The position numbers and the translations under genes were made by a program. A stretch of 64,000 nucleotides of DNA from Nitrospinota bacterium (GTDB taxonomy: Bacteria; JADFOP01): positions 16,747 to 80,746 of the forward strand of contig JADFOP010000005.1 of the NCBI GenBank assembly GCA_022562795.1, written 5' to 3'. How positions within the stretch are numbered: position 1 is the first letter of the stretch; each line of letters starts with the position of its first letter. The notes beneath the pieces were generated by a model, which was given only the letters and a program-made list of their open reading frames with translations, was not told where the DNA came from and ran no database searches. Shown here piece after piece: positions 1-64,000 of this stretch.

Positions 1-878
1 CCCTCCAAGCGAACCTTCGAAAGACCATCCCGGACAGCCTCTTCCGACCAAGCAAGCCGCCCCTCCTTGCACAGGAGCCGGTAGGCCCGCACCGCGCAAG
101 CGGCGTTGTCGGCCTGATAGGCGCCGAGAAGGGGTAAGTGAAGGTCTTCCAGCTTGAGGCCAGCATCCATGTACGTAAAGAGCTGACCCTCATCCATTGT
201 AGCCCCACGCTGAACCCGAAACGCACTTCCCAGGACTGAAAGCGGCGCCCGATGTTCGTGGCAGACGGTCTCAACAACCCGGAGGGCTGATCGCGGCTGA
301 CGGCCGCAGACCACGCTACGGCCGGGCCGAACGATAGCCGCCTTTTCCTTCGCCACCGCCTCCAGGGTGGAGCCTAAAAGATCGGTGTGATCAAGGCCGA
401 TTGGGGTAAGCACACAAAGCTGTGGCTCCACCGAATTGACCGCATCCCACCGGCCGCCGAGCCCAACTTCGAGGACGACCCAGTCGGGATCAGCGCCCCT
501 GAAATAGTCTAGCGCTATGGCCGTTACAAACTCGAAGTAGGTCGCCTCGCCTGCTTTCTCGAAGACCTCCCTCACCCGCTCAAAATGGCGCGCAAAATCC
601 ACCTGCGTGATGGGCTTTCCGTTAATCGCGATCCGTTCACTCAGGCGGCGCAGATGGGGGGAGGTGTAAGTTGCTACAATCGACCCGGATGCGCCCAAAA
701 TGCTGGAGAGACACGCCGCAACTGACCCTTTTCCGTTGGTCCCGGCTATGGTCACCGCCTGGAGACGTTCCTCCGGATGGTCAAGGGCCTCCAACAGGCG
801 GCGAATACGGTCCAGGCCCGGACGAACAACGGCAGGATTGAGCTGCTGCAGGAAGGCCTCAATGGCCGAAGCGACCAT
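1..878 (-). CDS. folC: Bifunctional folylpolyglutamate/dihydrofolate synthase, 3' end outside window
   Basis: FolC adds glutamate to dihydropteroate and to reduced folates in the cytoplasm. The reverse-strand frame stays open from an ATG at 878 to the window edge (about 292 codons; the family is about 420-450 residues, so the C-terminal domain is missing). Seen directly: an N-terminal helix LQQLNPAVVRPGLDRI, the Mur-ligase-type P-loop TIAGTNGKGSV, the TSPHLRRLSERI folate/Mg loop, and the ligase block EVGLGGRWDAVN followed by TPIGLDHTDLLG. The start lies 6 bp after the accD stop, the usual accD-folC arrangement, so co-transcription with accD is likely. Identification is firm; only the 3' boundary is unknown. 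Confidence 0.95.
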   Translation of the reverse strand, partial: MVASAIEAFLQQLNPAVVRPGLDRIRRLLEALDHPEERLQAVTIAGTNGKGSVAACLSSILGASGSIVATYTSPHLRRLSERIAINGKPITQVDFARHFERVREVFEKAGEATYFEFVTAIALDYFRGADPDWVVLEVGLGGRWDAVNSVEPQLCVLTPIGLDHTDLLGSTLEAVAKEKAAIVRPGRSVVCGRQPRSALRVVETVCHEHRAPLSVLGSAFRVQRGATMDEGQLFTYMDAGLKLEDLHLPLLGAYQADNAACAVRAYRLLCKEGRLAWSEEAVRDGLSKVRLE

Positions 879-884
879 AGCGTC

Positions 885-1748
885 TTAAGAGTCTTTTTCT
901 AAAGGTTTTGCCAGGAAAAACTTGAGAGATTGGATTAAAGTTTCCTTGAGCTCCCGCCTATCCACTATTTTATCCACCATTCCGTGCTCCAAGAGGAACT
1001 CCGACCGCTGGAACCCCTCGGGCAGCTTCTGAAGAATGGTCTGCTCGATGACCCGTGGGCCTGCGAATCCGATAAGTGCCCTCGGTTCAGCAAATATGAG
1101 GTCCCCCAGCATTGCGTAGCTAGCCGAGACTCCTCCAGTCGTGGGGTCGGCGCACACCGATATAAAAGGTGTGCCCTGCTCGCTGAGTCGGGCAAGGGCG
1201 GCCGATATCTTGGCCATCTGCATAAGGGAGAGAACGCCCTCCTGCATTCGAGCGCCACCTGAGATGGAGACGATAACGAGGGGCATTTGGTGTTCGATGG
1301 CCCTCTCGATAGCCCGCGTGATTTTTTCCCCAACAGCGCTCGCCATGCTCCCTCCGAGGAAGGCGAACTCCATGATGCAAAGCTGTATGGAGATGCCGCC
1401 GAGCTTCGCCTCTCCACATATAACAGCCTCATTGAGACCGGTCTTCTTCACATTCTCCTTAATGCGGTCTTTGTAGAGTTTGGAGTCCTTAAATCCTAAT
1501 GGGTCGAGGGAGGTTATCCCTTGGTCGAACTCCACGAAGGTGTCCGGATCGGCCAACTGCTCCAGGCGCTGATGGGCGCTAATCCGGAAATGGAAATCGC
1601 ATTTGGGGCAGACGTTAAGGTTTTTTTCGAGCTCTTGCTTATAGACGATCTCCTTGCAAGCGTCGCACTTCACCCAAAGCCCCTCGGGCATCTTGACCTT
1701 CTTCTCTCGAATTAGGACCTTAGGCTTAATTTTTTTAAACCACTCCAT
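885..1748 (-). CDS. accD: Acetyl-CoA carboxylase carboxyltransferase beta subunit
   Basis: AccD is one half of the carboxyltransferase that moves CO2 from biotin to acetyl-CoA, the first step of fatty acid synthesis. The 287-residue protein has the expected length. Its N-terminus carries the C4 zinc ribbon (Cys28, Cys31, Cys47, Cys50), followed by the crotonase-fold core with GGSMASAVGEKI, the oxyanion-type SISGGARMQEG and the TTGGVSASYAMLGD loop. The ATG at 1748 starts directly with MEWFKKIKPK, a normal AccD start. It is followed by folC and preceded by leuA on the same strand with only 65 bp between, so it may be read through from the leuA transcript. Confidence 0.97.
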   Translation of the reverse strand: MEWFKKIKPKVLIREKKVKMPEGLWVKCDACKEIVYKQELEKNLNVCPKCDFHFRISAHQRLEQLADPDTFVEFDQGITSLDPLGFKDSKLYKDRIKENVKKTGLNEAVICGEAKLGGISIQLCIMEFAFLGGSMASAVGEKITRAIERAIEHQMPLVIVSISGGARMQEGVLSLMQMAKISAALARLSEQGTPFISVCADPTTGGVSASYAMLGDLIFAEPRALIGFAGPRVIEQTILQKLPEGFQRSEFLLEHGMVDKIVDRRELKETLIQSLKFFLAKPLEKDS

Positions 1749-1813
1749 AGAATTTCTTCCTGGTGGTCTCGGGGACGCCCAGGCGGATAATACGGGAACC
1801 TCCCCTCACACTC

Positions 1814-3376
1814 TTACGGTGTTCCTCTCGGATCTTCCACCTCCCCGGTGGGCTTGCGCTGCCAGTAGATTACCTTGTTCACAGCGTTGAGATAGGCCTT
1901 GGCGCTCGCCTTGATAATATCTGTCGAGTGGCCGATTCCCGTCGTCGCCTCCCCGTCGTAGAAGGATACCTTGACGACCACTTCGCCCTGCGCATCCTTG
2001 CCGCTCGTTACGGCCCTGATGGAATAAGAGAGCAACCGTCCGGGTATCTCTGTAATGCGATCGATAGCTTGGTACGTCGCATCGACCGGCCCTTCACCGA
2101 TAGCGGCATCTAGGAAAACATCCTCGCCCCGGGAGAGCCGAATCGTGGAAGTCGGCACCGTATCGGTCCCGCTGCTGGAATGGAGGTAGACGAGCTTAAA
2201 GGTCTCCGGCACCGGCAATGTATGGTCACGCATAAGCGCCATCAGGTCTTCGTCAAAGACCTCCTTTTTCTTGTCAGCCAGGCGTTTGAAGGCTACGAAG
2301 GCGTCGTTCAGCGCCCCGTCGTCCAATTGAAAGCCCAGCTCCTCCAAGCGCTTGCGAAGGGCGTGGCGCCCCGAATGCTTCCCAAGCACCAGATCGCTCT
2401 TTAATTTCCCGATCGATTGGGGTGTCATAATCTCGTAGGTGGTGGCATCCATAATGACCCCGTGCTGGTGGATGCCCGCCTCGTGGGCGAAGGCGTTCTT
2501 GCCCACAATCGCCTTGTTGGGCTGGACGGGAATCCCCGTGATCGAAGTGAGCATCTGGCTCGTGCGGTATATTTCGTCGAATTTGATGTTGGTGTAGTGG
2601 TGGAGGAAGTCCCGCCGAACCTGTAAGGCCATGACGAACTCCTCCAAGGAGGCGTTGCCCGCCCGCTCGCCGATTCCGTTGATGGTGCACTCGACCTGTC
2701 GGGCTCCGTTTTGAATCGCCGACAGAGAGTTGGCTACGGCCAGGCCCAGATCATCGTGGCAGTGGACGGAAAGGACGGCTTGTTCAATATTAGACACACG
2801 CTCGCGGATCGTGGCAATACGGGCCCCAAATTCATCCGGCGTAGCATAGCCCACGGTGTCGGGTATGTTAACCGTCGTGGCTCCAGCGTCGATGACCGCG
2901 GTGAGCACTTCACAGAGGAAATCCATGTCCGTCCGCGCAGCATCCTCCGGGCTGAACTCCACATCGTCGGTATACTGACGGGCGTGGCGAACCCCGGCCA
3001 CGGCCGCCTCAACAACCTCCTTAGGGGTCATCTTCAGCTTATGTTCCATGTGAATCGGGCTAGTGGCAATGAACGTGTGGATGCGCCCCTGGCGGGCATG
3101 CTGGAGAGCTTCCCAGGCACGATCGATGTCCTTCAAGACCACCCGCGAGAGTCCAGCAATAGTAACCCCGGGGGCATCGACAGTCTGGGCGACGGCCTTG
3201 ACCGCCTCGAAATCTCCTTCCGAGGCGATGGGAAATCCCGCTTCGATGACATCCACCTGGAGCCGTGCAAGCCGGTCGGCCATCTGGACCTTTTCGTCAA
3301 GGTTCATACTGAAGCCGGGCGACTGCTCGCCGTCGCGCAACGTGGTGTCGAAAATTTTAATGCGTTCACCCTTCAT
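1814..3376 (-). CDS. leuA: 2-isopropylmalate synthase
   Basis: LeuA condenses acetyl-CoA with 2-oxoisovalerate, committing carbon to leucine. The 520-residue product has the HMGL-like TIM barrel ([14 protein letters not shown] at the N-terminus, [15 protein letters not shown], the [14 protein letters not shown] loop), then the linker [13 protein letters not shown] and the C-terminal regulatory domain used for leucine feedback. An in-frame ATG exists further upstream at 3460, but homologues start at the [12 protein letters not shown] position, so 3376 is chosen; the extra 28 residues have no family match. A T-box leader and a sigma-70 promoter lie just upstream, so transcription should respond to uncharged leucine tRNA in addition to feedback inhibition. 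Confidence 0.97.
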
Positions 3377-3529
3377 AGTCCTTGTCCTCTCTCGTCCCCC
3401 GGCCTGAGAGCCGACCGGGAAAAGGTTGATGATTCTACCAAACCCACTTCGACAACGCAACCCTAAGGACAGCTTCGGGCGACCGCTTCTCTGGGATGCT
3501 CCAGATTGCGCCCATTTGCCCTCCTCTCA

Positions 3530-3562
3530 ATAAGAAAAGCCCTCGTCCCGAGGGACGAGAGC
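3530..3562 (-). terminator. T-box attenuator terminator before leuA
   Basis: An 8-bp perfect stem, CTCGTCCC pairing with GGGACGAG across a 2-nt loop (3542-3549 with 3552-3559), is followed on the reverse strand by GGGCTTTTCTTATT. It lies directly after the T-box sequence and about 150 bp before the leuA start, the normal place for the terminator that competes with the antiterminator. Confidence 0.9.
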
Positions 3563-3790
3563 AAAGCTCCCGTGGTACCACCCTCTTTTAGCACCCGCGC
3601 CTAGCAAGGCGGAAGCGCCCTTCTTTTAGCCCTTGACGCAGGCATCACGGCGCGAGCTAGACCCTGGCTTAGGACTTCACCCGCGCGGCTCGAGAGGCGA
3701 GTTCAGCATGTCCGAGGACCGGCTCCCAGCAACCACCGGCTCTCTGAGCCTCGGAGTTCCGCCTACTATTCCTCCGTCAACGCCTTTCCT
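3530..3790 (-). promoter_or_regulatory. T-box leader RNA controlling leuA, probable Leu (CUC) specifier
   Basis: Read on the reverse strand, this stretch has the hallmarks of a T-box. There is a 5' stem I with an AGTA motif near 3766-3770, the GAGAGCCGGTGGTTGCTGGGAGCC-type conserved block (3722-3750), a GAACTCGCC specifier region with CTC at 3699-3701, and the T-box sequence GGGTGGTACCACG (3571-3583). It closes with an intrinsic terminator. The TGGT bulge would pair with an ACCA tRNA end, as expected for tRNA-Leu. T-boxes act by stabilising the antiterminator when uncharged tRNA binds. The leucine specificity is read from the codon and from the downstream leuA gene. Confidence 0.93.
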
Positions 3791-3797
3791 ATTTAGG

Positions 3798-3826
3798 AAT
3801 TTAATAGGCCGCAACTACTCTGTCAA
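3798..3826 (-). promoter_or_regulatory. Sigma-70-type promoter of the leuA T-box transcript
   Basis: On the reverse strand TTGACA (3821-3826) is followed after 17 bp by TAAATT (3798-3803). The first T-box helices begin a few bases downstream. The -35 box lies only a few bases from the pssA stop codon, so leuA has its own start although it follows psd-pssA on the same strand. Confidence 0.75.
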
Positions 3827-4543
3827 GTCCGTTACGGCTTCACGCCGCTCGCGAACCTGGAGGAACGTCCACTCCATAGGCCCCGAGACGGCGTAGGCTA
3901 AAAATGCCCCGAAAAGAGCAACCTCTGGGATAAGAACGAATATATACAATGCAAGGACGGCGGCGAGAAAGACCTCAAAGGGCTTCCGCCGCCAAAGAGT
4001 CATCTTCTTAAAACTTCGATACCGAATAGCGCTGACCATGAAACCAGCTAGAATGTAGAGCCCCAAGGCAACAATGATCGGTTTGATAGCCGCCGCCTTC
4101 GGCACCTCAAGGACAAAGATGACGTAGGAGGCAACAAGCCCGGCCGCCGCCGGAATAGGGAGCCCGGTGAAGCGGTTCGTGGTCGTCTCGGCGACCTGGA
4201 CGTTGAAGCGTGCCAGCCTTATAGCTCCACACAGAACGAAGAGGAAGACCGCCAGCCAACCAACACGGCCAAAGGGCTTGAGGCTCCAAGTATAGAGGAG
4301 CAACGCCGGGGCCACGCCGAACGAAATGAGGTCGGCCAGGGAGTCGTACTCCAGCCCGAAGTCGGTGCTCGTTTTCGTGATGCGTGCCACCCGCCCATCG
4401 AGCGTATCGAAGAGAATGGCCACGAGAATAGCTACAGCGGCCCGGTAGGGCATGCCGTTGTAGGCGGCTATTATCGCGTAAAAGCCGCAAAAACAATTGC
4501 CTGTCGTAAACAGGCTCGGAATTATTTTAATGCCTCGTTTCAC
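3815..4543 (-). CDS. pssA: CDP-diacylglycerol-serine O-phosphatidyltransferase
   Basis: This membrane enzyme makes phosphatidylserine from CDP-diacylglycerol and serine, the substrate of the psd product encoded just upstream. The 242-residue protein shows the CDP-alcohol phosphotransferase signature: DTLDGRVARITK followed by DFGLEYDSLAD, that is DG-x2-AR-x8-G-x3-D-x3-D. Several hydrophobic segments surround it (residues about 10-30, 85-110, 130-155 and 195-225). The start ATG overlaps the psd stop by 4 bp (ATGA), indicating translational coupling. Length and context fit the short type II PssA found in Gram-positive and deltaproteobacterial genomes. Confidence 0.94.
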   Translation of the reverse strand: MKRGIKIIPSLFTTGNCFCGFYAIIAAYNGMPYRAAVAILVAILFDTLDGRVARITKTSTDFGLEYDSLADLISFGVAPALLLYTWSLKPFGRVGWLAVFLFVLCGAIRLARFNVQVAETTTNRFTGLPIPAAAGLVASYVIFVLEVPKAAAIKPIIVALGLYILAGFMVSAIRYRSFKKMTLWRRKPFEVFLAAVLALYIFVLIPEVALFGAFLAYAVSGPMEWTFLQVRERREAVTDLTE

Positions 4544-5247
4544 GTCGCTCTCGCTGCCTCCTCAGGCGCCAGGCGAGCTATTATGGTGCTTCCGCCCTTG
4601 ACCTTTGCCCCTTCTTGGACCAACAACGTCGCCGAAGCCGGCAGATCCACCTCCACGCGGGACCCGAAACGTATCAACCCGATCCGTTGGCCTCGCTCCA
4701 GTGAGTCGCCTGGGCCGACCCAGCAGACGATCCGCCTTGCCAAGAGGCCCGCTATTTGCCTAACGACAATCGGCGTCCCACCAGCGTTGAAAAGAATCGA
4801 ATTGCGTTCGTTGGACTGAGAGGCCTCTCCTCGAAATGCAGGGAGAAATTTCCCCGGCGTATACTCCGTACGCTGAACATCGCCCCCGCACGGCGCGCGG
4901 TTTATATGGACGTCAAATAGCGAAAGAAAAATTTTTACCGTTTGAACCTCGCCTCCCAGCTCCGGACACCCATCGCTTTTGCCGACAGCGACCACCCGCC
5001 CGTCCGCCGGTGAGACTACACACCCAACCGCCTGGGGGATCGGCCGCTCCGGGTCTCTGAAAAAAAACCCTACGAAGCCTGCCGCGCCGAGCCCTATCCA
5101 GCCAATGATGCTCCAGCCGAATGCAAGGGCGATAACCCCTACAACGAGAGGGGGCGTCAGGAAAATCCACCCATCACGGGCCAGGTAGAGCCACGACGTC
5201 CGCCTGCTCGGCTGCTCCATAATAAGGCGGCTCCCAGGGAAAGGCAA
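4540..5247 (-). CDS. psd: Phosphatidylserine decarboxylase proenzyme
   Basis: Psd converts phosphatidylserine to phosphatidylethanolamine using a pyruvoyl group made by self-cleavage. The protein has an N-terminal hydrophobic pair (IFLTPPLVVGVIALAFGW and the following segment), FFRDPERPIP, SPADGRVVAVG, and FLSLFDVHINRAP. Near the C-terminus is VKGGSTI, where the Gly-Ser bond is the cleavage site and the Ser becomes the pyruvoyl group. At about 226-235 residues it is the short form of the family. A second ATG at 5220 (MEQPSRRTSW) is an equally good start; 5247 is the longest reading. It overlaps pssA by 4 bp. Confidence 0.93.
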   Translation of the reverse strand: MPFPGSRLIMEQPSRRTSWLYLARDGWIFLTPPLVVGVIALAFGWSIIGWIGLGAAGFVGFFFRDPERPIPQAVGCVVSPADGRVVAVGKSDGCPELGGEVQTVKIFLSLFDVHINRAPCGGDVQRTEYTPGKFLPAFRGEASQSNERNSILFNAGGTPIVVRQIAGLLARRIVCWVGPGDSLERGQRIGLIRFGSRVEVDLPASATLLVQEGAKVKGGSTIIARLAPEEAARAT

Positions 5248-5306
5248 CCAAAAATTCGCAAGAGCCCGCCAGCGTATGGCCTATGACTCCCGCCCAGGGC
5301 CTGGCT

Positions 5307-6347
<1,041 letters not shown>

Positions 6348-6451
6348 TCACGTCGCCTGGACGGCCTAGCGCTCTTTGAGCGTCACCGAGCCACGAGCTA
6401 TGGCTGCTTTGCCCGTCCTATCGACTACGTGTTTGAAGTTGGGTTTGATTG

Positions 6452-6506
6452 GGCTAAGGGCAGACTCATGCTCATGTGTCTTCCAATTCATTGTCTGCCC
6501 TTAGCC
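6452..6506. repeat. 14-bp perfect inverted repeat between the ThDP-enzyme gene and ilvC
   Basis: GGCTAAGGGCAGAC (6452-6465) and its exact reverse complement (6493-6506) are separated by 27 bases. The 3' arm ends 8 bp from the stop codon of the upstream gene. No T-run follows on either strand, so it is not a standard intrinsic terminator. It could be an mRNA-stabilising or processing hairpin or a tiny mobile-element remnant. Confidence 0.8.
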
Positions 6507-6514
6507 GACAGATC

Positions 6515-8284
6515 CTACAGATAGAAATCGGTTGTCAAGTTCAACAGTCGGGCGTTAAGACCGACCACCTGCTCAGTATCGACAGGGATTTCAATCAGAA
6601 TGGACTGGCCCTTCGTCTCGTAGCAGGCGTCCATGATTTCTTTCAGGTTGCTTAGGTCGGGCTTGACGTTGTAGCCATCCCAGCCATGGGCCTTCGCCGC
6701 CTGAACGAAATCGATGTTTGGCAATTTCGAATGGTATCGGGGCTTCTCCACCGTCGGGATGATGAGCTCAAGCCCCTTATCAACAATCCCGTAAGTTCCG
6801 TTGTTGATGATGAACAGGCGAAGGTCCATCCACGCCGCGTCAGCCAAGCAGCCGCCGAAGAGCCGCCAGCACCCGTCCCCGGAGAAGATAAAGGTGTGGA
6901 GCGACGGGTCGGCCATCTTCGCCCCTACGCCCATCCCGAAGGCCCCGCCCATGGCCGAGCCGTGATGACCGGACCAGAACGGAATATTCGGGTGAGGTCG
7001 CTGGGTCACATACTGCCGGTCCTTATAGGAGATGCAGACGTCGTCGAACCCGATGCTGTTGGGCTGCCAGTACTGGGGGAGCTCCTCGTAGAAGGCCATG
7101 AAGTCAACACAGTCCTTGCGGACGTCTCGCCAGACCTCCCGGTCGTTTAAATTATCATAGGTCGGGGTGTCCGGCCGGTCCTTATCGACGCCCATCGCCT
7201 TAAGCTGCGAGATGACCTCATGAAGCGTCAGGCCAATGTCGCCCCGGACCTGCCGGTAATCGCCCGTAACCCGGTGGGACAAATCGCCGTTCATATGGCC
7301 GTAGCCCGACACATGCTCGCCGAAGTGCCACGTGCACTTGGCCTTGATCTTCTCGAGGTTGATAGAGTACTCCCCGGCGCAGAAGCCGAGGGTGATGCAG
7401 ATGTCCGCCTCGGGGTCCATATTCTTCCAGAGCTCCATGCCTTTTTCATTCCCGCCCATCATGATGTAGCCGTAGCCGTAGGGGTTGTCAGGATCGACGG
7501 CATTGGCGCCGTTCATGGACCAAATGGTCGGAGCCTTTAGAAGCGTAGAGAGCTCGGTGCTTAGCTCTTGGATGTTCGGGTAGTAGGCGGCCTCCTCCCC
7601 GACGTAAATTACGACCCGGCGCCCCTTGACCTGCTCCGGGAACTCGGCCAGGAAACGCTCCACATCGGCCTTATTATAGGTCCGGGCCTTATCCCGTTTT
7701 GGAACATGGAGCTGAATGTCTCTGGAGAGGACGTCGGGATGGAACGCGATCGCAACGGGCTTCTTCTGGTGTAGGAGCTCCTGGACTTTCGTGAGGTCTT
7801 CCTCGAGCCGGTTATGGTTGTCGATGACAATACAGGCTTCCCCGATCTCGGCCTTTAGTTGCGGGACGATGTGCATCCCATGTTCCGACACGTCCTGCAA
7901 GGGTGAATCCCCAATAGATGTCGTCGAGTTCAAGGCGAGGAGATACAAAGAGGGGATGTCGTGAACTTTCGCCTCGGTGATACCACTCGCGCCCAGTTTC
8001 GTGGCCGCTCCGGTGGTCGTGAAGCAGCAGCCAACATTGCCAGAGGCCATATAGTAGCCAATTGGCACGAAACCTGACGCATACTCCCCCATCGTTAACA
8101 TCCGAGGAACGCCATCCGTTATTTGCGACATTTCCGTAAGCGGCTCTAAATACTTGGTGGTGTGGATAATTCCACCCCCATTGACGCCGGCGTAATGGAC
8201 GATCCCCCACTCCCGCAGAGTCTCGATCAAGGCATAGTTGCCGACGTGTGTCTCCAGGCCTGGAGTACCCGCTTTTATAGTCAT
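6515..8284 (-). CDS. Thiamine diphosphate-dependent enzyme, acetolactate-synthase-like fold, specific reaction unknown
   Basis: The 589-residue protein has the three-domain plan of the acetolactate synthase / benzoylformate decarboxylase group. The N-terminal Pyr domain carries the activating glutamate in TMGEYASGF (Glu67), followed by CCFTTTGAATKLG. A middle domain follows, then a C-terminal PP domain with the ThDP-Mg signature SGDGCWRLFGG...IINN (Gly469 to Asn495). It sits between ilvC and divergent ilvD, where ilvB and ilvN are expected, but no ilvN-like regulatory gene is present and much of the chain diverges from typical AHAS. It may be a divergent acetolactate synthase or another carboligase/decarboxylase. 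The start has a strong AAAGGAGGAGG site, and a candidate promoter lies about 110 bp upstream. Confidence 0.85.
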   Translation of the reverse strand: MTIKAGTPGLETHVGNYALIETLREWGIVHYAGVNGGGIIHTTKYLEPLTEMSQITDGVPRMLTMGEYASGFVPIGYYMASGNVGCCFTTTGAATKLGASGITEAKVHDIPSLYLLALNSTTSIGDSPLQDVSEHGMHIVPQLKAEIGEACIVIDNHNRLEEDLTKVQELLHQKKPVAIAFHPDVLSRDIQLHVPKRDKARTYNKADVERFLAEFPEQVKGRRVVIYVGEEAAYYPNIQELSTELSTLLKAPTIWSMNGANAVDPDNPYGYGYIMMGGNEKGMELWKNMDPEADICITLGFCAGEYSINLEKIKAKCTWHFGEHVSGYGHMNGDLSHRVTGDYRQVRGDIGLTLHEVISQLKAMGVDKDRPDTPTYDNLNDREVWRDVRKDCVDFMAFYEELPQYWQPNSIGFDDVCISYKDRQYVTQRPHPNIPFWSGHHGSAMGGAFGMGVGAKMADPSLHTFIFSGDGCWRLFGGCLADAAWMDLRLFIINNGTYGIVDKGLELIIPTVEKPRYHSKLPNIDFVQAAKAHGWDGYNVKPDLSNLKEIMDACYETKGQSILIEIPVDTEQVVGLNARLLNLTTDFYL

Positions 8285-8390
8285 TGATCCTCCTCCTTTT
8301 GAAAATTGACTGCCCTATGCACCGTCACCTTCTCGAAAAATGGCACATATTTGTTTCCAAAGGTTGAATGATAACTGAAGGTTGGAAATA

Positions 8391-8419
8391 AACTAACCCT
8401 TCCCTCACCCCTTTGTCAA
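8391..8419 (-). promoter_or_regulatory. Candidate promoter of the ThDP-enzyme gene flanked by TTGGAAA-type motifs
   Basis: On the reverse strand TTGACA (8414-8419) is followed after 17 bp by TTAGTT (8391-8396). Three 8-bp motifs, GTTTCCAA (8353-8360), TTGGAAAT (8382-8389) and GTTTCCAA (8433-8440), bracket it, which looks like an operator arrangement. No regulator is identified. Confidence 0.5.
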
Positions 8420-8440
8420 TAAAAAACTTGAGGTTTCCAA

Positions 8441-8714
8441 CGTTTGATTTTGGGGGCGCCTCGGCGGCGGGAGCTCGGGGATGCCTGTCATCGGCTCGGG
8501 CGCCCTGCTTTTTGTGTGATGTAGCCCGCCTGAGGTCCGCCTGAGGCGAATGGGTGTCCGCCTAAAAAGGTGTCGGGGTTCCGCCTTAGATCACCCTGAG
8601 GCGGAAGGCGAATTGACCGGGGTGGGGTTTTCATTCCCTCTCCTGTTGTATATCCTAAGAGGCGCTATTCTACGACCACATGGAACGCTTCATTGGGCAA
8701 CATGAGGAGGGGAA
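8441..8714. other. Divergent intergenic region between the ThDP-enzyme gene and ilvD, with dispersed repeat
   Basis: No gene is seen here. Several copies of a CGCCTGAGG / CCTGAGGCGGA motif lie at 8527-8600, and 8527-8550 matches 34096-34120 on the other strand with about two mismatches. Upstream of ilvD there is an ATGAGGAGGGGAA ribosome site (8701-8713). No clear -10/-35 pair was seen for ilvD. Confidence 0.6.
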
Positions 8715-10394
8715 ATGGTCCAAAAACTGAACAAATACAGCTCTCGAATCACCGAGCCAAAATCCCAGGGCGCCTCCCAGGCGATGCTGTATGGCACCGG
8801 CTTGACGGAAGAGGACATGCAGAAGGCCCAGGTTGGGATTTGCAGCGTCTGGTACGAAGGCAATACCTGCAACATGCACTTGCGTGAGCTTGCGGCCAAG
8901 GTGAAAGAGGGCGTGGTTGAGGCAGGCTTCGTCGGGATGCGATTCAATACGATTGGGGTAAGCGACGGCATCTCGATGGGAACCGAAGGCATGAGCTTCT
9001 CTCTACAGTCCCGCGATCTCATCGCCGACTCCATCGAGACCGTCATGAGCGCCCAATGGTACGACGCCAATATCACCGTGGCGGGTTGCGATAAGAACAT
9101 GCCCGGTTGCGTGATTGCCATGGGGCGCTTGAACCGTCCCTCTCTCATGGTCTACGGCGGTACCATCAGGGCGGGCCACTGGAACGATAAGGTGCTCGAT
9201 ATCGTCTCTGCCTTCCAGAGCTACGGCGAATACCTGGCGGGCACGCTGGACGAAGAGAGCCGTAAGCAGATCGTGAAATTAAGCTGCCCGGGCCCCGGCG
9301 CCTGCGGCGGCATGTATACGGCCAATACCATGGCCTCCGCTATCGAAGCCCTCGGCATGTCTCTGCCCTACAGCGCTTCGGCCCCGGCCGAGGCCCCTGA
9401 GAAGCTGGAGGAATGTTTCAAGGTGGGTGCGGCGATCCGTAACCTGATGGAAAAGGACATTAAGCCGCGCGATATCATGACCCGCGAAGCGTTCGAAAAC
9501 GCAATCGCGGTGACTATGGCGCTCGGAGGCTCCACCAACGCTGTCCTCCATCTTATCGCGATGGCGAGGGCCGTGGAGGTTCCCTTAACCATAGATGACT
9601 TCCAAACGGTCAGCGACCGCGTTCCATTTCTGACGGACATAAAGCCCAGCGGCAGATACGTGATGGAAGACCTCCACAATGTCGGCGGAACGCCTGCCGT
9701 GATGAAGGCCCTCCTGGAGAAGGGGTTGCTCCACGGCGACTGCTTAACCGTGACTGGGAGGACGATCGGCGAAAACCTGAAAGACCTTCCAGGGTTCAGC
9801 GAAGGGCAGGATGTGGTTCGGCCCCTGGAGGACCCGATCAAAAAGACCGGTCACATCCAAATCCTCAGAGGCAACCTGGCCCCGGAAGGCGCGGTGGCCA
9901 AGATAACCGGCAAAGAGGGCAATATGTTCTCAGGCCCAGCCAAAGTCTACGACTCTGAAGAGGAAATGCTCGCCGCCCTGGAGAGAAACGAAATAGTCAA
10001 GGGCGACGTGCTGGTCATTCGCTTTGAAGGACCCAAGGGTGGGCCCGGAATGCCGGAGATGTTGACGCCTACCTCCGCTATCGTGGGGGCCGGGCTGGGT
10101 AAGGATGTGGCCCTGATAACAGACGGAAGATTCTCCGGTGGTTCTCACGGCTTCCTTGTGGGACACGTTACCCCGGAAGCACAGGATGGGGGACCGATCG
10201 CCCTTCTTAAAGACGGAGACCTAATCACCATTGATGCAAAGAAAAACCGTATTGACGTCGAAGTCGACAAGAAGGAGCTTTCCGCGCGAAAGGCCCAGTG
10301 GAAGGCTCCGCCCTACAAGGCCACGCGCGGCACTCTCTACAGGTATATTAAGGACGTCAAGTCAGCTTCGGAGGGCTGTGTTACCGACGAGTAG
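8715..10394 (+). CDS. ilvD: Dihydroxy-acid dehydratase
   Basis: IlvD dehydrates 2,3-dihydroxy-isovalerate and its methylvalerate analogue to the 2-oxo acids, the third step of branched-chain amino acid synthesis. The 559-residue protein shows the [Fe-S] ligands in [16 protein letters not shown] and [17 protein letters not shown], the phosphate loop [12 protein letters not shown], and the C-terminal [16 protein letters not shown] block. Start ATG 8715 follows GAGGAGGGG by 4 bp. It is divergent from the ThDP gene and ilvC but completes the same pathway. Confidence 0.97.
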
Positions 10395-10512
10395 AAGGCC
10401 AAGATCCCCCTGCTTAGCGCGCAGGGTTCTCCAGGGCCATTGGGCTACGTAACTCGCGGAATATGAATGGATTAGGTGTTACGGGGGAATGCTACCTGAC
10501 GATTCTGGGCTA

Positions 10513-10737
10513 TCAATCCTCTTGTTGATATTCGCGGAGGATAATAGCCATTCGATCCTTTTTGCGGAGCTTCTCTTTTTGAAGGATTTTGCGCTCGACT
10601 TCTTGATCGGAGGTGAGGAAACGAAGCTTGTTGAACTCCTCAAGCTCCATTTCTAAGGCCTGGTGCTCTTGGAAAAGTTCGCCAAATTCCGCGTTTTTCC
10701 GAATAACACGCTCAACCAACTCCTGCTTATCGGTCAT
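10513..10737 (-). CDS. DUF465 (YdcH-like) small coiled-coil protein
   Basis: This 74-residue, highly charged protein is predicted to be all helical: LVERVIRKNAEFGELFQEHQ, then a short turn, then QEVERKILQKEKLRKKDRM. That pattern (a helical hairpin with a central LxFLTSDQE-type turn) is the DUF465/YdcH family, small cytoplasmic proteins of unknown role. The ribosome site GGAGGAGTAGAGGTT precedes the ATG. It stands alone between ilvD and tsaB. Confidence 0.8.
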   Translation of the reverse strand: MTDKQELVERVIRKNAEFGELFQEHQALEMELEEFNKLRFLTSDQEVERKILQKEKLRKKDRMAIILREYQQED

Positions 10738-10809
10738 AACCTCTACTCCTCCTCCAAAACATTGGAAAGTAGGATGACGCCCGTGACGTCCTCCCTCATG
10801 GTCACCACG

Positions 10810-11493
10810 TTACGCCTCAGCCAGCTCCGCCTCCGAGGGCCTACCGTATATGGGCCTCAGCGCAGCCGGGTCAGCTCCGGCGCCTTGCGCCAATAGATCG
10901 GCCCCCAATCGAGCAACCCGCAGAGCGTTGGAGAAGGCAAGGTCGGTCGGTCCAAATCGGGCCCTGGCGCCCAAAGAGGCCTCCAGCTCGGCTCGATAAG
11001 CCGCCGCACCCTCACCGACGAGCAGCAGGCTCTGATCCCCGACCTTGGAGGCCAAGCCTTCCGGTGAACGGGCGACCGGAGGCCATAGCTCCACCGGCAC
11101 ATCACCATCCCACCGATAGCCTGCCACATAGACCTCTTTCTTTCGGGCGTCAACCATCGGGCAGAGGATCCCATCCACACCCGGCAATGCGTGAACGTAC
11201 GCCTCAAGGGTCGGCACGCCCACGACCGGGAGACCGCGACCCTCCGCCAGCCCCTGGGCCGTCGCGATCCCAACCCGAAGCCCGGTAAAGGAGCCCGGTC
11301 CCACCGCGCACGCGAGAGCATCTAATCCCCCCAAATCCAGGCCGGCTTGAGCTAAGACAGCATCGATAGCCGAAAGAATGTGAGCGGCATTTGAGCGACC
11401 TCTGGCTATCGCCATTGAGGCCAACCCAACACCTCGTTGGGAGACGGCTACGCTTACGACCGGAGTGGAGGAATCGAAGGCTAGTATTAACAT
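10810..11493 (-). CDS. tsaB: tRNA threonylcarbamoyladenosine biosynthesis protein TsaB
   Basis: TsaB is the scaffold partner of TsaD in making t6A at position 37 of ANN-decoding tRNAs. The 227-residue chain begins MLILAFDSSTPVVSVAV, an ASKHA-type phosphate-1-like loop, and continues with SAIDAVLAQAGLDLGGLDAL, CAVGPGSFTGLRVGIATAQGLA and PMVDARKKEVYVAGY, all family marks. The frame is open for 14 codons further upstream (to 11535), but the LILAFDSST start is the family norm. It is followed after about 70 bp by the DUF465 gene. Confidence 0.93.
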   Translation of the reverse strand: MLILAFDSSTPVVSVAVSQRGVGLASMAIARGRSNAAHILSAIDAVLAQAGLDLGGLDALACAVGPGSFTGLRVGIATAQGLAEGRGLPVVGVPTLEAYVHALPGVDGILCPMVDARKKEVYVAGYRWDGDVPVELWPPVARSPEGLASKVGDQSLLLVGEGAAAYRAELEASLGARARFGPTDLAFSNALRVARLGADLLAQGAGADPAALRPIYGRPSEAELAEA

Positions 11494-11785
11494 AGCCTCT
11501 ACGTGGGCTCGACGTGATAAATAAGGCGGGGTCAACGAGCCCCGCGGATTGGACTGAAACCAGGCTCCGCCACCTTAAAGGCACTAATTCCACGGGGGCT
11601 TCCCAGTTCCTTCTTTGCCACCGCCGACGGCAACGCTCCCCGCCCAGGCCGGCCATGCCCGTATGGCGTGGGGGTTACCCGGTGGGGCGGCCAGGCAGAC
11701 ACGGGGGCCACGCCGGGGAGAGCTCAGCCCTCTTCCCGGCCCGGTAAATTCGCAGCTTAGGTGCGACGGGACTGCGCCCTAGCAC
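11494..11785. other. GC-rich structured intergenic region between atpE and tsaB
   Basis: About 290 bp without a credible gene. It contains several inverted repeats: GCCGGG/CCCGGC with an inner AGAG/CTCT stem near 11717-11747, GGCGTGG/CCACGCC enclosing 11663-11713, and GCGGGG/CCCCGC at 11526-11545. The last could serve as a weak terminator of the ATP synthase transcript, though only CTTATTTA follows. No match to a known riboswitch or small RNA consensus was recognised. Confidence 0.5.
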
Positions 11786-12151
11786 CTAAATCCCAAAGGG
11801 ATTCACGAAAAGGATAATGAGCACCACCACGAGCGTGTAAATGACCAGCGACTCAATGAGGGCGAAGCCGATAATCATAGCCACCTGAATCCTGCCCGTG
11901 GCTCCCGGGTTGCGCGCGATACCCTCCAGGGCGCTGCCCAAACCGCGCCCCATGCCTAACGAGCCCCCGAAGGCTGCAAGGCCAATCCCGATGGCGCAAC
12001 TGAAAGCAGCTACCTTGAAATAGTCAATCTTCGCTGTGGCGGAAGCCGCCACGGCCTGCTCGGCCGCCGGCTCGGCCGCTAACACCAAGGGCGCAGCAAA
12101 GGCTGCCAGCAAGGCCACAGCGAATAGTGCAAGAACCACTTTCGTCCGCAT
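11786..12151 (-). CDS. atpE: ATP synthase F0 subunit c with N-terminal signal-like extension
   Basis: Subunit c forms the rotating ring of F0. The chain ends with the two-helix hairpin: GIGLAAFGGSLGMGRGLGSA, the polar loop EGIARNPGATGRI and the second helix GFALIESLVIY holding the ion-carrying glutamate. The position aligned with the Na+-binding Gln of Ilyobacter-type rings is Met, so proton coupling is more likely. Before the hairpin lies an extra 40 residues resembling a signal peptide (MRTKVVLALFAVALLAAFAA, then an Ala/Glu stretch), giving 121 residues against about 80 in short forms. Start 12151 is set by the AAAGGAGGAGAG site; the longer frame lacks one. Confidence 0.94.
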   Translation of the reverse strand: MRTKVVLALFAVALLAAFAAPLVLAAEPAAEQAVAASATAKIDYFKVAAFSCAIGIGLAAFGGSLGMGRGLGSALEGIARNPGATGRIQVAMIIGFALIESLVIYTLVVVLIILFVNPFGI

Positions 12152-12263
12152 AGACACTCTCCTCCTTTCATAGAACGGTTTCCACATGGAGTTTGGTCTC
12201 CCTCGGCAGCCAGGAGCGGCAAATCCCCCACTCTGGCCTGTCCGTGTTGGACCAGCTAGCCCG

Positions 12264-12944
12264 TCAGTGCTCCTCCTCCAATGCAAGGGCGATGTAAATA
12301 ACCGAGAGGAGCACGAAGACAAAAGCCTGGATGAAGCTTATAAAAATCCCTAGAAACAACATGGGCAAGGGCGCCCAGAAGATGAAGATGCTCAATCCTC
12401 CTAGGATTCCCAAGACGATAACTACGATATCGTGACCCATGATGTTGCCGAAGAGCCGAATTGAGAGGCTCATAATCCGGGCAAAGTGCCCTATGAGCTC
12501 GATGGGCATGATTAAAGGCGCCAGCCAGATTATGGGGCCCATGAAATGCTTCAAGTAGGCTACAAACCCGTGTTTTTTTATCCCAACGTAGTGATAGATG
12601 CAAAAGACCGTTATGGCCATAGCCAAGTTCGTGTTCAAGTTGCTCGTCGGGGAGGTAAAGCCAGGTATCATCCCAATCAGATTGCTCGTGAGAATGAAGA
12701 TGGCCAGGGTGCCGATTAAGAAAATATACTGCGGGCCTTCGGGCCCAATCACATCCTGCATGAAGTCCGATATCCCCTCCAGCACCAGCTCAAAGAAGTT
12801 CTGGAGAGTCGAGGGGATGAGAGTTAAGGCTCGGGTAGTGGCAAAGGAGACCGCAGCCAAGACAATCATGAGCACCCACGTGTAGGTTACATGGGGATAG
12901 GCCTCCAGGCCAGGAATTTGAATATAAAGAATTGGATGCTCCAT
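12264..12944 (-). CDS. atpB: ATP synthase F0 subunit a
   Basis: Subunit a forms the half-channels that feed ions to the c-ring. The 226-residue membrane protein has five to six hydrophobic helices, the NLIGMIPGFTSPTSNLN segment and the essential arginine in SLSIRLFGNIMGH. The start at MEHPILYIQIPGL (12944) is preferred over the ORF start 21 bp upstream because it is the conserved family N-terminus. It overlaps nothing but lies 5 bp after the AtpI-like gene and 110 bp before atpE. Confidence 0.96.
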   Translation of the reverse strand: MEHPILYIQIPGLEAYPHVTYTWVLMIVLAAVSFATTRALTLIPSTLQNFFELVLEGISDFMQDVIGPEGPQYIFLIGTLAIFILTSNLIGMIPGFTSPTSNLNTNLAMAITVFCIYHYVGIKKHGFVAYLKHFMGPIIWLAPLIMPIELIGHFARIMSLSIRLFGNIMGHDIVVIVLGILGGLSIFIFWAPLPMLFLGIFISFIQAFVFVLLSVIYIALALEEEH

Positions 12945-12948
12945 GCAG

Positions 12949-13347
12949 CTATCCCGCCAAGTCAACCGGCCTTGATGACCGGAGGCTATGGAGAAGGCCC
13001 GCGACGACCACAGCCAGGGTCACGACGCTTAAACCCACAAGCAAGCCGACGAGATCGACCCGAGGGCTTTTAATCAGCAACCAAAGGACCACAGCGAGAG
13101 CAAGGTAGCGGACGGCAACACTCAAATGGGTGAGCGTTTTCATCAATCGCCTATCAGCCGTTAAAACCACTCGAAACGTGAAAAACTGTAGCCACCTGAA
13201 GTTAAGGGTCGCCAACAACCCACCCACTGCAACGCTTGCACCAGCGGCTACTCCCCCAACAACCCAACCGGCAAGCGAGAAACAAGCGGTGAGCCCCAGA
13301 GCCCACTTCTCAATCCATCCTACAAGTAGCAGGGGTTCCTTACCCAT
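12949..13347 (-). CDS. atpI: ATP synthase subunit I-like membrane protein
   Basis: A 132-residue protein with four predicted membrane segments (about 10-35, 38-58, 72-92 and 98-120) and a basic loop FRVVLTADRRLMK. Size, topology and position between atpZ and atpB match the poorly conserved AtpI family, proposed to help c-ring assembly or Mg2+ supply. Its ATG overlaps the atpZ stop by 1 bp, so translation is coupled. Confidence 0.75.
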   Translation of the reverse strand: MGKEPLLLVGWIEKWALGLTACFSLAGWVVGGVAAGASVAVGGLLATLNFRWLQFFTFRVVLTADRRLMKTLTHLSVAVRYLALAVVLWLLIKSPRVDLVGLLVGLSVVTLAVVVAGLLHSLRSSRPVDLAG

Positions 13348-13604
13348 TATTCACCTTTGTTGATGTACTTTCTGGTTATACGAAATAAGTTGAGAAAACC
13401 CGCCACTATGCCGAAAATGGTAAAGACGATGACCCCCCACGGGGCGGTTCCAAACCAGCCATCCACCAGGTAATGTCCCACAAAAACCCCAAGGACGATG
13501 GACAGGGCGATGCTGAGCCCCAGGGTGAGGAGTTCGCCTAACTTGGTTATGTCCCGGAACTTGCCTCGTAGCCCCTCTCGCTCCCCCTCATGCTCTTTAG
13601 TCAC
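13347..13604 (-). CDS. atpZ: AtpZ/AtpI family F0 accessory protein
   Basis: An 85-residue protein with a charged N-terminus and two membrane helices: LGLSIALSIVLGVFVGHYL, the short loop DGWFGTAPWG, then VIVFTIFGIVAGFLNLFR. This arrangement with GxxxGxxLD-like loop is the AtpZ family encoded at the head of many F0 operons. F1 genes and atpF are not in this operon, as in several deltaproteobacterial genomes where F0 and F1 are split. Confidence 0.8.
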   Translation of the reverse strand: MTKEHEGEREGLRGKFRDITKLGELLTLGLSIALSIVLGVFVGHYLVDGWFGTAPWGVIVFTIFGIVAGFLNLFRITRKYINKGE

Positions 13605-13777
13605 GCTCTATCCCAACATCTAAACGGGGCAAAACATCTGGGAATTGGAAAACCGAGGGATTGAGGGACGTCTACTCGAGGCCCTGTTCCATACTTTCAC
13701 AAACCAGACTCCTCTCTAGCATACCATAAAAATCACTGTCAAGTCTTTTTGCTCCGCTTCGCATAACAGGGGCTATC

Positions 13778-14110
13778 CTAGGGGTTATCAGCCGTGGTAC
13801 AGCTCTCCTCCACCCACTCGAGATAAGGGCGGAAGCCGCTCTCTATCGGTATGGCGAGGACTTCAGGAACCTCGTAGCTGTGGAGCTCTTCGACACATGC
13901 CATCAGGGCGGCAATCTGCGCCACGTGGGTCTTGGCAATGAGCAGGAGCTCCTGCTCGTCGCATACCTTCCCTTCCCACCGATAGATAGAGCGCACCGGC
14001 TGGATGATGTTGACACAGGCGGCCAAGCGTTGCTCCACCAAGGCCTTGGCGATTCGGACCGCCTCCTCCTCGGCCCCCGCGGTGATGAACACGATGCGAT
14101 ACGGCGTCAT
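13778..14110 (-). CDS. cutA: Divalent-cation tolerance protein CutA
   Basis: CutA is a small trimeric protein with a ferredoxin-like fold, linked to copper and other divalent cation tolerance. The 110-residue sequence has the family blocks VEQRLAACVNI, RSIYRWEGKV, ELLLIAKT, and the C-terminal HSYEVPEVLAIPI. Its length is typical. It lies about 170 bp upstream of atpZ on the same strand; a TTGACA-containing promoter for the ATP synthase genes probably separates them (near 13737). Confidence 0.94.
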   Translation of the reverse strand: MTPYRIVFITAGAEEEAVRIAKALVEQRLAACVNIIQPVRSIYRWEGKVCDEQELLLIAKTHVAQIAALMACVEELHSYEVPEVLAIPIESGFRPYLEWVEESCTTADNP

Positions 14111-14320
14111 ACATCCTCCCTACGACTAAATGCACTAAACACAATGGAGCAAACTATACCTGTCGCCACCCGGGCGGGCAGGCTCATCATCAAAAGTTCG
14201 CCCGCTTGATGCTCTCCCAGAATGTATTAGGCACCCACAAGGTAAAGAGTCTATGGTAATGTAACTTGCTCAATCGTTTGCACAGGTTTCTGAAAGTCGC
14301 GCGGCCCAAGGGCACACCGA

Positions 14321-15238
14321 CTAGCCTTGGCTGATGATCTGATCCAGCTCCTGCGTCAGCTTGTTGATCGCAAACTCCGCCCAAAGCGGGCGGTGATCGC
14401 TGATCTCCTTTTTAGCGCCTCTCGACCCATTCTCTTTGAACAAAACCTCACCGAAGGGAACGGTGTTAAATTTCCCGGTGAAGGTGAACGAATCTCGAGG
14501 CACCCACGCTATCTTGTCGTACGTTTTTGTTCCATCGAAGTTTGTACCCAGTGAATCCATACCCTTGGGCATCTCAAAGCCTTTCGCAACCAAGGCGTCG
14601 AAGTACTCTGATTTGGGATCAGGAATGTTGAAGTCCCCCACGATAAAAAAATCCCTGTCGAATACCTTTTCTCTCTCTTTTGTCGACCGCCCATGGATGA
14701 ATTCAACCAACGCCTCGATTTCGACCTTCCGGAATTTTTTACCTTTGCCCTTACCAAAGTAAATGTGGTTACTTACGATCACGAAATCGAAACGACCAGA
14801 CTTGAACGAAACGCAATAGGGCATGCGATGAAGTTGAAAAGCGGTATGATCTTCTTTCGATACGACGAATCCAACTTCGCACGCCAGTCCGGTTGGTATC
14901 ACTGTCCGCTTGTCGTAGAGAAAGGCAAACCGCTCATTGTTTCCCGTCGGGTCGGTCACTAGGGTTTTGTAGTTCCCTGGGAGCTTCTGCAGCAACCGGC
15001 TCAAACCAAGCAGGTTGGTCTTGACCTCTTGAAGGGCGATAATATCGAAGCGTTCGCAAATGTCAGCGATATACTGAATGGCCCGGGCGCTGTGGCGGCT
15101 TCCGAAATGCTGAATATTCCACGTAGCGATCATGATGTTCTCGTCCACGCGGCGGCTGGGGATTGCGTACGTCCCTGTGTCCATAAGATTCATCAAGGTT
15201 TGACGCTCGCTGGCAATATGCACATTTTGATTGGCCAT
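14321..15238 (-). CDS. Endonuclease/exonuclease/phosphatase (EEP) fold protein
   Basis: The 305-residue chain carries the EEP/DNase I-fold catalytic blocks: IATWNIQHFG, DIIALQEVKTN (metal-binding Glu), VIVSNHIYFG, FFIVGDFNIPD (Asp/Asn pair) and EISDHRPLWAEF (catalytic Asp-His). It lacks a signal peptide. Close relatives of this form are stand-alone nucleases or phosphoesterases of unknown substrate. The gene appears more AT-rich than its neighbours and has 200-bp non-coding flanks on both sides, so recent acquisition is possible. The start at 15238 has a good GAGGAGGGACAACTC site. Confidence 0.85.
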   Translation of the reverse strand: MANQNVHIASERQTLMNLMDTGTYAIPSRRVDENIMIATWNIQHFGSRHSARAIQYIADICERFDIIALQEVKTNLLGLSRLLQKLPGNYKTLVTDPTGNNERFAFLYDKRTVIPTGLACEVGFVVSKEDHTAFQLHRMPYCVSFKSGRFDFVIVSNHIYFGKGKGKKFRKVEIEALVEFIHGRSTKEREKVFDRDFFIVGDFNIPDPKSEYFDALVAKGFEMPKGMDSLGTNFDGTKTYDKIAWVPRDSFTFTGKFNTVPFGEVLFKENGSRGAKKEISDHRPLWAEFAINKLTQELDQIISQG

Positions 15239-15454
15239 GAGTTGTCCCTCCTCAAGTCGGGGAGCCCATTAAAGCTTGACTAGGAAATGGTTTTCACCAT
15301 CCTAACCGACGGTGTCGCGGGGGTCGCTCGAAGGCCTCAATGGCGTGCACTATGAAGGGTTTCGCGACACACCACGCCTTCCTCTATGGACGACCAAGGC
15401 AGACACCTGCCCTAGAACACGAGGAACGGCTCTAGCGGCGCACCCAATGAGGAC

Positions 15455-16174
15455 TCAGGCGAATTCCAGGTAGCGGATGCCATCGGGGTCGATCGCCTTT
15501 AGGGCTTGGCGCTCCTCAGCGGACGGTGGGGCTGTTGTTGCCATGGGCTCAGGCCTCGCTAACTCGAAACCGGTGGCTTCCTGGAGAGCCTCAAAGGTGA
15601 CACCGGGGTGGAGGCTTTTCGGCCGCAGATCTCCTTCGTGGCGCTTGAGGACGGCCATCGGCGTGATCACCCACTCTACATTGCCACAGGCGGTAACAAA
15701 ATCCAGGCTCTCGACAAATGACTGGGTGTCGTGACGGGTTCGCCAAAGGATGGTCCTGCCTGCAGTCGGCGCCAACAGAGCGCTGCCCGCTCCCCCTGGG
15801 AGCCGAACCTTGGGATTATCAAAGGGCCCGATGACGCTCAGGTTGAAGTTTCCATGCCGGTCGATCTGGGCGCCTGAAAGAAATACGGTATCGAGTCTCC
15901 TACGGGCTGAAAGGTCAAAGAGGTCCGTTAGGGTGACGAGACAGGCAGCCCCCTCTAAGAGGGCCGGGTCTACGGTGGATTTGGGAAGCCGGGTCGGCCT
16001 GGGGTTCACGGCGCCGCCGATATTTAGATAGACGATGTCAGAGGCGTGAGTGGCCCTAGCCAGGAGGATCGCCACCAAGGGCAGGTTCGAAGCGACCCCG
16101 TGGAAAACCGTCTCTCCGTTAGAGAGAAGGCGAGCCATGGCACAGGTCATGACATCGGCCGGGTGGTCGCTCAC
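15455..16174 (-). CDS. Class I CoA-transferase-fold beta subunit (IpdB-like)
   Basis: The 239-residue protein belongs to the beta subunits of class I CoA transferases (GctB/IpdB group): FHGVASNLPLVAILLA, the NPRPTRLP block, LSGAQIDRHGNFN and LPGGAGSALLAP. In true CoA transferases a catalytic glutamate occurs in a YE(S/A)G motif just before xRPxRLP; here the aligned stretch is YLNIGGAVNP, with no glutamate. That loss is also seen in IpdB, where the complex works as a ring-opening hydrolase on CoA esters. A hydrolase role is therefore plausible. The gene overlaps its alpha partner by 4 bp. Confidence 0.82.
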   Translation of the reverse strand: MSDHPADVMTCAMARLLSNGETVFHGVASNLPLVAILLARATHASDIVYLNIGGAVNPRPTRLPKSTVDPALLEGAACLVTLTDLFDLSARRRLDTVFLSGAQIDRHGNFNLSVIGPFDNPKVRLPGGAGSALLAPTAGRTILWRTRHDTQSFVESLDFVTACGNVEWVITPMAVLKRHEGDLRPKSLHPGVTFEALQEATGFELARPEPMATTAPPSAEERQALKAIDPDGIRYLEFA

Positions 16175-17004
16175 GATGGTCCCCCTTCGGCCAGCGCAGG
16201 CGGCTTCATAACGTGCTCCTCAAGGAAATCCCGGTACGTTGCCTCGCTCTTGGATGCCTTCACGTAAGCCGTTAAGTACGCCTCATCGACCGGATAGAGG
16301 CTCCCTAACGAGCATGGCCACGCTCCCCTGGGCGCGTGGACTACGGCGTCCACCAGGTAGCCCGGGATAGAAGCATGGGCTCCCTCGGCTATTAGGGTCT
16401 CCGACGGCGCCACTTCCTCGGCCGTCACAATCACTCGGTCGGCGGCGTTCGCCATGAGCAGGTCCTCAAAAAGAGAACCCCTGATTAAGGCGTTTCCTTC
16501 TCGATCGGCCAGTTCAGTGTGGATAATCGCCCAGTCAGGGGCAAGACGAGGGATAGCGACCAGCTCTTCGCCCGAATACGGGTCGTAGACGGTCTTCCAC
16601 CCACGGGCCGGTACGACATCGGAGCCGAACATGCCCGCCACGGGCAAAAAGGGCACTCCCTGAATGGATGCCCGAAGGCCCGTTATCACCGTATAGCAGG
16701 CATGCTCTTCCACCACCAGGCGGCCTTCCTCTGCGGCCCGCCTGTAGTTGGGGGCCAAACCATATAGCGCTTCGAATCCCACATATCCAACGGCGGCGCG
16801 GTTAATGGAGCCCGCACCGGCCAGAATATCGATGTCGTAGGCCCCAGCAGTTTTCACCGCCCGCAGTTCCTGCTTGCCCTGGCGCACGAGCTCGTGGACC
16901 GCCGCTGAGGGGCCGCGATGGAATGTATTGCCGCCCAAGGCGACTGTGGCCCCATCGGGGATTTGCGCCACGGCCTCCTCCAGACTCATCACTTTATCCT
17001 TCAT
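16171..17004 (-). CDS. Class I CoA-transferase-fold alpha subunit (IpdA-like)
   Basis: The 277-residue partner of the preceding beta subunit starts MSLEEAVAQIPDGATVALGGNTFHRGP, the usual CoA-binding N-terminus. It continues with RLVVEEHACYTVITGLRAS, where the EE pair lines up roughly with the functional glutamate of IpdA, and ends with the PGYLVDAVVHAPRGAWP segment. It follows the MeaB gene by 7 bp in an operon with a B12-binding mutase subunit, pointing to handling of a branched or cyclic acyl-CoA. The substrate cannot be read from the sequence. Confidence 0.83.
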   Translation of the reverse strand: MKDKVMSLEEAVAQIPDGATVALGGNTFHRGPSAAVHELVRQGKQELRAVKTAGAYDIDILAGAGSINRAAVGYVGFEALYGLAPNYRRAAEEGRLVVEEHACYTVITGLRASIQGVPFLPVAGMFGSDVVPARGWKTVYDPYSGEELVAIPRLAPDWAIIHTELADREGNALIRGSLFEDLLMANAADRVIVTAEEVAPSETLIAEGAHASIPGYLVDAVVHAPRGAWPCSLGSLYPVDEAYLTAYVKASKSEATYRDFLEEHVMKPPALAEGGPS

Positions 17005-17011
17005 TTTTCCC

Positions 17012-17992
17012 TCACGCCTTCAGCCGAGCCAGAATCTCATCGGCGGCTGTATAGGGGTCTATCTTTCGACTGGCGATAGACGCCACCAGCTGATCCAAGG
17101 CGCCGTCGGAGAGTATCTCATCCAGGACGTATCGGGACAGAGTCTCTTCGAGAACCGCCAAGAAGTCCGTGCGGCACTTGGCCAGATGAAACCTCTCCAG
17201 CTCACCCGTGGCGACGAAGTGTTCGTAATGTTGATCGAGGGTCTCCAACAGCTCATCGATCCCCTCGCCAGTAGTGGCCACGGTGCGGATAACAGGCGGC
17301 CTCCATTCTTCCTCGGCAAACTCCTTGAGGGCAAGGACGGATTGAACCTGTTTGAGCGCCATATCGGCTCCTTCACGGTCGGCCTTGTTGATGACGAAGC
17401 AATCGCCTATTTCCATCACACCTGCTTTCATCGCCTGGACATCATCGCCCGCCCCGGGGATGAGCATCACTATCGTCGTGTGGGCGTACTTAGCAACCTC
17501 CACCTCGTCCTGGCCTACACCGACCGTCTCAACTATAACGATCTCCTTTCCCATGGCCTCCATTACGGTTATGCTGTCCGATGTGGCCCTGGCAAGGCCC
17601 CCGAGACGTCCCCTTGTAGCCATCGACCTGATGAACACCCCTGTGTCGGTTCCGTGACGTTGCATCCTGATCCTGTCGCCTAGGATTGCGCCCCCGGTGA
17701 AAGGGCTCGTCGGGTCGACGGCGATAACACCGACCGACTGGCCCCTTGCGCGAAGAAGCTCCACAAGCTGGTCAACCAGGGTGGACTTGCCAACACCGGG
17801 AGCACCGGTGACCCCAACGATTTGGATCTTTCCTGTATGAGGGAACAAGCGACGGATGGGGTGGCGGATTTTAAGGGGCTCATTCTCGGCCATGCTTATC
17901 AAGCGCGCGGCCGCCCGAACATCACCCTCGAGAACCCGATCGGCCAGGGCGTCGGAATTATGAGGTTGATTTGGAGCCAATGGTCTCTTCAA
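17012..17992 (-). CDS. meaB: Methylmalonyl-CoA mutase-associated GTPase MeaB (ArgK family)
   Basis: MeaB is the G3E-type GTPase that loads and protects the B12 cofactor of acyl-CoA mutases. The 326-residue protein shows Walker [14 protein letters not shown], the switch-type [31 protein letters not shown] (Walker B region), and NKADREGAD for guanine recognition, followed by the C-terminal dimerisation arm. It overlaps the start of the B12-binding subunit gene's 3' end by 35 bp, so the two are translated together. Confidence 0.95.
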
Positions 17993-18365
17993 GGAACTCG
18001 ATGACCTCCCGGGTCGTTGTGCCAGGAGTGAAGATTGCCTTCACCCCGGCGTCCAGCAATCCCTGGATGTCCTCCTGAGGTATAATCCCTCCTCCGAAGA
18101 CGATAACATCCTCCATGGACCGCTCCTTGAGAATCTCGCAGACGCGGCGGAATAGGTGGCCGTGAGCGCCGGAAAGAACGCTCAAACCTACAGCGTCAAT
18201 GTCTTCTTGCTCGGCAGCTGCGACGATTTGCTCGGGGGTCTGATGGAGACCGGTGTAGATAACCTCCATGCCCGCCTCCTTGAGGGCTCGGGCGATAACC
18301 TTCGCCCCACGGTCATGACCGTCGAGACCGGGTTTCGCAATAAGGACTCGAATCCTACGCTTCAT
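17958..18365 (-). CDS. Acyl-CoA mutase B12-binding (small) subunit
   Basis: The 135-residue protein is a free-standing cobalamin-binding domain of the methylmalonyl-CoA mutase type. It has [14 protein letters not shown] (the DxHxxG base-off His motif), [13 protein letters not shown] (SxL) and [11 protein letters not shown] (GG). The start [13 protein letters not shown] at 18365 is chosen because the ATG lies inside the last codons of the upstream gene (ATGAAGCGTAG), a coupling overlap. The matching catalytic large subunit is not in this window, so the mutase type (methylmalonyl-, isobutyryl- or other) is open. Confidence 0.92.
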
Positions 18366-19365
18366 TCGCAACCGTCGCCTCCCACTCAAGCTGGTCGAGG
18401 GGCTCTAAATCACAGGCCGCGGGGAGGTCCTCAACCCTCTTGGCATAGATTACGGCTCTCCCAATGGCTCTGGCCAGGGCATCCTGAGCCAGAAGACCAG
18501 CGGTGTTAACATCCGCTGGCTCCCCCCCCATCGAGAAGGCAAAGACCACGTCGCCGTCGAAGTTGGTGTGGGCTGGTGAGATTACGCGGGCCAGACCGGT
18601 CTGGGCCATCCGAGCGACGTGGATGCACTCCTCGCGGCTCATCGCGCCGCCGACTACAACCGCCCCGATCGTGGTATTCTCCCCACCAAAGGTGAAGCGC
18701 GAAGCGCCCTGCCGCATGCATTTGGCCGTGTCCACCAGGCGGGTTCCGTTTTCATCCCGAGCCCCCGCCAGCAGACGCCCCGACACAGGGTCTCGAACAT
18801 CGCCAAAGGCATTTACGGCGGCGGCGGCACCGACGATGATGCCCCCAGGCTCCCGGCAGCTCGCAGTCCCAAAACCCCCCTTCATCCCTCTGGAAATGCC
18901 AAAGAGCTTGCCCACCGTCGCGCCCACCCCCACCCCGACGTTGCCTTGGGGGCTAGCCTCCTGGATGGCGGCCTCCGTTGCTGCGTAGCCCATAGCAACA
19001 TCAGGACGGACATCGGGCTTTCCCAACGAGAGGTCGAAGATGATGGCTGTCGGTACGATAGGGACGGTGGTTACTCGAACGGGGAATCCAATCCCCTGGC
19101 GCTCAAGGCAAGACATAACGCCCCCGGCGGCGTCCAGTCCATAGGAGCTGCCACCGGCCATACATACCGCGTGGACCTGCTGGACCAAGTGGGTCGGCTC
19201 CAGAGGCCCTAGGGCTCGCGTTCCGGAGGCTCTACCCCGGATGTCAACGCCACCGGTGGCCCCAGTGGGAAAGAGAATCACCGTGCAGCCCGTACAGGCT
19301 ACGGGATCCTCCGCGTGGCCAATGGCCACCCCGGGGACGTCGGCCAGACAATCCCTAGCGGCCAC
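18355..19365 (-). CDS. P1 family peptidase (DmpA/aminopeptidase S58-like)
   Basis: The 336-residue protein belongs to the self-cleaving N-terminal nucleophile family S58: [11 protein letters not shown] at the N-terminus, [25 protein letters not shown] and the cleavage region [14 protein letters not shown], where a Thr would become the nucleophile after cleavage. Members hydrolyse N-terminal residues, beta-peptides or small amides. The start is a GTG at 19365 with AAGGA 7 bp upstream. It heads the operon with the mutase subunit, MeaB and the CoA-transferase-fold pair; whether it acts on their pathway is unknown. Confidence 0.9.
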
Positions 19366-19491
19366 CGTCCCATCCTTGTGGGTAAGCCATGCCGCCCGTC
19401 CAACTCCTATTAGGACATCGAATAAACCAATTCACTATAACACGCCGTCTTGGAGACCGTCTAGCACTTTAGCCTCCCGTAGGTTTAAAGC

Positions 19492-19521
19492 AAAACCCCA
19501 TCACCTAAAGGATGGGGTTTG
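19492..19521 (-). terminator. Intrinsic terminator before the P1 peptidase gene, after the DUF151 gene
   Basis: A perfect 10-bp stem, AAACCCCATC with GATGGGGTTT (19493-19502 with 19511-19520), 8-nt loop, is followed on the reverse strand by TTTTGCTTTAAA. It lies 35 bp beyond the stop of the reverse-strand DUF151 gene, so it should end that transcript. Confidence 0.85.
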
Positions 19522-19554
19522 GCAGCTATAGGCAAGAAGGAGGAAGAACTGTGA

Positions 19555-20043
19555 CTACATCTCATACTTCCCGAAGTCTTCCGGCCGGATGTTCTCAAGC
19601 CACTCCTTCCACTGCTCATCGTCCTCCTTAAGCTTCATGTCGGTGAGATCGATGGAGCGCGCTTCATCGAGAACCTTCTTGGCAACGAAAATAGGAGCAT
19701 CAACCCTAAGGGCCAAGGCGATCGCATCCGAGGGTCTTGAATCAACCGATATCTCGTTGCCATTTAGGAATAAAAAAATCTCTGCGTAGAAAGTGTTGTC
19801 CTTGAGGTCGCTGACGACAATCCGGCTTACATTGGCATCGATCCCCTCGAGGATATTCTTGATTAGATCGTGGGTCATTGGGCGAGGAGTAGGGACGCTT
19901 TCCATCTCCAGGCCAATGGCATTGGCCTCGAAAATGCCAACCCAAATGGGCAAGGCCCTCTCCTCCTCTAAGTCTTTCAGAATGACGATGGGCATGTTCG
20001 TCAACGGGTCCATCGTCAACCCCCTGACTTTCATCTCCAACAT
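19555..20043 (-). CDS. Bifunctional nuclease family protein (DUF151)
   Basis: The 162-residue protein shows the DUF151 core: [39 protein letters not shown] preceded by [12 protein letters not shown], and the central [12 protein letters not shown] block. The family was named after plant proteins with RNase and DNase activity; the bacterial function is not settled. It follows miaB by 40 bp on the same strand and ends at a strong terminator, so miaB and this gene probably share a transcript. Confidence 0.93.
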
Positions 20044-20082
20044 GAGTCCTTCCTCCTTTACGAATGAATATAATTGAAACCG

Positions 20083-21399
20083 TTAGTTTAGGGGCAACTC
20101 CCCCTCTAGCGAATGGAGCTTCGCCCGAGTGATTGTTATCTCTGCCAAATCGCCAACGGCTAGACCGGTCCCGACGGGAAAATGCACGAGCTTGTTGGAG
20201 GGGGTACGACCGGTGAGCTTTGTCGCATCCCTTTTACTCTCGCCTTCCACCAGGACCTCGACGGTGCGCCCTACCAGGGTCTCGTTGCGACGCTTGCTTA
20301 TGGAGGCCTGGAGCTCTAGGGCGCGCTGAAATCTCTCTTGGGTAACCTCCTTAGGGACCTGGTTAGCCATTTCCGCAGCCTTGGTCCCAGGCCGGGGGGA
20401 ATACTTGAACAGAAATATGCTATCAAATTCAACATCTTCCAAGAGTTCAAGGGTGGCCTGGAAGTCCTCTTCCGTCTCACCAGGAAAAGCGACGATGACA
20501 TCGCTCGTCAGGCTCAAATCGGGCATCGCCTTTCTAAGAGCTGCCACCGTGGCCCGGTAGTGCTCAGCGGTGTAGCCCCGGGCCATCGCCTCCAGGATGC
20601 GATCGCTACCGGCCTGAACGGGCAGGTGGAGATGCTCGCACACCTTCGGCAATATCGCCATCTGCTCGATAAGATGGGCCGAAACGTCCTTCGGGTGGGA
20701 AGTAATGAAACGTATTCGGGCGATCCCGTCAACCTCGTTGACGGCGCCGAGGAGATCGGGAAAGTCGATGTCGGCCTTGTAGGAATTGACCGTCTGGCCG
20801 AGCAGAGTGACCTCCTTATAGCCCTCAGCGGCCAAATTACGCACCTGCCGTATAATCTCTGCGCTAGGCAGGCTATTCTCCGGCCCCCGAGTCATGGGCA
20901 CAACGCAGAAGGTGCACCGATGATCGCACCCTGACATGACGGTCACCCAGGCCTGGAGGTCGCTGGTGCGCTTGACGGGGAGATCGTAATCGGCGTCCTC
21001 GGGGAGTGTGGGGGTCACGTCAGCCACGGAAACCCCGTTGAGGCGATGTTCCGCCAATAAAGCTGGCAGGCGCTGGATGTTTCGAGTGCCAAAGACAATG
21101 TCCACGTAGGGGGCTCGATCCACTATGGCTGAGCCCTGCACCTGTGCCACACATCCGGACACGGCTATCAACAGCTCCGGATTGGCGCTCTTAAGCTCCT
21201 TCAGCCGACCGAGCTGGCTATACAATTTCTGCTCCGCCTTGTCCCGAATACTGCAGGTGTTTACCAGGATGAAGTCGGCCTCTGCCAACTTCTCGGTGGC
21301 CTCGTATCCTTCGTCATCCAAAATGCCCTCGATGACCTCGGAGTCGTATTTGTTCATCTGACACCCGAAGGTGATGATGGCTGCCTTTTTTCTTTTCAT
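20083..21399 (-). CDS. miaB: tRNA-2-methylthio-N6-dimethylallyladenosine synthase
   Basis: MiaB is a radical SAM methylthiotransferase acting on i6A37 of tRNAs reading UNN codons. The 438-residue protein has the UPF0004 domain with its three cluster cysteines (FGCQMNKYDSE, VNTCSIRDKAEQ, SGCVAQVQG), the radical SAM CxxxCxxC in SGCDHRCTFCVVP, and a C-terminal TRAM domain with GRTPSNKLVHF. Length and motif spacing match MiaB and not MtaB or RimO. Confidence 0.96.
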   Translation of the reverse strand: MKRKKAAIITFGCQMNKYDSEVIEGILDDEGYEATEKLAEADFILVNTCSIRDKAEQKLYSQLGRLKELKSANPELLIAVSGCVAQVQGSAIVDRAPYVDIVFGTRNIQRLPALLAEHRLNGVSVADVTPTLPEDADYDLPVKRTSDLQAWVTVMSGCDHRCTFCVVPMTRGPENSLPSAEIIRQVRNLAAEGYKEVTLLGQTVNSYKADIDFPDLLGAVNEVDGIARIRFITSHPKDVSAHLIEQMAILPKVCEHLHLPVQAGSDRILEAMARGYTAEHYRATVAALRKAMPDLSLTSDVIVAFPGETEEDFQATLELLEDVEFDSIFLFKYSPRPGTKAAEMANQVPKEVTQERFQRALELQASISKRRNETLVGRTVEVLVEGESKRDATKLTGRTPSNKLVHFPVGTGLAVGDLAEITITRAKLHSLEGELPLN

Positions 21400-21513
21400 A
21401 TTAGACCTTTCTCGGGTATCGGCTTCTCAAAATATAGCAACGGGCCGGGGGCTTGTCAATTTAAGCCAATTTTGATTACCTAAATAAATGCATCTACCCG
21501 CTCTCGCTGAAGG

Positions 21514-22452
21514 CTAGATAGCGTGGAAGGACTCGATGCGGCGAATAACGCGACTGCGCAAGGCTAGGACGAGGGACTGGGTGTATGCGGCCCCGGGCAC
21601 GAAACGGACGCCTTTAAGGAGGTCCCCATCAGTTACGCCCGTCGCTGCAAAGACTAGGTCCTGGCCACGCGCCAGGTCGTCGATGTATAAAATCTGGTCG
21701 GGATCGTCCAGCCCCATGGCCAAAGCAGCCTCTCGCTCGGCAGGGTTTCGAAATTTCAAGCGACCCTGAAAGTCTCCTCCAACGCACTTGAGGGCCACCG
21801 CCGAAAGCACTCCCTGGGGAGCGCCACCAATGCCTACGAGACAATCGACGCCGGAGCCCTCCATTGCTGTGGCTATGGCGGAGCTTACGTCGCCGTCGCC
21901 AATGAGCCTAAGCCTGGCGCCAAGGCTCCTGATGGACTCGACGTCCCCTCTGTTGCGGGGACGGTCTAGAACGACCACCGTTAGCTCTTCAATATACTTC
22001 CCAAGAGTCCCAGCTACAGTCTTCATATTCTCTTCCAGGGGGCGTGATAAGTCTATAGCCCCTCGCGCCTTGGGCCCGACGGCCAACTTCTCCATGTAGA
22101 CTTCGGGCACGGGCAAGAAGCTTCCGGGCTCGTCCACCGCCACAATGCTTATTGCGTTCGGGCCACCTGTGGCGCAGATGTTGGTGCCCTCTAGAGCATC
22201 CAGTGTTATATCAAGATTGATCTCACCCTGCCCTACCCTAATGCCCGATGGGAGGAGCGCCCCCGAGGCAGGCGTACCCTCCCCAAGGACCACCGTTCCG
22301 GCGATTGGGAGCTCCTTGAGGCCTATGGCCATAGCCTCAACGGCGGCTGTATCGGCAGCGGCTTCGTCACCAGCCCCCATAAGCCTGGCGGACGCCATGG
22401 CTGAAGCCTCTGTAACCCTAACGATATCGAGGGCCAATCTCCGTTCCAACAT
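21514..22452 (-). CDS. glpX: Class II fructose-1,6-bisphosphatase GlpX
   Basis: GlpX hydrolyses fructose-1,6-bisphosphate in gluconeogenesis. The protein (312 residues) shows MGAGDEAAADTAAVEAM (metal-binding region), GEGTPASGALLPSG, LDALEGTNICATGGPNAI and VGIGGAPQGVLSAVALK, all family hallmarks. The start MLERRLALDIVRVTEA (22452) is preferred; the longer frame to 22515 adds 21 residues without homology. It stands about 115 bp upstream of miaB on the same strand. Confidence 0.94.
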   Translation of the reverse strand: MLERRLALDIVRVTEASAMASARLMGAGDEAAADTAAVEAMAIGLKELPIAGTVVLGEGTPASGALLPSGIRVGQGEINLDITLDALEGTNICATGGPNAISIVAVDEPGSFLPVPEVYMEKLAVGPKARGAIDLSRPLEENMKTVAGTLGKYIEELTVVVLDRPRNRGDVESIRSLGARLRLIGDGDVSSAIATAMEGSGVDCLVGIGGAPQGVLSAVALKCVGGDFQGRLKFRNPAEREAALAMGLDDPDQILYIDDLARGQDLVFAATGVTDGDLLKGVRFVPGAAYTQSLVLALRSRVIRRIESFHAI

Positions 22453-22515
22453 TAGAAGTCCTCTAAAGACTATCGGGTACGGCCAAATGGTATCATAGGC
22501 CCCCGGGGGGCGCAA

Positions 22516-22862
22516 TTAAACGGCATGCCGTGCGTTGACTTAGATGGAACGTTTACCTATCATCTATTCATAAATATTTATTGAACCACCGTGTCGCGTC
22601 CTGCGCCGAGGCGAGAAACCTCATAGACCCTTCATTCAACCGGTATAGTAGTTTACAAAACCCCGGGTCGTTTCTTACCCGAAGGGTTCGGGGACGACTG
22701 GTGATGTGCTCTAGATTTTAGGTTGACAGCAGTTTCATTAGGATGTACCAGTGTACTCGTTCTCCAGGAGCCTTTGAGAATGGCGAGGCTTGACCCGCCA
22801 GCGGGAACCATTAAGACTGAACGCGTGGCCCTGTAAGCCGGGCATGGCGCTTAGAGGCGACT
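22516..22862. other. Divergent intergenic region glpX / corA
   Basis: About 350 bp without a gene. TTGACA (22723-22728) with TACCAG 17 bp further (22746-22751) is a weak promoter candidate for corA. A small inverted repeat, CCCGAAGGGTTCGGGG, lies at 22678-22693. No riboswitch of the M-box or ykoK type was recognised. Confidence 0.5.
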
Positions 22863-22877
22863 TTGGATGATGGCACA

Positions 22878-23852
22878 ATGATTGACGCCTTTCTACTGCT
22901 TAAAGACGGCACCCTCAAACGCAGCCAGGATGTGGAAGAGGTCTTCCGCTTGGTTGAGGAGGCGGGTGATGGTTGGAATCTCTGGCTTGACTTGGAGGCT
23001 CCACACGAGGAGGAGTTTGGCCTCCTTACGGCCCTATTCAACTTCCACCCCTTGGCCCTGGATGCTTGTTTCAACCAAACCCATCATTCCAAGATGGACG
23101 ACTACGACGATCATCTCTACATCATTTTCAATACTCCTCTATGGGGTGAGGAGGGTGTTAGAATTAAGACCTCCCGGCTCGACTGTTTCCTGGGACCACA
23201 CTTCCTCGTTACTCACCACCTGGAGCCCTTTCCATCCATCCAGGAGGCCAAGGTGCGATGCCTTAAAAGAGAAGATGCTCTCAGCCGAGGCGCCGATTAC
23301 TTGCTCTACATAATCTTGGCCGTCCTAGTGGATAATTACTCCCCGGTGCTGGAAAGAATCGGTGATGCTGTTGAGGCCGCCGAGGCAGAGGTGCTCGCCA
23401 AGCCCAAGCCCTCGACTCTAAAGCGCCTCTTCTCGCTCAGGAAGGAAGTGGCCCGTTTGTGGCAGCTCGTTTTACGACAAAAAGAGATTCTCTTGCGGCT
23501 GAGCGATGAGGAGCATTCATCAATTCGCCGAGAACAGGCCGTCTACTATCGGGACGCTCACGGCCACCTTGCCCGTATGTCGGACCTAATGGAATCGCAC
23601 CGTGACACCATCGCCGGAGCGGTAGAGGCCTTTACCTCGCTTACGAGTAACCGCAAGAACGCGGTGGTCAGAATCCTAACCGTTCTGGTCATCCTGATGT
23701 TTTCCCTTGCGCTCATCGCCGGCATCTACGGTATTAACCCCCGGTTCATGCCCGAGCTTCCGTCGCCATACGGCCAATACGCCGTGTTAGGATTCGTGGC
23801 CTTCATAGCCATAATCATGCTTGTTTTCTTCCGATGGAAGAACCGGCTCTGA
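22878..23852 (+). CDS. corA: CorA-like magnesium/divalent cation transporter
   Basis: CorA proteins are pentameric channels with a large cytoplasmic domain and two C-terminal helices. The product (about 324 residues) has the alpha/beta N-domain, a long stalk helix rich in charged residues (about 190-250), TM1 ILTVLVILMFSLALIAGIYG, and TM2 YAVLGFVAFIAIIMLVFF with a basic tail FRWKNRL. At the end of TM1 the family GMN is GIN here (YGINPRFMPE). The ATG 22878 is used; a TTG at 22863 in the same frame has an AGAGG site and could add 5 residues. The K+ uptake genes follow within 27 bp. Confidence 0.87.
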   Translation: MIDAFLLLKDGTLKRSQDVEEVFRLVEEAGDGWNLWLDLEAPHEEEFGLLTALFNFHPLALDACFNQTHHSKMDDYDDHLYIIFNTPLWGEEGVRIKTSRLDCFLGPHFLVTHHLEPFPSIQEAKVRCLKREDALSRGADYLLYIILAVLVDNYSPVLERIGDAVEAAEAEVLAKPKPSTLKRLFSLRKEVARLWQLVLRQKEILLRLSDEEHSSIRREQAVYYRDAHGHLARMSDLMESHRDTIAGAVEAFTSLTSNRKNAVVRILTVLVILMFSLALIAGIYGINPRFMPELPSPYGQYAVLGFVAFIAIIMLVFFRWKNRL

Positions 23853-23879
23853 CCGCTGTCTCCGCCGTAAAGGCCCAAA

Positions 23880-25625
23880 ATGCTCGCCTATCTAAACTCC
23901 CATCTTACAACCCGGTGGATCTTCCGGGCGCCCTTCTACCTCTTGGGCCTTGGTGCAACCGCCATCCTTGTGCTCCAGTACGGTTTTGGGTGGTCGCTAG
24001 GCAGCAATGGAGCAATGGTGGCCGTCCAGCGGGGCTTTCTTTATGGCTTCGTCGGCTTCTACCTTATGGTGGCCGCATTCATAACTCCCAAAACTCTTCT
24101 GCTGCGAAGCGGCTTGGTGGAGACGTTGCTCAGCGCCTTGGTGATATGGACCGAGGTTGAGCCGTCAACGATTATCCCATCGTCGGCAGTCCTGCTGGCC
24201 GTGGAAGTTTACGCCGCATTTGCACTCTTATACGCCCTAAGCACTTTACTCCTAAACCCGGAACTCGTGGTCAGTCGTTGGGGAAACCTTCGGCTCAGCA
24301 GGCCCCAACTCGTCGTCTTCAGCTTCCTTGCCGTAATCGGCCTGGGCACCCTCGGACTCAGCCTCCCCAAGGCGACGGTCTCCCCGGACGGCATAGGGCT
24401 CATCGACACCATTTTTACGGCCACCAGCGCTGTCTGCGTCACGGGCCTGACCGTCATCAACGTCGCACAAGACCTCTCGACTCTTGGCCAAGGCTTCCTG
24501 CTTGCCCTCATCCAGCTAGGGGGTCTGGGGCTGATGACATTCACCGCCTTTTTCTCCCTGATCCTGGGCCGGGATCTAAGCCTCAGGGGTGAGCTCGTCT
24601 TGAGAGACACTCTAGATGTTCGGACCGTAGGCCGTATCACAAGCCTCGTTCTCGGGATCCTCACTATTACCATTATCGCCGAGGGTATCGGGACCATACT
24701 CCTCTTCGTCTCCTGGCCCACCGATCTCCCATCGACGGCACACGGAATTTTCTGGAGCCTATTCCACTCTGTCAGTGCTTTTAGCAACGCCGGCTTCAGC
24801 CTTCTTCCCACGAACGACTTTTCCATCTACCGTGGAGCGTTCGTCGTCAACTACACCTTGATGGCCCTTATCGTGGTTGGAGGAGTAGGCTTCTTCGTCA
24901 TCCAAAATCTTTTGCGGGTAAGCCCGTGGGGCGGTGGAACCGATCAGAAACGGCCCCGCCTCACGCTCCACACTAAGCTAGTTTTAACCATAACGGCTGT
25001 CTTAATATTAATCGGTGCGACGTTGTTCTTCACCTTAGAGCGAAATGCCTCCATGGCCGGATACACTATCGGCGAGCAGATAACGGCCTCCCTATTCCAG
25101 GCCGTTACCTCAAGGACGGCAGGCTTCAGCACTGTCCCTATCGGTCAGCTGACCTATTCAGCGGCTTTCCTCCTCATGATTCTTATGTTTATCGGAGCCT
25201 CTCCGGGCTCGACTGGCGGTGGGGTAAAGACCTCGACCATAGGGATTCTACTTGGGACCATCCGGAGCATCCTCAAAGGTCGGACCGAAACCGAGATATT
25301 CAATAGGACCATCCCTCAAGATCAGGTCAACCGAGCTTTGGCCATCATTTTTATCGCTTTCGGCGTTATCTCTGCATCAGTCTTTGCCCTTATGATAGTG
25401 GAAGGCCGACCTTTCATAGATGTCCTCTTTGAGACCATCAGCGCCTTCGGAACCGTGGGCCTTACGCGGGGGATGACGTCGGAGCTCTCTTCTGCAGGCA
25501 AGGTAATACTCATTTTCACCATGCTGGCGGGGCGTATAGGCCCTTTGACTCTGGCACTGGCCATCGCCGAGCGGGGAGTCAGGGGTGAGTATGAATATCC
25601 CCAGGAATATGTCATGCTAGGGTAA
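23880..25625 (+). CDS. TrkH/KtrB-type potassium uptake membrane subunit
   Basis: The 581-residue membrane protein has four repeats of the TM-pore-TM unit with filter glycines in TSAVCVTGLTV, FHSVSAFSNAGFS, VTSRTAGFSTVP and ISAFGTVGLTR, the mark of TrkH/KtrB channels. Two extra hydrophobic segments precede the first unit. It moves K+ (or Na+-coupled K+) when bound to a cytosolic RCK ring, which the next gene encodes. The start at 23880 lies 27 bp after corA, and the trkA-like gene starts 14 bp downstream with a GGAAGGAGAG site. Confidence 0.94.
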   Translation: MLAYLNSHLTTRWIFRAPFYLLGLGATAILVLQYGFGWSLGSNGAMVAVQRGFLYGFVGFYLMVAAFITPKTLLLRSGLVETLLSALVIWTEVEPSTIIPSSAVLLAVEVYAAFALLYALSTLLLNPELVVSRWGNLRLSRPQLVVFSFLAVIGLGTLGLSLPKATVSPDGIGLIDTIFTATSAVCVTGLTVINVAQDLSTLGQGFLLALIQLGGLGLMTFTAFFSLILGRDLSLRGELVLRDTLDVRTVGRITSLVLGILTITIIAEGIGTILLFVSWPTDLPSTAHGIFWSLFHSVSAFSNAGFSLLPTNDFSIYRGAFVVNYTLMALIVVGGVGFFVIQNLLRVSPWGGGTDQKRPRLTLHTKLVLTITAVLILIGATLFFTLERNASMAGYTIGEQITASLFQAVTSRTAGFSTVPIGQLTYSAAFLLMILMFIGASPGSTGGGVKTSTIGILLGTIRSILKGRTETEIFNRTIPQDQVNRALAIIFIAFGVISASVFALMIVEGRPFIDVLFETISAFGTVGLTRGMTSELSSAGKVILIFTMLAGRIGPLTLALAIAERGVRGEYEYPQEYVMLG

Positions 25626-25639
25626 GGAAGGAGAGAGTT

Positions 25640-26332
25640 ATGGCTCGGTTCGCTGTAATAGGCCTGGGGCGATTTGGGATGAGCTTGGCTACCCACCTAA
25701 CCGAGGCTGGGGCTGAGGTCGTGGCCATCGACGCAGACCGGCGGGTCATCGAGAATATTAAAGACGAGGTGACGGTGGCCGTGGCCCTAGACGCCACCGA
25801 CGAACACGCCCTGCGGGCGCAAAACCTGGAGAAGGTTGATGCAGCCATCGTCTGCATAGGGGAGAGCTTTGAGGCAAATCAGCTGGCTACGTTGCTGCTT
25901 AAAAATATTGGTGTAAAAAGAATCATCGCCAAAGCCAACACCACTACGCAGCGCCACATCCTCCAGCTCATCGGCGCTGACCAAGTCATCTCCCCTGAGG
26001 AAGAGATGGGAGCAAAGCTCGCCAAACGTTTGCTTGTCCCATTCGCCCTGGAAATGATTCCCCTCGCAGAGGGCTTTAGCATGATTGAAATAAACGCGCC
26101 TGCCGCCTTCGTCGGTAAGGCGCTCAAAGACCTAAAGCTCCGTCAACGCTTCGGCATTAATGTCGTTGCCATCAAAAAACACCATCCGCCGGAGAGCGAG
26201 GGCGCCACCCTCGTCATCGCCTCGATCGACAACCTGCCAAGCCCCGAAAGTATCATCAATGAATACGACATTCTAATCATCATCGGACACGAGGATGGAC
26301 TGCGCCAGCTCGGGAAGCACTCAGGGAGCTGA
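25640..26332 (+). CDS. TrkA/KtrA-type RCK potassium uptake regulatory subunit
   Basis: The 230-residue cytosolic protein consists of a TrkA-N (RCK) domain, with GLGRFGMSLATHLTEAG and the acidic VVAIDADR nucleotide-binding end, and a TrkA-C domain from about residue 140 (FSMIEINAPAAFVGKALKDLKL). Size and single-RCK layout match KtrA, the ATP/ADP-gated ring of KtrB channels. It is in an operon with the preceding channel gene. Confidence 0.94.
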   Translation: MARFAVIGLGRFGMSLATHLTEAGAEVVAIDADRRVIENIKDEVTVAVALDATDEHALRAQNLEKVDAAIVCIGESFEANQLATLLLKNIGVKRIIAKANTTTQRHILQLIGADQVISPEEEMGAKLAKRLLVPFALEMIPLAEGFSMIEINAPAAFVGKALKDLKLRQRFGINVVAIKKHHPPESEGATLVIASIDNLPSPESIINEYDILIIIGHEDGLRQLGKHSGS

Positions 26333-26382
26333 TGGGGTATAAAGGCAGGATTGATCGTGACGGTGTGAGGCGCTGAAGGAGG

Positions 26383-27086
26383 CTATGAATCTTCCAGGGC
26401 GCCACCTTTGGCTGCGGGAAGTCGCTGGTCGGCTGAGGATTCCTCGGCGAATCGGGGCTTATCAATCCCCTCACTCCGCCCGCGCGGGTAATCCCTAGAC
26501 AGCCGCCTGTAGAGAAGGAAGCCCAAAACAGCTAACACTAATACTACAGCTGTGATGATCCTTACCCCTTGAATGGTGCGCCGTAAGTTGTCGAGCTTTT
26601 CGCTCAGAAAATACCTAACAGGGTGACGAGGGGAACGCTGACGGCGGCCCCGCACAAATCCGTCAAAATGAACTTCTGCGCGTTCATCCGGATGCTGCCG
26701 GCAACGAGGTAAACGGCCATCCGAAAACCAGCAAAGAAGCGAGCGAAGAAGATTGTTTTGCCGCCATAGCGGTCAAAATGGTCGTGGATTCTCGAAAGGC
26801 GATGGCTCGTCAACCAGCGACTAAGCCTAGGGTGTCCCAGAACGTTAGAGCCCCACTTGCGCCCTAGGTAAAATACCAAGTAGTCACCGACTACGGCGCC
26901 TGTGATGGAGATGGCGATTGTCAGATATAGGTCAGTGTAGCCCGCCCAGGATAAAAATCCACCGATAAGCAGCAGAAGGTCTTCAGGTATTGGAGCCCCA
27001 AGTCCCCCGGCGAACAAGCCAAAGAATATGAAAATATAGATAAACGGCGCCGTATAACCGGTCATGAAATCAACGAGCGTCCACAC
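26383..27086 (-). pseudogene. DedA family membrane protein gene with a single-base frameshift
   Basis: The reverse frame from 27086 reads a DedA/SNARE-associated protein: FFGLFAGGLGAPIPEDLLLLIGG, GAVVGDYLVFYLGRKWG, FFARFFAGFRMAVYLVAGS and, at the end, VPLVTLLGIF with stop TGA (26604-26606). The family normally continues LLGYFLSEKL, and exactly that text (YFLSEKLDNLRRT plus a further helix) is found one frame away, running to the stop at 26383. Insertion of one base near 26613-26615 restores a protein of about 235 residues. This is either a real inactivating deletion or a sequencing/assembly error in this gene. DedA proteins act in lipid (undecaprenyl-phosphate type) translocation and membrane homeostasis. 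Confidence 0.85.
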
Positions 27087-27536
27087 GTTCCATTATCCCC
27101 GTTGGCGGTCGGCTGCATAGGTCACAAAAAAATGTTACCCAATTTTGCCACATGAAGTCAAATGTAAACCTCTAAAAGGGTGAGGTCTATCTTTTTTAAT
27201 TGCACCTGCCCAACTATCCAGTATAATTGCACTTGTGTCGATTCTGTTACCCTGGTGACGACGGAGATTTTATCAACCTGTTAATGCGGGGAATTCCGGA
27301 AAGGGCTTTGGCGAATTCCCGGACGTGATCGAGGAAACCCATCACGTTCCCCGCCCCCACCCCATGAGCCTATCTCCTTTGCACAACATAGCCCGTCGTG
27401 GGGTCTTCATCATAATGCGCATTACGGAACTGGCGACCGACGAAGGTGAGAGCCGCACTCCTGCCATGAAGACATATCCCCACAAAGCCAGGCTATGTAG
27501 AATGTGGCAATAATTTAGAACTGTTGAGGCAAAGGT
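27087..27536. other. Intergenic region with orphan promoter and competing hairpins
   Basis: About 450 bp without a credible gene. It holds a good promoter (27200-27227, plus strand) and a run of hairpins at 27286-27354: GGGAATTC/GAATTCCC, CGTGAT/ATCACG, and the outer GCGGGGAA/TTCCCCGC. The first and last cannot form together because they share 27289-27293. The promoter is about 300 bp upstream of the next gene, so a long leader or a separate small RNA is possible. Confidence 0.55.
27200..27227 (+). promoter_or_regulatory. Sigma-70-type promoter
   Basis: TTGCAC (27200-27205), a 16-bp spacer and a perfect TATAAT (27222-27227). It reads toward the structured element at 27286-27354 and the DUF1571-like gene. 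Confidence 0.6.
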
Positions 27537-28220
27537 ATGTACCGAAAAACCGTATGGTGGATAATGGCGGTTTGGTTGCTGACGGGATTCACTCAGGCTG
27601 CGGAGCCCGTGGGGACGGACGACCTCTCCCCAAGGAGCTTGGTGCAGTCTGCCTATCGAGCGTCAAAATCGCTTAACGCCTATACCTGCAAGCTTACGAA
27701 CATCACCCGACACCGCGGAGCCGACGGGCGTTACAACGCCGAGAAGATAAACGTGCTCGCGTACGCTTTCCGGAAACCAGGGCAGATACGAATGAGGTGG
27801 ATAGAGCCACGACTCAAGCGCGGCCAGGTCGCCGTCTACAATCATAAAATCCTCCATGTCTCTCGTTGGTGGTGGCCCTTCGCCTTGAAGGTTGACCCGG
27901 ACAGCCCAACGGGCATGGATGATTTTCACCACCCCATTTATCGATCCGATTTAGCATCCTTGATGGGCATCGTCGTCCAAGATATGGTCAAAGTAACGGA
28001 GGAGGCCTATGAAGGCCAAGTGGCCGTCGGAAAACGGCGGGGTCACCGGGTGGTGTTGTATACGGCGAAGAAGCGGGTTGTGCTTACGATAGACACAGAG
28101 CATCTGTTGCCCCTGGCAATTGAGCAATACGACCGCGAGTCGGGGCTTCTTTTCGATGGCGGGTATTTCGAAGACCTGGAGCTGAGCCCCCCGCTAGAAG
28201 ACTCGCTTTTCGACTTATAA
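27537..28220 (+). CDS. Exported DUF1571-like protein, probable LolA/LppX-like lipid-binding fold
   Basis: The 227-residue protein begins with a signal peptide ([22 protein letters not shown]). The mature part resembles DUF1571 and outer-membrane lipoprotein-sorting families: [30 protein letters not shown] and the [17 protein letters not shown] segment, patterns of an open beta-barrel half that carries lipids or lipoproteins in the periplasm. The assignment is by pattern and moderate. It lies 77 bp before ftsH. Confidence 0.7.
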
Positions 28221-28297
28221 GGAGGGAGTGGTCCTCTCTCCGCGTTGACATCACGGTCGATTCCCGGTACATTGAATTCAGAAAACCCGTTCTAGAT

Positions 28298-30238
28298 ATG
28301 GGGCATATGGCCGTGGCCACCAAAAGGCGACCGGCGCCTACTAAACGCAAACGTCGCGACGAGCCCTTCGATCTAATGGAGTGGCTCAAAAGCAAAACTA
28401 GTGTGGGAGGCAAGCCAGGCGACAAGCGCGCCAGGCGGAAAAAAACGCAATTCTCCCTATGGTATTTTGTCGCAGCCTTCCTCATCCTTTCGTTCATCAA
28501 CACGCAACTCTTACGAGAGGAAATCACCCACCTTCCGTATAGCGAGTTTAAAACGCTGCTAGCTTCGGGCCGGGTCGTCACGGCGGAGATAGAACGAGAG
28601 CATATTAAGGGGACCATTAAGGAAGGCGACAAGACGAAAAAATTTCGAACCGTTCGGGTTGAGGATCCCAAGCTTGTAGAGCTCCTCGGAGCCCATGATG
28701 TCGAATATACCGGTCAAGCGGAAAACACCGTTCTTGCGAACCTTCTCTCCTGGGTTATCCCGCCGCTCATAATCCTCGCCATATGGATCGTCATCCTGAG
28801 GCGGATGGGGCCCGGCGGGGCGGGTGTGATGTCATTCGGCCGAAGCCGGGCGAAAATCTACGCCGAGGACGAGACGAAGGCGTCTTTCGACGATGTGGCC
28901 GGAGTGGATGAGGCCCAAGAAGAGCTTGAGGAGATTATCGAGTTCCTTAAACACCCGGAGAAATTCCGCCATCTCGGGGCTACCATCCCCAAGGGAGTTC
29001 TGCTGGTCGGCCCTCCAGGGACCGGCAAGACACTGCTCGCCAGGGCAGTGGCCGGCGAAGCAAAGGTCCCATTCTTCTCCATTTCCGGAAGCGAGTTCGT
29101 GGAGATGTTCGTCGGTGTAGGCGCCGCCCGGGTCCGGGACCTCTTCTCCCAAGCGGCCGAGCGAGCCCCGTGCATAATCTTCATCGACGAGCTCGACGCC
29201 ATTGGTAAGGCCCGAGGAGCCAATCCCCTTGGAGGCCATGACGAGCGCGAGCAAACGCTCAACCAACTCCTTGTGGAGATGGACGGCTTCGATCCGCGAA
29301 TGGGCGTCATCATCATGTCGGCCACCAACCGGCCTGAAATTCTCGATCCAGCCCTCTTGCGCCCCGGTCGCTTCGACCGCCAAGTGGTTGTAGACAGACC
29401 CGATTTGCTGGGGCGGGAGGCGATCCTCGGTGTCCATGTGAAGAAGATTAAGCTCTCACCCGACGTTGATCTCAACGTCGTGGCCCGGCGTACCCCCGGC
29501 TTCGTCGGAGCAGACCTTGCGAACATCGTCAACGAAGCAGCCCTCCTGGCCGCCAGGCGCGAAAAGCAGCTTGTCGAGATGGAGGAGATGGACGAGGCCA
29601 TCGACCGGGCGATTCTCGGCCTCGAAAAGAAAAGCAGGGTCATCAGCCCCCGCGTAAAGGAGATAGTTGCGTATCACGAGTCGGGCCACGCGCTGGTGGC
29701 AGAGTCGGTCGAGCACGCCGATCCGGTGCACAAAATTTCCATCGTGCCGAGAGGTGTGTCGGCGCTCGGCTACACGGTCCACACCACATCGGAAGATAAC
29801 GTCATGGGCTTCGCCACGAAGGCGGAGCTTCTCGATCAGATGGCCGCCCTCCTCGGAGGGAGGGTGGCCGAAGAGATCGTATTCGCCGATGTATCCACCG
29901 GAGCCCAAAACGACCTCCACCGCGTCACGAACATAGCTCGAGACATGGTGAAGGAGTACGGGATGAGCGATCGGCTCGGGCCCATCTCTTACGAGAAGGA
30001 GCGGCGACCGCTCTTCATCGGCGCCCCCGGCCTGTCGGGGGGGCGGGAATACAGCGAGGAGACTGCCCAGGCGATCGACGAAGAGGTCAAGAAAATCATC
30101 GAAGGCACCTACGAGCGCGTCCGCACAATCCTCCAGGACCAGCGCAACATGCTCGACAGACTTGCCAAGCTGCTCCTGGAGAAAGAAGTGGTGGAAGGCG
30201 ACGAGTTGAGAGACCTCATAAAAGCCGAGGAAATTTAA
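28298..30238 (+). CDS. ftsH: ATP-dependent zinc metalloprotease FtsH
   Basis: FtsH is a hexameric membrane protease that removes misfolded and regulatory membrane or cytosolic proteins. The 646-residue chain has TM1 (about 51-70), a periplasmic domain, TM2 (about 140-158), Walker A GPPGTGKT (about 238-245), Walker [12 protein letters not shown], the second region of homology RPGRFDRQV, and the zinc site [10 protein letters not shown] (about 459). An extended basic N-terminal tail of about 45 residues before TM1 is longer than usual. ATGs at 28298 and 28307 are both possible starts. No folP or ftsH partner gene follows. Confidence 0.97.
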
Positions 30239-30443
30239 CCCGAATGCGGAAAATCGCGGAAAATCGGCCCTGCGTCCGCAACTCGCGCCTTTGCGTTAGG
30301 CCTGATAAAATTCGCCTGGTAGTGAAATTTATCAAACCCCGCATCCCCAAACCAGGCGCAGGCCGGGCCGGGAGTCATGCCACAATGACCTCTATCACCA
30401 TTTTCGACAGCCTCGCTAAGACCCCCTCCACGAGGAATCCACG

Positions 30444-31451
30444 ATGACCGCCGCTCCGGGGTCGAAACGCAAGAAACCGAGTCGGAAGAAGGGCATCATA
30501 GGTGCCCTGGACCTCGGAGGGACGAACATCAAGACCGCCCTGGTTGACCGTAGCGGCGCCATCGTAGCCAGAGACCATCGGCCCACCGAGGCCCACGGCG
30601 GCTCTCGCCACGTGATAGGCCGGATGGCTGAAGCCATCGGCGACCTCTGCTCTTCGACGGGCATCTCTGTCACTACTCTTGTCGGCGTGGGGGTCGGGTT
30701 CGCAGGCCCCCTCAACCCAGAGGAGGGAGTGATCTACCACGCCCCCAACCTCCCCGGCTGGTCGCGGGTGCCTCTCAGGGCCCGGTTGGAAAAATCCCTC
30801 GGCCTGCCCGTAGTCATAGAGAATGACGCCAACGCATGGACCCTGGGAGAGCACCGCTTTGGGGCTGGCCGTGGCTTAAGTCACATGGTTTGCTTGACCC
30901 TGGGCACCGGCCTCGGCGCGGGAATCATCTCCGATGGACGGCTTCTCCACGGCACCCGGGGTTTGGCCGCCGAGCTGGGCCATATGACCATCAACGCCCG
31001 AGGCATGCGATGCAGCTGCGGCAACCGCGGGTGTTTAGAGCTCTACGCATCGGCGCCCGCCGTCGTTAGGGCCGTCCGTCGCCACCTGCGGGGAGCGGTT
31101 TCCTCGAAGGTTCTGGCACTGGCGGCCGGCGACCCCGGAGGCCTCACGGCCAGAGTCGTCTCCCAGGCCGCGCGCCAAGGCGACCGGCCGGCCCAAGCAG
31201 CCCTTGAAGATGTGGGCCGCGCCCTCGGAGTAGGGATCGCCAACATCGCAAACATCCTCAACCCCGAGATGGTCGTCATAGGCGGAGCCGTGGCGGGAGC
31301 AGGACGCTACATCCTCGAACCGGCGCGAAAGGAAGCCAAGCGACGGGCATTTCGCGGCGCCACCGAGCGGCTGAAGATCGTCCGGGCGAAGCTCGGCGAG
31401 GATGCAGGCATGCTCGGCGCTGCGGCGCCCTTTATAGGGAGCCGGCCATGA
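30444..31451 (+). CDS. ROK family sugar kinase (glucokinase-like)
   Basis: The 335-residue protein has the ROK pattern: the N-terminal phosphate loop GALDLGGTNIKTALVD, VGVGFAGPLNPEEGVI, ENDANAWTLGEHRFG, the catalytic GTGLGAGII, and the zinc motif CSCGNRGCLE typical of bacterial ROK glucokinases. It would phosphorylate glucose or a related sugar with ATP in the cytosol. A basic 15-residue stretch (GSKRKKPSRKKG) precedes the fold. It overlaps the next gene by 4 bp. Confidence 0.92.
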   Translation: MTAAPGSKRKKPSRKKGIIGALDLGGTNIKTALVDRSGAIVARDHRPTEAHGGSRHVIGRMAEAIGDLCSSTGISVTTLVGVGVGFAGPLNPEEGVIYHAPNLPGWSRVPLRARLEKSLGLPVVIENDANAWTLGEHRFGAGRGLSHMVCLTLGTGLGAGIISDGRLLHGTRGLAAELGHMTINARGMRCSCGNRGCLELYASAPAVVRAVRRHLRGAVSSKVLALAAGDPGGLTARVVSQAARQGDRPAQAALEDVGRALGVGIANIANILNPEMVVIGGAVAGAGRYILEPARKEAKRRAFRGATERLKIVRAKLGEDAGMLGAAAPFIGSRP

Positions 31452-32338
31452 GGCCCCAGGTAAGACGAAGCCCGTCGGCGCTCTGGCTACTCTGCGCCCT
31501 CGCGGCGGCCCTGACGCTCGCCGCGACCAGTCTGGCAGGGACCGAAGATAAGCAGACGGCGACCCCCGCCACAGCCGACCATTCCGCCACCGGCGCCTAC
31601 TCCCTGCCCTTCGCGCCCGGAGAGGAGCTTACCTACAGGCTGTCTTGGTTTGGGATCCCCGCCGGCACGGCTGTTACGACGGTCAGCGAAGCAAGCCCAC
31701 ACAATGGCCACTCCGTATGGCGGATCACTTCCCTGACATCCTCGTCGAAGTTCATGGACATGTTCTACAAGGTCCGCGACCGGGTCGTCAGCCTCTTTGA
31801 CCCCGAACTCCGAGCGCCCCGTTTTTACAGAATCGACCAACGGGAGGGCCGTTATCGGGCACGGCGAATCATCACCTTCGACCAGGAAGCGGGCCAGGCC
31901 ACCTACATCAAGAACGACAACCCTCCTCAGGTGAAAACCATCCCCACGGGCGTTCAGGACGCCCTAAGCGTCCTCTACTACTTCCGGGCGCTTAAGACCG
32001 AGCCGGGCACAACTGTCACGATCCCTACCCTTCCGGGAAAAAAGCTCCACCATGTGAAGGTCGACGTCCTGCGACGGGAAACCATCACAGTGCCGCACCT
32101 GGGCCGCGTGGCCACAATCGTCGTCCAGCCACACATGGATTTTATCGGCATTTTTCGCAAGGCGGGCAATATCTTAATCTGGATGACCGATGATGAGCGA
32201 AAAATCCCCGTTAGAATGAAGACGACGATCGTCTACGGCCAGGTGTCGGCAGTTCTCGTGGAGGCGCGCGGGTGCCGAAAAGCCGCCCAAAAAGAGGGCG
32301 AGAAGGAGTTGCCACCAGGCGAGGTCTGTAAGACGTAG
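31448..32338 (+). CDS. DUF3108 domain exported protein
   Basis: The 296-residue protein begins with a signal peptide (basic start, LWLLCALAAALTLAATSLAG). The mature part matches DUF3108: PFAPGEELTYRLSWFGIPAG, SSKFMDMFYKVRDRV, YYFRALKTEPGTTVTIPT and WMTDDERKIPVRMK. DUF3108 proteins are periplasmic beta-rich proteins of unknown function, common in deltaproteobacteria. The start ATG overlaps the ROK kinase stop (ATGA). Confidence 0.9.
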   Translation: MRPQVRRSPSALWLLCALAAALTLAATSLAGTEDKQTATPATADHSATGAYSLPFAPGEELTYRLSWFGIPAGTAVTTVSEASPHNGHSVWRITSLTSSSKFMDMFYKVRDRVVSLFDPELRAPRFYRIDQREGRYRARRIITFDQEAGQATYIKNDNPPQVKTIPTGVQDALSVLYYFRALKTEPGTTVTIPTLPGKKLHHVKVDVLRRETITVPHLGRVATIVVQPHMDFIGIFRKAGNILIWMTDDERKIPVRMKTTIVYGQVSAVLVEARGCRKAAQKEGEKELPPGEVCKT

Positions 32339-32358
32339 GCGGGGGCATTGCGCAGGGC

Positions 32359-32637
32359 TTAGAAGCCCCGGCGCTTCATCATCTCTTCTTCGTAGTGCTT
32401 GTTATATAGGATGTCCCACTCGGGGCTTCCCTCACGCAATTTCCGCGAGTAAGAAGCCAGGGTCCGTCGGGCCTCTTCATCAACAATCTCATCGATGGTG
32501 AGCTCATCCGTAATGATGCGAACCATCTGGAGCCGCACATCATTCGGCTCGCGGAGGAAATCCGCATGCTCGTCCTCCTCGAGGGATTCAAGCAGTAGCT
32601 TCGAGAGATGGTTGATTTTCCATCGGGACAAACGCAT
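32359..32637 (-). CDS. DUF507 family protein, copy 2
   Basis: This 92-residue, charged, helical protein starts MRLSRWKINHLSKLLLESL and has ITDELTIDEIVDEEARRTL, the DUF507 pattern. It follows a second DUF507 gene by 38 bp. The two share the MRL N-terminus and the general layout but have diverged strongly, so they are paralogues and not a recent copy. Function unknown. Confidence 0.88.
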   Translation of the reverse strand: MRLSRWKINHLSKLLLESLEEDEHADFLREPNDVRLQMVRIITDELTIDEIVDEEARRTLASYSRKLREGSPEWDILYNKHYEEEMMKRRGF

Positions 32638-32675
32638 GGACTATTGCTCCTGAAAGCCCGAGGCAGGGGCGCCCC

Positions 32676-32957
32676 TTAGAGGACGAGACCCCTCTCCTGG
32701 GACAACTTGCGCTTAATCATGACAAACATCTTGTGGTAATCGATATTGCGCCTGTCAATATCTTCCTGGTGCTGATCTAGGATTTCGCGCACCTCCTCGT
32801 TGAGCCGGTCCTCAACCAACAAATCATCAATTATCACATTCACGAAGAGGGCTTCGAGGTCGCGCATATTCCCGTCGTAAGTGATATACCGCCGGTCGAC
32901 TAGCTTCTTCGCCATTACCTGGGCGATATATTGCACCATCTCTTTCTTGAGGCGCAT
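32676..32957 (-). CDS. DUF507 family protein, copy 1
   Basis: A 93-residue protein, MRLKKEMVQYIAQVMAKKL, with the conserved acidic centre VIIDDLLVEDRLNEEVREIL and a basic C-terminus MIKRKLSQERGLVL. DUF507 genes often occur as adjacent pairs; the products may form heterodimers (inference). The ribosome site AGGAAGCC precedes the ATG. Confidence 0.88.
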   Translation of the reverse strand: MRLKKEMVQYIAQVMAKKLVDRRYITYDGNMRDLEALFVNVIIDDLLVEDRLNEEVREILDQHQEDIDRRNIDYHKMFVMIKRKLSQERGLVL

Positions 32958-33140
32958 GGCTTCCTCCGGGAGCTACGCTCCATTATCTAACATACCCGAA
33001 GCTGCGGCGGATGACAAGAGGATAAAAACCCCTTACAGGAGCGTATTAAGGGCTCTCAGGCGGGTACGGAGGGTCCTCATGATCCATAGAACTGAAAGAG
33101 ATTCGCCGAATCGAGGCGGGGTGTCCCGAGCGGTTAGCGG

Positions 33141-33980
33141 CTAAGAGGCGGCCTTCGCCCCGGCTGCTTTGCGGAGGGCCTCGACGATGTCTAGGCTGAG
33201 CTTGACCTTCCCGATGAGCACTTCAGCCTTTCCAGGACCGTGGCAGTCGGAGCCCCCGCTTGCCAGCAGGCCGTGTTTCTTCGCCAGGGAGGCGTAATAG
33301 CGGCTCTGTTCGGGCGAATGCGCCCCATGCCAAGCCTCGATCCCCCGCAGGCCTGAGCTTACCAGGCTGGGAATGAGCTCATCGACCTGCGACGTGCCCG
33401 GGTGGGCCAGGACCGGCACGCCACCGGCCTGTAGCACCATCTCGATGGCGCCTTTAGGCGTGTGGGAGCCGATCGGGACGTAGCACGGCCCGGAATCGGA
33501 GAGGTAGAGCCTGAAGGCCTCCTCGAGGGAGGCAACAGCTCCCCGCTCGACGATGAAACGGGCGAGGTGGAGACGGCCCACGATACCACGGTGGGCGTAG
33601 GTAAGCAGCTCATCCATATCGACCACGATTCCAAAGTCCGCGAGCTTCGCCACCATCTTCCGCATCCGCTCCACGCGCATATCAACGACGCGCTCCTGCT
33701 CGGCCAGGAAGGCGGCATTGTCAATATCGACGAAGTAACCCAGTATGTGAATCGGCCGCCTCCCCTCCGAGGCGCTCACCTCGATGGCCGGGATGACCTC
33801 GATCCCATATGCAGCGGCGGCGGCCTGGGTCTCCGCCACGCCGTCGGTGATATCGTGGTCGGTGATGGCGATGACGGCCAGGTCCCCTTCGGCGGCCACC
33901 CGCTCCACGACCTGGGCCGGCGACCAGAAGCCGTCGGAGTAGTTGGTGTGGATGTGGAGGTCGGCGAAGCCTTGAGCCAT
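33141..33980 (-). CDS. PHP domain phosphoesterase (TrpH/RNase AM-like)
   Basis: The 279-residue protein contains the PHP metal site: ADLHIHTNYSDG at the N-terminus, AITDHDITDGV, PAIEVSASEGRRPIHILGY, PVLAHPGTSQVD and GGSDCHGPGKAEV, in the usual order. Relatives hydrolyse nucleoside 3',5'-bisphosphates or trim 5' ends of RNA. The start MAQGFADLHIHTN (33980) is set by homology; the longer frame adds 14 unrelated residues. It is transcribed in the same direction as the nuo genes and the rhodanese gene but is separated by a repeat-rich 300 bp. Confidence 0.92.
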   Translation of the reverse strand: MAQGFADLHIHTNYSDGFWSPAQVVERVAAEGDLAVIAITDHDITDGVAETQAAAAAYGIEVIPAIEVSASEGRRPIHILGYFVDIDNAAFLAEQERVVDMRVERMRKMVAKLADFGIVVDMDELLTYAHRGIVGRLHLARFIVERGAVASLEEAFRLYLSDSGPCYVPIGSHTPKGAIEMVLQAGGVPVLAHPGTSQVDELIPSLVSSGLRGIEAWHGAHSPEQSRYYASLAKKHGLLASGGSDCHGPGKAEVLIGKVKLSLDIVEALRKAAGAKAAS

Positions 33981-34279
33981 CGAAGCTCTCCCCGCTAAAA
34001 CCCAAAAAGCCAACAGGCCCACAAAGCCCTCAATATACGCTCCATTGGCGGTAGGGGCAAGGGCCAGGGTGGACAGCCCTTGTAGATGTCCGGCTTCCGC
34101 CTCAGGCGAACCTCAGGCGGACAGCACCCCGACACCACCTGCTGAGGCGTGGACCTTATGTAGGGACAGGGCTTGTCCCTGTCCGTGGGCTGGGAGGGCA
34201 AATTGTGTGTACGGACGGGATGGGGTTCATCCTTTTCGTGGGGGGGTCATTCCTGTTCGCGGACAGCCTTACCGGCCCC
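33981..34279. repeat. Repeat-rich intergenic region
   Basis: No gene. A dispersed repeat (CCTCAGGCG repeated at 34096-34120, matching 8527-8550 inverted) is followed by a REP-like palindrome, GGACAGGG-5 nt-CCCTGTCC (34164-34184), then several G- and C-runs. Confidence 0.7.
34164..34184. repeat. REP-like short palindrome
   Basis: GGACAGGG and CCCTGTCC form an 8-bp perfect hairpin with a 5-nt loop within TAGGGACAGGGCTTGTCCC, a shape typical of scattered intergenic REP elements in GC-rich genomes. No second copy was seen in this window. Confidence 0.6.
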
Positions 34280-34606
34280 TCACCCCTCCTCCTCCCAGGC
34301 GGCGAGGCCCCCTTCGAGGACCGAGACTTTGGAAAACCCCTTTTCTCGGATATTGGCCGCCGAACCGGCGGCCGAGCCTTCGCCCGGTCACGTTCAGTAA
34401 AAGACGACGCCCTGCTCGGGGCCCAACACCGAATAGCGTTGGTCGAGCTCCGCCTTAGGGATCGAGATGGCCCCCGGCAGGCGGTGCTCATTGAAGGACT
34501 CAACCTTCCGGACGTCCACGACGACCAGGTCGGCTGCATCTTGCATGAGCGCCCTAAGCTCCTGGGCGGTAATCCGCGGAACCTGTCCTGCTGTCTCTCC
34601 CGTCAC
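34280..34606 (-). CDS. Rhodanese domain protein with two in-frame TGA codons, probable selenoprotein (Sec-x-Sec)
   Basis: The reverse frame starts at a GTG (34606) behind an excellent AAAGGAGGTGAT site and reads TAQELRALMQDAADLVVVDV, ESFNEHRLPGAISIPKAELD and VVFY, a rhodanese N-terminal half. TGA (34394-34396), ACG, TGA (34388-34390) follow, then PGEGSAAGSAANIREKGF and KVSVLEGGLAAWEEEG to a terminal TGA at 34280. Related rhodaneses have YCTCP or YCACP here, so both active-site cysteines are TGA. Both codons are TGA and not TAA or TAG, the rest of the frame is intact, and a SECIS-like hairpin lies at the right distance. Rhodaneses transfer sulfur (or selenium) between carriers. A pseudogene is the alternative. 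Confidence 0.85.
34355..34373 (-). promoter_or_regulatory. Candidate bacterial SECIS hairpin in the rhodanese gene
   Basis: Perfect 7-bp stem GGCCGCC/GGCGGCC with a 5-nt loop GGTTC (reverse strand). The loop begins 21 nt after the second TGA and 27 nt after the first. E. coli-type SECIS elements have a short stem and a GG-starting apical loop about 16-37 nt after the UGA, so both codons lie in range. The hairpin falls within coding sequence (codons for GSAAGSAA), which could also arise by chance in GC-rich DNA. Confidence 0.65.
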
Positions 34607-34679
34607 TCGGAATCACCTCCTTTCGAAACCGTCACTTTCTTAGGATAAAGACCTACAGAGATATTTCAGGCAGACCCAT

Positions 34680-35768
34680 CTACAGGCCCTGGAAAGCAAT
34701 AATAACCACGCCTGTCACCAGGACGTTGATCAGGCCCAAAGGAAGCATGTACTTCCAGCCGAGCCGCATCAGCTGATCGTAGCGGAAGCGGGGGAGCGTC
34801 CAGCGGATGGTCATAAGCAGCCAGCAGAAGAAGACCACCTTGAAGACGAAGGAGCCCACCTGGAGCAGGACGACGAGCAGGTGGGGCAGGCCGAAAAAGA
34901 AGCCGCCGGGGATGTGAAAGCCGTCGGCCAAGAGGAATGGGACCTGCCAGCCTCCGAAGAAGAGGCTCGTCACTATGCCCGCCACCATCGTAGTCTCGAT
35001 GAAATCGGCGAACATGAACATGCCCCACTTCATTCCGCTGTACTCGGTGAAGTAGCCGATGATCTCGCTTTCGCTCTCTGGCAGGTCGAAGGGGATGCGT
35101 TTGCTCTCGGCCACGGAGGCGGTCAGAAAGAGGAGGAAGGCGACGGGCTGGACCACGACCCCCCACTTCGGGATGAAGCCGAACAGGAGCTCGCCCTGGG
35201 CGCGGTTGATCTCGCTAAGCTGGAGGGTATTGAAGACCATTAGTATCCCGATTATGGCAAGCCCGAGCGTAATCTCGTAGGAGATAAGCTGGGCCGAGGC
35301 CCGAAGGCCCCCCATCAGGGAAAATTTATTGTTTGAAGACCAGCCGGCGAGCACAACCCCGTAGATGCCCATCCCGCCGACGGCGAAGAAATAGAGGATG
35401 CCCACGTTGAAATCGACGACCTGGAGCGGGATTGCGCGGCTCCCAATGTGGAGGACGTCGCCGAAGGGGATGATGGCGAAGGCCACGAGCGGCGGGAAGA
35501 AGGCGATGAAGGGGGCCAGGGTGTGAAGAAATCGGTTGCCCCCAGGCGGTACGAAGTCCTCCTTGGTCATCATCTTGAGCCCGTCGGCGATGGGGTGGAA
35601 GAGGCCGATGAGGCGGAATCCGAAGATATCGGCCCTGTTGGCCCCGATGCGGTCTTGAATGACGGCGCTCTGCTTGCGCTCCACCCACGTCAACAGCCCC
35701 GCCACGTTCATGACGAAGCCGATGACAAGCAATACCTTCACCAAGTCAATGGCGGCGTCGATTATCAT
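34680..35768 (-). CDS. nuoH: NADH-quinone oxidoreductase subunit H
   Basis: NuoH anchors the peripheral arm to the membrane and lines the quinone chamber. The 362-residue protein has eight or nine membrane segments and the conserved loops WVERKQSAVIQDRIGANRA, GLKMMTKEDFVPP, IPFDLPESESEIIGYFTEYSGMKWGMF and the closing LPRFRYDQLMRLGWK. It overlaps nuoG by 4 bp. The genes normally following (nuoI-N) are not here; the rhodanese gene comes next after about 70 bp. Confidence 0.97.
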   Translation of the reverse strand: MIIDAAIDLVKVLLVIGFVMNVAGLLTWVERKQSAVIQDRIGANRADIFGFRLIGLFHPIADGLKMMTKEDFVPPGGNRFLHTLAPFIAFFPPLVAFAIIPFGDVLHIGSRAIPLQVVDFNVGILYFFAVGGMGIYGVVLAGWSSNNKFSLMGGLRASAQLISYEITLGLAIIGILMVFNTLQLSEINRAQGELLFGFIPKWGVVVQPVAFLLFLTASVAESKRIPFDLPESESEIIGYFTEYSGMKWGMFMFADFIETTMVAGIVTSLFFGGWQVPFLLADGFHIPGGFFFGLPHLLVVLLQVGSFVFKVVFFCWLLMTIRWTLPRFRYDQLMRLGWKYMLPLGLINVLVTGVVIIAFQGL

Positions 35769-37396
35769 TCTGCAGCATCCGCCACGGCCACGCCCGTGAG
35801 CTCGCCGCTATGCCCAAGGGTGTCGTAGGAGAGCCCGGCGTAGGGGCCGACGGCCTGGGCGATGGCGTCAAAGACCTCCCGGACGTTTTTATACGGGCAC
35901 TCGACGCCAATGGCCTGGGCCAGGCCCGCCCAGATATCCCACTCAGGAAGGGCCTCGCCGAGGGGCTCCATGGCTTTCATAAATCGCTGCACGCGACCTT
36001 CGAAATTGGTGAAGGTCCCTTCCCTCTCCACGTAGACCGCCGCCGGAAGAACCACGCTTGCCAGCCGCTGCGTGCTCGTAGGGAGCCATCCGACGAAGAT
36101 GAGGGTCTCCAGGCCCTCGAGGGCCTCGGCCTGGTCGCCCTCGGGGAAGAGATGGCTAAGGTCGTGGTGGCAGACGACGAGCGCCTTTATCGAGCCCTTG
36201 CGGCAGCCGGCCAAAATGCCCTTGAGACCTCGCCTGCCTTTGCCCGGCGTGAGGCCCAGGTCGGCGCAGCCGCGGGTATTGGGGTTCTTGTCGGCCTTGA
36301 TGAGAATATCGTCCTCGTAGCCCTCCTCGGCCGGAGACACCCGATAGTCGATGTTTGGCACGCCCAGGCCCTCGCGGAAGAGGCTTTCCAAGACGAAGAG
36401 GTCTTCGTTAGCGCTCTGGGCCGAAGGGATGACGGCGATCGATTCGGGCCCGTGGGCCTCAATTGTCCCCCGGAGGGCCTCGGCAGCCTCCCGGATGGCC
36501 TCCGTCCAGGATACCTGGCGGAAACCCGCGCCGTCGCGGACCAGAGGAAAGAGCAAGCGGTCGGGGTCGTCCACGAACGGGTAGGCGCCGTGGCGGCCGA
36601 AGTCGCACATCCAGTGACCGTTGACCTCGGCGTTGTAGCGCGGCAAGAGCCGATAGACCCGCTTGTGCTCGAAACGAAAGCGGCGCATGGTATGGTGGAC
36701 ATCGATGTTGCAGCCGCGGGAGCACCCGGGACATACGCTCTCGGTCTGCTCCAGATACCAGACCCGGACCTGGAAGCGGAAGTCCTTGTCGGTGAAGGCG
36801 CCTACGGGGCAGATGTCCACGAGGTTGCCCGTGTAGTGGTTCTTCAGGGGCTGGCCCATGAAAGTGGTGATGGTCTTGCGGGAGCCCCGGTCGATGAAGC
36901 CCATCTCCTGGTCACCGACGACCTCGTCACCGAAGCGCACGCAGCGGGTGCAGAGGATACAGCGTTCTTGGTCGAGAACGAGCGTTCCGATATCAATGAC
37001 CTTTCCCTTGACCCATTTCTTATCTTGCATCCGGCTGGAGTACAGACCGTGCTCCATATAGTAGTCCTGGAGCCCGCACTCGCCGGCCTTATCGCAGATG
37101 GGGCAATCGAGAGGGTGGTTGATGAGGAGATACTCCAGGACGTCGGCCCTGGCCTTCTCAACCTCCTCCGACGCCGTACGGACAACCATCCCGTCGGTGA
37201 CGGGTGCCGCGCACGCAATGACGAGCTTGGGGCTCTTTTCCACCTCGACGAGGCACATGCGGCAAGTGCCGTCAATGGAAAGGCCGGGATGATAGCAGTA
37301 GTGGGGGATGGATATGCCCGCCTCCTCGGCGGCATCTATGATGCTCTTCCCCTCGTCGACGTCAATGGTTATGCCGTCAATTTCAACTTTGGGCAT
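35765..37396 (-). CDS. nuoG: NADH-quinone oxidoreductase subunit G (short form)
   Basis: NuoG carries iron-sulfur clusters of the peripheral arm. Seen in order: the [2Fe-2S] ligands around HYCYHPGLSIDGTCRMC, the His-Cys [4Fe-4S] site HPLDCPICDKAGECGLQ, a further CILCTRCVRF, and the 4Fe-4S molybdopterin-type ligands SVCPGCSRGCNID. A shortened molybdopterin-oxidoreductase-like domain completes 543 residues, shorter than the about 700-900 of typical NuoG. It directly follows nuoD without nuoE and nuoF, so the NADH input module is missing from this operon. Confidence 0.94.
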   Translation of the reverse strand: MPKVEIDGITIDVDEGKSIIDAAEEAGISIPHYCYHPGLSIDGTCRMCLVEVEKSPKLVIACAAPVTDGMVVRTASEEVEKARADVLEYLLINHPLDCPICDKAGECGLQDYYMEHGLYSSRMQDKKWVKGKVIDIGTLVLDQERCILCTRCVRFGDEVVGDQEMGFIDRGSRKTITTFMGQPLKNHYTGNLVDICPVGAFTDKDFRFQVRVWYLEQTESVCPGCSRGCNIDVHHTMRRFRFEHKRVYRLLPRYNAEVNGHWMCDFGRHGAYPFVDDPDRLLFPLVRDGAGFRQVSWTEAIREAAEALRGTIEAHGPESIAVIPSAQSANEDLFVLESLFREGLGVPNIDYRVSPAEEGYEDDILIKADKNPNTRGCADLGLTPGKGRRGLKGILAGCRKGSIKALVVCHHDLSHLFPEGDQAEALEGLETLIFVGWLPTSTQRLASVVLPAAVYVEREGTFTNFEGRVQRFMKAMEPLGEALPEWDIWAGLAQAIGVECPYKNVREVFDAIAQAVGPYAGLSYDTLGHSGELTGVAVADAAE

Positions 37397-37422
37397 CGCG
37401 TTGTTCCTCAGAGGACCGACCG

Positions 37423-38823
37423 CTAGCGGTCCAGCTCCCCCCCGATCATGTTGATGGAGCCGAAGGTCGGGACGAGGTCCGCCAGCATGTCACCGATTAA
37501 CATCTTGTCCAATGCGGTCATCAGGGCGAAACACGGCCCTCGGCACCGAACCCGGTACGGTCGTCCTGAGCCGTCGCTCACAATGTAGAAGCCGAGCTCC
37601 CCGTTGGCCCCCTCAACGGCCTGGTAGGCCTCGCCCTTGGGGGGCTTGACGCCGTGGCCGAACATAACCAGCATGAAGTGGTTCATGAGGGACTCGATGT
37701 TTTCGTAGACCTCCTCCTTGGGCGGTAGAAATGCCCTGCGGTCGTCGGCGGCCACAACGTCGTGGTATATCCTCTCGCTCCCTTCAAGGGTGGGATCGAG
37801 GTCGACCTTGACATCGTAAAGGTCCTTGAAAGACTCCTTTTGCTTGGCCAACTCGAGCATATACTCCGTATCTATGGGTTCCCCCGTAAGGTCGGCGAAA
37901 ATGGGGCCGGGTGGCATTTGTTCTAAGCATTGCTCGATGATGCGGCAGCTCTGCTCTATCTCCTCCATTCTGAGGAGGTATCGGTCGAAGTTGTCTCCGT
38001 TCGTCCCCAGCGGGACGATGAAGTCCATCCGGTCGTAGACGAGGTAGGGGTTGGCTTTGCGCACATCGTAGTTGACACCGGTAGAGCGAAGAAACGGGCC
38101 GGTAAAGGCGTGGGCGATGGCAACCTCATCAGAGATGACCCCAACATCGCGCATCCTATCGATGAAGATTCGGTTCCTGGTGAGCAGGCCGTGGCACTCA
38201 TCGACAATTTTGCGGACCCTCTCTAAGGCCTCCCGGCAGCGGCCCTCAAAGCCTTCGGGCAGGTCGGCCTTCACCCCGCCCACCCGTCCGTAGCTGACGG
38301 TCAGGCGGGCCCCTGTGACCTCTTCGACCAGGTCGTAGAGAAACTCCCGCGCCTCGATGAGGTAGAGGAATACCGTAAAGGCCCCGAGTTCCATCGCCGA
38401 TGCGCCAATACAGGTCACGTGATCGGTGATTCTCGATATCTCGGACATCAGGGTGCGGATGTACTGGCACCGCTCGGGGGTGGTGATCCCATACAGTTTC
38501 TCAACTGTCATGGCATAGCCGACGTTGTTGATTATGGGCGATACGTAGTTGAGCCGATCGGTGTACGGGATGGCTTGATTGTAGCCCCCTATCTCGCAGC
38601 TTTTCTCGAAGGCCCTGTGGAGGTAGCCGATTTCCACATCGGCGTCCAAGATCGTCTCGCCCTCCAGGTGGACGAGGATGCGAACGATCCCGTGCATGGC
38701 TGGATGAGCCGGCCCCATGTTCAAGAACATTTCCTGGAACCGAAGTCCGCCCTCATCGCCCTCCTCATCGACATGGGACGGGATGCCCTCTAGCTCTTCT
38801 GTTGTCTTGGGCTCTTCAGCCAT
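37423..38823 (-). CDS. nuoD: NADH-quinone oxidoreductase subunit D
   Basis: NuoD forms the quinone site with NuoB, NuoC and NuoH. The product (about 466 residues) shows FLNMGPAHPAMHGIVRI, EIGYLHRAFEKSCE, AIPYTDRLNYVSP, ELGAFTVFLYLIEAREF and the C-terminal DKMLIGDMLADLVPTFGSINMIGGELDR. The N-terminal 25 residues are acidic and not conserved. Start M at 38823 or 38832. It lies 25 bp after nuoC. Confidence 0.97.
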   Translation of the reverse strand: MAEEPKTTEELEGIPSHVDEEGDEGGLRFQEMFLNMGPAHPAMHGIVRILVHLEGETILDADVEIGYLHRAFEKSCEIGGYNQAIPYTDRLNYVSPIINNVGYAMTVEKLYGITTPERCQYIRTLMSEISRITDHVTCIGASAMELGAFTVFLYLIEAREFLYDLVEEVTGARLTVSYGRVGGVKADLPEGFEGRCREALERVRKIVDECHGLLTRNRIFIDRMRDVGVISDEVAIAHAFTGPFLRSTGVNYDVRKANPYLVYDRMDFIVPLGTNGDNFDRYLLRMEEIEQSCRIIEQCLEQMPPGPIFADLTGEPIDTEYMLELAKQKESFKDLYDVKVDLDPTLEGSERIYHDVVAADDRRAFLPPKEEVYENIESLMNHFMLVMFGHGVKPPKGEAYQAVEGANGELGFYIVSDGSGRPYRVRCRGPCFALMTALDKMLIGDMLADLVPTFGSINMIGGELDR

Positions 38824-38847
38824 CCTGCTCAATCCTCACCCGGCGCC

Positions 38848-39348
38848 TCAGTTCTTCGGCCCCACGAGGGGCTGGCGACGGGAGATAGCGTAGTCCTTCC
38901 TCAACGGGTAGCCCTCGAATTCCTCATACATGAGGATGCGGCGCAGGTCGGGGTGACCCTCAAAAACGACCCCAAACATATCCCACGCCTCCCGCTCCAG
39001 CCAGTCGGCGACCGGCCAAAGCTCCACGACGCTGGCGATTGTGGGGTCGTCCTCCGCCACCGGGCACTTAATTCGGACCCGGTGGTTGTGCTCGAGCGAG
39101 TAGAGATGGTAGACGACCTCGAAGCGGGCCATGCCCTCCCGCCCGGGGTATTGGAGGTAGTCCACGCACGTTAGGTCCATTAGGAAGTTGTAGGCGAGCT
39201 TCGGCTCTTCCTTACAGAACCGCAGGAGGTCTCGGTTGGCCTCTGGCTCAACTACAACGGTGTCGTCGCCGTGAGGGGTGTGGGCCTCAAGGATGACGGA
39301 ACTAAATTGCTTTTGAAGTAATTGCAGCGTGATGCTGGGCTTGCTCAT
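38848..39348 (-). CDS. nuoC: NADH-quinone oxidoreductase subunit C
   Basis: The 166-residue protein has the 30-kDa subunit pattern: FLMDLTCVDYLQYPGREGM, the VVYHLYSLEHNHRVRIKCPV strand pair, WPVADWLEREAWDMFGVVFEGHPDLRRILM and EGYPLRKDYAI. It is separate from nuoD, as in most non-enterobacterial operons. It follows nuoB by 8 bp. Confidence 0.96.
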   Translation of the reverse strand: MSKPSITLQLLQKQFSSVILEAHTPHGDDTVVVEPEANRDLLRFCKEEPKLAYNFLMDLTCVDYLQYPGREGMARFEVVYHLYSLEHNHRVRIKCPVAEDDPTIASVVELWPVADWLEREAWDMFGVVFEGHPDLRRILMYEEFEGYPLRKDYAISRRQPLVGPKN

Positions 39349-39356
39349 GGGCCTCG

Positions 39357-39851
39357 CTACGCCCTGACCTGCCCCGGCAAGAATTCCTGCTTCTCGCCCT
39401 GAATCTTATCCTGGAGCATCATTAGGCCGTGGAGAACCGTCTCTGGCCGCGGCGGGCAACCCGGGATGTAGAGGTCAACGGGGATGATCGTGTCGATGCC
39501 CTGCACGGTGGCGTAGTTGTCGTAGAATCCGCCGGAAACGGTGCACACTCCGAAGGCGACAACCCACTTGGGCTCACACATCTGCTCGTAGATTTTTACC
39601 AGGACAGGAGCGATCTTGTGGCTGATGGTGCCAACTACGAAAAGCACATCCGCCTGGCGTGGGCTGAACCGCGGCAAGCCGGCCCCGAACCTGTCGATGT
39701 CGTAGTGGGAGCATGCGGTCGACATATATTCCATCCCACAGCAGGCCGTCACAAAGGGGTACTGAAAGATGGAATACTTGCGAGCCCAGCCGAGCACCTT
39801 ATCAAGTCGAGACAGGAGAACGCCGCCCTCTAAAGCTTTTTCTAATCCCAT
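39357..39851 (-). CDS. nuoB: NADH-quinone oxidoreductase subunit B
   Basis: NuoB holds the N2 [4Fe-4S] cluster that hands electrons to quinone. The 164-residue protein has the ligands in FVTACCGMEYMS (adjacent cysteines), FGVCTVSGGFY and YIPGCPPRPET. The start MGLEKALEGG at 39851 is chosen over the long frame to 40070. It overlaps nuoA by 10 bp. Confidence 0.97.
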   Translation of the reverse strand: MGLEKALEGGVLLSRLDKVLGWARKYSIFQYPFVTACCGMEYMSTACSHYDIDRFGAGLPRFSPRQADVLFVVGTISHKIAPVLVKIYEQMCEPKWVVAFGVCTVSGGFYDNYATVQGIDTIIPVDLYIPGCPPRPETVLHGLMMLQDKIQGEKQEFLPGQVRA

Positions 39852-40195
39852 TCCAACGCTCCTCGTTTCCACACGTAGACCAGGGCCGCCCCCAGGATGA
39901 AGATGAAGAATGTCATCTCCACAAGGCCGAACACCCCAAGGTCGCGAAAGATTACCGCCCATGGGTACATGAACACCACCTCTACATCGAAGATGATGAA
40001 GAGCATGGCAACCAAGTAAAACTTGACGCTGAAACGCGGGCGTTGGGGACCTATGGGAGAGGAGCCGCACTCGAAGGGCTCCTCCTTAACGCGGGTGAGG
40101 CGCTTGGGCCCCATGAACTCGCCCATGGCGAGCATCGCGCCGGCAAGACCCCCAGCGAGAAGAATCATAAGGAACAAAGGAAAGGCTTCAGCCAC
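39842..40195 (-). CDS. nuoA: NADH-quinone oxidoreductase subunit A
   Basis: The 117-residue membrane subunit has three helices and the conserved loop EPFECGSSPIGPQRPRFSVKFY with the quinone-site cysteine, then LFIIFDVEVVFMYPWAV. The start is taken as the GTG at 40195, which has a GGAGAG site and gives the family N-terminus; the ATG at 40258 would add 21 unrelated residues. It is the first gene of the nuoABCDGH operon. Confidence 0.93.
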   Translation of the reverse strand: MAEAFPLFLMILLAGGLAGAMLAMGEFMGPKRLTRVKEEPFECGSSPIGPQRPRFSVKFYLVAMLFIIFDVEVVFMYPWAVIFRDLGVFGLVEMTFFIFILGAALVYVWKRGALEWD

Positions 40196-40495
40196 GTCAC
40201 TCTCCACTGAGGATGATAGCTTGCAGGGCGAACCTCGGACCCAACAGAGCGAGCCCAAACAACCCTCTTGTACCCGATTCCCAATCCAATGGCAAGACCT
40301 AACCAGCGTCTACATGTCACTCACGAACCTGGAGCAACGTCAGGGAAAAGGCTTCCCATTGATAAATATTTCACGTGCAAAATACTGATTATGCGCTCCA
40401 AGGATACCCCTTGATAACCCTTCCTAAGTATGGGAAACCATAGGTCTTTTTTCAAGCCCTACCAAGTCGAGTGGCGATCGACCTCACGCCGAGAC

Positions 40496-41473
40496 CTAAC
40501 TATCGGCTGGCTCGTGGTCGTCCACCAACCCTTCGGTCGCGGCCGGCAGCTCCGCCAGCAACGCCCGGGCCTGCTCGGCGTCTCTACGGATTTGGTCGGT
40601 AAGGACTTCGACACTAGGAAACCGCAACTCATCTCGCAAGCGGACGAAGAAGGCTACCTCAAGAACCTCGTCGTATAGGGTGGCGGTGAAGTCAAAGAGG
40701 TGAACCTCTAAGCGCAATGGACGGTCCGGGAGGGTTGGGCTGGTGCCGATGTTGGCCACGCCGTCATGCCACTTCCCATGCCACCGGGCCCGGACTGCGT
40801 ACACCCCGTAGGCGGGGACGAGCACCTCCTCAGACAGTTGAACGTTCGCTGTGGGGAAGCCCATGACCCGGCCTTCCTGATAGCCCCCAACCACCTTTCC
40901 CGTCAGGCTGTACGGTCGTCCTAGGAGTTCGGCTGCCCGGCGTGGGTCTCCTGTCCGGAGCGCCTCCCTGATGGTCGAGGAGCTAACAGGCTCCCCGCCC
41001 CACTTCACGGGCCCCACCACGGTGACTGGAATACCGAGCTTCTCTGCTTCGGATTCGAGAAAAGCGATGGTGCCGGTTCGATCCTTACCGAACGCGAAGT
41101 CGTGCCCTACGAAGAGCTCCCTTGCGCCGACCCGCCGATGGAGCATCTCGGTGATAAAATCCTCGGGGGGAGTCAGCGAGAAGCTCAGAGTAAAAGGAAT
41201 AATCAGGGCCACGTCGAGGCCCATCTGCCCCATAATCTCAAGTTTCTTGGGGAAGGCCGTCAGCAGGTCGGGCGAGACATCGGGCATTAGGACCTGTCGG
41301 GGAGAGGGGCGGAAGGTCACGGCCAAAGAAGTGCCCTCGACCTCGCGGGCCCGATCCACGACTCGGCGAAATATGAATTGATGGCCGCGGTGGACGCCGT
41401 CGAAGATTCCGATGGTGACGACCGGATAGGGCAAGGCGGCGGGCAGCTGGTCCAGGGCTTCGTAAATTTCCAT
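40496..41473 (-). CDS. ribF: Bifunctional riboflavin kinase/FAD synthetase
   Basis: RibF converts riboflavin to FMN and FAD. The 325-residue protein carries the nucleotidyltransferase motif TIGIFDGVHRGHQFIF, ELFVGHDFAFGKDRTG, SSSTIREALRTGD, and the kinase motif GRVMGFPTANVQL, in normal order. It is encoded downstream of the hpt-like gene on the same strand and upstream of the nuo operon. Confidence 0.96.
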   Translation of the reverse strand: MEIYEALDQLPAALPYPVVTIGIFDGVHRGHQFIFRRVVDRAREVEGTSLAVTFRPSPRQVLMPDVSPDLLTAFPKKLEIMGQMGLDVALIIPFTLSFSLTPPEDFITEMLHRRVGARELFVGHDFAFGKDRTGTIAFLESEAEKLGIPVTVVGPVKWGGEPVSSSTIREALRTGDPRRAAELLGRPYSLTGKVVGGYQEGRVMGFPTANVQLSEEVLVPAYGVYAVRARWHGKWHDGVANIGTSPTLPDRPLRLEVHLFDFTATLYDEVLEVAFFVRLRDELRFPSVEVLTDQIRRDAEQARALLAELPAATEGLVDDHEPADS

Positions 41474-41490
41474 GGTAGCACCCGCGCGGA

Positions 41491-42063
41491 CTACTCTATG
41501 TACAGCTCCGGGTTCAGCACCCCGATGAAGGGGAGGTTCCGGAAGAGGTTTCGGTAATCGAGCCCGTAGCCGACGACGAACTTGTCAGGGATTTCGTAGC
41601 CTATGTAATCCGGCTTCAAATCTATGATGCGCCGGACCGGCTTGTCGAGAAAGGTACAAATTTTAATACTCTTAGGCTCGCGGAGCTCGAGGTTGCGGTA
41701 GAGGTAGTTCAGCGAAAGGCCCGTATCAATAAGACACTCGATGAGCAAGATGTGCTCACCCTCGATGGGGATGTCCAAATCCTTGGTTATACGCACCACC
41801 CCCGCGGGCGAGTGGGGCCCGTATTTGCTCTCGCCCATGAACTCCAGTTGAAGCGGAACGGTGATTCGGCGGATGAGGTCGGCGGCAAAAACCGTCGATC
41901 CCTTGAGCACCGAGACGGCCACAAGCGCCTCGCCAGCATAATCCCGGGAGACCTCCTCTCCCATACGCGCCACGGTCTGGGCAATCTCCTTCTCTCCAAT
42001 CAGAACTTCGTTGATGCGGTCGGCATAGGCCTCTGGGACTTCCGCGGGTGGAGGAAGGGTCAT
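41491..42063 (-). CDS. hpt: Hypoxanthine phosphoribosyltransferase-like protein
   Basis: The 190-residue protein has the purine phosphoribosyltransferase layout: RINEVLIGEKEIAQTVARMG, VSVLKGSTVFAADLIRRI, and the PRPP loop HILLIECLIDTGLSLNYLY, then PDYIGYEIPDKFVVGYGLDY. Typical HPRTs have VEDIIDTG; here the second acidic residue is replaced by Cys (IECLIDTG), while the catalytic Asp of IDTG remains. A divergent HPRT or a paralogue is possible. Start 42063 is favoured by a consensus promoter ending 41 bp upstream. Confidence 0.87.
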   Translation of the reverse strand: MTLPPPAEVPEAYADRINEVLIGEKEIAQTVARMGEEVSRDYAGEALVAVSVLKGSTVFAADLIRRITVPLQLEFMGESKYGPHSPAGVVRITKDLDIPIEGEHILLIECLIDTGLSLNYLYRNLELREPKSIKICTFLDKPVRRIIDLKPDYIGYEIPDKFVVGYGLDYRNLFRNLPFIGVLNPELYIE

Positions 42064-42103
42064 AATATGATCCTGGGACAATGGGCGGCAGAACGCGTCC
42101 CCA

Positions 42104-42131
42104 ATTATAATTGTCCCCCTTTTCTTGTCAA
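42104..42131 (-). promoter_or_regulatory. Strong sigma-70-type promoter of hpt
   Basis: Reverse strand TTGACA (42126-42131), 16-bp spacer, perfect TATAAT (42104-42109). A start near 42097 would give a leader of about 35 nt before the hpt ATG at 42063. Confidence 0.8.
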
Positions 42132-42273
42132 TTGGAATCCCCCGCGGGAATCCAGGGTAGACGGCCCAGGGGCATTTCGCCCTTGGCCGGCAACTTTCCT
42201 CTAGACAACCCCCTGTAGCCCAAGTAGAATTGCTCCCGTCGGCATGACCTCTATTGATACAGAGGGTTACCCA

Positions 42274-43887
42274 ATGAAGCGACCGGCCGAGATGCCTCAC
42301 CGTATGCCCCTGCTGGTGGGGGTGATGGGGATTCTACTGGCTGCTGGGCCGGGAGTTCGGACAGCCATGGCGCAGGCCAAGCAGGCCGCTCCATTCCAAC
42401 CTTCGGCCGCCGGCCCCTCCAAGGAGCTTCCTCTTTCGATGAAGCGGGCCGTCTTGCTCGCCTTAAAAAACAACCTGCAAATCGCCATCCAGCGCTTCAA
42501 CCCATCCATTCAGGCCACCGCCGTGGACGAGGCGCGGGCGGCCTTCGACCCTGTGGCTTCCACCTCCCTAAGCTTCAGCGACACCGTTACCCCATCCAGC
42601 GCCCGCACCATCACTTTCGGCGGACCCACCCGGACCGAGGACGAGAATGTCGATTTCGAGGCCGAAATTAAACAGAAACTCGCCCTGGGCACTGATGTTG
42701 CCCTTGTCGTCTCCAACCTCCGGACGGCCAATACCTTCAACCGCTTTGAGTCCGAGTACGAGACAGACGTCACCCTGACCGTACGCCAGCCCATCCTCAA
42801 AAACTTCGGCCCCACCGTCAACCGCAAAGAGATTATCATCGCTCAAAAAGACCTGTCTAAAAGCGAAATACAGTTCGAGGAGGATGTGAGCAGAATTGTC
42901 GCCGAGGTTCAGAGAACTTACTGGGACCTTGTCTTCGCAATTGAGGATCTCAAGGTCAAGAAGCGCTCCTTGCGGCTGGCACAGGACCTACTTGAGCGAA
43001 ACAAGATTCAGGTGGAAGTTGGCACCATGGCCCCCATCGAGATTGTTCAGGCCGAGGCGGCCGTAGCCAAGAGGGACGAGGACGTAATAGTCGCACAAGA
43101 CGCCGTCCAAGACGCCGAGGACAAGCTCAAGAAGTTTCTTAATTTCTTTAATGACCCCGAAAAGCGCAACGCCTCTATTATCCCCATCGACCGCCCAACC
43201 TTCTCCCCCGAGCCGGTGGACCTGGAGAAGGCCATCGCCGACGCCATGGCCCATCGGCCCGATTACGCCAAGGCAAAGCTTGATATCGAAAAGGCCGAGC
43301 TCAATCTCCGCGCTGCGAGGAATCAGCTATTGCCCCAGCTCGATATCGTCGGCGAGGGCGGCTACAAAGCCAACAAGGGCAACCTGGGCAGCTCCGTGGA
43401 TGACATATTCGACGCCAGGAACCGCCACTGGTCGTTGGGAGTGGAGCTCTCCGTCCCGATGGGCAACCGGCAGGCCAAGGCGGACTACAGCCGGCGCACG
43501 CTCGAGCTCGGGCAGGCCCGATTGCGGTTAAAAAACCTCGAGCAGGCCATCCTCGTGCAAGTCCCCGACGTGGTCCGCCAGATCGAGCCCGATCGAGTCG
43601 GGGTACGCGAGGCGGTCCGCCAGATCGAAACCGACATCAAGCGGGTTCGGGCCACCCGGGCCGCCCGGGTGCTGGCCGAGCGGAAGCTCGACGCAGAGGA
43701 GAAAAAGCTGGCAGTTGGGATCTCGACCAACTTTCAGGTCCTGGAGTTTCAGGAAGACTTGGCGGTGGCCGAGAGCAACGAGACCAAAGCCATCATCGAC
43801 TACAATAAGTCGCTCATCAATCTGGAGAGGGCGAAGGGCACAACCCTCGCGACCAATAATATCTCGTTGCAACGCCCCCCGAAGTAG
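42274..43887 (+). CDS. TolC family outer-membrane efflux protein
   Basis: The protein (about 537 residues) has a signal peptide (MPLLVGVMGILLAAGPGVRTAMA) and the outer-membrane factor architecture: long helical coils with paired repeats, one in residues about 60-290 and one in about 320-520, and the VAEVQRTYWDLVFAIEDLKV and FNRFESEYETDVTLTVRQPI strand/helix patterns. TolC-type trimers form the exit duct of secretion or drug efflux systems. No inner-membrane partner is adjacent, so its pump is unknown. The start ATG 42274 follows an AGAGGG site; an in-frame ATG at 42244 is less likely. Confidence 0.88.
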   Translation: MKRPAEMPHRMPLLVGVMGILLAAGPGVRTAMAQAKQAAPFQPSAAGPSKELPLSMKRAVLLALKNNLQIAIQRFNPSIQATAVDEARAAFDPVASTSLSFSDTVTPSSARTITFGGPTRTEDENVDFEAEIKQKLALGTDVALVVSNLRTANTFNRFESEYETDVTLTVRQPILKNFGPTVNRKEIIIAQKDLSKSEIQFEEDVSRIVAEVQRTYWDLVFAIEDLKVKKRSLRLAQDLLERNKIQVEVGTMAPIEIVQAEAAVAKRDEDVIVAQDAVQDAEDKLKKFLNFFNDPEKRNASIIPIDRPTFSPEPVDLEKAIADAMAHRPDYAKAKLDIEKAELNLRAARNQLLPQLDIVGEGGYKANKGNLGSSVDDIFDARNRHWSLGVELSVPMGNRQAKADYSRRTLELGQARLRLKNLEQAILVQVPDVVRQIEPDRVGVREAVRQIETDIKRVRATRAARVLAERKLDAEEKKLAVGISTNFQVLEFQEDLAVAESNETKAIIDYNKSLINLERAKGTTLATNNISLQRPPK

Positions 43888-43896
43888 CGCTCCCCC

Positions 43897-44331
43897 ATGG
43901 AAACGCACCGCATCCTCGCCCTGGACGTGGGACACAAACGCATCGGCGTGGCCTTGAGCGACCCTTTAAACATCATAGCCCAAGGGCTCACAACCTTGTT
44001 ACGTAACGCCCCTGAAGAAGACCTGGAGGCCATACGCCAACTGGTCGAACAACACGAGGTCAAAGCAATAGTCGTCGGCCTTCCCGTCCGCCTCGACGGC
44101 TCCGTGGGGCCCGAGGCCTCCAAAATGCAAGGGTTTATCGACGGGCTGGCAGCGGTTGTCGAATGCCCCGTCCATCCGTGGGACGAGCGGTTCACCACCG
44201 TCCAAGCCGAGCGGGCCCTGTTGGAAGGCGGGGTCCGACGATCAAAGCGCAAGGGCCTTAGAGACCAGGTGGCCGCCACCCTACTGCTCCAGAACTACCT
44301 GGACGCCCACAAAGAAACCCCTTCGGAGTAA
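43897..44331 (+). CDS. ruvX: Putative Holliday junction resolvase / pre-16S rRNA nuclease (YqgF)
   Basis: The 144-residue protein is the YqgF/RuvX RNase H-fold family: HRILALDVGHKRIGVALSD with its catalytic Asp, VVGLPVRLDGSVGPEASK, and PVHPWDERFTTVQAERALLEGG, then DQVAATLLLQNYLD. It is involved in 16S rRNA 5' maturation and perhaps recombination. It sits between tolC-like and mltG with almost no spacing, a common yqgF-mltG arrangement. Confidence 0.94.
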   Translation: METHRILALDVGHKRIGVALSDPLNIIAQGLTTLLRNAPEEDLEAIRQLVEQHEVKAIVVGLPVRLDGSVGPEASKMQGFIDGLAAVVECPVHPWDERFTTVQAERALLEGGVRRSKRKGLRDQVAATLLLQNYLDAHKETPSE

Positions 44332-44337
44332 ACCGGT

Positions 44338-45375
44338 ATGGCCGACCGCCTCCGCGACCTCCTTAACCATCGTCGCCAGCGGGTGGCGATAGCAATCTCA
44401 CTGGTAGTCGGGCTAGCCGCGGTCGGCGGATTCCTAAGCCTGCGCCACGCGATCTCAAGCCCCGCCAAACTACCGCCCGAAGACCGAACGCTCGTCATCC
44501 CAAACGGGGCCAGCCTGCCTACCATCGCCCGGCGCCTCGCCGACGCCGGGCTGGTTCGAAGCCCCTGGCGCTTTCGGCTCGCCGCACGCCTGTCGGGGGC
44601 CGCCACAAAGCTCCAAGCCGGCGAATACCGGCTCTCGACAGGGATGAGCCCCCGAGAGCTTACGCGCCTCCTCGTCGAGGGGCGCACCGTGGAGGTCAGC
44701 GTCACCATACCCGAGGGCCTGACCGTCCGGGAGGTGGCCAAGGCTATCGAGGCAGCTGGGCTGGCCGAAGTCACTGCGGTGGAGCGCCTGGCCACCGATC
44801 GGTCGTTCGTCTCCTCCCTGGGCATCGAGGCCCCAAGCCTCGAAGGCTATCTACATCCGGAAACCTACCGATTTCGCAAAGGCGCGGGAGCCCGCCCCGT
44901 CATCGCCGCCATGGTCGCGGCCACCATGTCCATCTTCGACGATGAAGCTGTTGCGCTGGCCTCTACCATGGGCCTCACCCCGCATGAAGTCCTTACCCTC
45001 GCCTCCATCGTGGAGAAAGAAACAGGAATGGCCGAGGAGCGGCCCCGCATCGCCGCCGTCTTCCTGAACCGTCTGGGGCGCTCTATTCTACTCCAGGCCG
45101 ACCCGACCGTTATCTACGCCCTGGGCGATGGCTTCGACGGCAACCTCACGCGCGACCACCTCAACCTGGACTCACCCTACAACACCTATCGTTACTCGGG
45201 CCTGCCGCCTACACCAATCGCAAACCCGGGTCGTGCCTCCATCGAAGCCGTCCTCCGGCCGGCCGACGTCGAGGATCTCTACTTTGTCGCCAAGCCAAAC
45301 GGGAGCCACCATTTCTCCGCCACCCTGCGGGAACACGAACGGGCCGTCCGCCGTTACCAGAGGGGGAGACGCTGA
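44338..45375 (+). CDS. mltG: Endolytic peptidoglycan transglycosylase MltG
   Basis: MltG cuts nascent glycan strands and ends their elongation. The 345-residue protein has one N-terminal membrane helix (VAIAISLVVGLAAVGGFLSL), a LysM-like region, the family Glu in TLASIVEKETGM, and RLGRSILLQADPTVIYALG followed by SPYNTYRYSGLPPTPIANP. Its ATG is 6 bp after the ruvX stop. Confidence 0.95.
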   Translation: MADRLRDLLNHRRQRVAIAISLVVGLAAVGGFLSLRHAISSPAKLPPEDRTLVIPNGASLPTIARRLADAGLVRSPWRFRLAARLSGAATKLQAGEYRLSTGMSPRELTRLLVEGRTVEVSVTIPEGLTVREVAKAIEAAGLAEVTAVERLATDRSFVSSLGIEAPSLEGYLHPETYRFRKGAGARPVIAAMVAATMSIFDDEAVALASTMGLTPHEVLTLASIVEKETGMAEERPRIAAVFLNRLGRSILLQADPTVIYALGDGFDGNLTRDHLNLDSPYNTYRYSGLPPTPIANPGRASIEAVLRPADVEDLYFVAKPNGSHHFSATLREHERAVRRYQRGRR

Positions 45376-45474
45376 GGCCCCCTCCACTCGCAGCAAGGTT
45401 TGTCATAAGGAGGCCCGCGTGGTACCATCATTAGGGAGCGGGCAATACCCCTGGAGCCCTATGGAGCAACACAG

Positions 45475-46173
45475 ATGTTCTATCGTTTCCGCCGTATTTT
45501 CGTCACCGGGCTGCTGGCCTCCCTCCCCCTAGTAGTTACCTTCTTTCTGCTCTCCTGGCTGTTCACCAAGCTCGACGGCCTCTCGCCCTTGCTGACCCGC
45601 GGCCTCATCGCCCTGGGTCTCCCCCTGACGCCCGGGTTCCGGATTCCCGGCCTCGGTCTAATCTTCACAATTGCCCTCGTTTTCATCGTCGGGGCCGTCA
45701 TCACAACCTTTGTGGGTCGCCGCATCGTAGAGATGGGCGAACGGATCGTGGAAAAAATCCCCCTTGTGCGGACGATCTACGGCGGGGCCAAACAGGTGGT
45801 CGATGCAGTGGCCTCGCAGCGGGGCGCGGCCTTCAACAAAGTCGTGATGCTGGAATATCCCCGGAAGGGTATCTACTCCATTGGATTCACCACATGCGAT
45901 AGCGAGGGCGAAATACAGGAATCCGACGAACGCCACCTGGTCAATGTCTTCATCCCCACTACGCCCAACCCCACCAGCGGCCTGCTGATCGTCATTCCCG
46001 AAGAAGACGCCGTCGTTCTATCCATGACCGTGGAGGAAGGTGTCAAATTCGTCATGTCAGGCGGACTCCTATCGCCTGAGGACTACAAGTCCGCCAAGGC
46101 TAAGGCTACCCCACCCTTAGTACAAAACGCTCCAACATCCAAGCAGCCTTCCACGCCTTCCGAAGGAGCCTAA
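45475..46173 (+). CDS. DUF502 family membrane protein
   Basis: The 232-residue protein has two membrane segments, TGLLASLPLVVTFFLLSWLF and FTIALVFIVGAVITTFVG, joined by an exposed loop, and the DUF502 cytoplasmic part (VRTIYGGAKQVVDAVASQ, GIYSIGFTTC, FIPTTPNPTSGLLIV). The function is unknown; in other bacteria and plants the family has been linked to membrane trafficking. Its 3' end (from 46127) is the left border of the duplicated block that follows. Confidence 0.9.
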   Translation: MFYRFRRIFVTGLLASLPLVVTFFLLSWLFTKLDGLSPLLTRGLIALGLPLTPGFRIPGLGLIFTIALVFIVGAVITTFVGRRIVEMGERIVEKIPLVRTIYGGAKQVVDAVASQRGAAFNKVVMLEYPRKGIYSIGFTTCDSEGEIQESDERHLVNVFIPTTPNPTSGLLIVIPEEDAVVLSMTVEEGVKFVMSGGLLSPEDYKSAKAKATPPLVQNAPTSKQPSTPSEGA

Positions 46174-46233
46174 CACCCTTTTTCCTCAAACCCATAGACC
46201 TATTAGGCCCGCACACCCCTACCTCTATAATCC

Positions 46234-46262
46234 TTGACACTAGAAGGTTTGTGTGATAGGCA
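46234..46262 (+). promoter_or_regulatory. Promoter-like site upstream of response regulator copy 1
   Basis: TTGACA (46234-46239) with TAGGCA 17 bp later (46257-46262). The same TTGACA (47733-47738) and the GTGTGATAG block recur in the second copy, so the site was carried by the duplication. Confidence 0.45.
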
Positions 46263-46324
46263 AAAGATCAGACGTGGGAGCGACTTCGGCGCACCTAGCA
46301 ACGGGGTTTTACCAGGAGGCCGGT

Positions 46325-47392
46325 ATGGGGAAGAAAATTTTATTGGCTGACGACAGCGTTACCTTCCAGAAAATTATTGAGCTTACCTTCGAAGGCGAGG
46401 GGTTCGACCTGGAGGTGGTGGGTAATGGTCGGGAGGCCCTCGAGCGGGCCGAAGCCTCGCCTCCAGATATTATCCTCGCCGACTTCACCATGCCAGGCCT
46501 CTCGGGGATTGAACTCTGTCGGAAGATTCGCGAGCACCCAGTCCTGAGCCCCGTTCCCGTCGTCCTCCTGACCAACATCCTCGATGAGTTTGACCGGTCC
46601 GAGGGCGATGCGGCAGGTGTCACCGCTTATGTAGAAAAACCCTTCGAGTCACAGTCCCTTATAGACCGCGTCCACGAGATTCTCAGCGGGGTCGACCCAG
46701 CCTCGATAGAGGCGCCAATCTCTCCGGCACACCCCCCCGCCGATGAGGTCTATCACATCTCCGAGGAGCCTGAGGAGGAGGTCGTGCCAGCTTCGATCAA
46801 GACCGAACGGGATGAGCTGCTCGAAGAGTTTTACCAGGCCACCGCTCAGTCCGCACCCAGCGTGGATGCCGAGGAGACCCTGACTCTCGTGGAGGTCGCA
46901 GAGAAGGAGACCGAGGCGCCGTCTCCCACAGCCGAGGAGTCTCAGGCTCCCCCTGTGCAGCCGGACATTTTGGCTCCCGAGGAGAAGCTGGATGAACCCC
47001 AGGTTGCCGAGGAGGAGGTGGATCAGCCCCTCGTTGCCGAGCAGAAGGTGGATCAGCCCCTCGTTGCCGAGGAGGAGCCATCGCCCGAGGCGTTCCTCTC
47101 CTGGATGGACTCCTACAGGGCCCCGACCGGCCTCGCCGAAAAAGACCGGCCAGCAGCAGAGCCTTCCACCGACCCACTGTCGGATGAAGTTACTGCCGCT
47201 GCCGGCGCCACCTTCGAGGAGGCCGCAGGTGATGCAGCTCAAGCCTACATAGACCAGATTATCCATCAGGTGGTCGAAGAGCTTACGCCCACCATCACCC
47301 AGGAAGTTGTGGAGCGCCTCGAGGCGACCGTCCCGCCTATCGCCGAGCGCATAATCAGGGAAGAGATCGAGAAATTGAAGCGGGACGCATGA
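46325..47392 (+). CDS. REC-domain response regulator with Pro/Glu-rich linker and conserved C-terminal helix, copy 1
   Basis: The 355-residue protein begins KKILLADDSVTFQKIIELTF, with acidic pair Asp9-Asp10, the phospho-acceptor in DIILADFTMPG, Thr in VLLTN and the lysine in VEKPF, a full receiver domain (1-120). An acidic, proline-rich linker follows with internal tandem repeats (EEVDQPLVAEQKVDQPLVAE). The C-terminus ITQEVVERLEATVPPIAERI and IREEIEKLKRD recalls the terminal helices of deltaproteobacterial REC proteins and of PopZ/DUF2497, suggesting a polymerisation or docking tail (inference). Start ATG 46325 has an AGGAGGCC site. Confidence 0.85.
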   Translation: MGKKILLADDSVTFQKIIELTFEGEGFDLEVVGNGREALERAEASPPDIILADFTMPGLSGIELCRKIREHPVLSPVPVVLLTNILDEFDRSEGDAAGVTAYVEKPFESQSLIDRVHEILSGVDPASIEAPISPAHPPADEVYHISEEPEEEVVPASIKTERDELLEEFYQATAQSAPSVDAEETLTLVEVAEKETEAPSPTAEESQAPPVQPDILAPEEKLDEPQVAEEEVDQPLVAEQKVDQPLVAEEEPSPEAFLSWMDSYRAPTGLAEKDRPAAEPSTDPLSDEVTAAAGATFEEAAGDAAQAYIDQIIHQVVEELTPTITQEVVERLEATVPPIAERIIREEIEKLKRDA

Positions 47393-47442
47393 GACATCAC
47401 ACCTCAATGTGACCAGAGTAACGCCCCAGCGCGGAGCACCCC

Positions 47443-47634
47443 GTGGGCACCCCAACCCTGCCTAAAGCATACGACTCGTCCTCTACGGAAGCCAATTGGT
47501 AAGACTCCTGGCTTGAACACGGGGTGTTTCACGCTGACGTCAACGCCGGGTTTCCACCGTTCCCCATCGTCATCCCCCCACCCAACATAACCGGCTCCCT
47601 TCACATGGACCGCACCCTCAACAAAACGCTCCAA
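47443..47634 (+). pseudogene. Truncated valS 5' remnant inside the tandem duplication
   Basis: A GTG at 47443 begins a reading (GTPTLPKAYDSSSTEANW) that matches the start of the intact valS (SVPTLPKVYDPASTEAKW) and stops at TAA where valS has TAC (Tyr). Nucleotide similarity, with substitutions and small changes, continues to the block ACGCTCCAA at 47626-47634, where it changes to the duplicated DUF502 end. The fragment covers only the first about 64 codons of valS. Confidence 0.9.
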
Positions 47635-47732
47635 CATCCAAGCAATCTTCCACGCCTTCCGAGGGAGCCTAACACCCTTCTCCCTCAATCTGATAGACCT
47701 GAAGGGCCGCCCCTCCCCGGCCTCTAAAGTCC

Positions 47733-47761
47733 TTGACACCATAGGGTTCGTGTGATAGCAA
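47733..47761 (+). promoter_or_regulatory. Promoter-like site upstream of response regulator copy 2
   Basis: TTGACA (47733-47738) with TAGCAA 17 bp later, a copy of the site at 46234. The sequence between the two elements differs at several positions. Confidence 0.45.
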
Positions 47762-47822
47762 AAGACCATACGTGGAAGTGGATTCGGCGCACCTGGCAAC
47801 GGGGTTTCACCAGGAGGCCGGT

Positions 47823-48860
47823 ATGGGGAAGAAAATTTTGTTGGCTGACGACAGCGTCACCATACAAAAGATTATCGAGCTTACCTTCGAAGGCGAAGGG
47901 TTCGACCTGGAGGTGGTGGGCGACGGTCAGGAGGCCCTCGAGCGTGCCGAAGCGTCACCTCCCGATATTATTCTCGCCGACTTCACCATGCCAGGCTTAT
48001 CGGGGATGGATCTCTGTCGGAGGATTCGCGAGCACCCGGTCCTCAGCCCCGTTCCCGTCGTGCTCCTGACCAACAGCTTCGATGAGTTCGACCGGTCCGA
48101 GGGCGATGCCGCCGGTGTCACCGCTTATGTAGAAAAACCCTTCGAGTCACAGTCCCTCATTGACCGCGTCCACGAGATTCTCAGCGGGGTCGACCCAACC
48201 TCGATAGAGGCGCCAATCTCTCCGGAACACCCCCCCGCCGATGAGGTCGACCTCATCTCGGAGGAGCCACCGGAGGAGGTCGTCCCAGCTTCGATCAAGA
48301 CCAAACGGGATGAGTTGCTCGAAGAGTTTCACCAGGCCACCGCTCAGTCCGCACCCAGCGTGGACGCCGAGGAGACCCCGATTCTCGAGAAGGTCGTAGA
48401 GAAGGAGACCGAGGCGCCGTCTCCCACAGCGGAGGAGCCTCAGTCTCCCCCTGCTCCCCCGGACATTTTGGCTCCCGAGGAGAAGCTGGATGAACCCCAG
48501 GCTGTCGAGGATGAGGCGGATCTGCCCCTCGTTGCCGAGGAGGAGCCACCGCCCCAGGAGTTCACCTCCACATTTGACCCCATCGGAGCCGCGACCAGCC
48601 ATGTAGAAGAAGCCCGGGAGCCAGCCGAGCCTTCCCCTGCCCCACTTTCGGATGATGCCACGGCCGCCGCCGGTGCCACCATCGAGGATGCCGTAGGTGA
48701 TGCCGTCCGCTCTTACATCGACCAGCTTATCCATCAGGCGGTCGAAGAGCTTACTCCTACCATCACCCAGGAAGTGGTGGAGCGCCTCGAGGCGACCTTT
48801 CCCTCTATCGCCGAACGCATAATCAGGGAAGAGGTCGAGAAATTGAAGCGGGGCGAATGA
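47823..48860 (+). CDS. REC-domain response regulator, copy 2
   Basis: The 345-residue paralogue of the preceding protein keeps all receiver residues (ILLADDSVTIQKIIELTF, LADFTMPGLSGMD, VLLTN, YVEKPF) and the C-terminal VVERLEATFPSIAERI/REEVEKLKRGE tail. The linker is shorter and lacks the VDQPLVAE repeat seen in copy 1, and the region before the tail differs (EFTSTFDPIGAATSHVEEA). Start ATG 47823 with AGGAGGCC. Retention of both genes intact suggests separate use. Confidence 0.85.
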   Translation: MGKKILLADDSVTIQKIIELTFEGEGFDLEVVGDGQEALERAEASPPDIILADFTMPGLSGMDLCRRIREHPVLSPVPVVLLTNSFDEFDRSEGDAAGVTAYVEKPFESQSLIDRVHEILSGVDPTSIEAPISPEHPPADEVDLISEEPPEEVVPASIKTKRDELLEEFHQATAQSAPSVDAEETPILEKVVEKETEAPSPTAEEPQSPPAPPDILAPEEKLDEPQAVEDEADLPLVAEEEPPPQEFTSTFDPIGAATSHVEEAREPAEPSPAPLSDDATAAAGATIEDAVGDAVRSYIDQLIHQAVEELTPTITQEVVERLEATFPSIAERIIREEVEKLKRGE

Positions 48861-48910
48861 GACACCACTCATCCAGGCGGCCAGAGTAACGCCCCGGCGC
48901 GGAGCACCAC

Positions 48911-51619
48911 GTGAGCGTCCCAACCCTGCCTAAAGTCTACGACCCTGCCTCGACGGAAGCCAAATGGTACAACTTCTGGCTTGAACAGGGCTTGTTTCAC
49001 GCTGACGTCAACTCTGACGCTCCTCCCTTCTCTATCGTCATCCCCCCACCCAACATAACCGGCTCTCTCCACATGGGCCACGCCCTCAACAACACGCTCC
49101 AAGACATCCTGACGCGGTGGAAGCGGATGGAGGGGCACAATGTCCTCTGGATGCCCGGCACCGACCATGCAGGAATAGCCACCCAAAACGTAATCGAGCA
49201 GCAGCTCGCCGACGAAGGGACTGACCGCCACGCCCTCGGCCGGGATGCCTTCGTCGAAAGAGTCTGGGCCTGGCGGGAGGAATCGGGCGGCACGATCGTC
49301 GAGCAACTCAAGAGGCTCGGGGCCTCGTGCGATTGGGAGCGGGAGCGGTTCACGATGGACGAGGCTCTCTCGAGGGCGGTGCGGGAGGTCTTCGTCCGCC
49401 TCTGGGAAGATGGACTCATATATCGCGACTACTACATCATCAACTGGTGCCCTCGCTGTCTAACGGCCCTAAGCGACCTGGAGGTGGACTACCACGAGAT
49501 CGCGGGCCGCCTCTACTACATCCGGTACCCCTTGGCCGACGGCTCCGGCCACCTTATTATCGCCACGACCCGGCCCGAGACCATGCTTGGCGACACGGCC
49601 GTGGCCGTCCACCCCGAGGACGACCGCTACCGTCATCTCGTTGGCCAGACCGCCATCCTCCCGTTGGCGGCCCGCCGCCTTCCACTGATAGCCGACGAGC
49701 ACGTCGACCCGGCTTTCGGCACCGGCACCCTCAAGGTGACGCCGGCCCACGACCCGTACGATTTCGAAATCGGGCTCCGCCACGGGCTAGACCAAGTGAT
49801 CGCAATAGACGAAAGAGCCTGCATGGACGTGCCTGAGCTCCCGTATCACGGCCAAGATAGATTTACAGCACGTGATAATATTGTCAAGGACCTTAGGGCC
49901 CAAGAGCTCCTGGAGAAAATCGAAGACCATCCTCACTCCGTTGGCCACTGCTATCGCTGCCAAACCATCGTCGAGCCGACCCTATCGCTCCAGTGGTTCG
50001 TTAAGACGAAACCGCTGGCAGAGCCCGCCATCGCGGCCGTCAAGGAGGGGCGCATCCGAATCGTCCCAAAGGGATGGGAGAAGACCTACTTTGAGTGGAT
50101 GTACAACATCAAGGACTGGTGCATCTCACGCCAAATCTGGTGGGGCCACCGCATCCCTGCGTGGCTCTGCGCCTCTTGCGGCCTATACACCGTGAGCCGC
50201 GAGGATACTATCGAGGCTTGCGTCCATTGCGGGGCTTCGGAAATCACTCAGGAAACCGACGTCCTCGATACCTGGTTCTCCTCCGCTCTGTGGCCATTCT
50301 CCACCATGGGGTGGCCCGACCAGACAGAGGAGCTCGCCCTGTTCTACCCCACCAGCGTCCTCGTCACCGGTTTCGATATCCTCTTTTTCTGGGTGGCGCG
50401 GATGATCATGATGGGGCTCAAGTTCATGGGCGATGTCCCCTTTCGAGACGTTTACATCCACGCCCTGGTTCGGGACGAGCGCGGCGAGAAGATGAGCAAG
50501 TCGAAGGGAAACGTCATCGACCCGCTCATAATGATGGAGAACTACGGCACCGACGCCATCCGCTTCACCCTGGCGGCCCTCGCCGCCCACGGCCGGGACG
50601 TAAAGCTCTCCGAACAGGTCATCACCGGATACCGGAACTTCGCCAACAAGCTTTGGAACGCCACACGGTTCGTCCTAATGCGCCTGGAAGACTACGACCC
50701 GACCGCGCCCGTGGAGGAGGCCACGGAGTTGGCCGACCGATGGATTCTAAGCCGCCTGAGCCGCCTAGAATTCACCGTCCGAGAGGCCCTCGAGTCCTAC
50801 AAGCTCAACGAGGCCTGCCAAGCAATCTACCAGTTTGTCTGGCACGAGTTCTGCGACTGGTACGTTGAGCTCGTCAAGCCCCGCCTGGCCACCCCCGGCT
50901 CAAGCCGGGACACCGCCCGCTCCGTCTTGTTGAGGGTGCTGGATAGAATCGTCCGGCTGCTCCACCCCTTCATGCCATTCCTTACCGAGGAGATATGGCA
51001 CCACCTGCCCGGCACGGATGGAAGCGTCACCGTGGCCCCTTTTCCTGCTGCATCCAAGGCGGGCATCGATCAGAATGCAGAGGCCGACATGGCGCGGATC
51101 ATAGAGGCGGTGGCAGCCATCCGGACCGTTCGAGGCGAGATGAAGAACCTAACACCTGGAATGACGGTCGATGTGTTCATCCACACGGCTGACGAGGGCC
51201 TATCTACCCTGTACATAAACCACGAGAAATATATAACGGATTTAGCCCGCGTGGGTGAACTGCATGTCGATCCCGCTGAACCCAAGCCTGCTGGTGCGGC
51301 CGTAACTATCGTCGACGGGGCAGAGATTTTTATCGTTTTAGACAAGGATATGGCCTTGGTTATCGCCGAGGAGCAGAAGCGCCTTGAAAAGGAACTGAAG
51401 AAGGTCCGCCGAGAGCTCACGATGGTCGAGAAGAAGCTGGCCAACGAGGACTATTTGACCAAGGCTCCAGAGGCAGTGGTAGCAAAAGAGAAGGGGCGCC
51501 ACGCTTCACTCTTAGGAAAGGAGACCCGCCTCAAGGGCTCCATCACCTCACTCCTGCAGCAGGGTCCCGAGGAGGGCCAGGCTGATTCCCCACAAGGCGA
51601 TGACGACCCTCAAAGGTGA
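48911..51619 (+). CDS. valS: Valyl-tRNA synthetase
   Basis: ValS charges tRNA-Val. The 902-residue protein has the HIGH motif as SLHMGHALNN (about 53-56), the editing domain TTRPETMLGDTAVAVHPED, the catalytic GEKMSKSKGN loop (about 526-531), the anticodon-binding domain, and a C-terminal coiled coil (EEQKRLEKELKKVRRELTM). The start is a GTG at 48911. The first about 180 bp are also present as a decayed copy at 47443-47634. The 3' end overlaps birA by 20 bp. Confidence 0.97.
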   Translation: MSVPTLPKVYDPASTEAKWYNFWLEQGLFHADVNSDAPPFSIVIPPPNITGSLHMGHALNNTLQDILTRWKRMEGHNVLWMPGTDHAGIATQNVIEQQLADEGTDRHALGRDAFVERVWAWREESGGTIVEQLKRLGASCDWERERFTMDEALSRAVREVFVRLWEDGLIYRDYYIINWCPRCLTALSDLEVDYHEIAGRLYYIRYPLADGSGHLIIATTRPETMLGDTAVAVHPEDDRYRHLVGQTAILPLAARRLPLIADEHVDPAFGTGTLKVTPAHDPYDFEIGLRHGLDQVIAIDERACMDVPELPYHGQDRFTARDNIVKDLRAQELLEKIEDHPHSVGHCYRCQTIVEPTLSLQWFVKTKPLAEPAIAAVKEGRIRIVPKGWEKTYFEWMYNIKDWCISRQIWWGHRIPAWLCASCGLYTVSREDTIEACVHCGASEITQETDVLDTWFSSALWPFSTMGWPDQTEELALFYPTSVLVTGFDILFFWVARMIMMGLKFMGDVPFRDVYIHALVRDERGEKMSKSKGNVIDPLIMMENYGTDAIRFTLAALAAHGRDVKLSEQVITGYRNFANKLWNATRFVLMRLEDYDPTAPVEEATELADRWILSRLSRLEFTVREALESYKLNEACQAIYQFVWHEFCDWYVELVKPRLATPGSSRDTARSVLLRVLDRIVRLLHPFMPFLTEEIWHHLPGTDGSVTVAPFPAASKAGIDQNAEADMARIIEAVAAIRTVRGEMKNLTPGMTVDVFIHTADEGLSTLYINHEKYITDLARVGELHVDPAEPKPAGAAVTIVDGAEIFIVLDKDMALVIAEEQKRLEKELKKVRRELTMVEKKLANEDYLTKAPEAVVAKEKGRHASLLGKETRLKGSITSLLQQGPEEGQADSPQGDDDPQR

Positions 51620-52409
51620 ACGGCTTGAGCTGGGCCTCCACAGCGCAACTGTGATAGGCGGAGAGGTCTGGCACTACGGAGAGGTCGGCTCCACCAACGA
51701 CGTCTGCAAGGAGCTTGCGGCATCGGGTGCGCCTGAGGGATGTTGCGTGGTGGCCGACGGGCAGAGGGGGGGCCGGGGCCGGATGGGACGGGCCTGGTTT
51801 TCGCCCCCGCTTGAGGGCCTCTACATGTCTTGTCTGCTGCGGCCGTCGTTGGCGTCAGAGTCGTTGCCTCTCTGCACGCTCATGGCAGGAGGGGCCACGG
51901 CCCGGGCCCTCGTCGAGGCGACGGGGGCGGAGGTGCGGCTCAAATGGCCCAACGATCTTACTATCGACGAGAAAAAGCTGGGCGGCATTCTCACCGAGTT
52001 GCTTACCCCACCCGGCGAGGCGCCCGTAGTGGTCATCGGTATTGGAATCAACGTCACAACACCGCCCGAGGCCTTTCCCCAGGAGCTCCAGACAACCACC
52101 ACATCGCTCCTCGAGGCCACCGGGCGCTCCTTTGAGCGCCTGGTCCTCCTGAAAGCCATCCTCCTGGAGCTAGATGAGGCCTACAACGCTTTTCGACAGA
52201 AGGGGCCTGGCCCCGTCCTGGAGGCGTGGAGGTCTTTTGCCGCTACCCTGGGCCAGCGGGTTATGGTAAAGATGACCGATGGAACGCTGGAGGGCGATGC
52301 CGTCGGACTCACAGAAGGCGGCCACTTAGTGGTGCGAACCGCCGAGGGGCGTGAGGTGCCTGTCCTCGAGGGCGACGTGGTGCACCTTCGAAGCGGCCCG
52401 CCCAACTGA
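51600..52409 (+). CDS. birA: Biotin-[acetyl-CoA-carboxylase] ligase
   Basis: BirA attaches biotin to AccB. The 269-residue protein has the catalytic loop GQRGGRGRMGRAW, LKWPNDLTIDEKKLGGILTE and VIGIGINVT, and the small C-terminal SH3-like domain. The N-terminal DNA-binding helix-turn-helix of the E. coli form is absent, so it should not act as a repressor. The ATG overlaps valS by 20 bp. Confidence 0.95.
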   Translation: MTTLKGERLELGLHSATVIGGEVWHYGEVGSTNDVCKELAASGAPEGCCVVADGQRGGRGRMGRAWFSPPLEGLYMSCLLRPSLASESLPLCTLMAGGATARALVEATGAEVRLKWPNDLTIDEKKLGGILTELLTPPGEAPVVVIGIGINVTTPPEAFPQELQTTTTSLLEATGRSFERLVLLKAILLELDEAYNAFRQKGPGPVLEAWRSFAATLGQRVMVKMTDGTLEGDAVGLTEGGHLVVRTAEGREVPVLEGDVVHLRSGPPN

Positions 52410-52419
52410 GGAAACGTAC

Positions 52420-53190
52420 GTGCTACTGGTGATGGATATTGGGAATACCAATACAGTCCTAGGAGTGTACGAGGGCGAGCGGCTGCTTAATGATTGGCGA
52501 ATAACCACGCAGCCTCACCAAACGGCTGACGAGTACGGCATCATTCTCAAAGAACTTTTCGACCTTGCCGGAATGAGTTTCGACAACATCACCGATCTGA
52601 TTCTCTCCTGCGTCGTGCCGCCCCTGGAGATGGTGGTCGCAGAGATGGCCAGAAAATACTTCGATCTGGAACCGCTCATTGTGGGACCCGGCACCAAGAC
52701 GGGCATGCCGGTGCTTTACGAAAACCCGCGTGACGTAGGGGCGGATCGGATTGTCAACGGCGTGGCCGCCATAGAGAAATACGGCACCCCGTGCATAGTT
52801 ATAGACTTTGGAACCGCAACCACTTTCGACGCGATCTCGGCCGACGGAGAATATCTGGGTGGCATCATAACCCCAGGGATCCTCCTCTCCTATGAGGCTC
52901 TCTTCCACAAGGCGGCCAAGCTGCCCCTGGTCGATATGGCCAAACCCAAATCGGTCATCGGCCGAACTACGGTCGCCAGCATGCAATCTGGCATGCTCTA
53001 CGGGTACGTCGGCCTCGTGGAGGGCATTGTAGCCCGGATGAAAGAGGAGCTGGGGGGCGAGCCGAAAGTCATCGGCACGGGCGGACTCGTCGAGACCATC
53101 GCCCGTGAGACCGACGTCATAATGACCGTCGATCACTCCCTCGCCCTGGAGGGGCTCCGCCTCATTTACGAGCGGAATCTACCCAAATAA
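52420..53190 (+). CDS. coaX: Type III pantothenate kinase
   Basis: CoaX phosphorylates pantothenate, the first step of CoA synthesis. The product (about 256 residues) shows the ASKHA motifs: VMDIGNTNTVLGVY, NPRDVGADRIVNGVA, CIVIDFGTATTFDAIS and LGGIITPGI. The start is a GTG at 52420, with GAGG 8 bp before; an in-frame ATG at 52432 is also possible. birA and coaX are common neighbours. Confidence 0.94.
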   Translation: MLLVMDIGNTNTVLGVYEGERLLNDWRITTQPHQTADEYGIILKELFDLAGMSFDNITDLILSCVVPPLEMVVAEMARKYFDLEPLIVGPGTKTGMPVLYENPRDVGADRIVNGVAAIEKYGTPCIVIDFGTATTFDAISADGEYLGGIITPGILLSYEALFHKAAKLPLVDMAKPKSVIGRTTVASMQSGMLYGYVGLVEGIVARMKEELGGEPKVIGTGGLVETIARETDVIMTVDHSLALEGLRLIYERNLPK

Positions 53191-53609
53191 TGGCCCTGAT
53201 AGGTAGCCATTGAAGGTCCGTAGGGTGTTTTTCAACATTTCCCTTATTTTTGTAGAGAAAACCTGCTTGACAATTTCGCGGATTTGGTAATATTAATAAA
53301 ATAGGGGTGAAACGTTCGGGCTGAGAGGGGAATTCCGTGCAATGCTCCATTCTTTGCGGGAATTTCCACTTTTCCGAACTGCACCTAACCTTCAAAGCAA
53401 TCACGAGACACAGTCAAAAGCTAGCCCACACCGTGGGAGACCGACGTTAGCGGCTCTCATAGAGATGGTCCATGCCTGGTCACGCCACCCAGAACTCTCT
53501 CATGATAGAGTCAGCCTGTCATCTGGCCGCCTTTTCGATAGCTGACCGACGCTCCCAGGCTCATCCATGTTTACTTGCCACCCATATTTGGTGAAAGGAG
53601 GGACGTATT
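53191..53609. other. Intergenic region coaX / gltA with promoter
   Basis: About 420 bp without a gene. TTGACA at 53267-53272 is followed by AT-rich TAATAT/TATTAA boxes at about 53288-53296 (spacer 15-18 bp), the best promoter candidate for gltA. The gltA ribosome site is GAAAGGAGGG at about 53592-53601. Confidence 0.55.
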
Positions 53610-54773
53610 ATGGCGGAGAAAGTACTGGAATTCTACGGACAGCAGGAATACGCCAAGGGGCTCGACGGGGTCATCGCCTGCGAAACGCGCATAAACTACA
53701 TCGACGGGGCGGAAGGAAAGATGATCTACCAGGGCTACGACGTCGAGGAGATTGGCGAGAAGACGAACTACGAAGAGACCTGCTATCTGCTGCTCTACGG
53801 CAAGCTCCCGACCCAAAGCGAACTCGATGAGTTCAAGGCCAAGCTCGTCTCATACAGGTCCATCCCGCCCGAGATCATCCAGGTTCTAAAGATCATCCCG
53901 ACTGCCGACACTCACCCCATGAGCGCCCTTCGCACGGGCGTGTCGGCCTTGGGAACCTTTAACCTTCAGGCCGAGGAGCAGTCCATCGAGAATTACGCGG
54001 ACATCGGGCTGCGCCTCATTGCTCAGCTTGCAACCATCGCCGGGGCGGTCCAACGCATCCGGGCGGGCCAAGAGCCCGTGGAGCCCGACCCCTCCCTCGA
54101 CCACTCGGCCAACTTCTGCTACATGATGACGGGGGAGAAGCCGAGCGAGGTATTTGAGAAAATGATGGACCTCTCCCTCGTCCTCCACGCCGACCACGGG
54201 GTGAACGCTTCGACATTCTCCTCCATGGTGGTCATATCGTCTATGACCGATATGTACTCGGCCATCGCCGCCGGGATCGGCTCGCTCAAAGGTCCGCTCC
54301 ACGGCGGCGCCAACGAGCAGGTCCTCTACATGCTCAACGAGATCGGCTCTGCCGACAAGGCGGACGAGTACATGGACAACGCCATCAAGAACAAAGTCAA
54401 GGTTATGGGTTTCGGCCACCGAGTATACAAGGCCTACGACCCTCGGGCACGAATCTTTGCCCGCCACTCCAAGGAACTCTGCGAAGCCGCGGGAAAGCCC
54501 GAGCTCTACGAAATCGCCGTGCGTGTGGAAGCAAAGGTCATCGACGCCTACGGGGCCAAAGGCATCTTCCCCAACGTCGACTTCTACTCGGGGACCATCT
54601 ATCACTGCCTGGGAATCGAGACGGCTATGTTTACGCCCCTATTCGCGGTGAGCCGTATCGCCGGCTGGGTAGCCCGCATCCTCGAGTACCTGCCGCAAAA
54701 CAGAATTTTTCGGCCCCGGGCCATCTACCTGGGCGAAAAGGACCTCCAGTACGTCCCGATCGACCAGCGATGA
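53610..54773 (+). CDS. gltA: Citrate synthase
   Basis: Citrate synthase condenses acetyl-CoA with oxaloacetate. The 387-residue protein has GYDVEEIGEKTNYEETCYLL, the catalytic His in GPLHGGANEQV, the second His in GFGHRVYKAYDPRA, and the Asp in NVDFYSGTIYHCLG. It is the short (type I) form. A strong terminator follows 25 bp after the stop. Confidence 0.97.
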   Translation: MAEKVLEFYGQQEYAKGLDGVIACETRINYIDGAEGKMIYQGYDVEEIGEKTNYEETCYLLLYGKLPTQSELDEFKAKLVSYRSIPPEIIQVLKIIPTADTHPMSALRTGVSALGTFNLQAEEQSIENYADIGLRLIAQLATIAGAVQRIRAGQEPVEPDPSLDHSANFCYMMTGEKPSEVFEKMMDLSLVLHADHGVNASTFSSMVVISSMTDMYSAIAAGIGSLKGPLHGGANEQVLYMLNEIGSADKADEYMDNAIKNKVKVMGFGHRVYKAYDPRARIFARHSKELCEAAGKPELYEIAVRVEAKVIDAYGAKGIFPNVDFYSGTIYHCLGIETAMFTPLFAVSRIAGWVARILEYLPQNRIFRPRAIYLGEKDLQYVPIDQR

Positions 54774-54798
54774 GCGCCTGAGTCCGCTCCACACATCA

Positions 54799-54836
54799 AC
54801 GGGGGATGCCCGAAGGGGATCCCCCGCCGTTTTTTG
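54799..54836 (+). terminator. Intrinsic terminator of gltA
   Basis: A GC-rich stem ACGGxGGGGAT pairing with ATCCCCCxCCGT (about 54799-54830) is followed by TTTTTTGTT. It lies 25 bp after the gltA stop. The hairpin also faces the end of the reverse-strand methyltransferase gene. Confidence 0.9.
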
Positions 54837-54847
54837 TTAAACAATAC

Positions 54848-55624
54848 TCAGGCTTTACGGCCTAAAAGGAGGAGCTTGTCATCGGTGTAACGTACCAACC
54901 TGCCCTCCACGACTTCGAAGCTAAAGTAATCGGCCACGCGAGACGGGGCCTCGAGAAAGGACCGCTCCAGGCCTTTGCGCCCGACCGCATCGAGGTGGGG
55001 AATCCGGGCAGCCCAAGTGTCGAACGTGTGCGTCGTCTTGTACACTTCGGCTGCTTCTACCCGGAAGCCCGTCGCCTCCAGCAGGGAAACCCACTCCGAG
55101 CGGGCAAGGGAGCGGACGTGAGTTGGGTCCCGCAGCCGCTCGACGTTGTTAAGAAAGTCCGCCAATTGGCGGTCATCTGGGACCATGCTATCGACTAAGC
55201 CGAAGCTTCCGCCGGGGGAAAGCACACGGTAGACCTCCTCTATTGCACTTTCCAAATCCGGAACGTGATGGAGCGCGATGCGACAGGTGACGGCGGTGAA
55301 GCTGGCCTCAGCGAAGGGCAATTGCTCGACATCGGCTAAGCAGTATTCGACACCGGGGAAACCTTGTTCCGCAATGAAACGCCGTGCTTCGACGAGCATC
55401 GCCAGCGTAAGATCGGAAGCCACAGTTAGCCCGGCGTGGGGCGCGAGGGCCATGGCCACGTGGCCGCCACCGGTGGCGACGTCAAGGAGGCGACCACCGG
55501 CCGATGGGGCGACGAGCTCCACGAGGCGGGCGAGGTCCGGCCCGGTGGCATGCGTCAGGCTGGTCACATATCGAGCAGCGGCCTGGCCGAACTGATCCTT
55601 GATACGCTCTTTATCAACCATCAT
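54848..55624 (-). CDS. Class I SAM-dependent methyltransferase
   Basis: The protein (about 258 residues) shows motif I LLDVATGGGHVAMALA, the acidic end VASDLTLAML, EYCLADVEQLPFAEASFTAV and the post-motif RIALHHVPDLESAIEE, typical of ubiquinone/menaquinone-type or small-molecule methyltransferases. The C-terminal part (LLEATGFRVEAAEVYK) is normal. Substrate unknown. The start at 55624 or 55621 overlaps the stop of the truncated glycosyltransferase gene, so the two are coupled. Confidence 0.85.
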   Translation of the reverse strand: MMVDKERIKDQFGQAAARYVTSLTHATGPDLARLVELVAPSAGGRLLDVATGGGHVAMALAPHAGLTVASDLTLAMLVEARRFIAEQGFPGVEYCLADVEQLPFAEASFTAVTCRIALHHVPDLESAIEEVYRVLSPGGSFGLVDSMVPDDRQLADFLNNVERLRDPTHVRSLARSEWVSLLEATGFRVEAAEVYKTTHTFDTWAARIPHLDAVGRKGLERSFLEAPSRVADYFSFEVVEGRLVRYTDDKLLLLGRKA

Positions 55625-55950
55625 CGGGTTCCTCGCCCGAGGCCCGCTCCAGCTAACGGGCACAATTTTAATGGGTCCTGCTGCGGGTAGTTGGTTCGGG
55701 TCGCCTGAGGGTCGTCCCTGGCCGCCTCGAAACCCACCCTTAGCGCCCCTCCGTAGCCGGGGTCCGTTTGGAATATGACACTGGCGCCCCTCCGACGGGC
55801 CAGCTCCACCGTCCCGTCGGTCGATCCACCATCGACTACAACGACCTCCCATGAAGGGACGAGCCCATCCAAAACCCCCTTCAGACCCTGAAGGGGGGGC
55901 TCGAGGTTATCTCGCTCGTTAAGTGCAGGGATGATAATTGAGCATTCCAT
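55621..55950 (-). pseudogene. Truncated glycosyltransferase family 2
   Basis: The 109-residue frame starts as a normal GT2: MECSIIIPALNERDNLEPPL, VVVVDGGSTDGTVELA, IFQTDPGYGGALRVGFEAA. Family members continue into a DxD-containing segment, but here after EAARDD the homology ends and a short unrelated tail closes at 55621. About two thirds of the enzyme is missing, so this is a deletion remnant or an incomplete gene. Confidence 0.75.
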
Positions 55951-56349
55951 GAGATGGTGACACCTGGATCACATTCTATGAGGGAAATTGATAAAGCTTA
56001 CGGGAACAACTATTTCCCAAAAAAGATTCCCCTCTTTTACCAGCAATTATTATACTACCCTATCATAGAGGCAAGGAGTTAGCGCTGATTACAGCCACCG
56101 CCTCAAGGGCTCTCAATTCTCATCCACCAACCCCAACGCTAGGGTAATAAATAGAGGAATTAAAGAGAGCCAAATTTAATCCTTTACCAGAGCCCCAATA
56201 ATCGATACACTTAAAGTGGAACGGTTGTCCGTGAAGCCGTCTTTCAACCTGCAGGCTCCGAAAGAGCCAGATAATAAACAGCTCTAAGGCGGCAAATAGG
56301 CAAGTTTAAGTGTCGGCGTAAGGTTCGCCGACCAATGTGGATATGCACG
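55951..56349. other. AT-rich intergenic region before the surface-polysaccharide locus
   Basis: About 400 bp, visibly more AT-rich than its surroundings, without a gene. Hairpins GGCTC/GAGCC (56250-56264) and GTCGGCG/CGCCGAC (56312-56318 with 56326-56332) lie just upstream of the HD-GYP gene. No known riboswitch was recognised. Confidence 0.5.
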
Positions 56350-57519
56350 ATGGACAAAGAAAATCCCGATAAAAACTCCGAAGAAGAGATCCGTTTCCGC
56401 GAACTTCCTTTGGAAGGCCCACCCTCCCAGGAATCGGAACCCCCTGCGGAAGAAGCCAAGCCGCCAGAAGGGCCTTCAGAAGGATTGCGCTTAACGGAGC
56501 TATCCGACGTGGCAGACCAGGTTAAATCAGAGCCCACCCCTCTTGAGCTGGAAGAGATTTCGGACAAGGAGGAATTCGTCCCTATCGAAGAAGAAACTAT
56601 CGATCTTTACAAAGATATATATAAGGGAACGAGTGTCATCTACGAGGCGGCTGCTGAAGGCGGCCCACTTGATATCGCTACTTTAGGCCCTCTAGCCGAA
56701 GCGCTCGTTGCCTCTATGGTTCGTCACGACCCAGATGTTGGCGATGAAGAAATTACCCAGAACTCGCTATACCTTGCCGTCATGGTCACGGCGAGCGGGC
56801 CGATGGACTGGGCTGCACACGCCATCAACGTGGCCACACTAGCCGTCAGGCTCGGTAGCGGACGGAATTACGACCAGAAGGAGCTTTCGAAGCTCGCGCT
56901 AGCGGGCCTCCTCCACGGGGTGGGAATGATGGGCATCCCCATCTCCATCCTCGAACAGTCGGGCCCACTCTCTTCCAAACAGCGATCGATTATCGAGTCC
57001 CACCCCCTTAGAGGGGAGGAGCTCCTCTCTGGGCTAGGCCCGAAATTCGAGTGGCTCCAAACCGTGATCGCACAAGAACATGAACGGCACCAGGGCCAAG
57101 GCTATCCCCGCGGGCTGTCTGGTAATGACATCCACGAATTTGCCAGCCTAATCGGTGTGGTAGATTCATTTGCCGCAATGACGCATCCTAGGTCGTGGCG
57201 ACCAGCAATATCGCCGCACAAGGCGGCCAAAGAGATAATCTTCACTCGTAAGAGTGAATTTGACCCTCGATTAATCAAGCTATTTCTCCAAAAATTGTCC
57301 ATATTCCCAATCAATAGCTTGGTGAAACTCAGCAATAATCTAGTTGGGAGGGTCTTAATCGTACACGAAGATTCACCCCTACGGCCTACCATCGAAATTC
57401 TTCATGATCCTCACGAAAGGCATGCCGCCGACCAGAAGGTCATGGACTTAAGGAAACGCCCTTTAATATATATAGTTGGCGCCATTTCCGAAAGGGCGTT
57501 AGGCCAACTAGTTAAATAA
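56350..57519 (+). CDS. HD-GYP-like protein with degenerate metal site
   Basis: The 389-residue protein has an acidic N-terminus (1-90) and an HD-GYP-like domain (about 120-330). The family's HD pair is HG (LLHG, Gly190), HHExxDGxGYP is EHERHQGQGYP (243-253), while His157, His218, His244 and the Asp of GVVDSF remain. HD-GYP enzymes cleave cyclic di-GMP; with two or three ligands lost it may be inactive or bind the nucleotide without cleaving it. It precedes the polysaccharide export genes, so it could link c-di-GMP to capsule making (inference). Start ATG 56350. Confidence 0.85.
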   Translation: MDKENPDKNSEEEIRFRELPLEGPPSQESEPPAEEAKPPEGPSEGLRLTELSDVADQVKSEPTPLELEEISDKEEFVPIEEETIDLYKDIYKGTSVIYEAAAEGGPLDIATLGPLAEALVASMVRHDPDVGDEEITQNSLYLAVMVTASGPMDWAAHAINVATLAVRLGSGRNYDQKELSKLALAGLLHGVGMMGIPISILEQSGPLSSKQRSIIESHPLRGEELLSGLGPKFEWLQTVIAQEHERHQGQGYPRGLSGNDIHEFASLIGVVDSFAAMTHPRSWRPAISPHKAAKEIIFTRKSEFDPRLIKLFLQKLSIFPINSLVKLSNNLVGRVLIVHEDSPLRPTIEILHDPHERHAADQKVMDLRKRPLIYIVGAISERALGQLVK

Positions 57520-57533
57520 CCCTAGAAGAATAA

Positions 57534-58295
57534 ATGAAACGGTTCGTCCAACTTACAATCGCTCTTCTCATAGGCTGGCTGGCATTAAACGTACCCTTTG
57601 CCTTCGGTCAGTCCCTTTCATATCCAGACGAGGCGGGCTACGAGGATTTACGACGCACCGAGATGGAGACCCTTGACACCTTAGCTCAGGATCACTACCG
57701 AGCCCTCGCCTTTCGCCTCTTGATAGCCCAACGACGATTGCGAGAGGCTCAGCTCATGATAGTAAAGGAGAAATACCACCTGGTTCCGGCCGTTCTCGAG
57801 GCTTACAGGGAAACAATTCAAGAGGCTATGGAAACTATCCAAAAGCTGCCAATAAGCGCTCTGAACTCAGCAGTCTACTACCAGTCCATCGAATCCATAG
57901 GCATACACCAGCAGGAACTCCTTCGGAATATGGCCCAAAGAGTCCCCCCCGAGCTCGACCACTCCATACAATCTTCGTTGTCCGAATCCCGAAAATTGCT
58001 TGTACCTTCTGTATGGAGACCCGTGCCAGGGGCCCGAGGGTCCACGCAGAGTCTCACGGGAAAACGCTCCGCATCCATTCAAGAGCCGCTGAGCCCACAG
58101 GAAGGGGTTTCGGAAGCAAGCCAGCCAATAACGCCCCTAGGCCCAGCAGCCACCCCCAGAGGGGAATTTTTTCTACCAGGGGGAGAGTCACGTCCCCTGG
58201 CTCCAGAGGAGAACCGTAGGCTACGGCCCGGTGAGACGCACCCCCGAGGCACGCGTCGGCCGGGAGACACCCACCCAAGGCCAAGGGCCAGATAG
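57534..58295 (+). CDS. Exported protein of unknown function
   Basis: The 253-residue product has a clear signal peptide (RFVQLTIALLIGWLALNVPFAFG). It contains a helical region (DHYRALAFRLLIAQRRLREA and the following helix, residues about 45-140) and a proline- and arginine-rich, probably disordered tail with THPRGTRRPGDTHPRPRAR. The helical part resembles DUF5667-like domains, but the match is not secure. It sits 14 bp after the HD-GYP gene. Confidence 0.75.
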   Translation: MKRFVQLTIALLIGWLALNVPFAFGQSLSYPDEAGYEDLRRTEMETLDTLAQDHYRALAFRLLIAQRRLREAQLMIVKEKYHLVPAVLEAYRETIQEAMETIQKLPISALNSAVYYQSIESIGIHQQELLRNMAQRVPPELDHSIQSSLSESRKLLVPSVWRPVPGARGSTQSLTGKRSASIQEPLSPQEGVSEASQPITPLGPAATPRGEFFLPGGESRPLAPEENRRLRPGETHPRGTRRPGDTHPRPRAR

Positions 58296-58396
58296 CCGTT
58301 CACCTCCTATCCCTCGTGCCCATCAGGCCTATCACTCTACGTCAAAGAAGCTTCCCAACAGCTTGAAATTCCTTGGTAATTATGCAAAAGGCAGAT

Positions 58397-58425
58397 TTGA
58401 CCCGAGACCCCTTACCTGTTATAAG
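58397..58425 (+). promoter_or_regulatory. Sigma-70-type promoter of the polysaccharide export genes
   Basis: TTGACC (58397-58402), 17-bp spacer, TATAAG (58420-58425). It lies 65 bp upstream of the export gene start, so the export genes have their own promoter. Confidence 0.8.
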
Positions 58426-58489
58426 AATGTCAATTGAGGGGTTGGAGCGACTTGCCAGAGTCCGCGCACCTGAGGAGCACTACTAACGC

Positions 58490-60019
58490 ATGAGGCCAAA
58501 GGAACCTGCTGCGCGGCAGCCCCGGCGATACATCCTAGTAGTGGCAAGGCTGGCCTGTTGCCTCTTCCTCCTGCTCCATGCTTGTACCGCCCGCAAAGGG
58601 AAAGCTGCTGTAGGCGCTCCGGCTCTACCGAGCGCCCCATCGTCTCCACTTCATCCACAAGTAATACAACCGTTTGAAACCAGTACCTTCATGGTCTTCT
58701 TTGACCAAGAGGAGACCATACTTTCACCGAGCGCCACGGCCACGCTCGACAGGGTATTGGCCTCCCTCCTAACAGCACCACCAGGCCCCATAAGGGTGAT
58801 CGGACATGCAGGCTCAGAGGAGGGAGGAATTGCCAGCACGACCGATCCGGTATCGCTTTCTGTACTGAGGGCCGAATCGGTTAAGGGGTATTTAGTGGCT
58901 AACGGGATCCCAGACCACCGCATCCAAACGACAGGAGTGGGCATGGGCCTGCCATTAGTACCCCATAGCTCCAAGGAAACTGCCAAGAACCGACGGGGCG
59001 AGATTCTTTTGCCATCCAGCTCGACGGTGTCGTTTCCGGCAGGGGGCCCACCACGCAACCCCATCACAATCGAGAACCGGGTCTTTACCATGGTAAGCGG
59101 TATTTCTGAATACATCGTCGGTCCCGGAGACGTTTTGGACATTACGATGTGGCGGGCCCTTGAGCCTGAGAAATTTGAAACTCATGTGCGTCCGGACGGA
59201 AGAATTTCCTTCGGCTTTATAGAAGATGCCCCCATCGCAGGGCTTACCATTTTGGAGATCGACAACCTCTTGACGGAACGTCTGTCAGAGTTTCTCAAAA
59301 AACCGCGAATTGATATCCTCGTCAAGGAGTACAACAGCAAGACGGCGTCAATTTTTGGGGGCGTTTCCAGGGGCACAATTTTTGGGTCGGAACGAACTGG
59401 GCCCGGCACTTACACTCTCAAAGGCAAGACAACCTTGCTCGATTTGTTAATTCGGGCCGGCGGACAAGTTGAAAACGCACGGCTTGAGCGAGTAGAGGTC
59501 ATCCGCAGGGACGGCAAGAAGTTGGTAGTCAACCTGTCCCGGGCCATCTTCGATGCTGACATCTCGCAGAACCTCGTCCTCGATGACGGCGATGTGGTAT
59601 TCGTTCCCCTGCGGGCCGAGGACCGTATTTTTGTGGTTGGAGAGGTGGGCCGCCAGGGCACTTTTCTCGTGGATGAACGCATTACGGTCTTGCAGGCCAT
59701 CGCTATGGCTGGCGGCTTCACTAGAGACGCTAACGAGCGCAGGGTTTTCATATTCCGTGGATTGGGAGACCAGTCCCGTGTGATGGTCTCCGACGTGAAG
59801 CACATCATGGCCACCGGCGACCGTACCCAGGATACCTCGCTAGCCAACAACGACGTCATTATTGTTCCCACGAGCGCCATTGGCAAGTGGAACGTCTGGA
59901 TGGACAGGCTCAATCCAACGCTTGAGAACATCGAGAATGTGACCGGAATCCTGCTGGACATTGACGCCATGACCCCTGGCAGCGGCACTGGGGAGCGGGG
60001 CCCAATTTTCAGGGATTAA
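58490..60019 (+). CDS. OmpA-domain / polysaccharide export (Wza-like) fusion protein
   Basis: The 509-residue protein has a basic start, a hydrophobic segment and a lipobox-like HAC (residue about 32), so it is probably an outer-membrane lipoprotein. It has an OmpA/MotB-like peptidoglycan-binding domain (about 60-175: FFDQEETILSPSATATLDRV, IRVIGHAG, LSVLRAESVKGYLVANGI) and a polysaccharide export domain from about 205 (EYIVGPGDVLDITMW, two SLBB-type segments FGGVSRGTIFGSE and VVGEVGRQGTFLVDE). Wza-type proteins form the outer-membrane pore for capsule chains; the fused OmpA domain would anchor it to peptidoglycan. Confidence 0.9.
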   Translation: MRPKEPAARQPRRYILVVARLACCLFLLLHACTARKGKAAVGAPALPSAPSSPLHPQVIQPFETSTFMVFFDQEETILSPSATATLDRVLASLLTAPPGPIRVIGHAGSEEGGIASTTDPVSLSVLRAESVKGYLVANGIPDHRIQTTGVGMGLPLVPHSSKETAKNRRGEILLPSSSTVSFPAGGPPRNPITIENRVFTMVSGISEYIVGPGDVLDITMWRALEPEKFETHVRPDGRISFGFIEDAPIAGLTILEIDNLLTERLSEFLKKPRIDILVKEYNSKTASIFGGVSRGTIFGSERTGPGTYTLKGKTTLLDLLIRAGGQVENARLERVEVIRRDGKKLVVNLSRAIFDADISQNLVLDDGDVVFVPLRAEDRIFVVGEVGRQGTFLVDERITVLQAIAMAGGFTRDANERRVFIFRGLGDQSRVMVSDVKHIMATGDRTQDTSLANNDVIIVPTSAIGKWNVWMDRLNPTLENIENVTGILLDIDAMTPGSGTGERGPIFRD

Positions 60020-60036
60020 GCGAGAAACAAGAATCT

Positions 60037-62259
60037 ATGGCCCAATACGATTTTAACCTGCGCGATTACTGGCGGATTCTACGAAAGCGAAAAGTCGTCG
60101 TTATAGTAACGACGATTTTAATGGGGACCCTGACGTTCCTTTTTGCGAAGTTTCAAAAGATTGAGCCGATCTACACGGCCGTCGCCTCGGTCAAGATCGA
60201 TTGGAACCGCCCCGTTCTGGGGGGCGAGAGGCCCGCTGCTTTCGAAATTGCCGACTATGTGGAGACCCAGTCTGAGCTCATCAGCAGCTTTCCGGTCATG
60301 GTGCTGACGGCCAAGCAGCTCGGCCTCTTGGACCCGAAACTCACAGAGGATGAGATCCGCAACGACCCCGAGCTCCTCCAGGTCGCCCTGAATCTTAAGG
60401 AGCAGATTGAGACGGAAAAGGAGACCGTCACCAACATAGTCAACATCACCGCCACGGCTGCGGACCCCGTGTTCGCCGAACAAATAGCCAACACGACGGC
60501 CCAGCTCTTCCGTCAGTGGGACTTCGGGCAGAAGCACGCTCGGGTGGATGATACCCGCATTTTCATCGAGAAACAGCGCCAAAAGGTAAAGGCCGACCTG
60601 GAATCTGGGGAGGATGCTCTCAAGCTTCTCAAAGAAGAGACGGGTTCCGTCTCTGTAGATACCCAGGCCACGGAAGATTTTCACGCTCTTACGAAGGCCG
60701 AAAGCGACCTCGCCGAGACCGAGAGAAAGCTCAAGGAGGTCAACATAATTCTCACGCACCTTCGAGAGAAGAAACAACTACCGACTCGAAATGCCGCAGG
60801 CCGGCCGGGGGCGAGCCCCAGCATTGTCGTACAAAAGATGAAGGATAGGCTCCAAAAGCACCTCATTGAGCGCGACACGCTGCTCTTAGAATTCACCGAC
60901 AACCATCCGGACATCAAGACACTTAACATCAAGATTGAAGAGACCATCCAGGACATATTGGAGCAGTTGGAGGCTGAACAGAGCACACTCTTGCGAAAAA
61001 AACAGCTTCTTTGGACAAAACTTGCCGATTTGCAGGAGCGAATCGCTTCGTACCCTGAGGTCAGCCTCGCCTTGGCCCGTCTTGAGCGCGACATTAACGT
61101 CAATGCCAGCACACTGGCTCAGCTCGAGGAAAGCTATCAAGACATCCTCATCCGTAGCGCACAGCGGGTCTTCGATGTCACCATCATTCGTCCCGCACTT
61201 TCGCCCCCTATCCCTATCAATCAACCCGCCGTCATCGCAATATCCCTTGCCGGCACTTTACTCGGCCTCCTTTTAGGCTGCATCCTGGCCTTTATCTTCG
61301 AGGCGCTCGATACCTCCATCGGGGCCATTGAAGACGTGGAGACTTTTCTCGAGGTCCCGGTGCTTGGTATTATTCCTCAAATGGATACCGACGATGTAAT
61401 GAAGAAACTGCGGGGAAAAAAGAAGGGCCCAGGGGATGAAGACCTTCGCAGTCACGCCATGCTTATAATCCACTTCGACCCACGCTCCAGCTACTCTGAG
61501 AGCTTTCGGGCCCTTCGGACCAACATCCAATATCTACACATCGAGTACGGCTATAAGACATTCATCGTCACGAGCACCAACCCACTGGAGGGCAAGAGCT
61601 CTACCGTTTCGAACCTAGCCATCACCTTCGCCCAGATGGGCAAGCGGACCCTCCTGGTGGATGGGGACCTGCGCAAGCCGGAACTCCACCGATCCTTTGG
61701 CCTCGACCGTCGTGGGGGCCTAACAGACATCATACTTGGCGACCAACCCTGGCAGGACACTGTAAAATCCATCACTGACCTGATCATGGGAACCTTCGAT
61801 CTGGATGACATACTCCAGTCGCCGGGAATGGATAATCTCGACATCATCACCTGCGGCGACATCCCCCCCAACCCGTCGGAGATTCACTTCTCTGAAAACA
61901 TGAACGCGTTTTTGGAGGAAGTACGGGAAGCCTACGACTACGTGATTATTGACACCCCACCTGTAGTCCCCGTTAGTGATGCTGCCATCTTGGGGTCCAA
62001 GTGTGACGGCGTCATCTTAGTGTACGAAGTCGGCAGGGTCGCTAGGAGCGCCTTGAAACGTGCCAAGTTCCTAATCGAGAACGTCAAAGGAAAGGTCGTA
62101 GGCGTGGTGCTGAACAAGCTAAAGGCCGAGGCGAGCCCTGACTTCTACGAGCTTGAGTACTATCGGTATCACGGCAAGAAATACGCTTACGGCTACGGGG
62201 TTGAGGAGGAAGAACAAGCGCGTCGAGGCTTCTTCAGGCATCTCCTCCGTCGTAAGTGA
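60037..62259 (+). CDS. Polysaccharide co-polymerase/tyrosine kinase (Wzc-like)
   Basis: The 740-residue protein has TM1 (about 26-45), a Wzz-type periplasmic domain with long coiled coils, TM2 (about 390-415) and a cytoplasmic BY-kinase: Walker A TNPLEGKSSTVSNLA (about 512), Walker A' LLVDGDLRKPELHRSFG, and a Walker B DYVIIDTPP. The C-terminus has a tyrosine cluster, YELEYYRYHGKKYAYGYG, the autophosphorylation tail. It works with the Wza-like pore to control chain length and export. Confidence 0.95.
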   Translation: MAQYDFNLRDYWRILRKRKVVVIVTTILMGTLTFLFAKFQKIEPIYTAVASVKIDWNRPVLGGERPAAFEIADYVETQSELISSFPVMVLTAKQLGLLDPKLTEDEIRNDPELLQVALNLKEQIETEKETVTNIVNITATAADPVFAEQIANTTAQLFRQWDFGQKHARVDDTRIFIEKQRQKVKADLESGEDALKLLKEETGSVSVDTQATEDFHALTKAESDLAETERKLKEVNIILTHLREKKQLPTRNAAGRPGASPSIVVQKMKDRLQKHLIERDTLLLEFTDNHPDIKTLNIKIEETIQDILEQLEAEQSTLLRKKQLLWTKLADLQERIASYPEVSLALARLERDINVNASTLAQLEESYQDILIRSAQRVFDVTIIRPALSPPIPINQPAVIAISLAGTLLGLLLGCILAFIFEALDTSIGAIEDVETFLEVPVLGIIPQMDTDDVMKKLRGKKKGPGDEDLRSHAMLIIHFDPRSSYSESFRALRTNIQYLHIEYGYKTFIVTSTNPLEGKSSTVSNLAITFAQMGKRTLLVDGDLRKPELHRSFGLDRRGGLTDIILGDQPWQDTVKSITDLIMGTFDLDDILQSPGMDNLDIITCGDIPPNPSEIHFSENMNAFLEEVREAYDYVIIDTPPVVPVSDAAILGSKCDGVILVYEVGRVARSALKRAKFLIENVKGKVVGVVLNKLKAEASPDFYELEYYRYHGKKYAYGYGVEEEEQARRGFFRHLLRRK

Positions 62260-62290
62260 TTTCCCCACTCTTCTTGTGATTTAATCGAGC

Positions 62291-63709
62291 ATGCGCACTA
62301 CCACGGCCGACATTGCTCTGAAGCTTTTAATTCCAACGGCCCTTCTCATCGTGGTCGCGTTCCTCCTATCAACAGGGCTGCTTCAAATCCCTCAGTATTA
62401 CATCCTCGCCGGGGTTTCCCTGACGGCAATCCTAGCCATCAGCTTCCTAAGCCCTGAGATTGGCCTCTACATTCTCATCTTGTCAATGCTCCTTTCCCCT
62501 GAAATCCTCGTGGGTGAGGTGGGAGGGCGAGGGACTTTAAGCCGTGGCATCACCCTCCGGCTGGACGATATCCTCATTGCGGTCATCGCCCTCTCGTATT
62601 TCGCTAGGACCACGCTCGATAAGGATCTTGGGCTGTTCCGACGAACTCCACTTAACAAACCTATCATCTTGTATGGCTCTATTATCATATTTTCCACCAT
62701 ATGGGGCTTCATGAATGGCCGGGTCGAGGCGAAGTCGGGCTTTTTCTTCACCCTGAAGCTCATTGAATACTTTTTCATCTACTTCATGGCGGTAAATATT
62801 ATCCGGGACCGCAATCAGGTCCGAAATCTTATCATGGTCCTCATCGTCACGTGCATCCTGGTCTCCGTCTACGGTATTGCTCAAATCCCCGCCGGAGGCC
62901 GGGTCACAGCCCCCTTCGAAGGCGCTCACCCCGAGCCCAACACCTTCGGTGGATATCTCGTCTTCATGCTCTCGCTCATTCTCAGCATCAGCCTCACCCA
63001 CGACGACCGGTGGGTGCGGCGCGGGATGCTCGTATTTACGATCATCACAATTCCGATTCTATTTTCCCTGTCTCGATCCTCAATGGTAGCGCTTGCCGCC
63101 ATGTACCTCGCCTTGCTCGCGTTTAGCCCTCGGCGAACCGGCCTGATTCTTGGATTGATCGTCCTTGTTTTGTTAGGGCCAACTGTCATTCCCGAAAAGG
63201 TCCAGGAGCGTGTCACTTATACCTGGGACCAGCCTTACTCACGCCACCCCCTGCAAGTCGAGATGTTCGGAATTCTGCTGGATACGTCCACCTCGCAACG
63301 GGTGACCTCCTACGTGAGGGCTGGCAGAGACTGGCTCAAACACCCCGTCTTCGGCACCGGGGTTACCGGATACCGGTTCTTGGACGCACAATTTCCTCGA
63401 GTGTTGGTGGAAACGGGCATGATTGGTTTCGGCGCATTCTTATGGCTTCTGGTGTCCATTTTCCGGGTGGGATACAGAACCTTTAGGGAGGCAAAATCAC
63501 CCCTATTTCGGGGCATCGGCTTGGGTCTCACTGTCGGAATCTTTACACTAGCCGCACATGGCCTGGGTACCAACACCTTCATCATCATCCGCATCATGGA
63601 GCCCTTTTGGCTGACGACAGGAATCGTTGTCCGGCTTTTAGAGATCGAGGCTGAGGAGGAGGAACGGGCTGCCCTAATGCCCTCCCCTTCCGTGCCCGAC
63701 CTTGCTTAA
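62291..63709 (+). CDS. O-antigen ligase/polymerase-like membrane protein
   Basis: The 472-residue protein has about ten to twelve membrane helices and a large periplasmic loop (about 300-385) with PYSRHPLQVEMFGILLDTST, AGRDWLKHPVFGTGVTG and FPRVLVETGMIGF, the Wzy_C/O-antigen ligase pattern. It would polymerise or ligate the surface polysaccharide exported by the Wza/Wzc system. Start ATG 62291, 31 bp after the Wzc-like gene. Confidence 0.88.
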   Translation: MRTTTADIALKLLIPTALLIVVAFLLSTGLLQIPQYYILAGVSLTAILAISFLSPEIGLYILILSMLLSPEILVGEVGGRGTLSRGITLRLDDILIAVIALSYFARTTLDKDLGLFRRTPLNKPIILYGSIIIFSTIWGFMNGRVEAKSGFFFTLKLIEYFFIYFMAVNIIRDRNQVRNLIMVLIVTCILVSVYGIAQIPAGGRVTAPFEGAHPEPNTFGGYLVFMLSLILSISLTHDDRWVRRGMLVFTIITIPILFSLSRSSMVALAAMYLALLAFSPRRTGLILGLIVLVLLGPTVIPEKVQERVTYTWDQPYSRHPLQVEMFGILLDTSTSQRVTSYVRAGRDWLKHPVFGTGVTGYRFLDAQFPRVLVETGMIGFGAFLWLLVSIFRVGYRTFREAKSPLFRGIGLGLTVGIFTLAAHGLGTNTFIIIRIMEPFWLTTGIVVRLLEIEAEEEERAALMPSPSVPDLA

Positions 63710-63809
63710 TGAGTGGCCCCGTCTCGTCCTGCCAAATGCAGCTTGTGAGGCCCCGACTATAACACGCGCCTTAGAAAAGTGTAGTGGTTAAGAACTCCCC
63801 GGACAGTAG

Positions 63810-64000
63810 ATGCTACGGACTGTGATACGCATCCTGGAAAGGGCTATTCTGGCCCTTCTTAGAAGAACCCTAGGCAGGTCTAAATCACCTCCCGCCCGTG
63901 TAAAAAGGATCCTGGTCATTGTGGTGGCGGGAATCGGTGACTACCTTCTGGCCACACCTGCCCTCCGCGCCCTTCGCAAATGCTACCCCGATGCTCGCAT
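63810..64000 (+). CDS. Glycosyltransferase family 9 (heptosyltransferase-like), 3' end outside window
   Basis: The frame from ATG 63810 reads MLRTVIRILERAILALLRRT, RVKRILVIVVAGIGDYLLATPALRALRKCYPDAR to the window end. GIGDYLLATPALRALRK is the N-terminal motif of family 9 glycosyltransferases (heptosyltransferases). Only 63 codons are visible. It follows the ligase-like gene by 100 bp. Confidence 0.9.
   Translation, partial: MLRTVIRILERAILALLRRTLGRSKSPPARVKRILVIVVAGIGDYLLATPALRALRKCYPDAR

Follow-up and report, generated by a model that had tools for sequence, protein, structure and literature searches.

A rhodanese gene with two in-frame TGA codons from a Nitrospinota bacterium: a probable Sec-Thr-Sec selenoprotein

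Introduction

The 64-kb window considered here, meaning the whole stretch of DNA that was analysed, carries on its minus strand a rhodanese gene that is interrupted twice by TGA in the active-site loop. The question raised by this locus is whether the two codons end a decaying gene or specify selenocysteine (Sec). An earlier note, made from the letters alone, had read the product as a Sec-Thr-Sec selenoprotein. That reading is the best explanation of the present evidence: the TGAs are conserved, homologues carry Cys in their place, a downstream hairpin covaries, and the genome holds tRNA-Sec together with a Sec-type selD. On these comparative grounds, we assign a probability of about 0.93 to the prediction that the gene encodes a single-domain rhodanese with Sec at both positions of a U-T-U motif, the UGAs being decoded as Sec. 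The enzyme almost certainly carries two selenium atoms in its active site, and the same double site in unrelated bacteria marks a real variant of a known family and not a broken gene. An ordinary gene caller would truncate the protein at 70 residues.

Reading frame and translation start

The coding sequence lies directly after nuoH and runs on the minus strand from a GTG at 34606 to 34280. The frame comprises 109 codons and is closed by a third TGA (34282–34280), the true stop, which gives a product of 108 amino acids when both internal TGAs are read as residues. In codon order, the first TGA occupies 34396–34394, an ACG 34393–34391, and the second TGA 34390–34388, and this triplet of codons sits exactly after the strand VVFY, in the active-site loop. 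Predicted Sec-71 takes the conserved catalytic Cys position of rhodaneses, a column that is Cys in all Cys homologues; predicted Sec-73 follows two residues later, where homologues have Sec or Cys. Apart from TGA-ACG-TGA the frame is open, with no further stop and no frameshift. The continuous frame described in the earlier note is confirmed on the minus strand up to the third TGA, and the signs of decay that it had looked for are indeed missing, as neither a frameshift nor a TAA or TAG occurs inside the domain.

The start codon was proposed to stand behind a near-perfect ribosome site, and this is borne out. The strong Shine-Dalgarno sequence AAAGGAGGTGAT (34623–34612, minus strand) is an exact match and unique within the window, where 0.29 chance matches of this type with at most one mismatch are expected. 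It is also found before a paralogue on contig C20 of the same genome. The TGA-NNN-TGA pattern by itself proves little and is not rare: a mechanical test placed it inside long open frames at four sites in the 64-kb window. What goes beyond chance is that this TGA pair falls in a rhodanese active site, that relatives conserve it, and that a hairpin follows.

Domain, fold, and family assignment

Assignment to the rhodanese domain is firm. The product scores 62.1 bits against Pfam Rhodanese (PF00581; cut-off 22.2), and the AlphaFold model, built with 30 relatives, adopts a rhodanese fold with a pLDDT of 88. The top Foldseek matches of this model are rhodanese domains (E 6e-9, TM 0.85). In the rhodanese alignment, the column of the first TGA is the invariant Cys.

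Placement among the known selenoproteins is less direct. A 2026 review distinguishes five rhodanese selenoprotein forms, with the motifs UxxS, UxxG (twice), CxU, and UxxxxU (PMC13188914). NF041203 ("rhodanese_LYCAU", form 3) is the best NCBIfam match for this protein and also for those UxU and CxU relatives that were scanned; in this family, too, Sec stands two residues past the catalytic position (PMC13188914, PMC9312934). Form 3 is listed with a single Sec in a CxU motif, whereas the present protein, with UTU, also has Sec predicted at the catalytic Cys position. The two copies in this genome score 73.1 and 65.8 bits and the relatives 54.5–107.7 bits, all short of the cut-off of 115. A UxU rhodanese was found neither in PMC13188914 nor in text searches of the literature, the coverage of which stops short of bioRxiv, most subscription journals, and supplements. 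In view of these scores and the lack of a published UxU rhodanese in the sources searched, the gene was not filed as a member of NF041203. It is apparently an unreported UxU variant within a known kind of rhodanese selenoprotein.

Other relatives differ in motif or in chemistry. CxC rhodaneses of the YCxCP type, including fusions annotated as DedA/thiosulfate sulfurtransferase GlpE, share the domain and the same two positions but have Cys at both and lack the SECIS hairpin; some CxU relatives are DedA-type fusions too. Forms 1, 2, and 4 (UxxS, UxxG) have a Sec rhodanese domain in common with the present protein, with a different motif. TsoB (form 5) also has two Sec residues, but with UxxxxU spacing in a DsbD-like fusion (PMC13188914), and this protein scores low with its model (16 bits; cut-off 805). 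GlpE (PDB 1gmx) and other solved single-domain rhodaneses share the fold and the position of the catalytic loop but are Cys enzymes. In the alignment, the loop of ordinary rhodaneses is two residues shorter than that of the CxC/CxU/UxU group.

A covarying SECIS hairpin

Bacterial SECIS elements are described by a loop of 3–9 nt, a stem of 4–16 bp, a G in the first two loop bases, a distance of 16–37 nt from the UGA, and a minimum free energy of −7.5 or lower (PMC13188914). The hairpin at 34373–34355 on the minus strand (GGCCGCC-GGTTC-GGCGGCC) has a 7-bp stem and the 5-nt loop GGTTC, and its segment folds at −22.9 kcal/mol. The apical loop starts 21 nt past the second TGA and 27 nt past the first. 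These values lie within the published ranges. The SECIS-like hairpin that had been noticed at the right distance is real and agrees with the bacterial model.

Comparison across genes gives stronger evidence. The motif used to collect 29 Sec genes demanded a TGA at the second position but made no reference to the hairpin. All 29 have a five-pair stem and a five-base loop at the same place, with 16 nt from the second TGA to the stem, 21 nt from the second TGA to the loop, and 27 nt from the first TGA to the loop. Standard pairs fill 144 of the 145 cells of the core stem. Changes on both sides of a pair affect 23 cells against a shuffled mean of 6.9, and none of 500 shuffles reached the observed covariation score, in a control that ignores the relatedness of the genes. 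Structures slid away from the true position pair much worse (26–63% of cells). The second loop base is G in every Sec gene, followed by T or G. Five CxC genes keep two to four of the five stem pairs, mostly without G at that loop position, and when six Sec genes were recoded synonymously, the feature survived in 1.4–8% of trials. The minimum-energy z-scores of single hairpins are modest, at about −1, because the region is GC-rich; the case for a SECIS element therefore rests on covariation and position. Rfam returned nothing above threshold at the rhodanese locus.

Paralogue, orthologue, and distant relatives

The paralogue on contig C20 is 70% identical and has the same U-T-U and the same hairpin. 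Between the two copies, dN is 0.19, dS 1.0, and dN/dS 0.19. Their dS is 0.44 after the second TGA against 1.49 before the first, in a small sample; an additional constraint on the RNA in this part would produce such a difference. A genome of the same genus (Nitrospinae bacterium AH_259_B05_G02_I21) contains an orthologue of the C20 copy, 94% identical to it, in which the middle codon has changed from Thr to Ala and both TGAs are kept (U-A-U). A narrow-pattern scan of public genomes gave no match besides this record.

Two broader searches covered a domain-wide sample of 386 genomes and the 84 genomes of the phylum of one UxU-bearing genome, G318. In the former, 20 of 69 matches have TGA, one has TAA (at the end of its own gene), and none has TAG; in the latter, TGA occurs in 15 of 16 matches and neither TAA nor TAG in any. 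The UxU set comprises the two copies described here, the same-genus genome, genomes G034 and G018, and G318 with nine more members of its phylum. Outside the genus, at least 12 genomes from three lineages thus have UxU. The phylum of G034 holds that one genome only. The CxU type occurs in many lineages, and plasmid-borne CxC homologues are found in Pseudomonas, Caballeronia, Xanthomonas, Cupriavidus, and Burkholderia. A tree that masks the active-site columns calls for at least three changes to account for UxU; it has no well-supported branches against a single origin.

Aligning homologues had been suggested as a check on the two positions. Throughout the CxC, CxU, and UxU genes collected, both are Sec or Cys, and the paralogue and orthologue keep both TGAs. 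The correspondence of the TGAs to the cysteines of YCxCP stands as well, since other homologues have Cys there and none has Ser. A related rhodanese elsewhere (L075, G310:C2:49393-49707) has a single in-frame TGA five residues past its Cys (FYCSGSTUGQS), a different Sec position.

Selenium machinery of the genome

A tRNA-Sec is present (77.6 bits; SeC by ARAGORN, anticodon UCA), and so is selD, with an in-frame TGA of its own in the active site (GG-U-ACK) and split over two contigs. Neither selA nor selB was found in the assembly, which is 97.1% complete in 84 contigs. Of the sel genes that the earlier note proposed to look for, selC and selD were thus recovered, and selA and selB are absent here though adjacent to each other in the same-genus genome; selB was also detected in all 22 other genomes tested. 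In the same-genus genome the pair stands beside scpA, and the scpA contig of the present genome has other genes there, in a different arrangement. Neither gene was seen near the selD end on the contig that carries it. Both the absence from a largely complete assembly and the rearranged scpA region weigh against two-Sec decoding. The simplest explanation would be that about 3.3 kb is missing from the assembly.

As to the assembly itself, contig C27 breaks off after the N-terminal part of selD, and the C-terminal part continues in frame into a fragment of a PAS/histidine kinase (L030, G000:C45:16036-16257). The contig that makes this junction is probably chimeric.

A pseudogene, with translation ending at the first TGA and the rest of the gene in decay, is suggested by the two in-frame stops taken alone and by the missing selA and selB. 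It is contradicted by the comparative evidence and was rejected as very improbable: purifying selection on the two paralogues continues past the TGAs, the TGAs are conserved across lineages, and the hairpin covaries. Reassignment of TGA throughout the genome, for example to Trp or Gly, would account for the open frames and nothing more. The genome has a tRNA-Sec, homologues have Cys at these positions, and ordinary genes end at TGA, among them nuoG (in an ATGA overlap with nuoH) and the rhodanese itself. The chance of reassignment is negligible, and this explanation was also rejected.

Proposed decoding and catalytic role

Under two-Sec decoding, SelB and Sec-tRNA(UCA), guided by one downstream SECIS hairpin, would insert Sec at both UGAs. 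A single hairpin is assumed to serve the two codons, which are six bases apart and precede its apical loop by 27 and 21 nt, and the third UGA would terminate the protein. In ordinary rhodaneses, the nucleophilic Cys carries the persulfide. Sec-71 would take the place of this Cys and carry the sulfane sulfur, and Sec-73, two residues on, may act as a built-in resolving group. Sulfur bound as Se-S could then leave as sulfide; alternatively, the enzyme could reduce a substrate that is a thiol, a persulfide, or a selenium compound. A transient Se-Se bond would form and be reopened by thioredoxin- or glutathione-type reductants. From this analysis, a redox or persulfide-handling enzyme is slightly favoured over a plain thiosulfate:cyanide sulfurtransferase.

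Two features of relatives are hints that support a redox role. In genome G390 (L098, C867, about 1381–3282), one reading frame combines a UxU rhodanese, signal-like at its N-terminus, HEAT-like repeats, and an AhpC/TSA-like domain (domain names assigned by eye). The AhpC/TSA-like domain has its own in-frame TGA in a UxxC motif (ADW-U-GYC), and the frame possibly encodes a three-Sec protein. Several UxU and CxU relatives also begin with a hydrophobic, signal-like stretch, which suggests extracytoplasmic redox work. The present protein is without such an N-terminus and is probably cytosolic. A wider proposal is put forward tentatively, at somewhat under even odds: that these genes form an unreported set of rhodaneses in several uncultured lineages, one of them in frame with a Sec peroxiredoxin-like domain. 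In this set, the catalytic Cys would have become Sec within a diselenide-forming U-x-U, one SECIS would serve two UGAs six bases apart, and redox or persulfide reduction would have replaced sulfur transfer as the function.

A two-Sec protein might instead retain ordinary rhodanese function. It would then be a (seleno)sulfurtransferase, moving sulfane sulfur or supplying SelD with selenium, and the second Sec would do no more than tune its reactivity. The intact fold and catalytic position fit such a role, as does the use of selenium by the genome. However, several lineages conserve a second Sec two residues from the first, which suggests a redox cycle with two chalcogens, the G390 fusion to a Sec peroxiredoxin-like domain points the same way, and the contexts inspected contain no conserved link to selD, selA, or selB. 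We regard plain sulfur or selenium transfer as rather unlikely. Binding of a metal or metalloid (Hg, As, Cu, Zn) as the main task of the UxU loop is more doubtful still. CxC pairs are common metal-binding motifs. Other double-Sec proteins, NF045648 and NF041115, are also annotated as metal-binding (PMC13188914). Yet the UxU site coincides with the rhodanese catalytic pocket, the fold is conserved, and no metal-resistance genes were recognised beside the gene.

In the UxU form, selenium would occupy both the nucleophile position of the rhodanese and that of its partner two residues further on. This form allows a direct test of whether replacing sulfur by selenium at both sites turns a sulfurtransferase into a redox enzyme, and it is a natural case in which to ask with what efficiency a single bacterial SECIS can serve two adjacent UGAs. 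The motif is also an addition to the known prokaryotic selenoproteins. A profile of UxU and CxU with the fixed hairpin could be used to find more such genes.

Gene neighbourhood

The immediate upstream gene, nuoH (34680–35768, minus strand), ends at 34680 and leaves a gap of 73 nt to the rhodanese start. The nuo cluster (34680–40258 of the window) runs A-B-C-D-G-H and then stops; nuoI–N are not adjacent on that side, and the UxU rhodanese occupies the place where nuoI often follows. From the position after nuoH, a link to redox or to selenium/sulfur supply had been suggested. A link to nuoH is not supported, and one to the nuo operon was rejected as a general feature, because the genes around the C20 paralogue and around the distant relatives are different ones and the neighbourhood is not conserved. 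On contig C20, a YdiU/SelO family gene (L009 5040-6527, G000:C20; 513.8 bits with the YdiU model) lies on the same strand as the UxU rhodanese, with one TPR gene between them.
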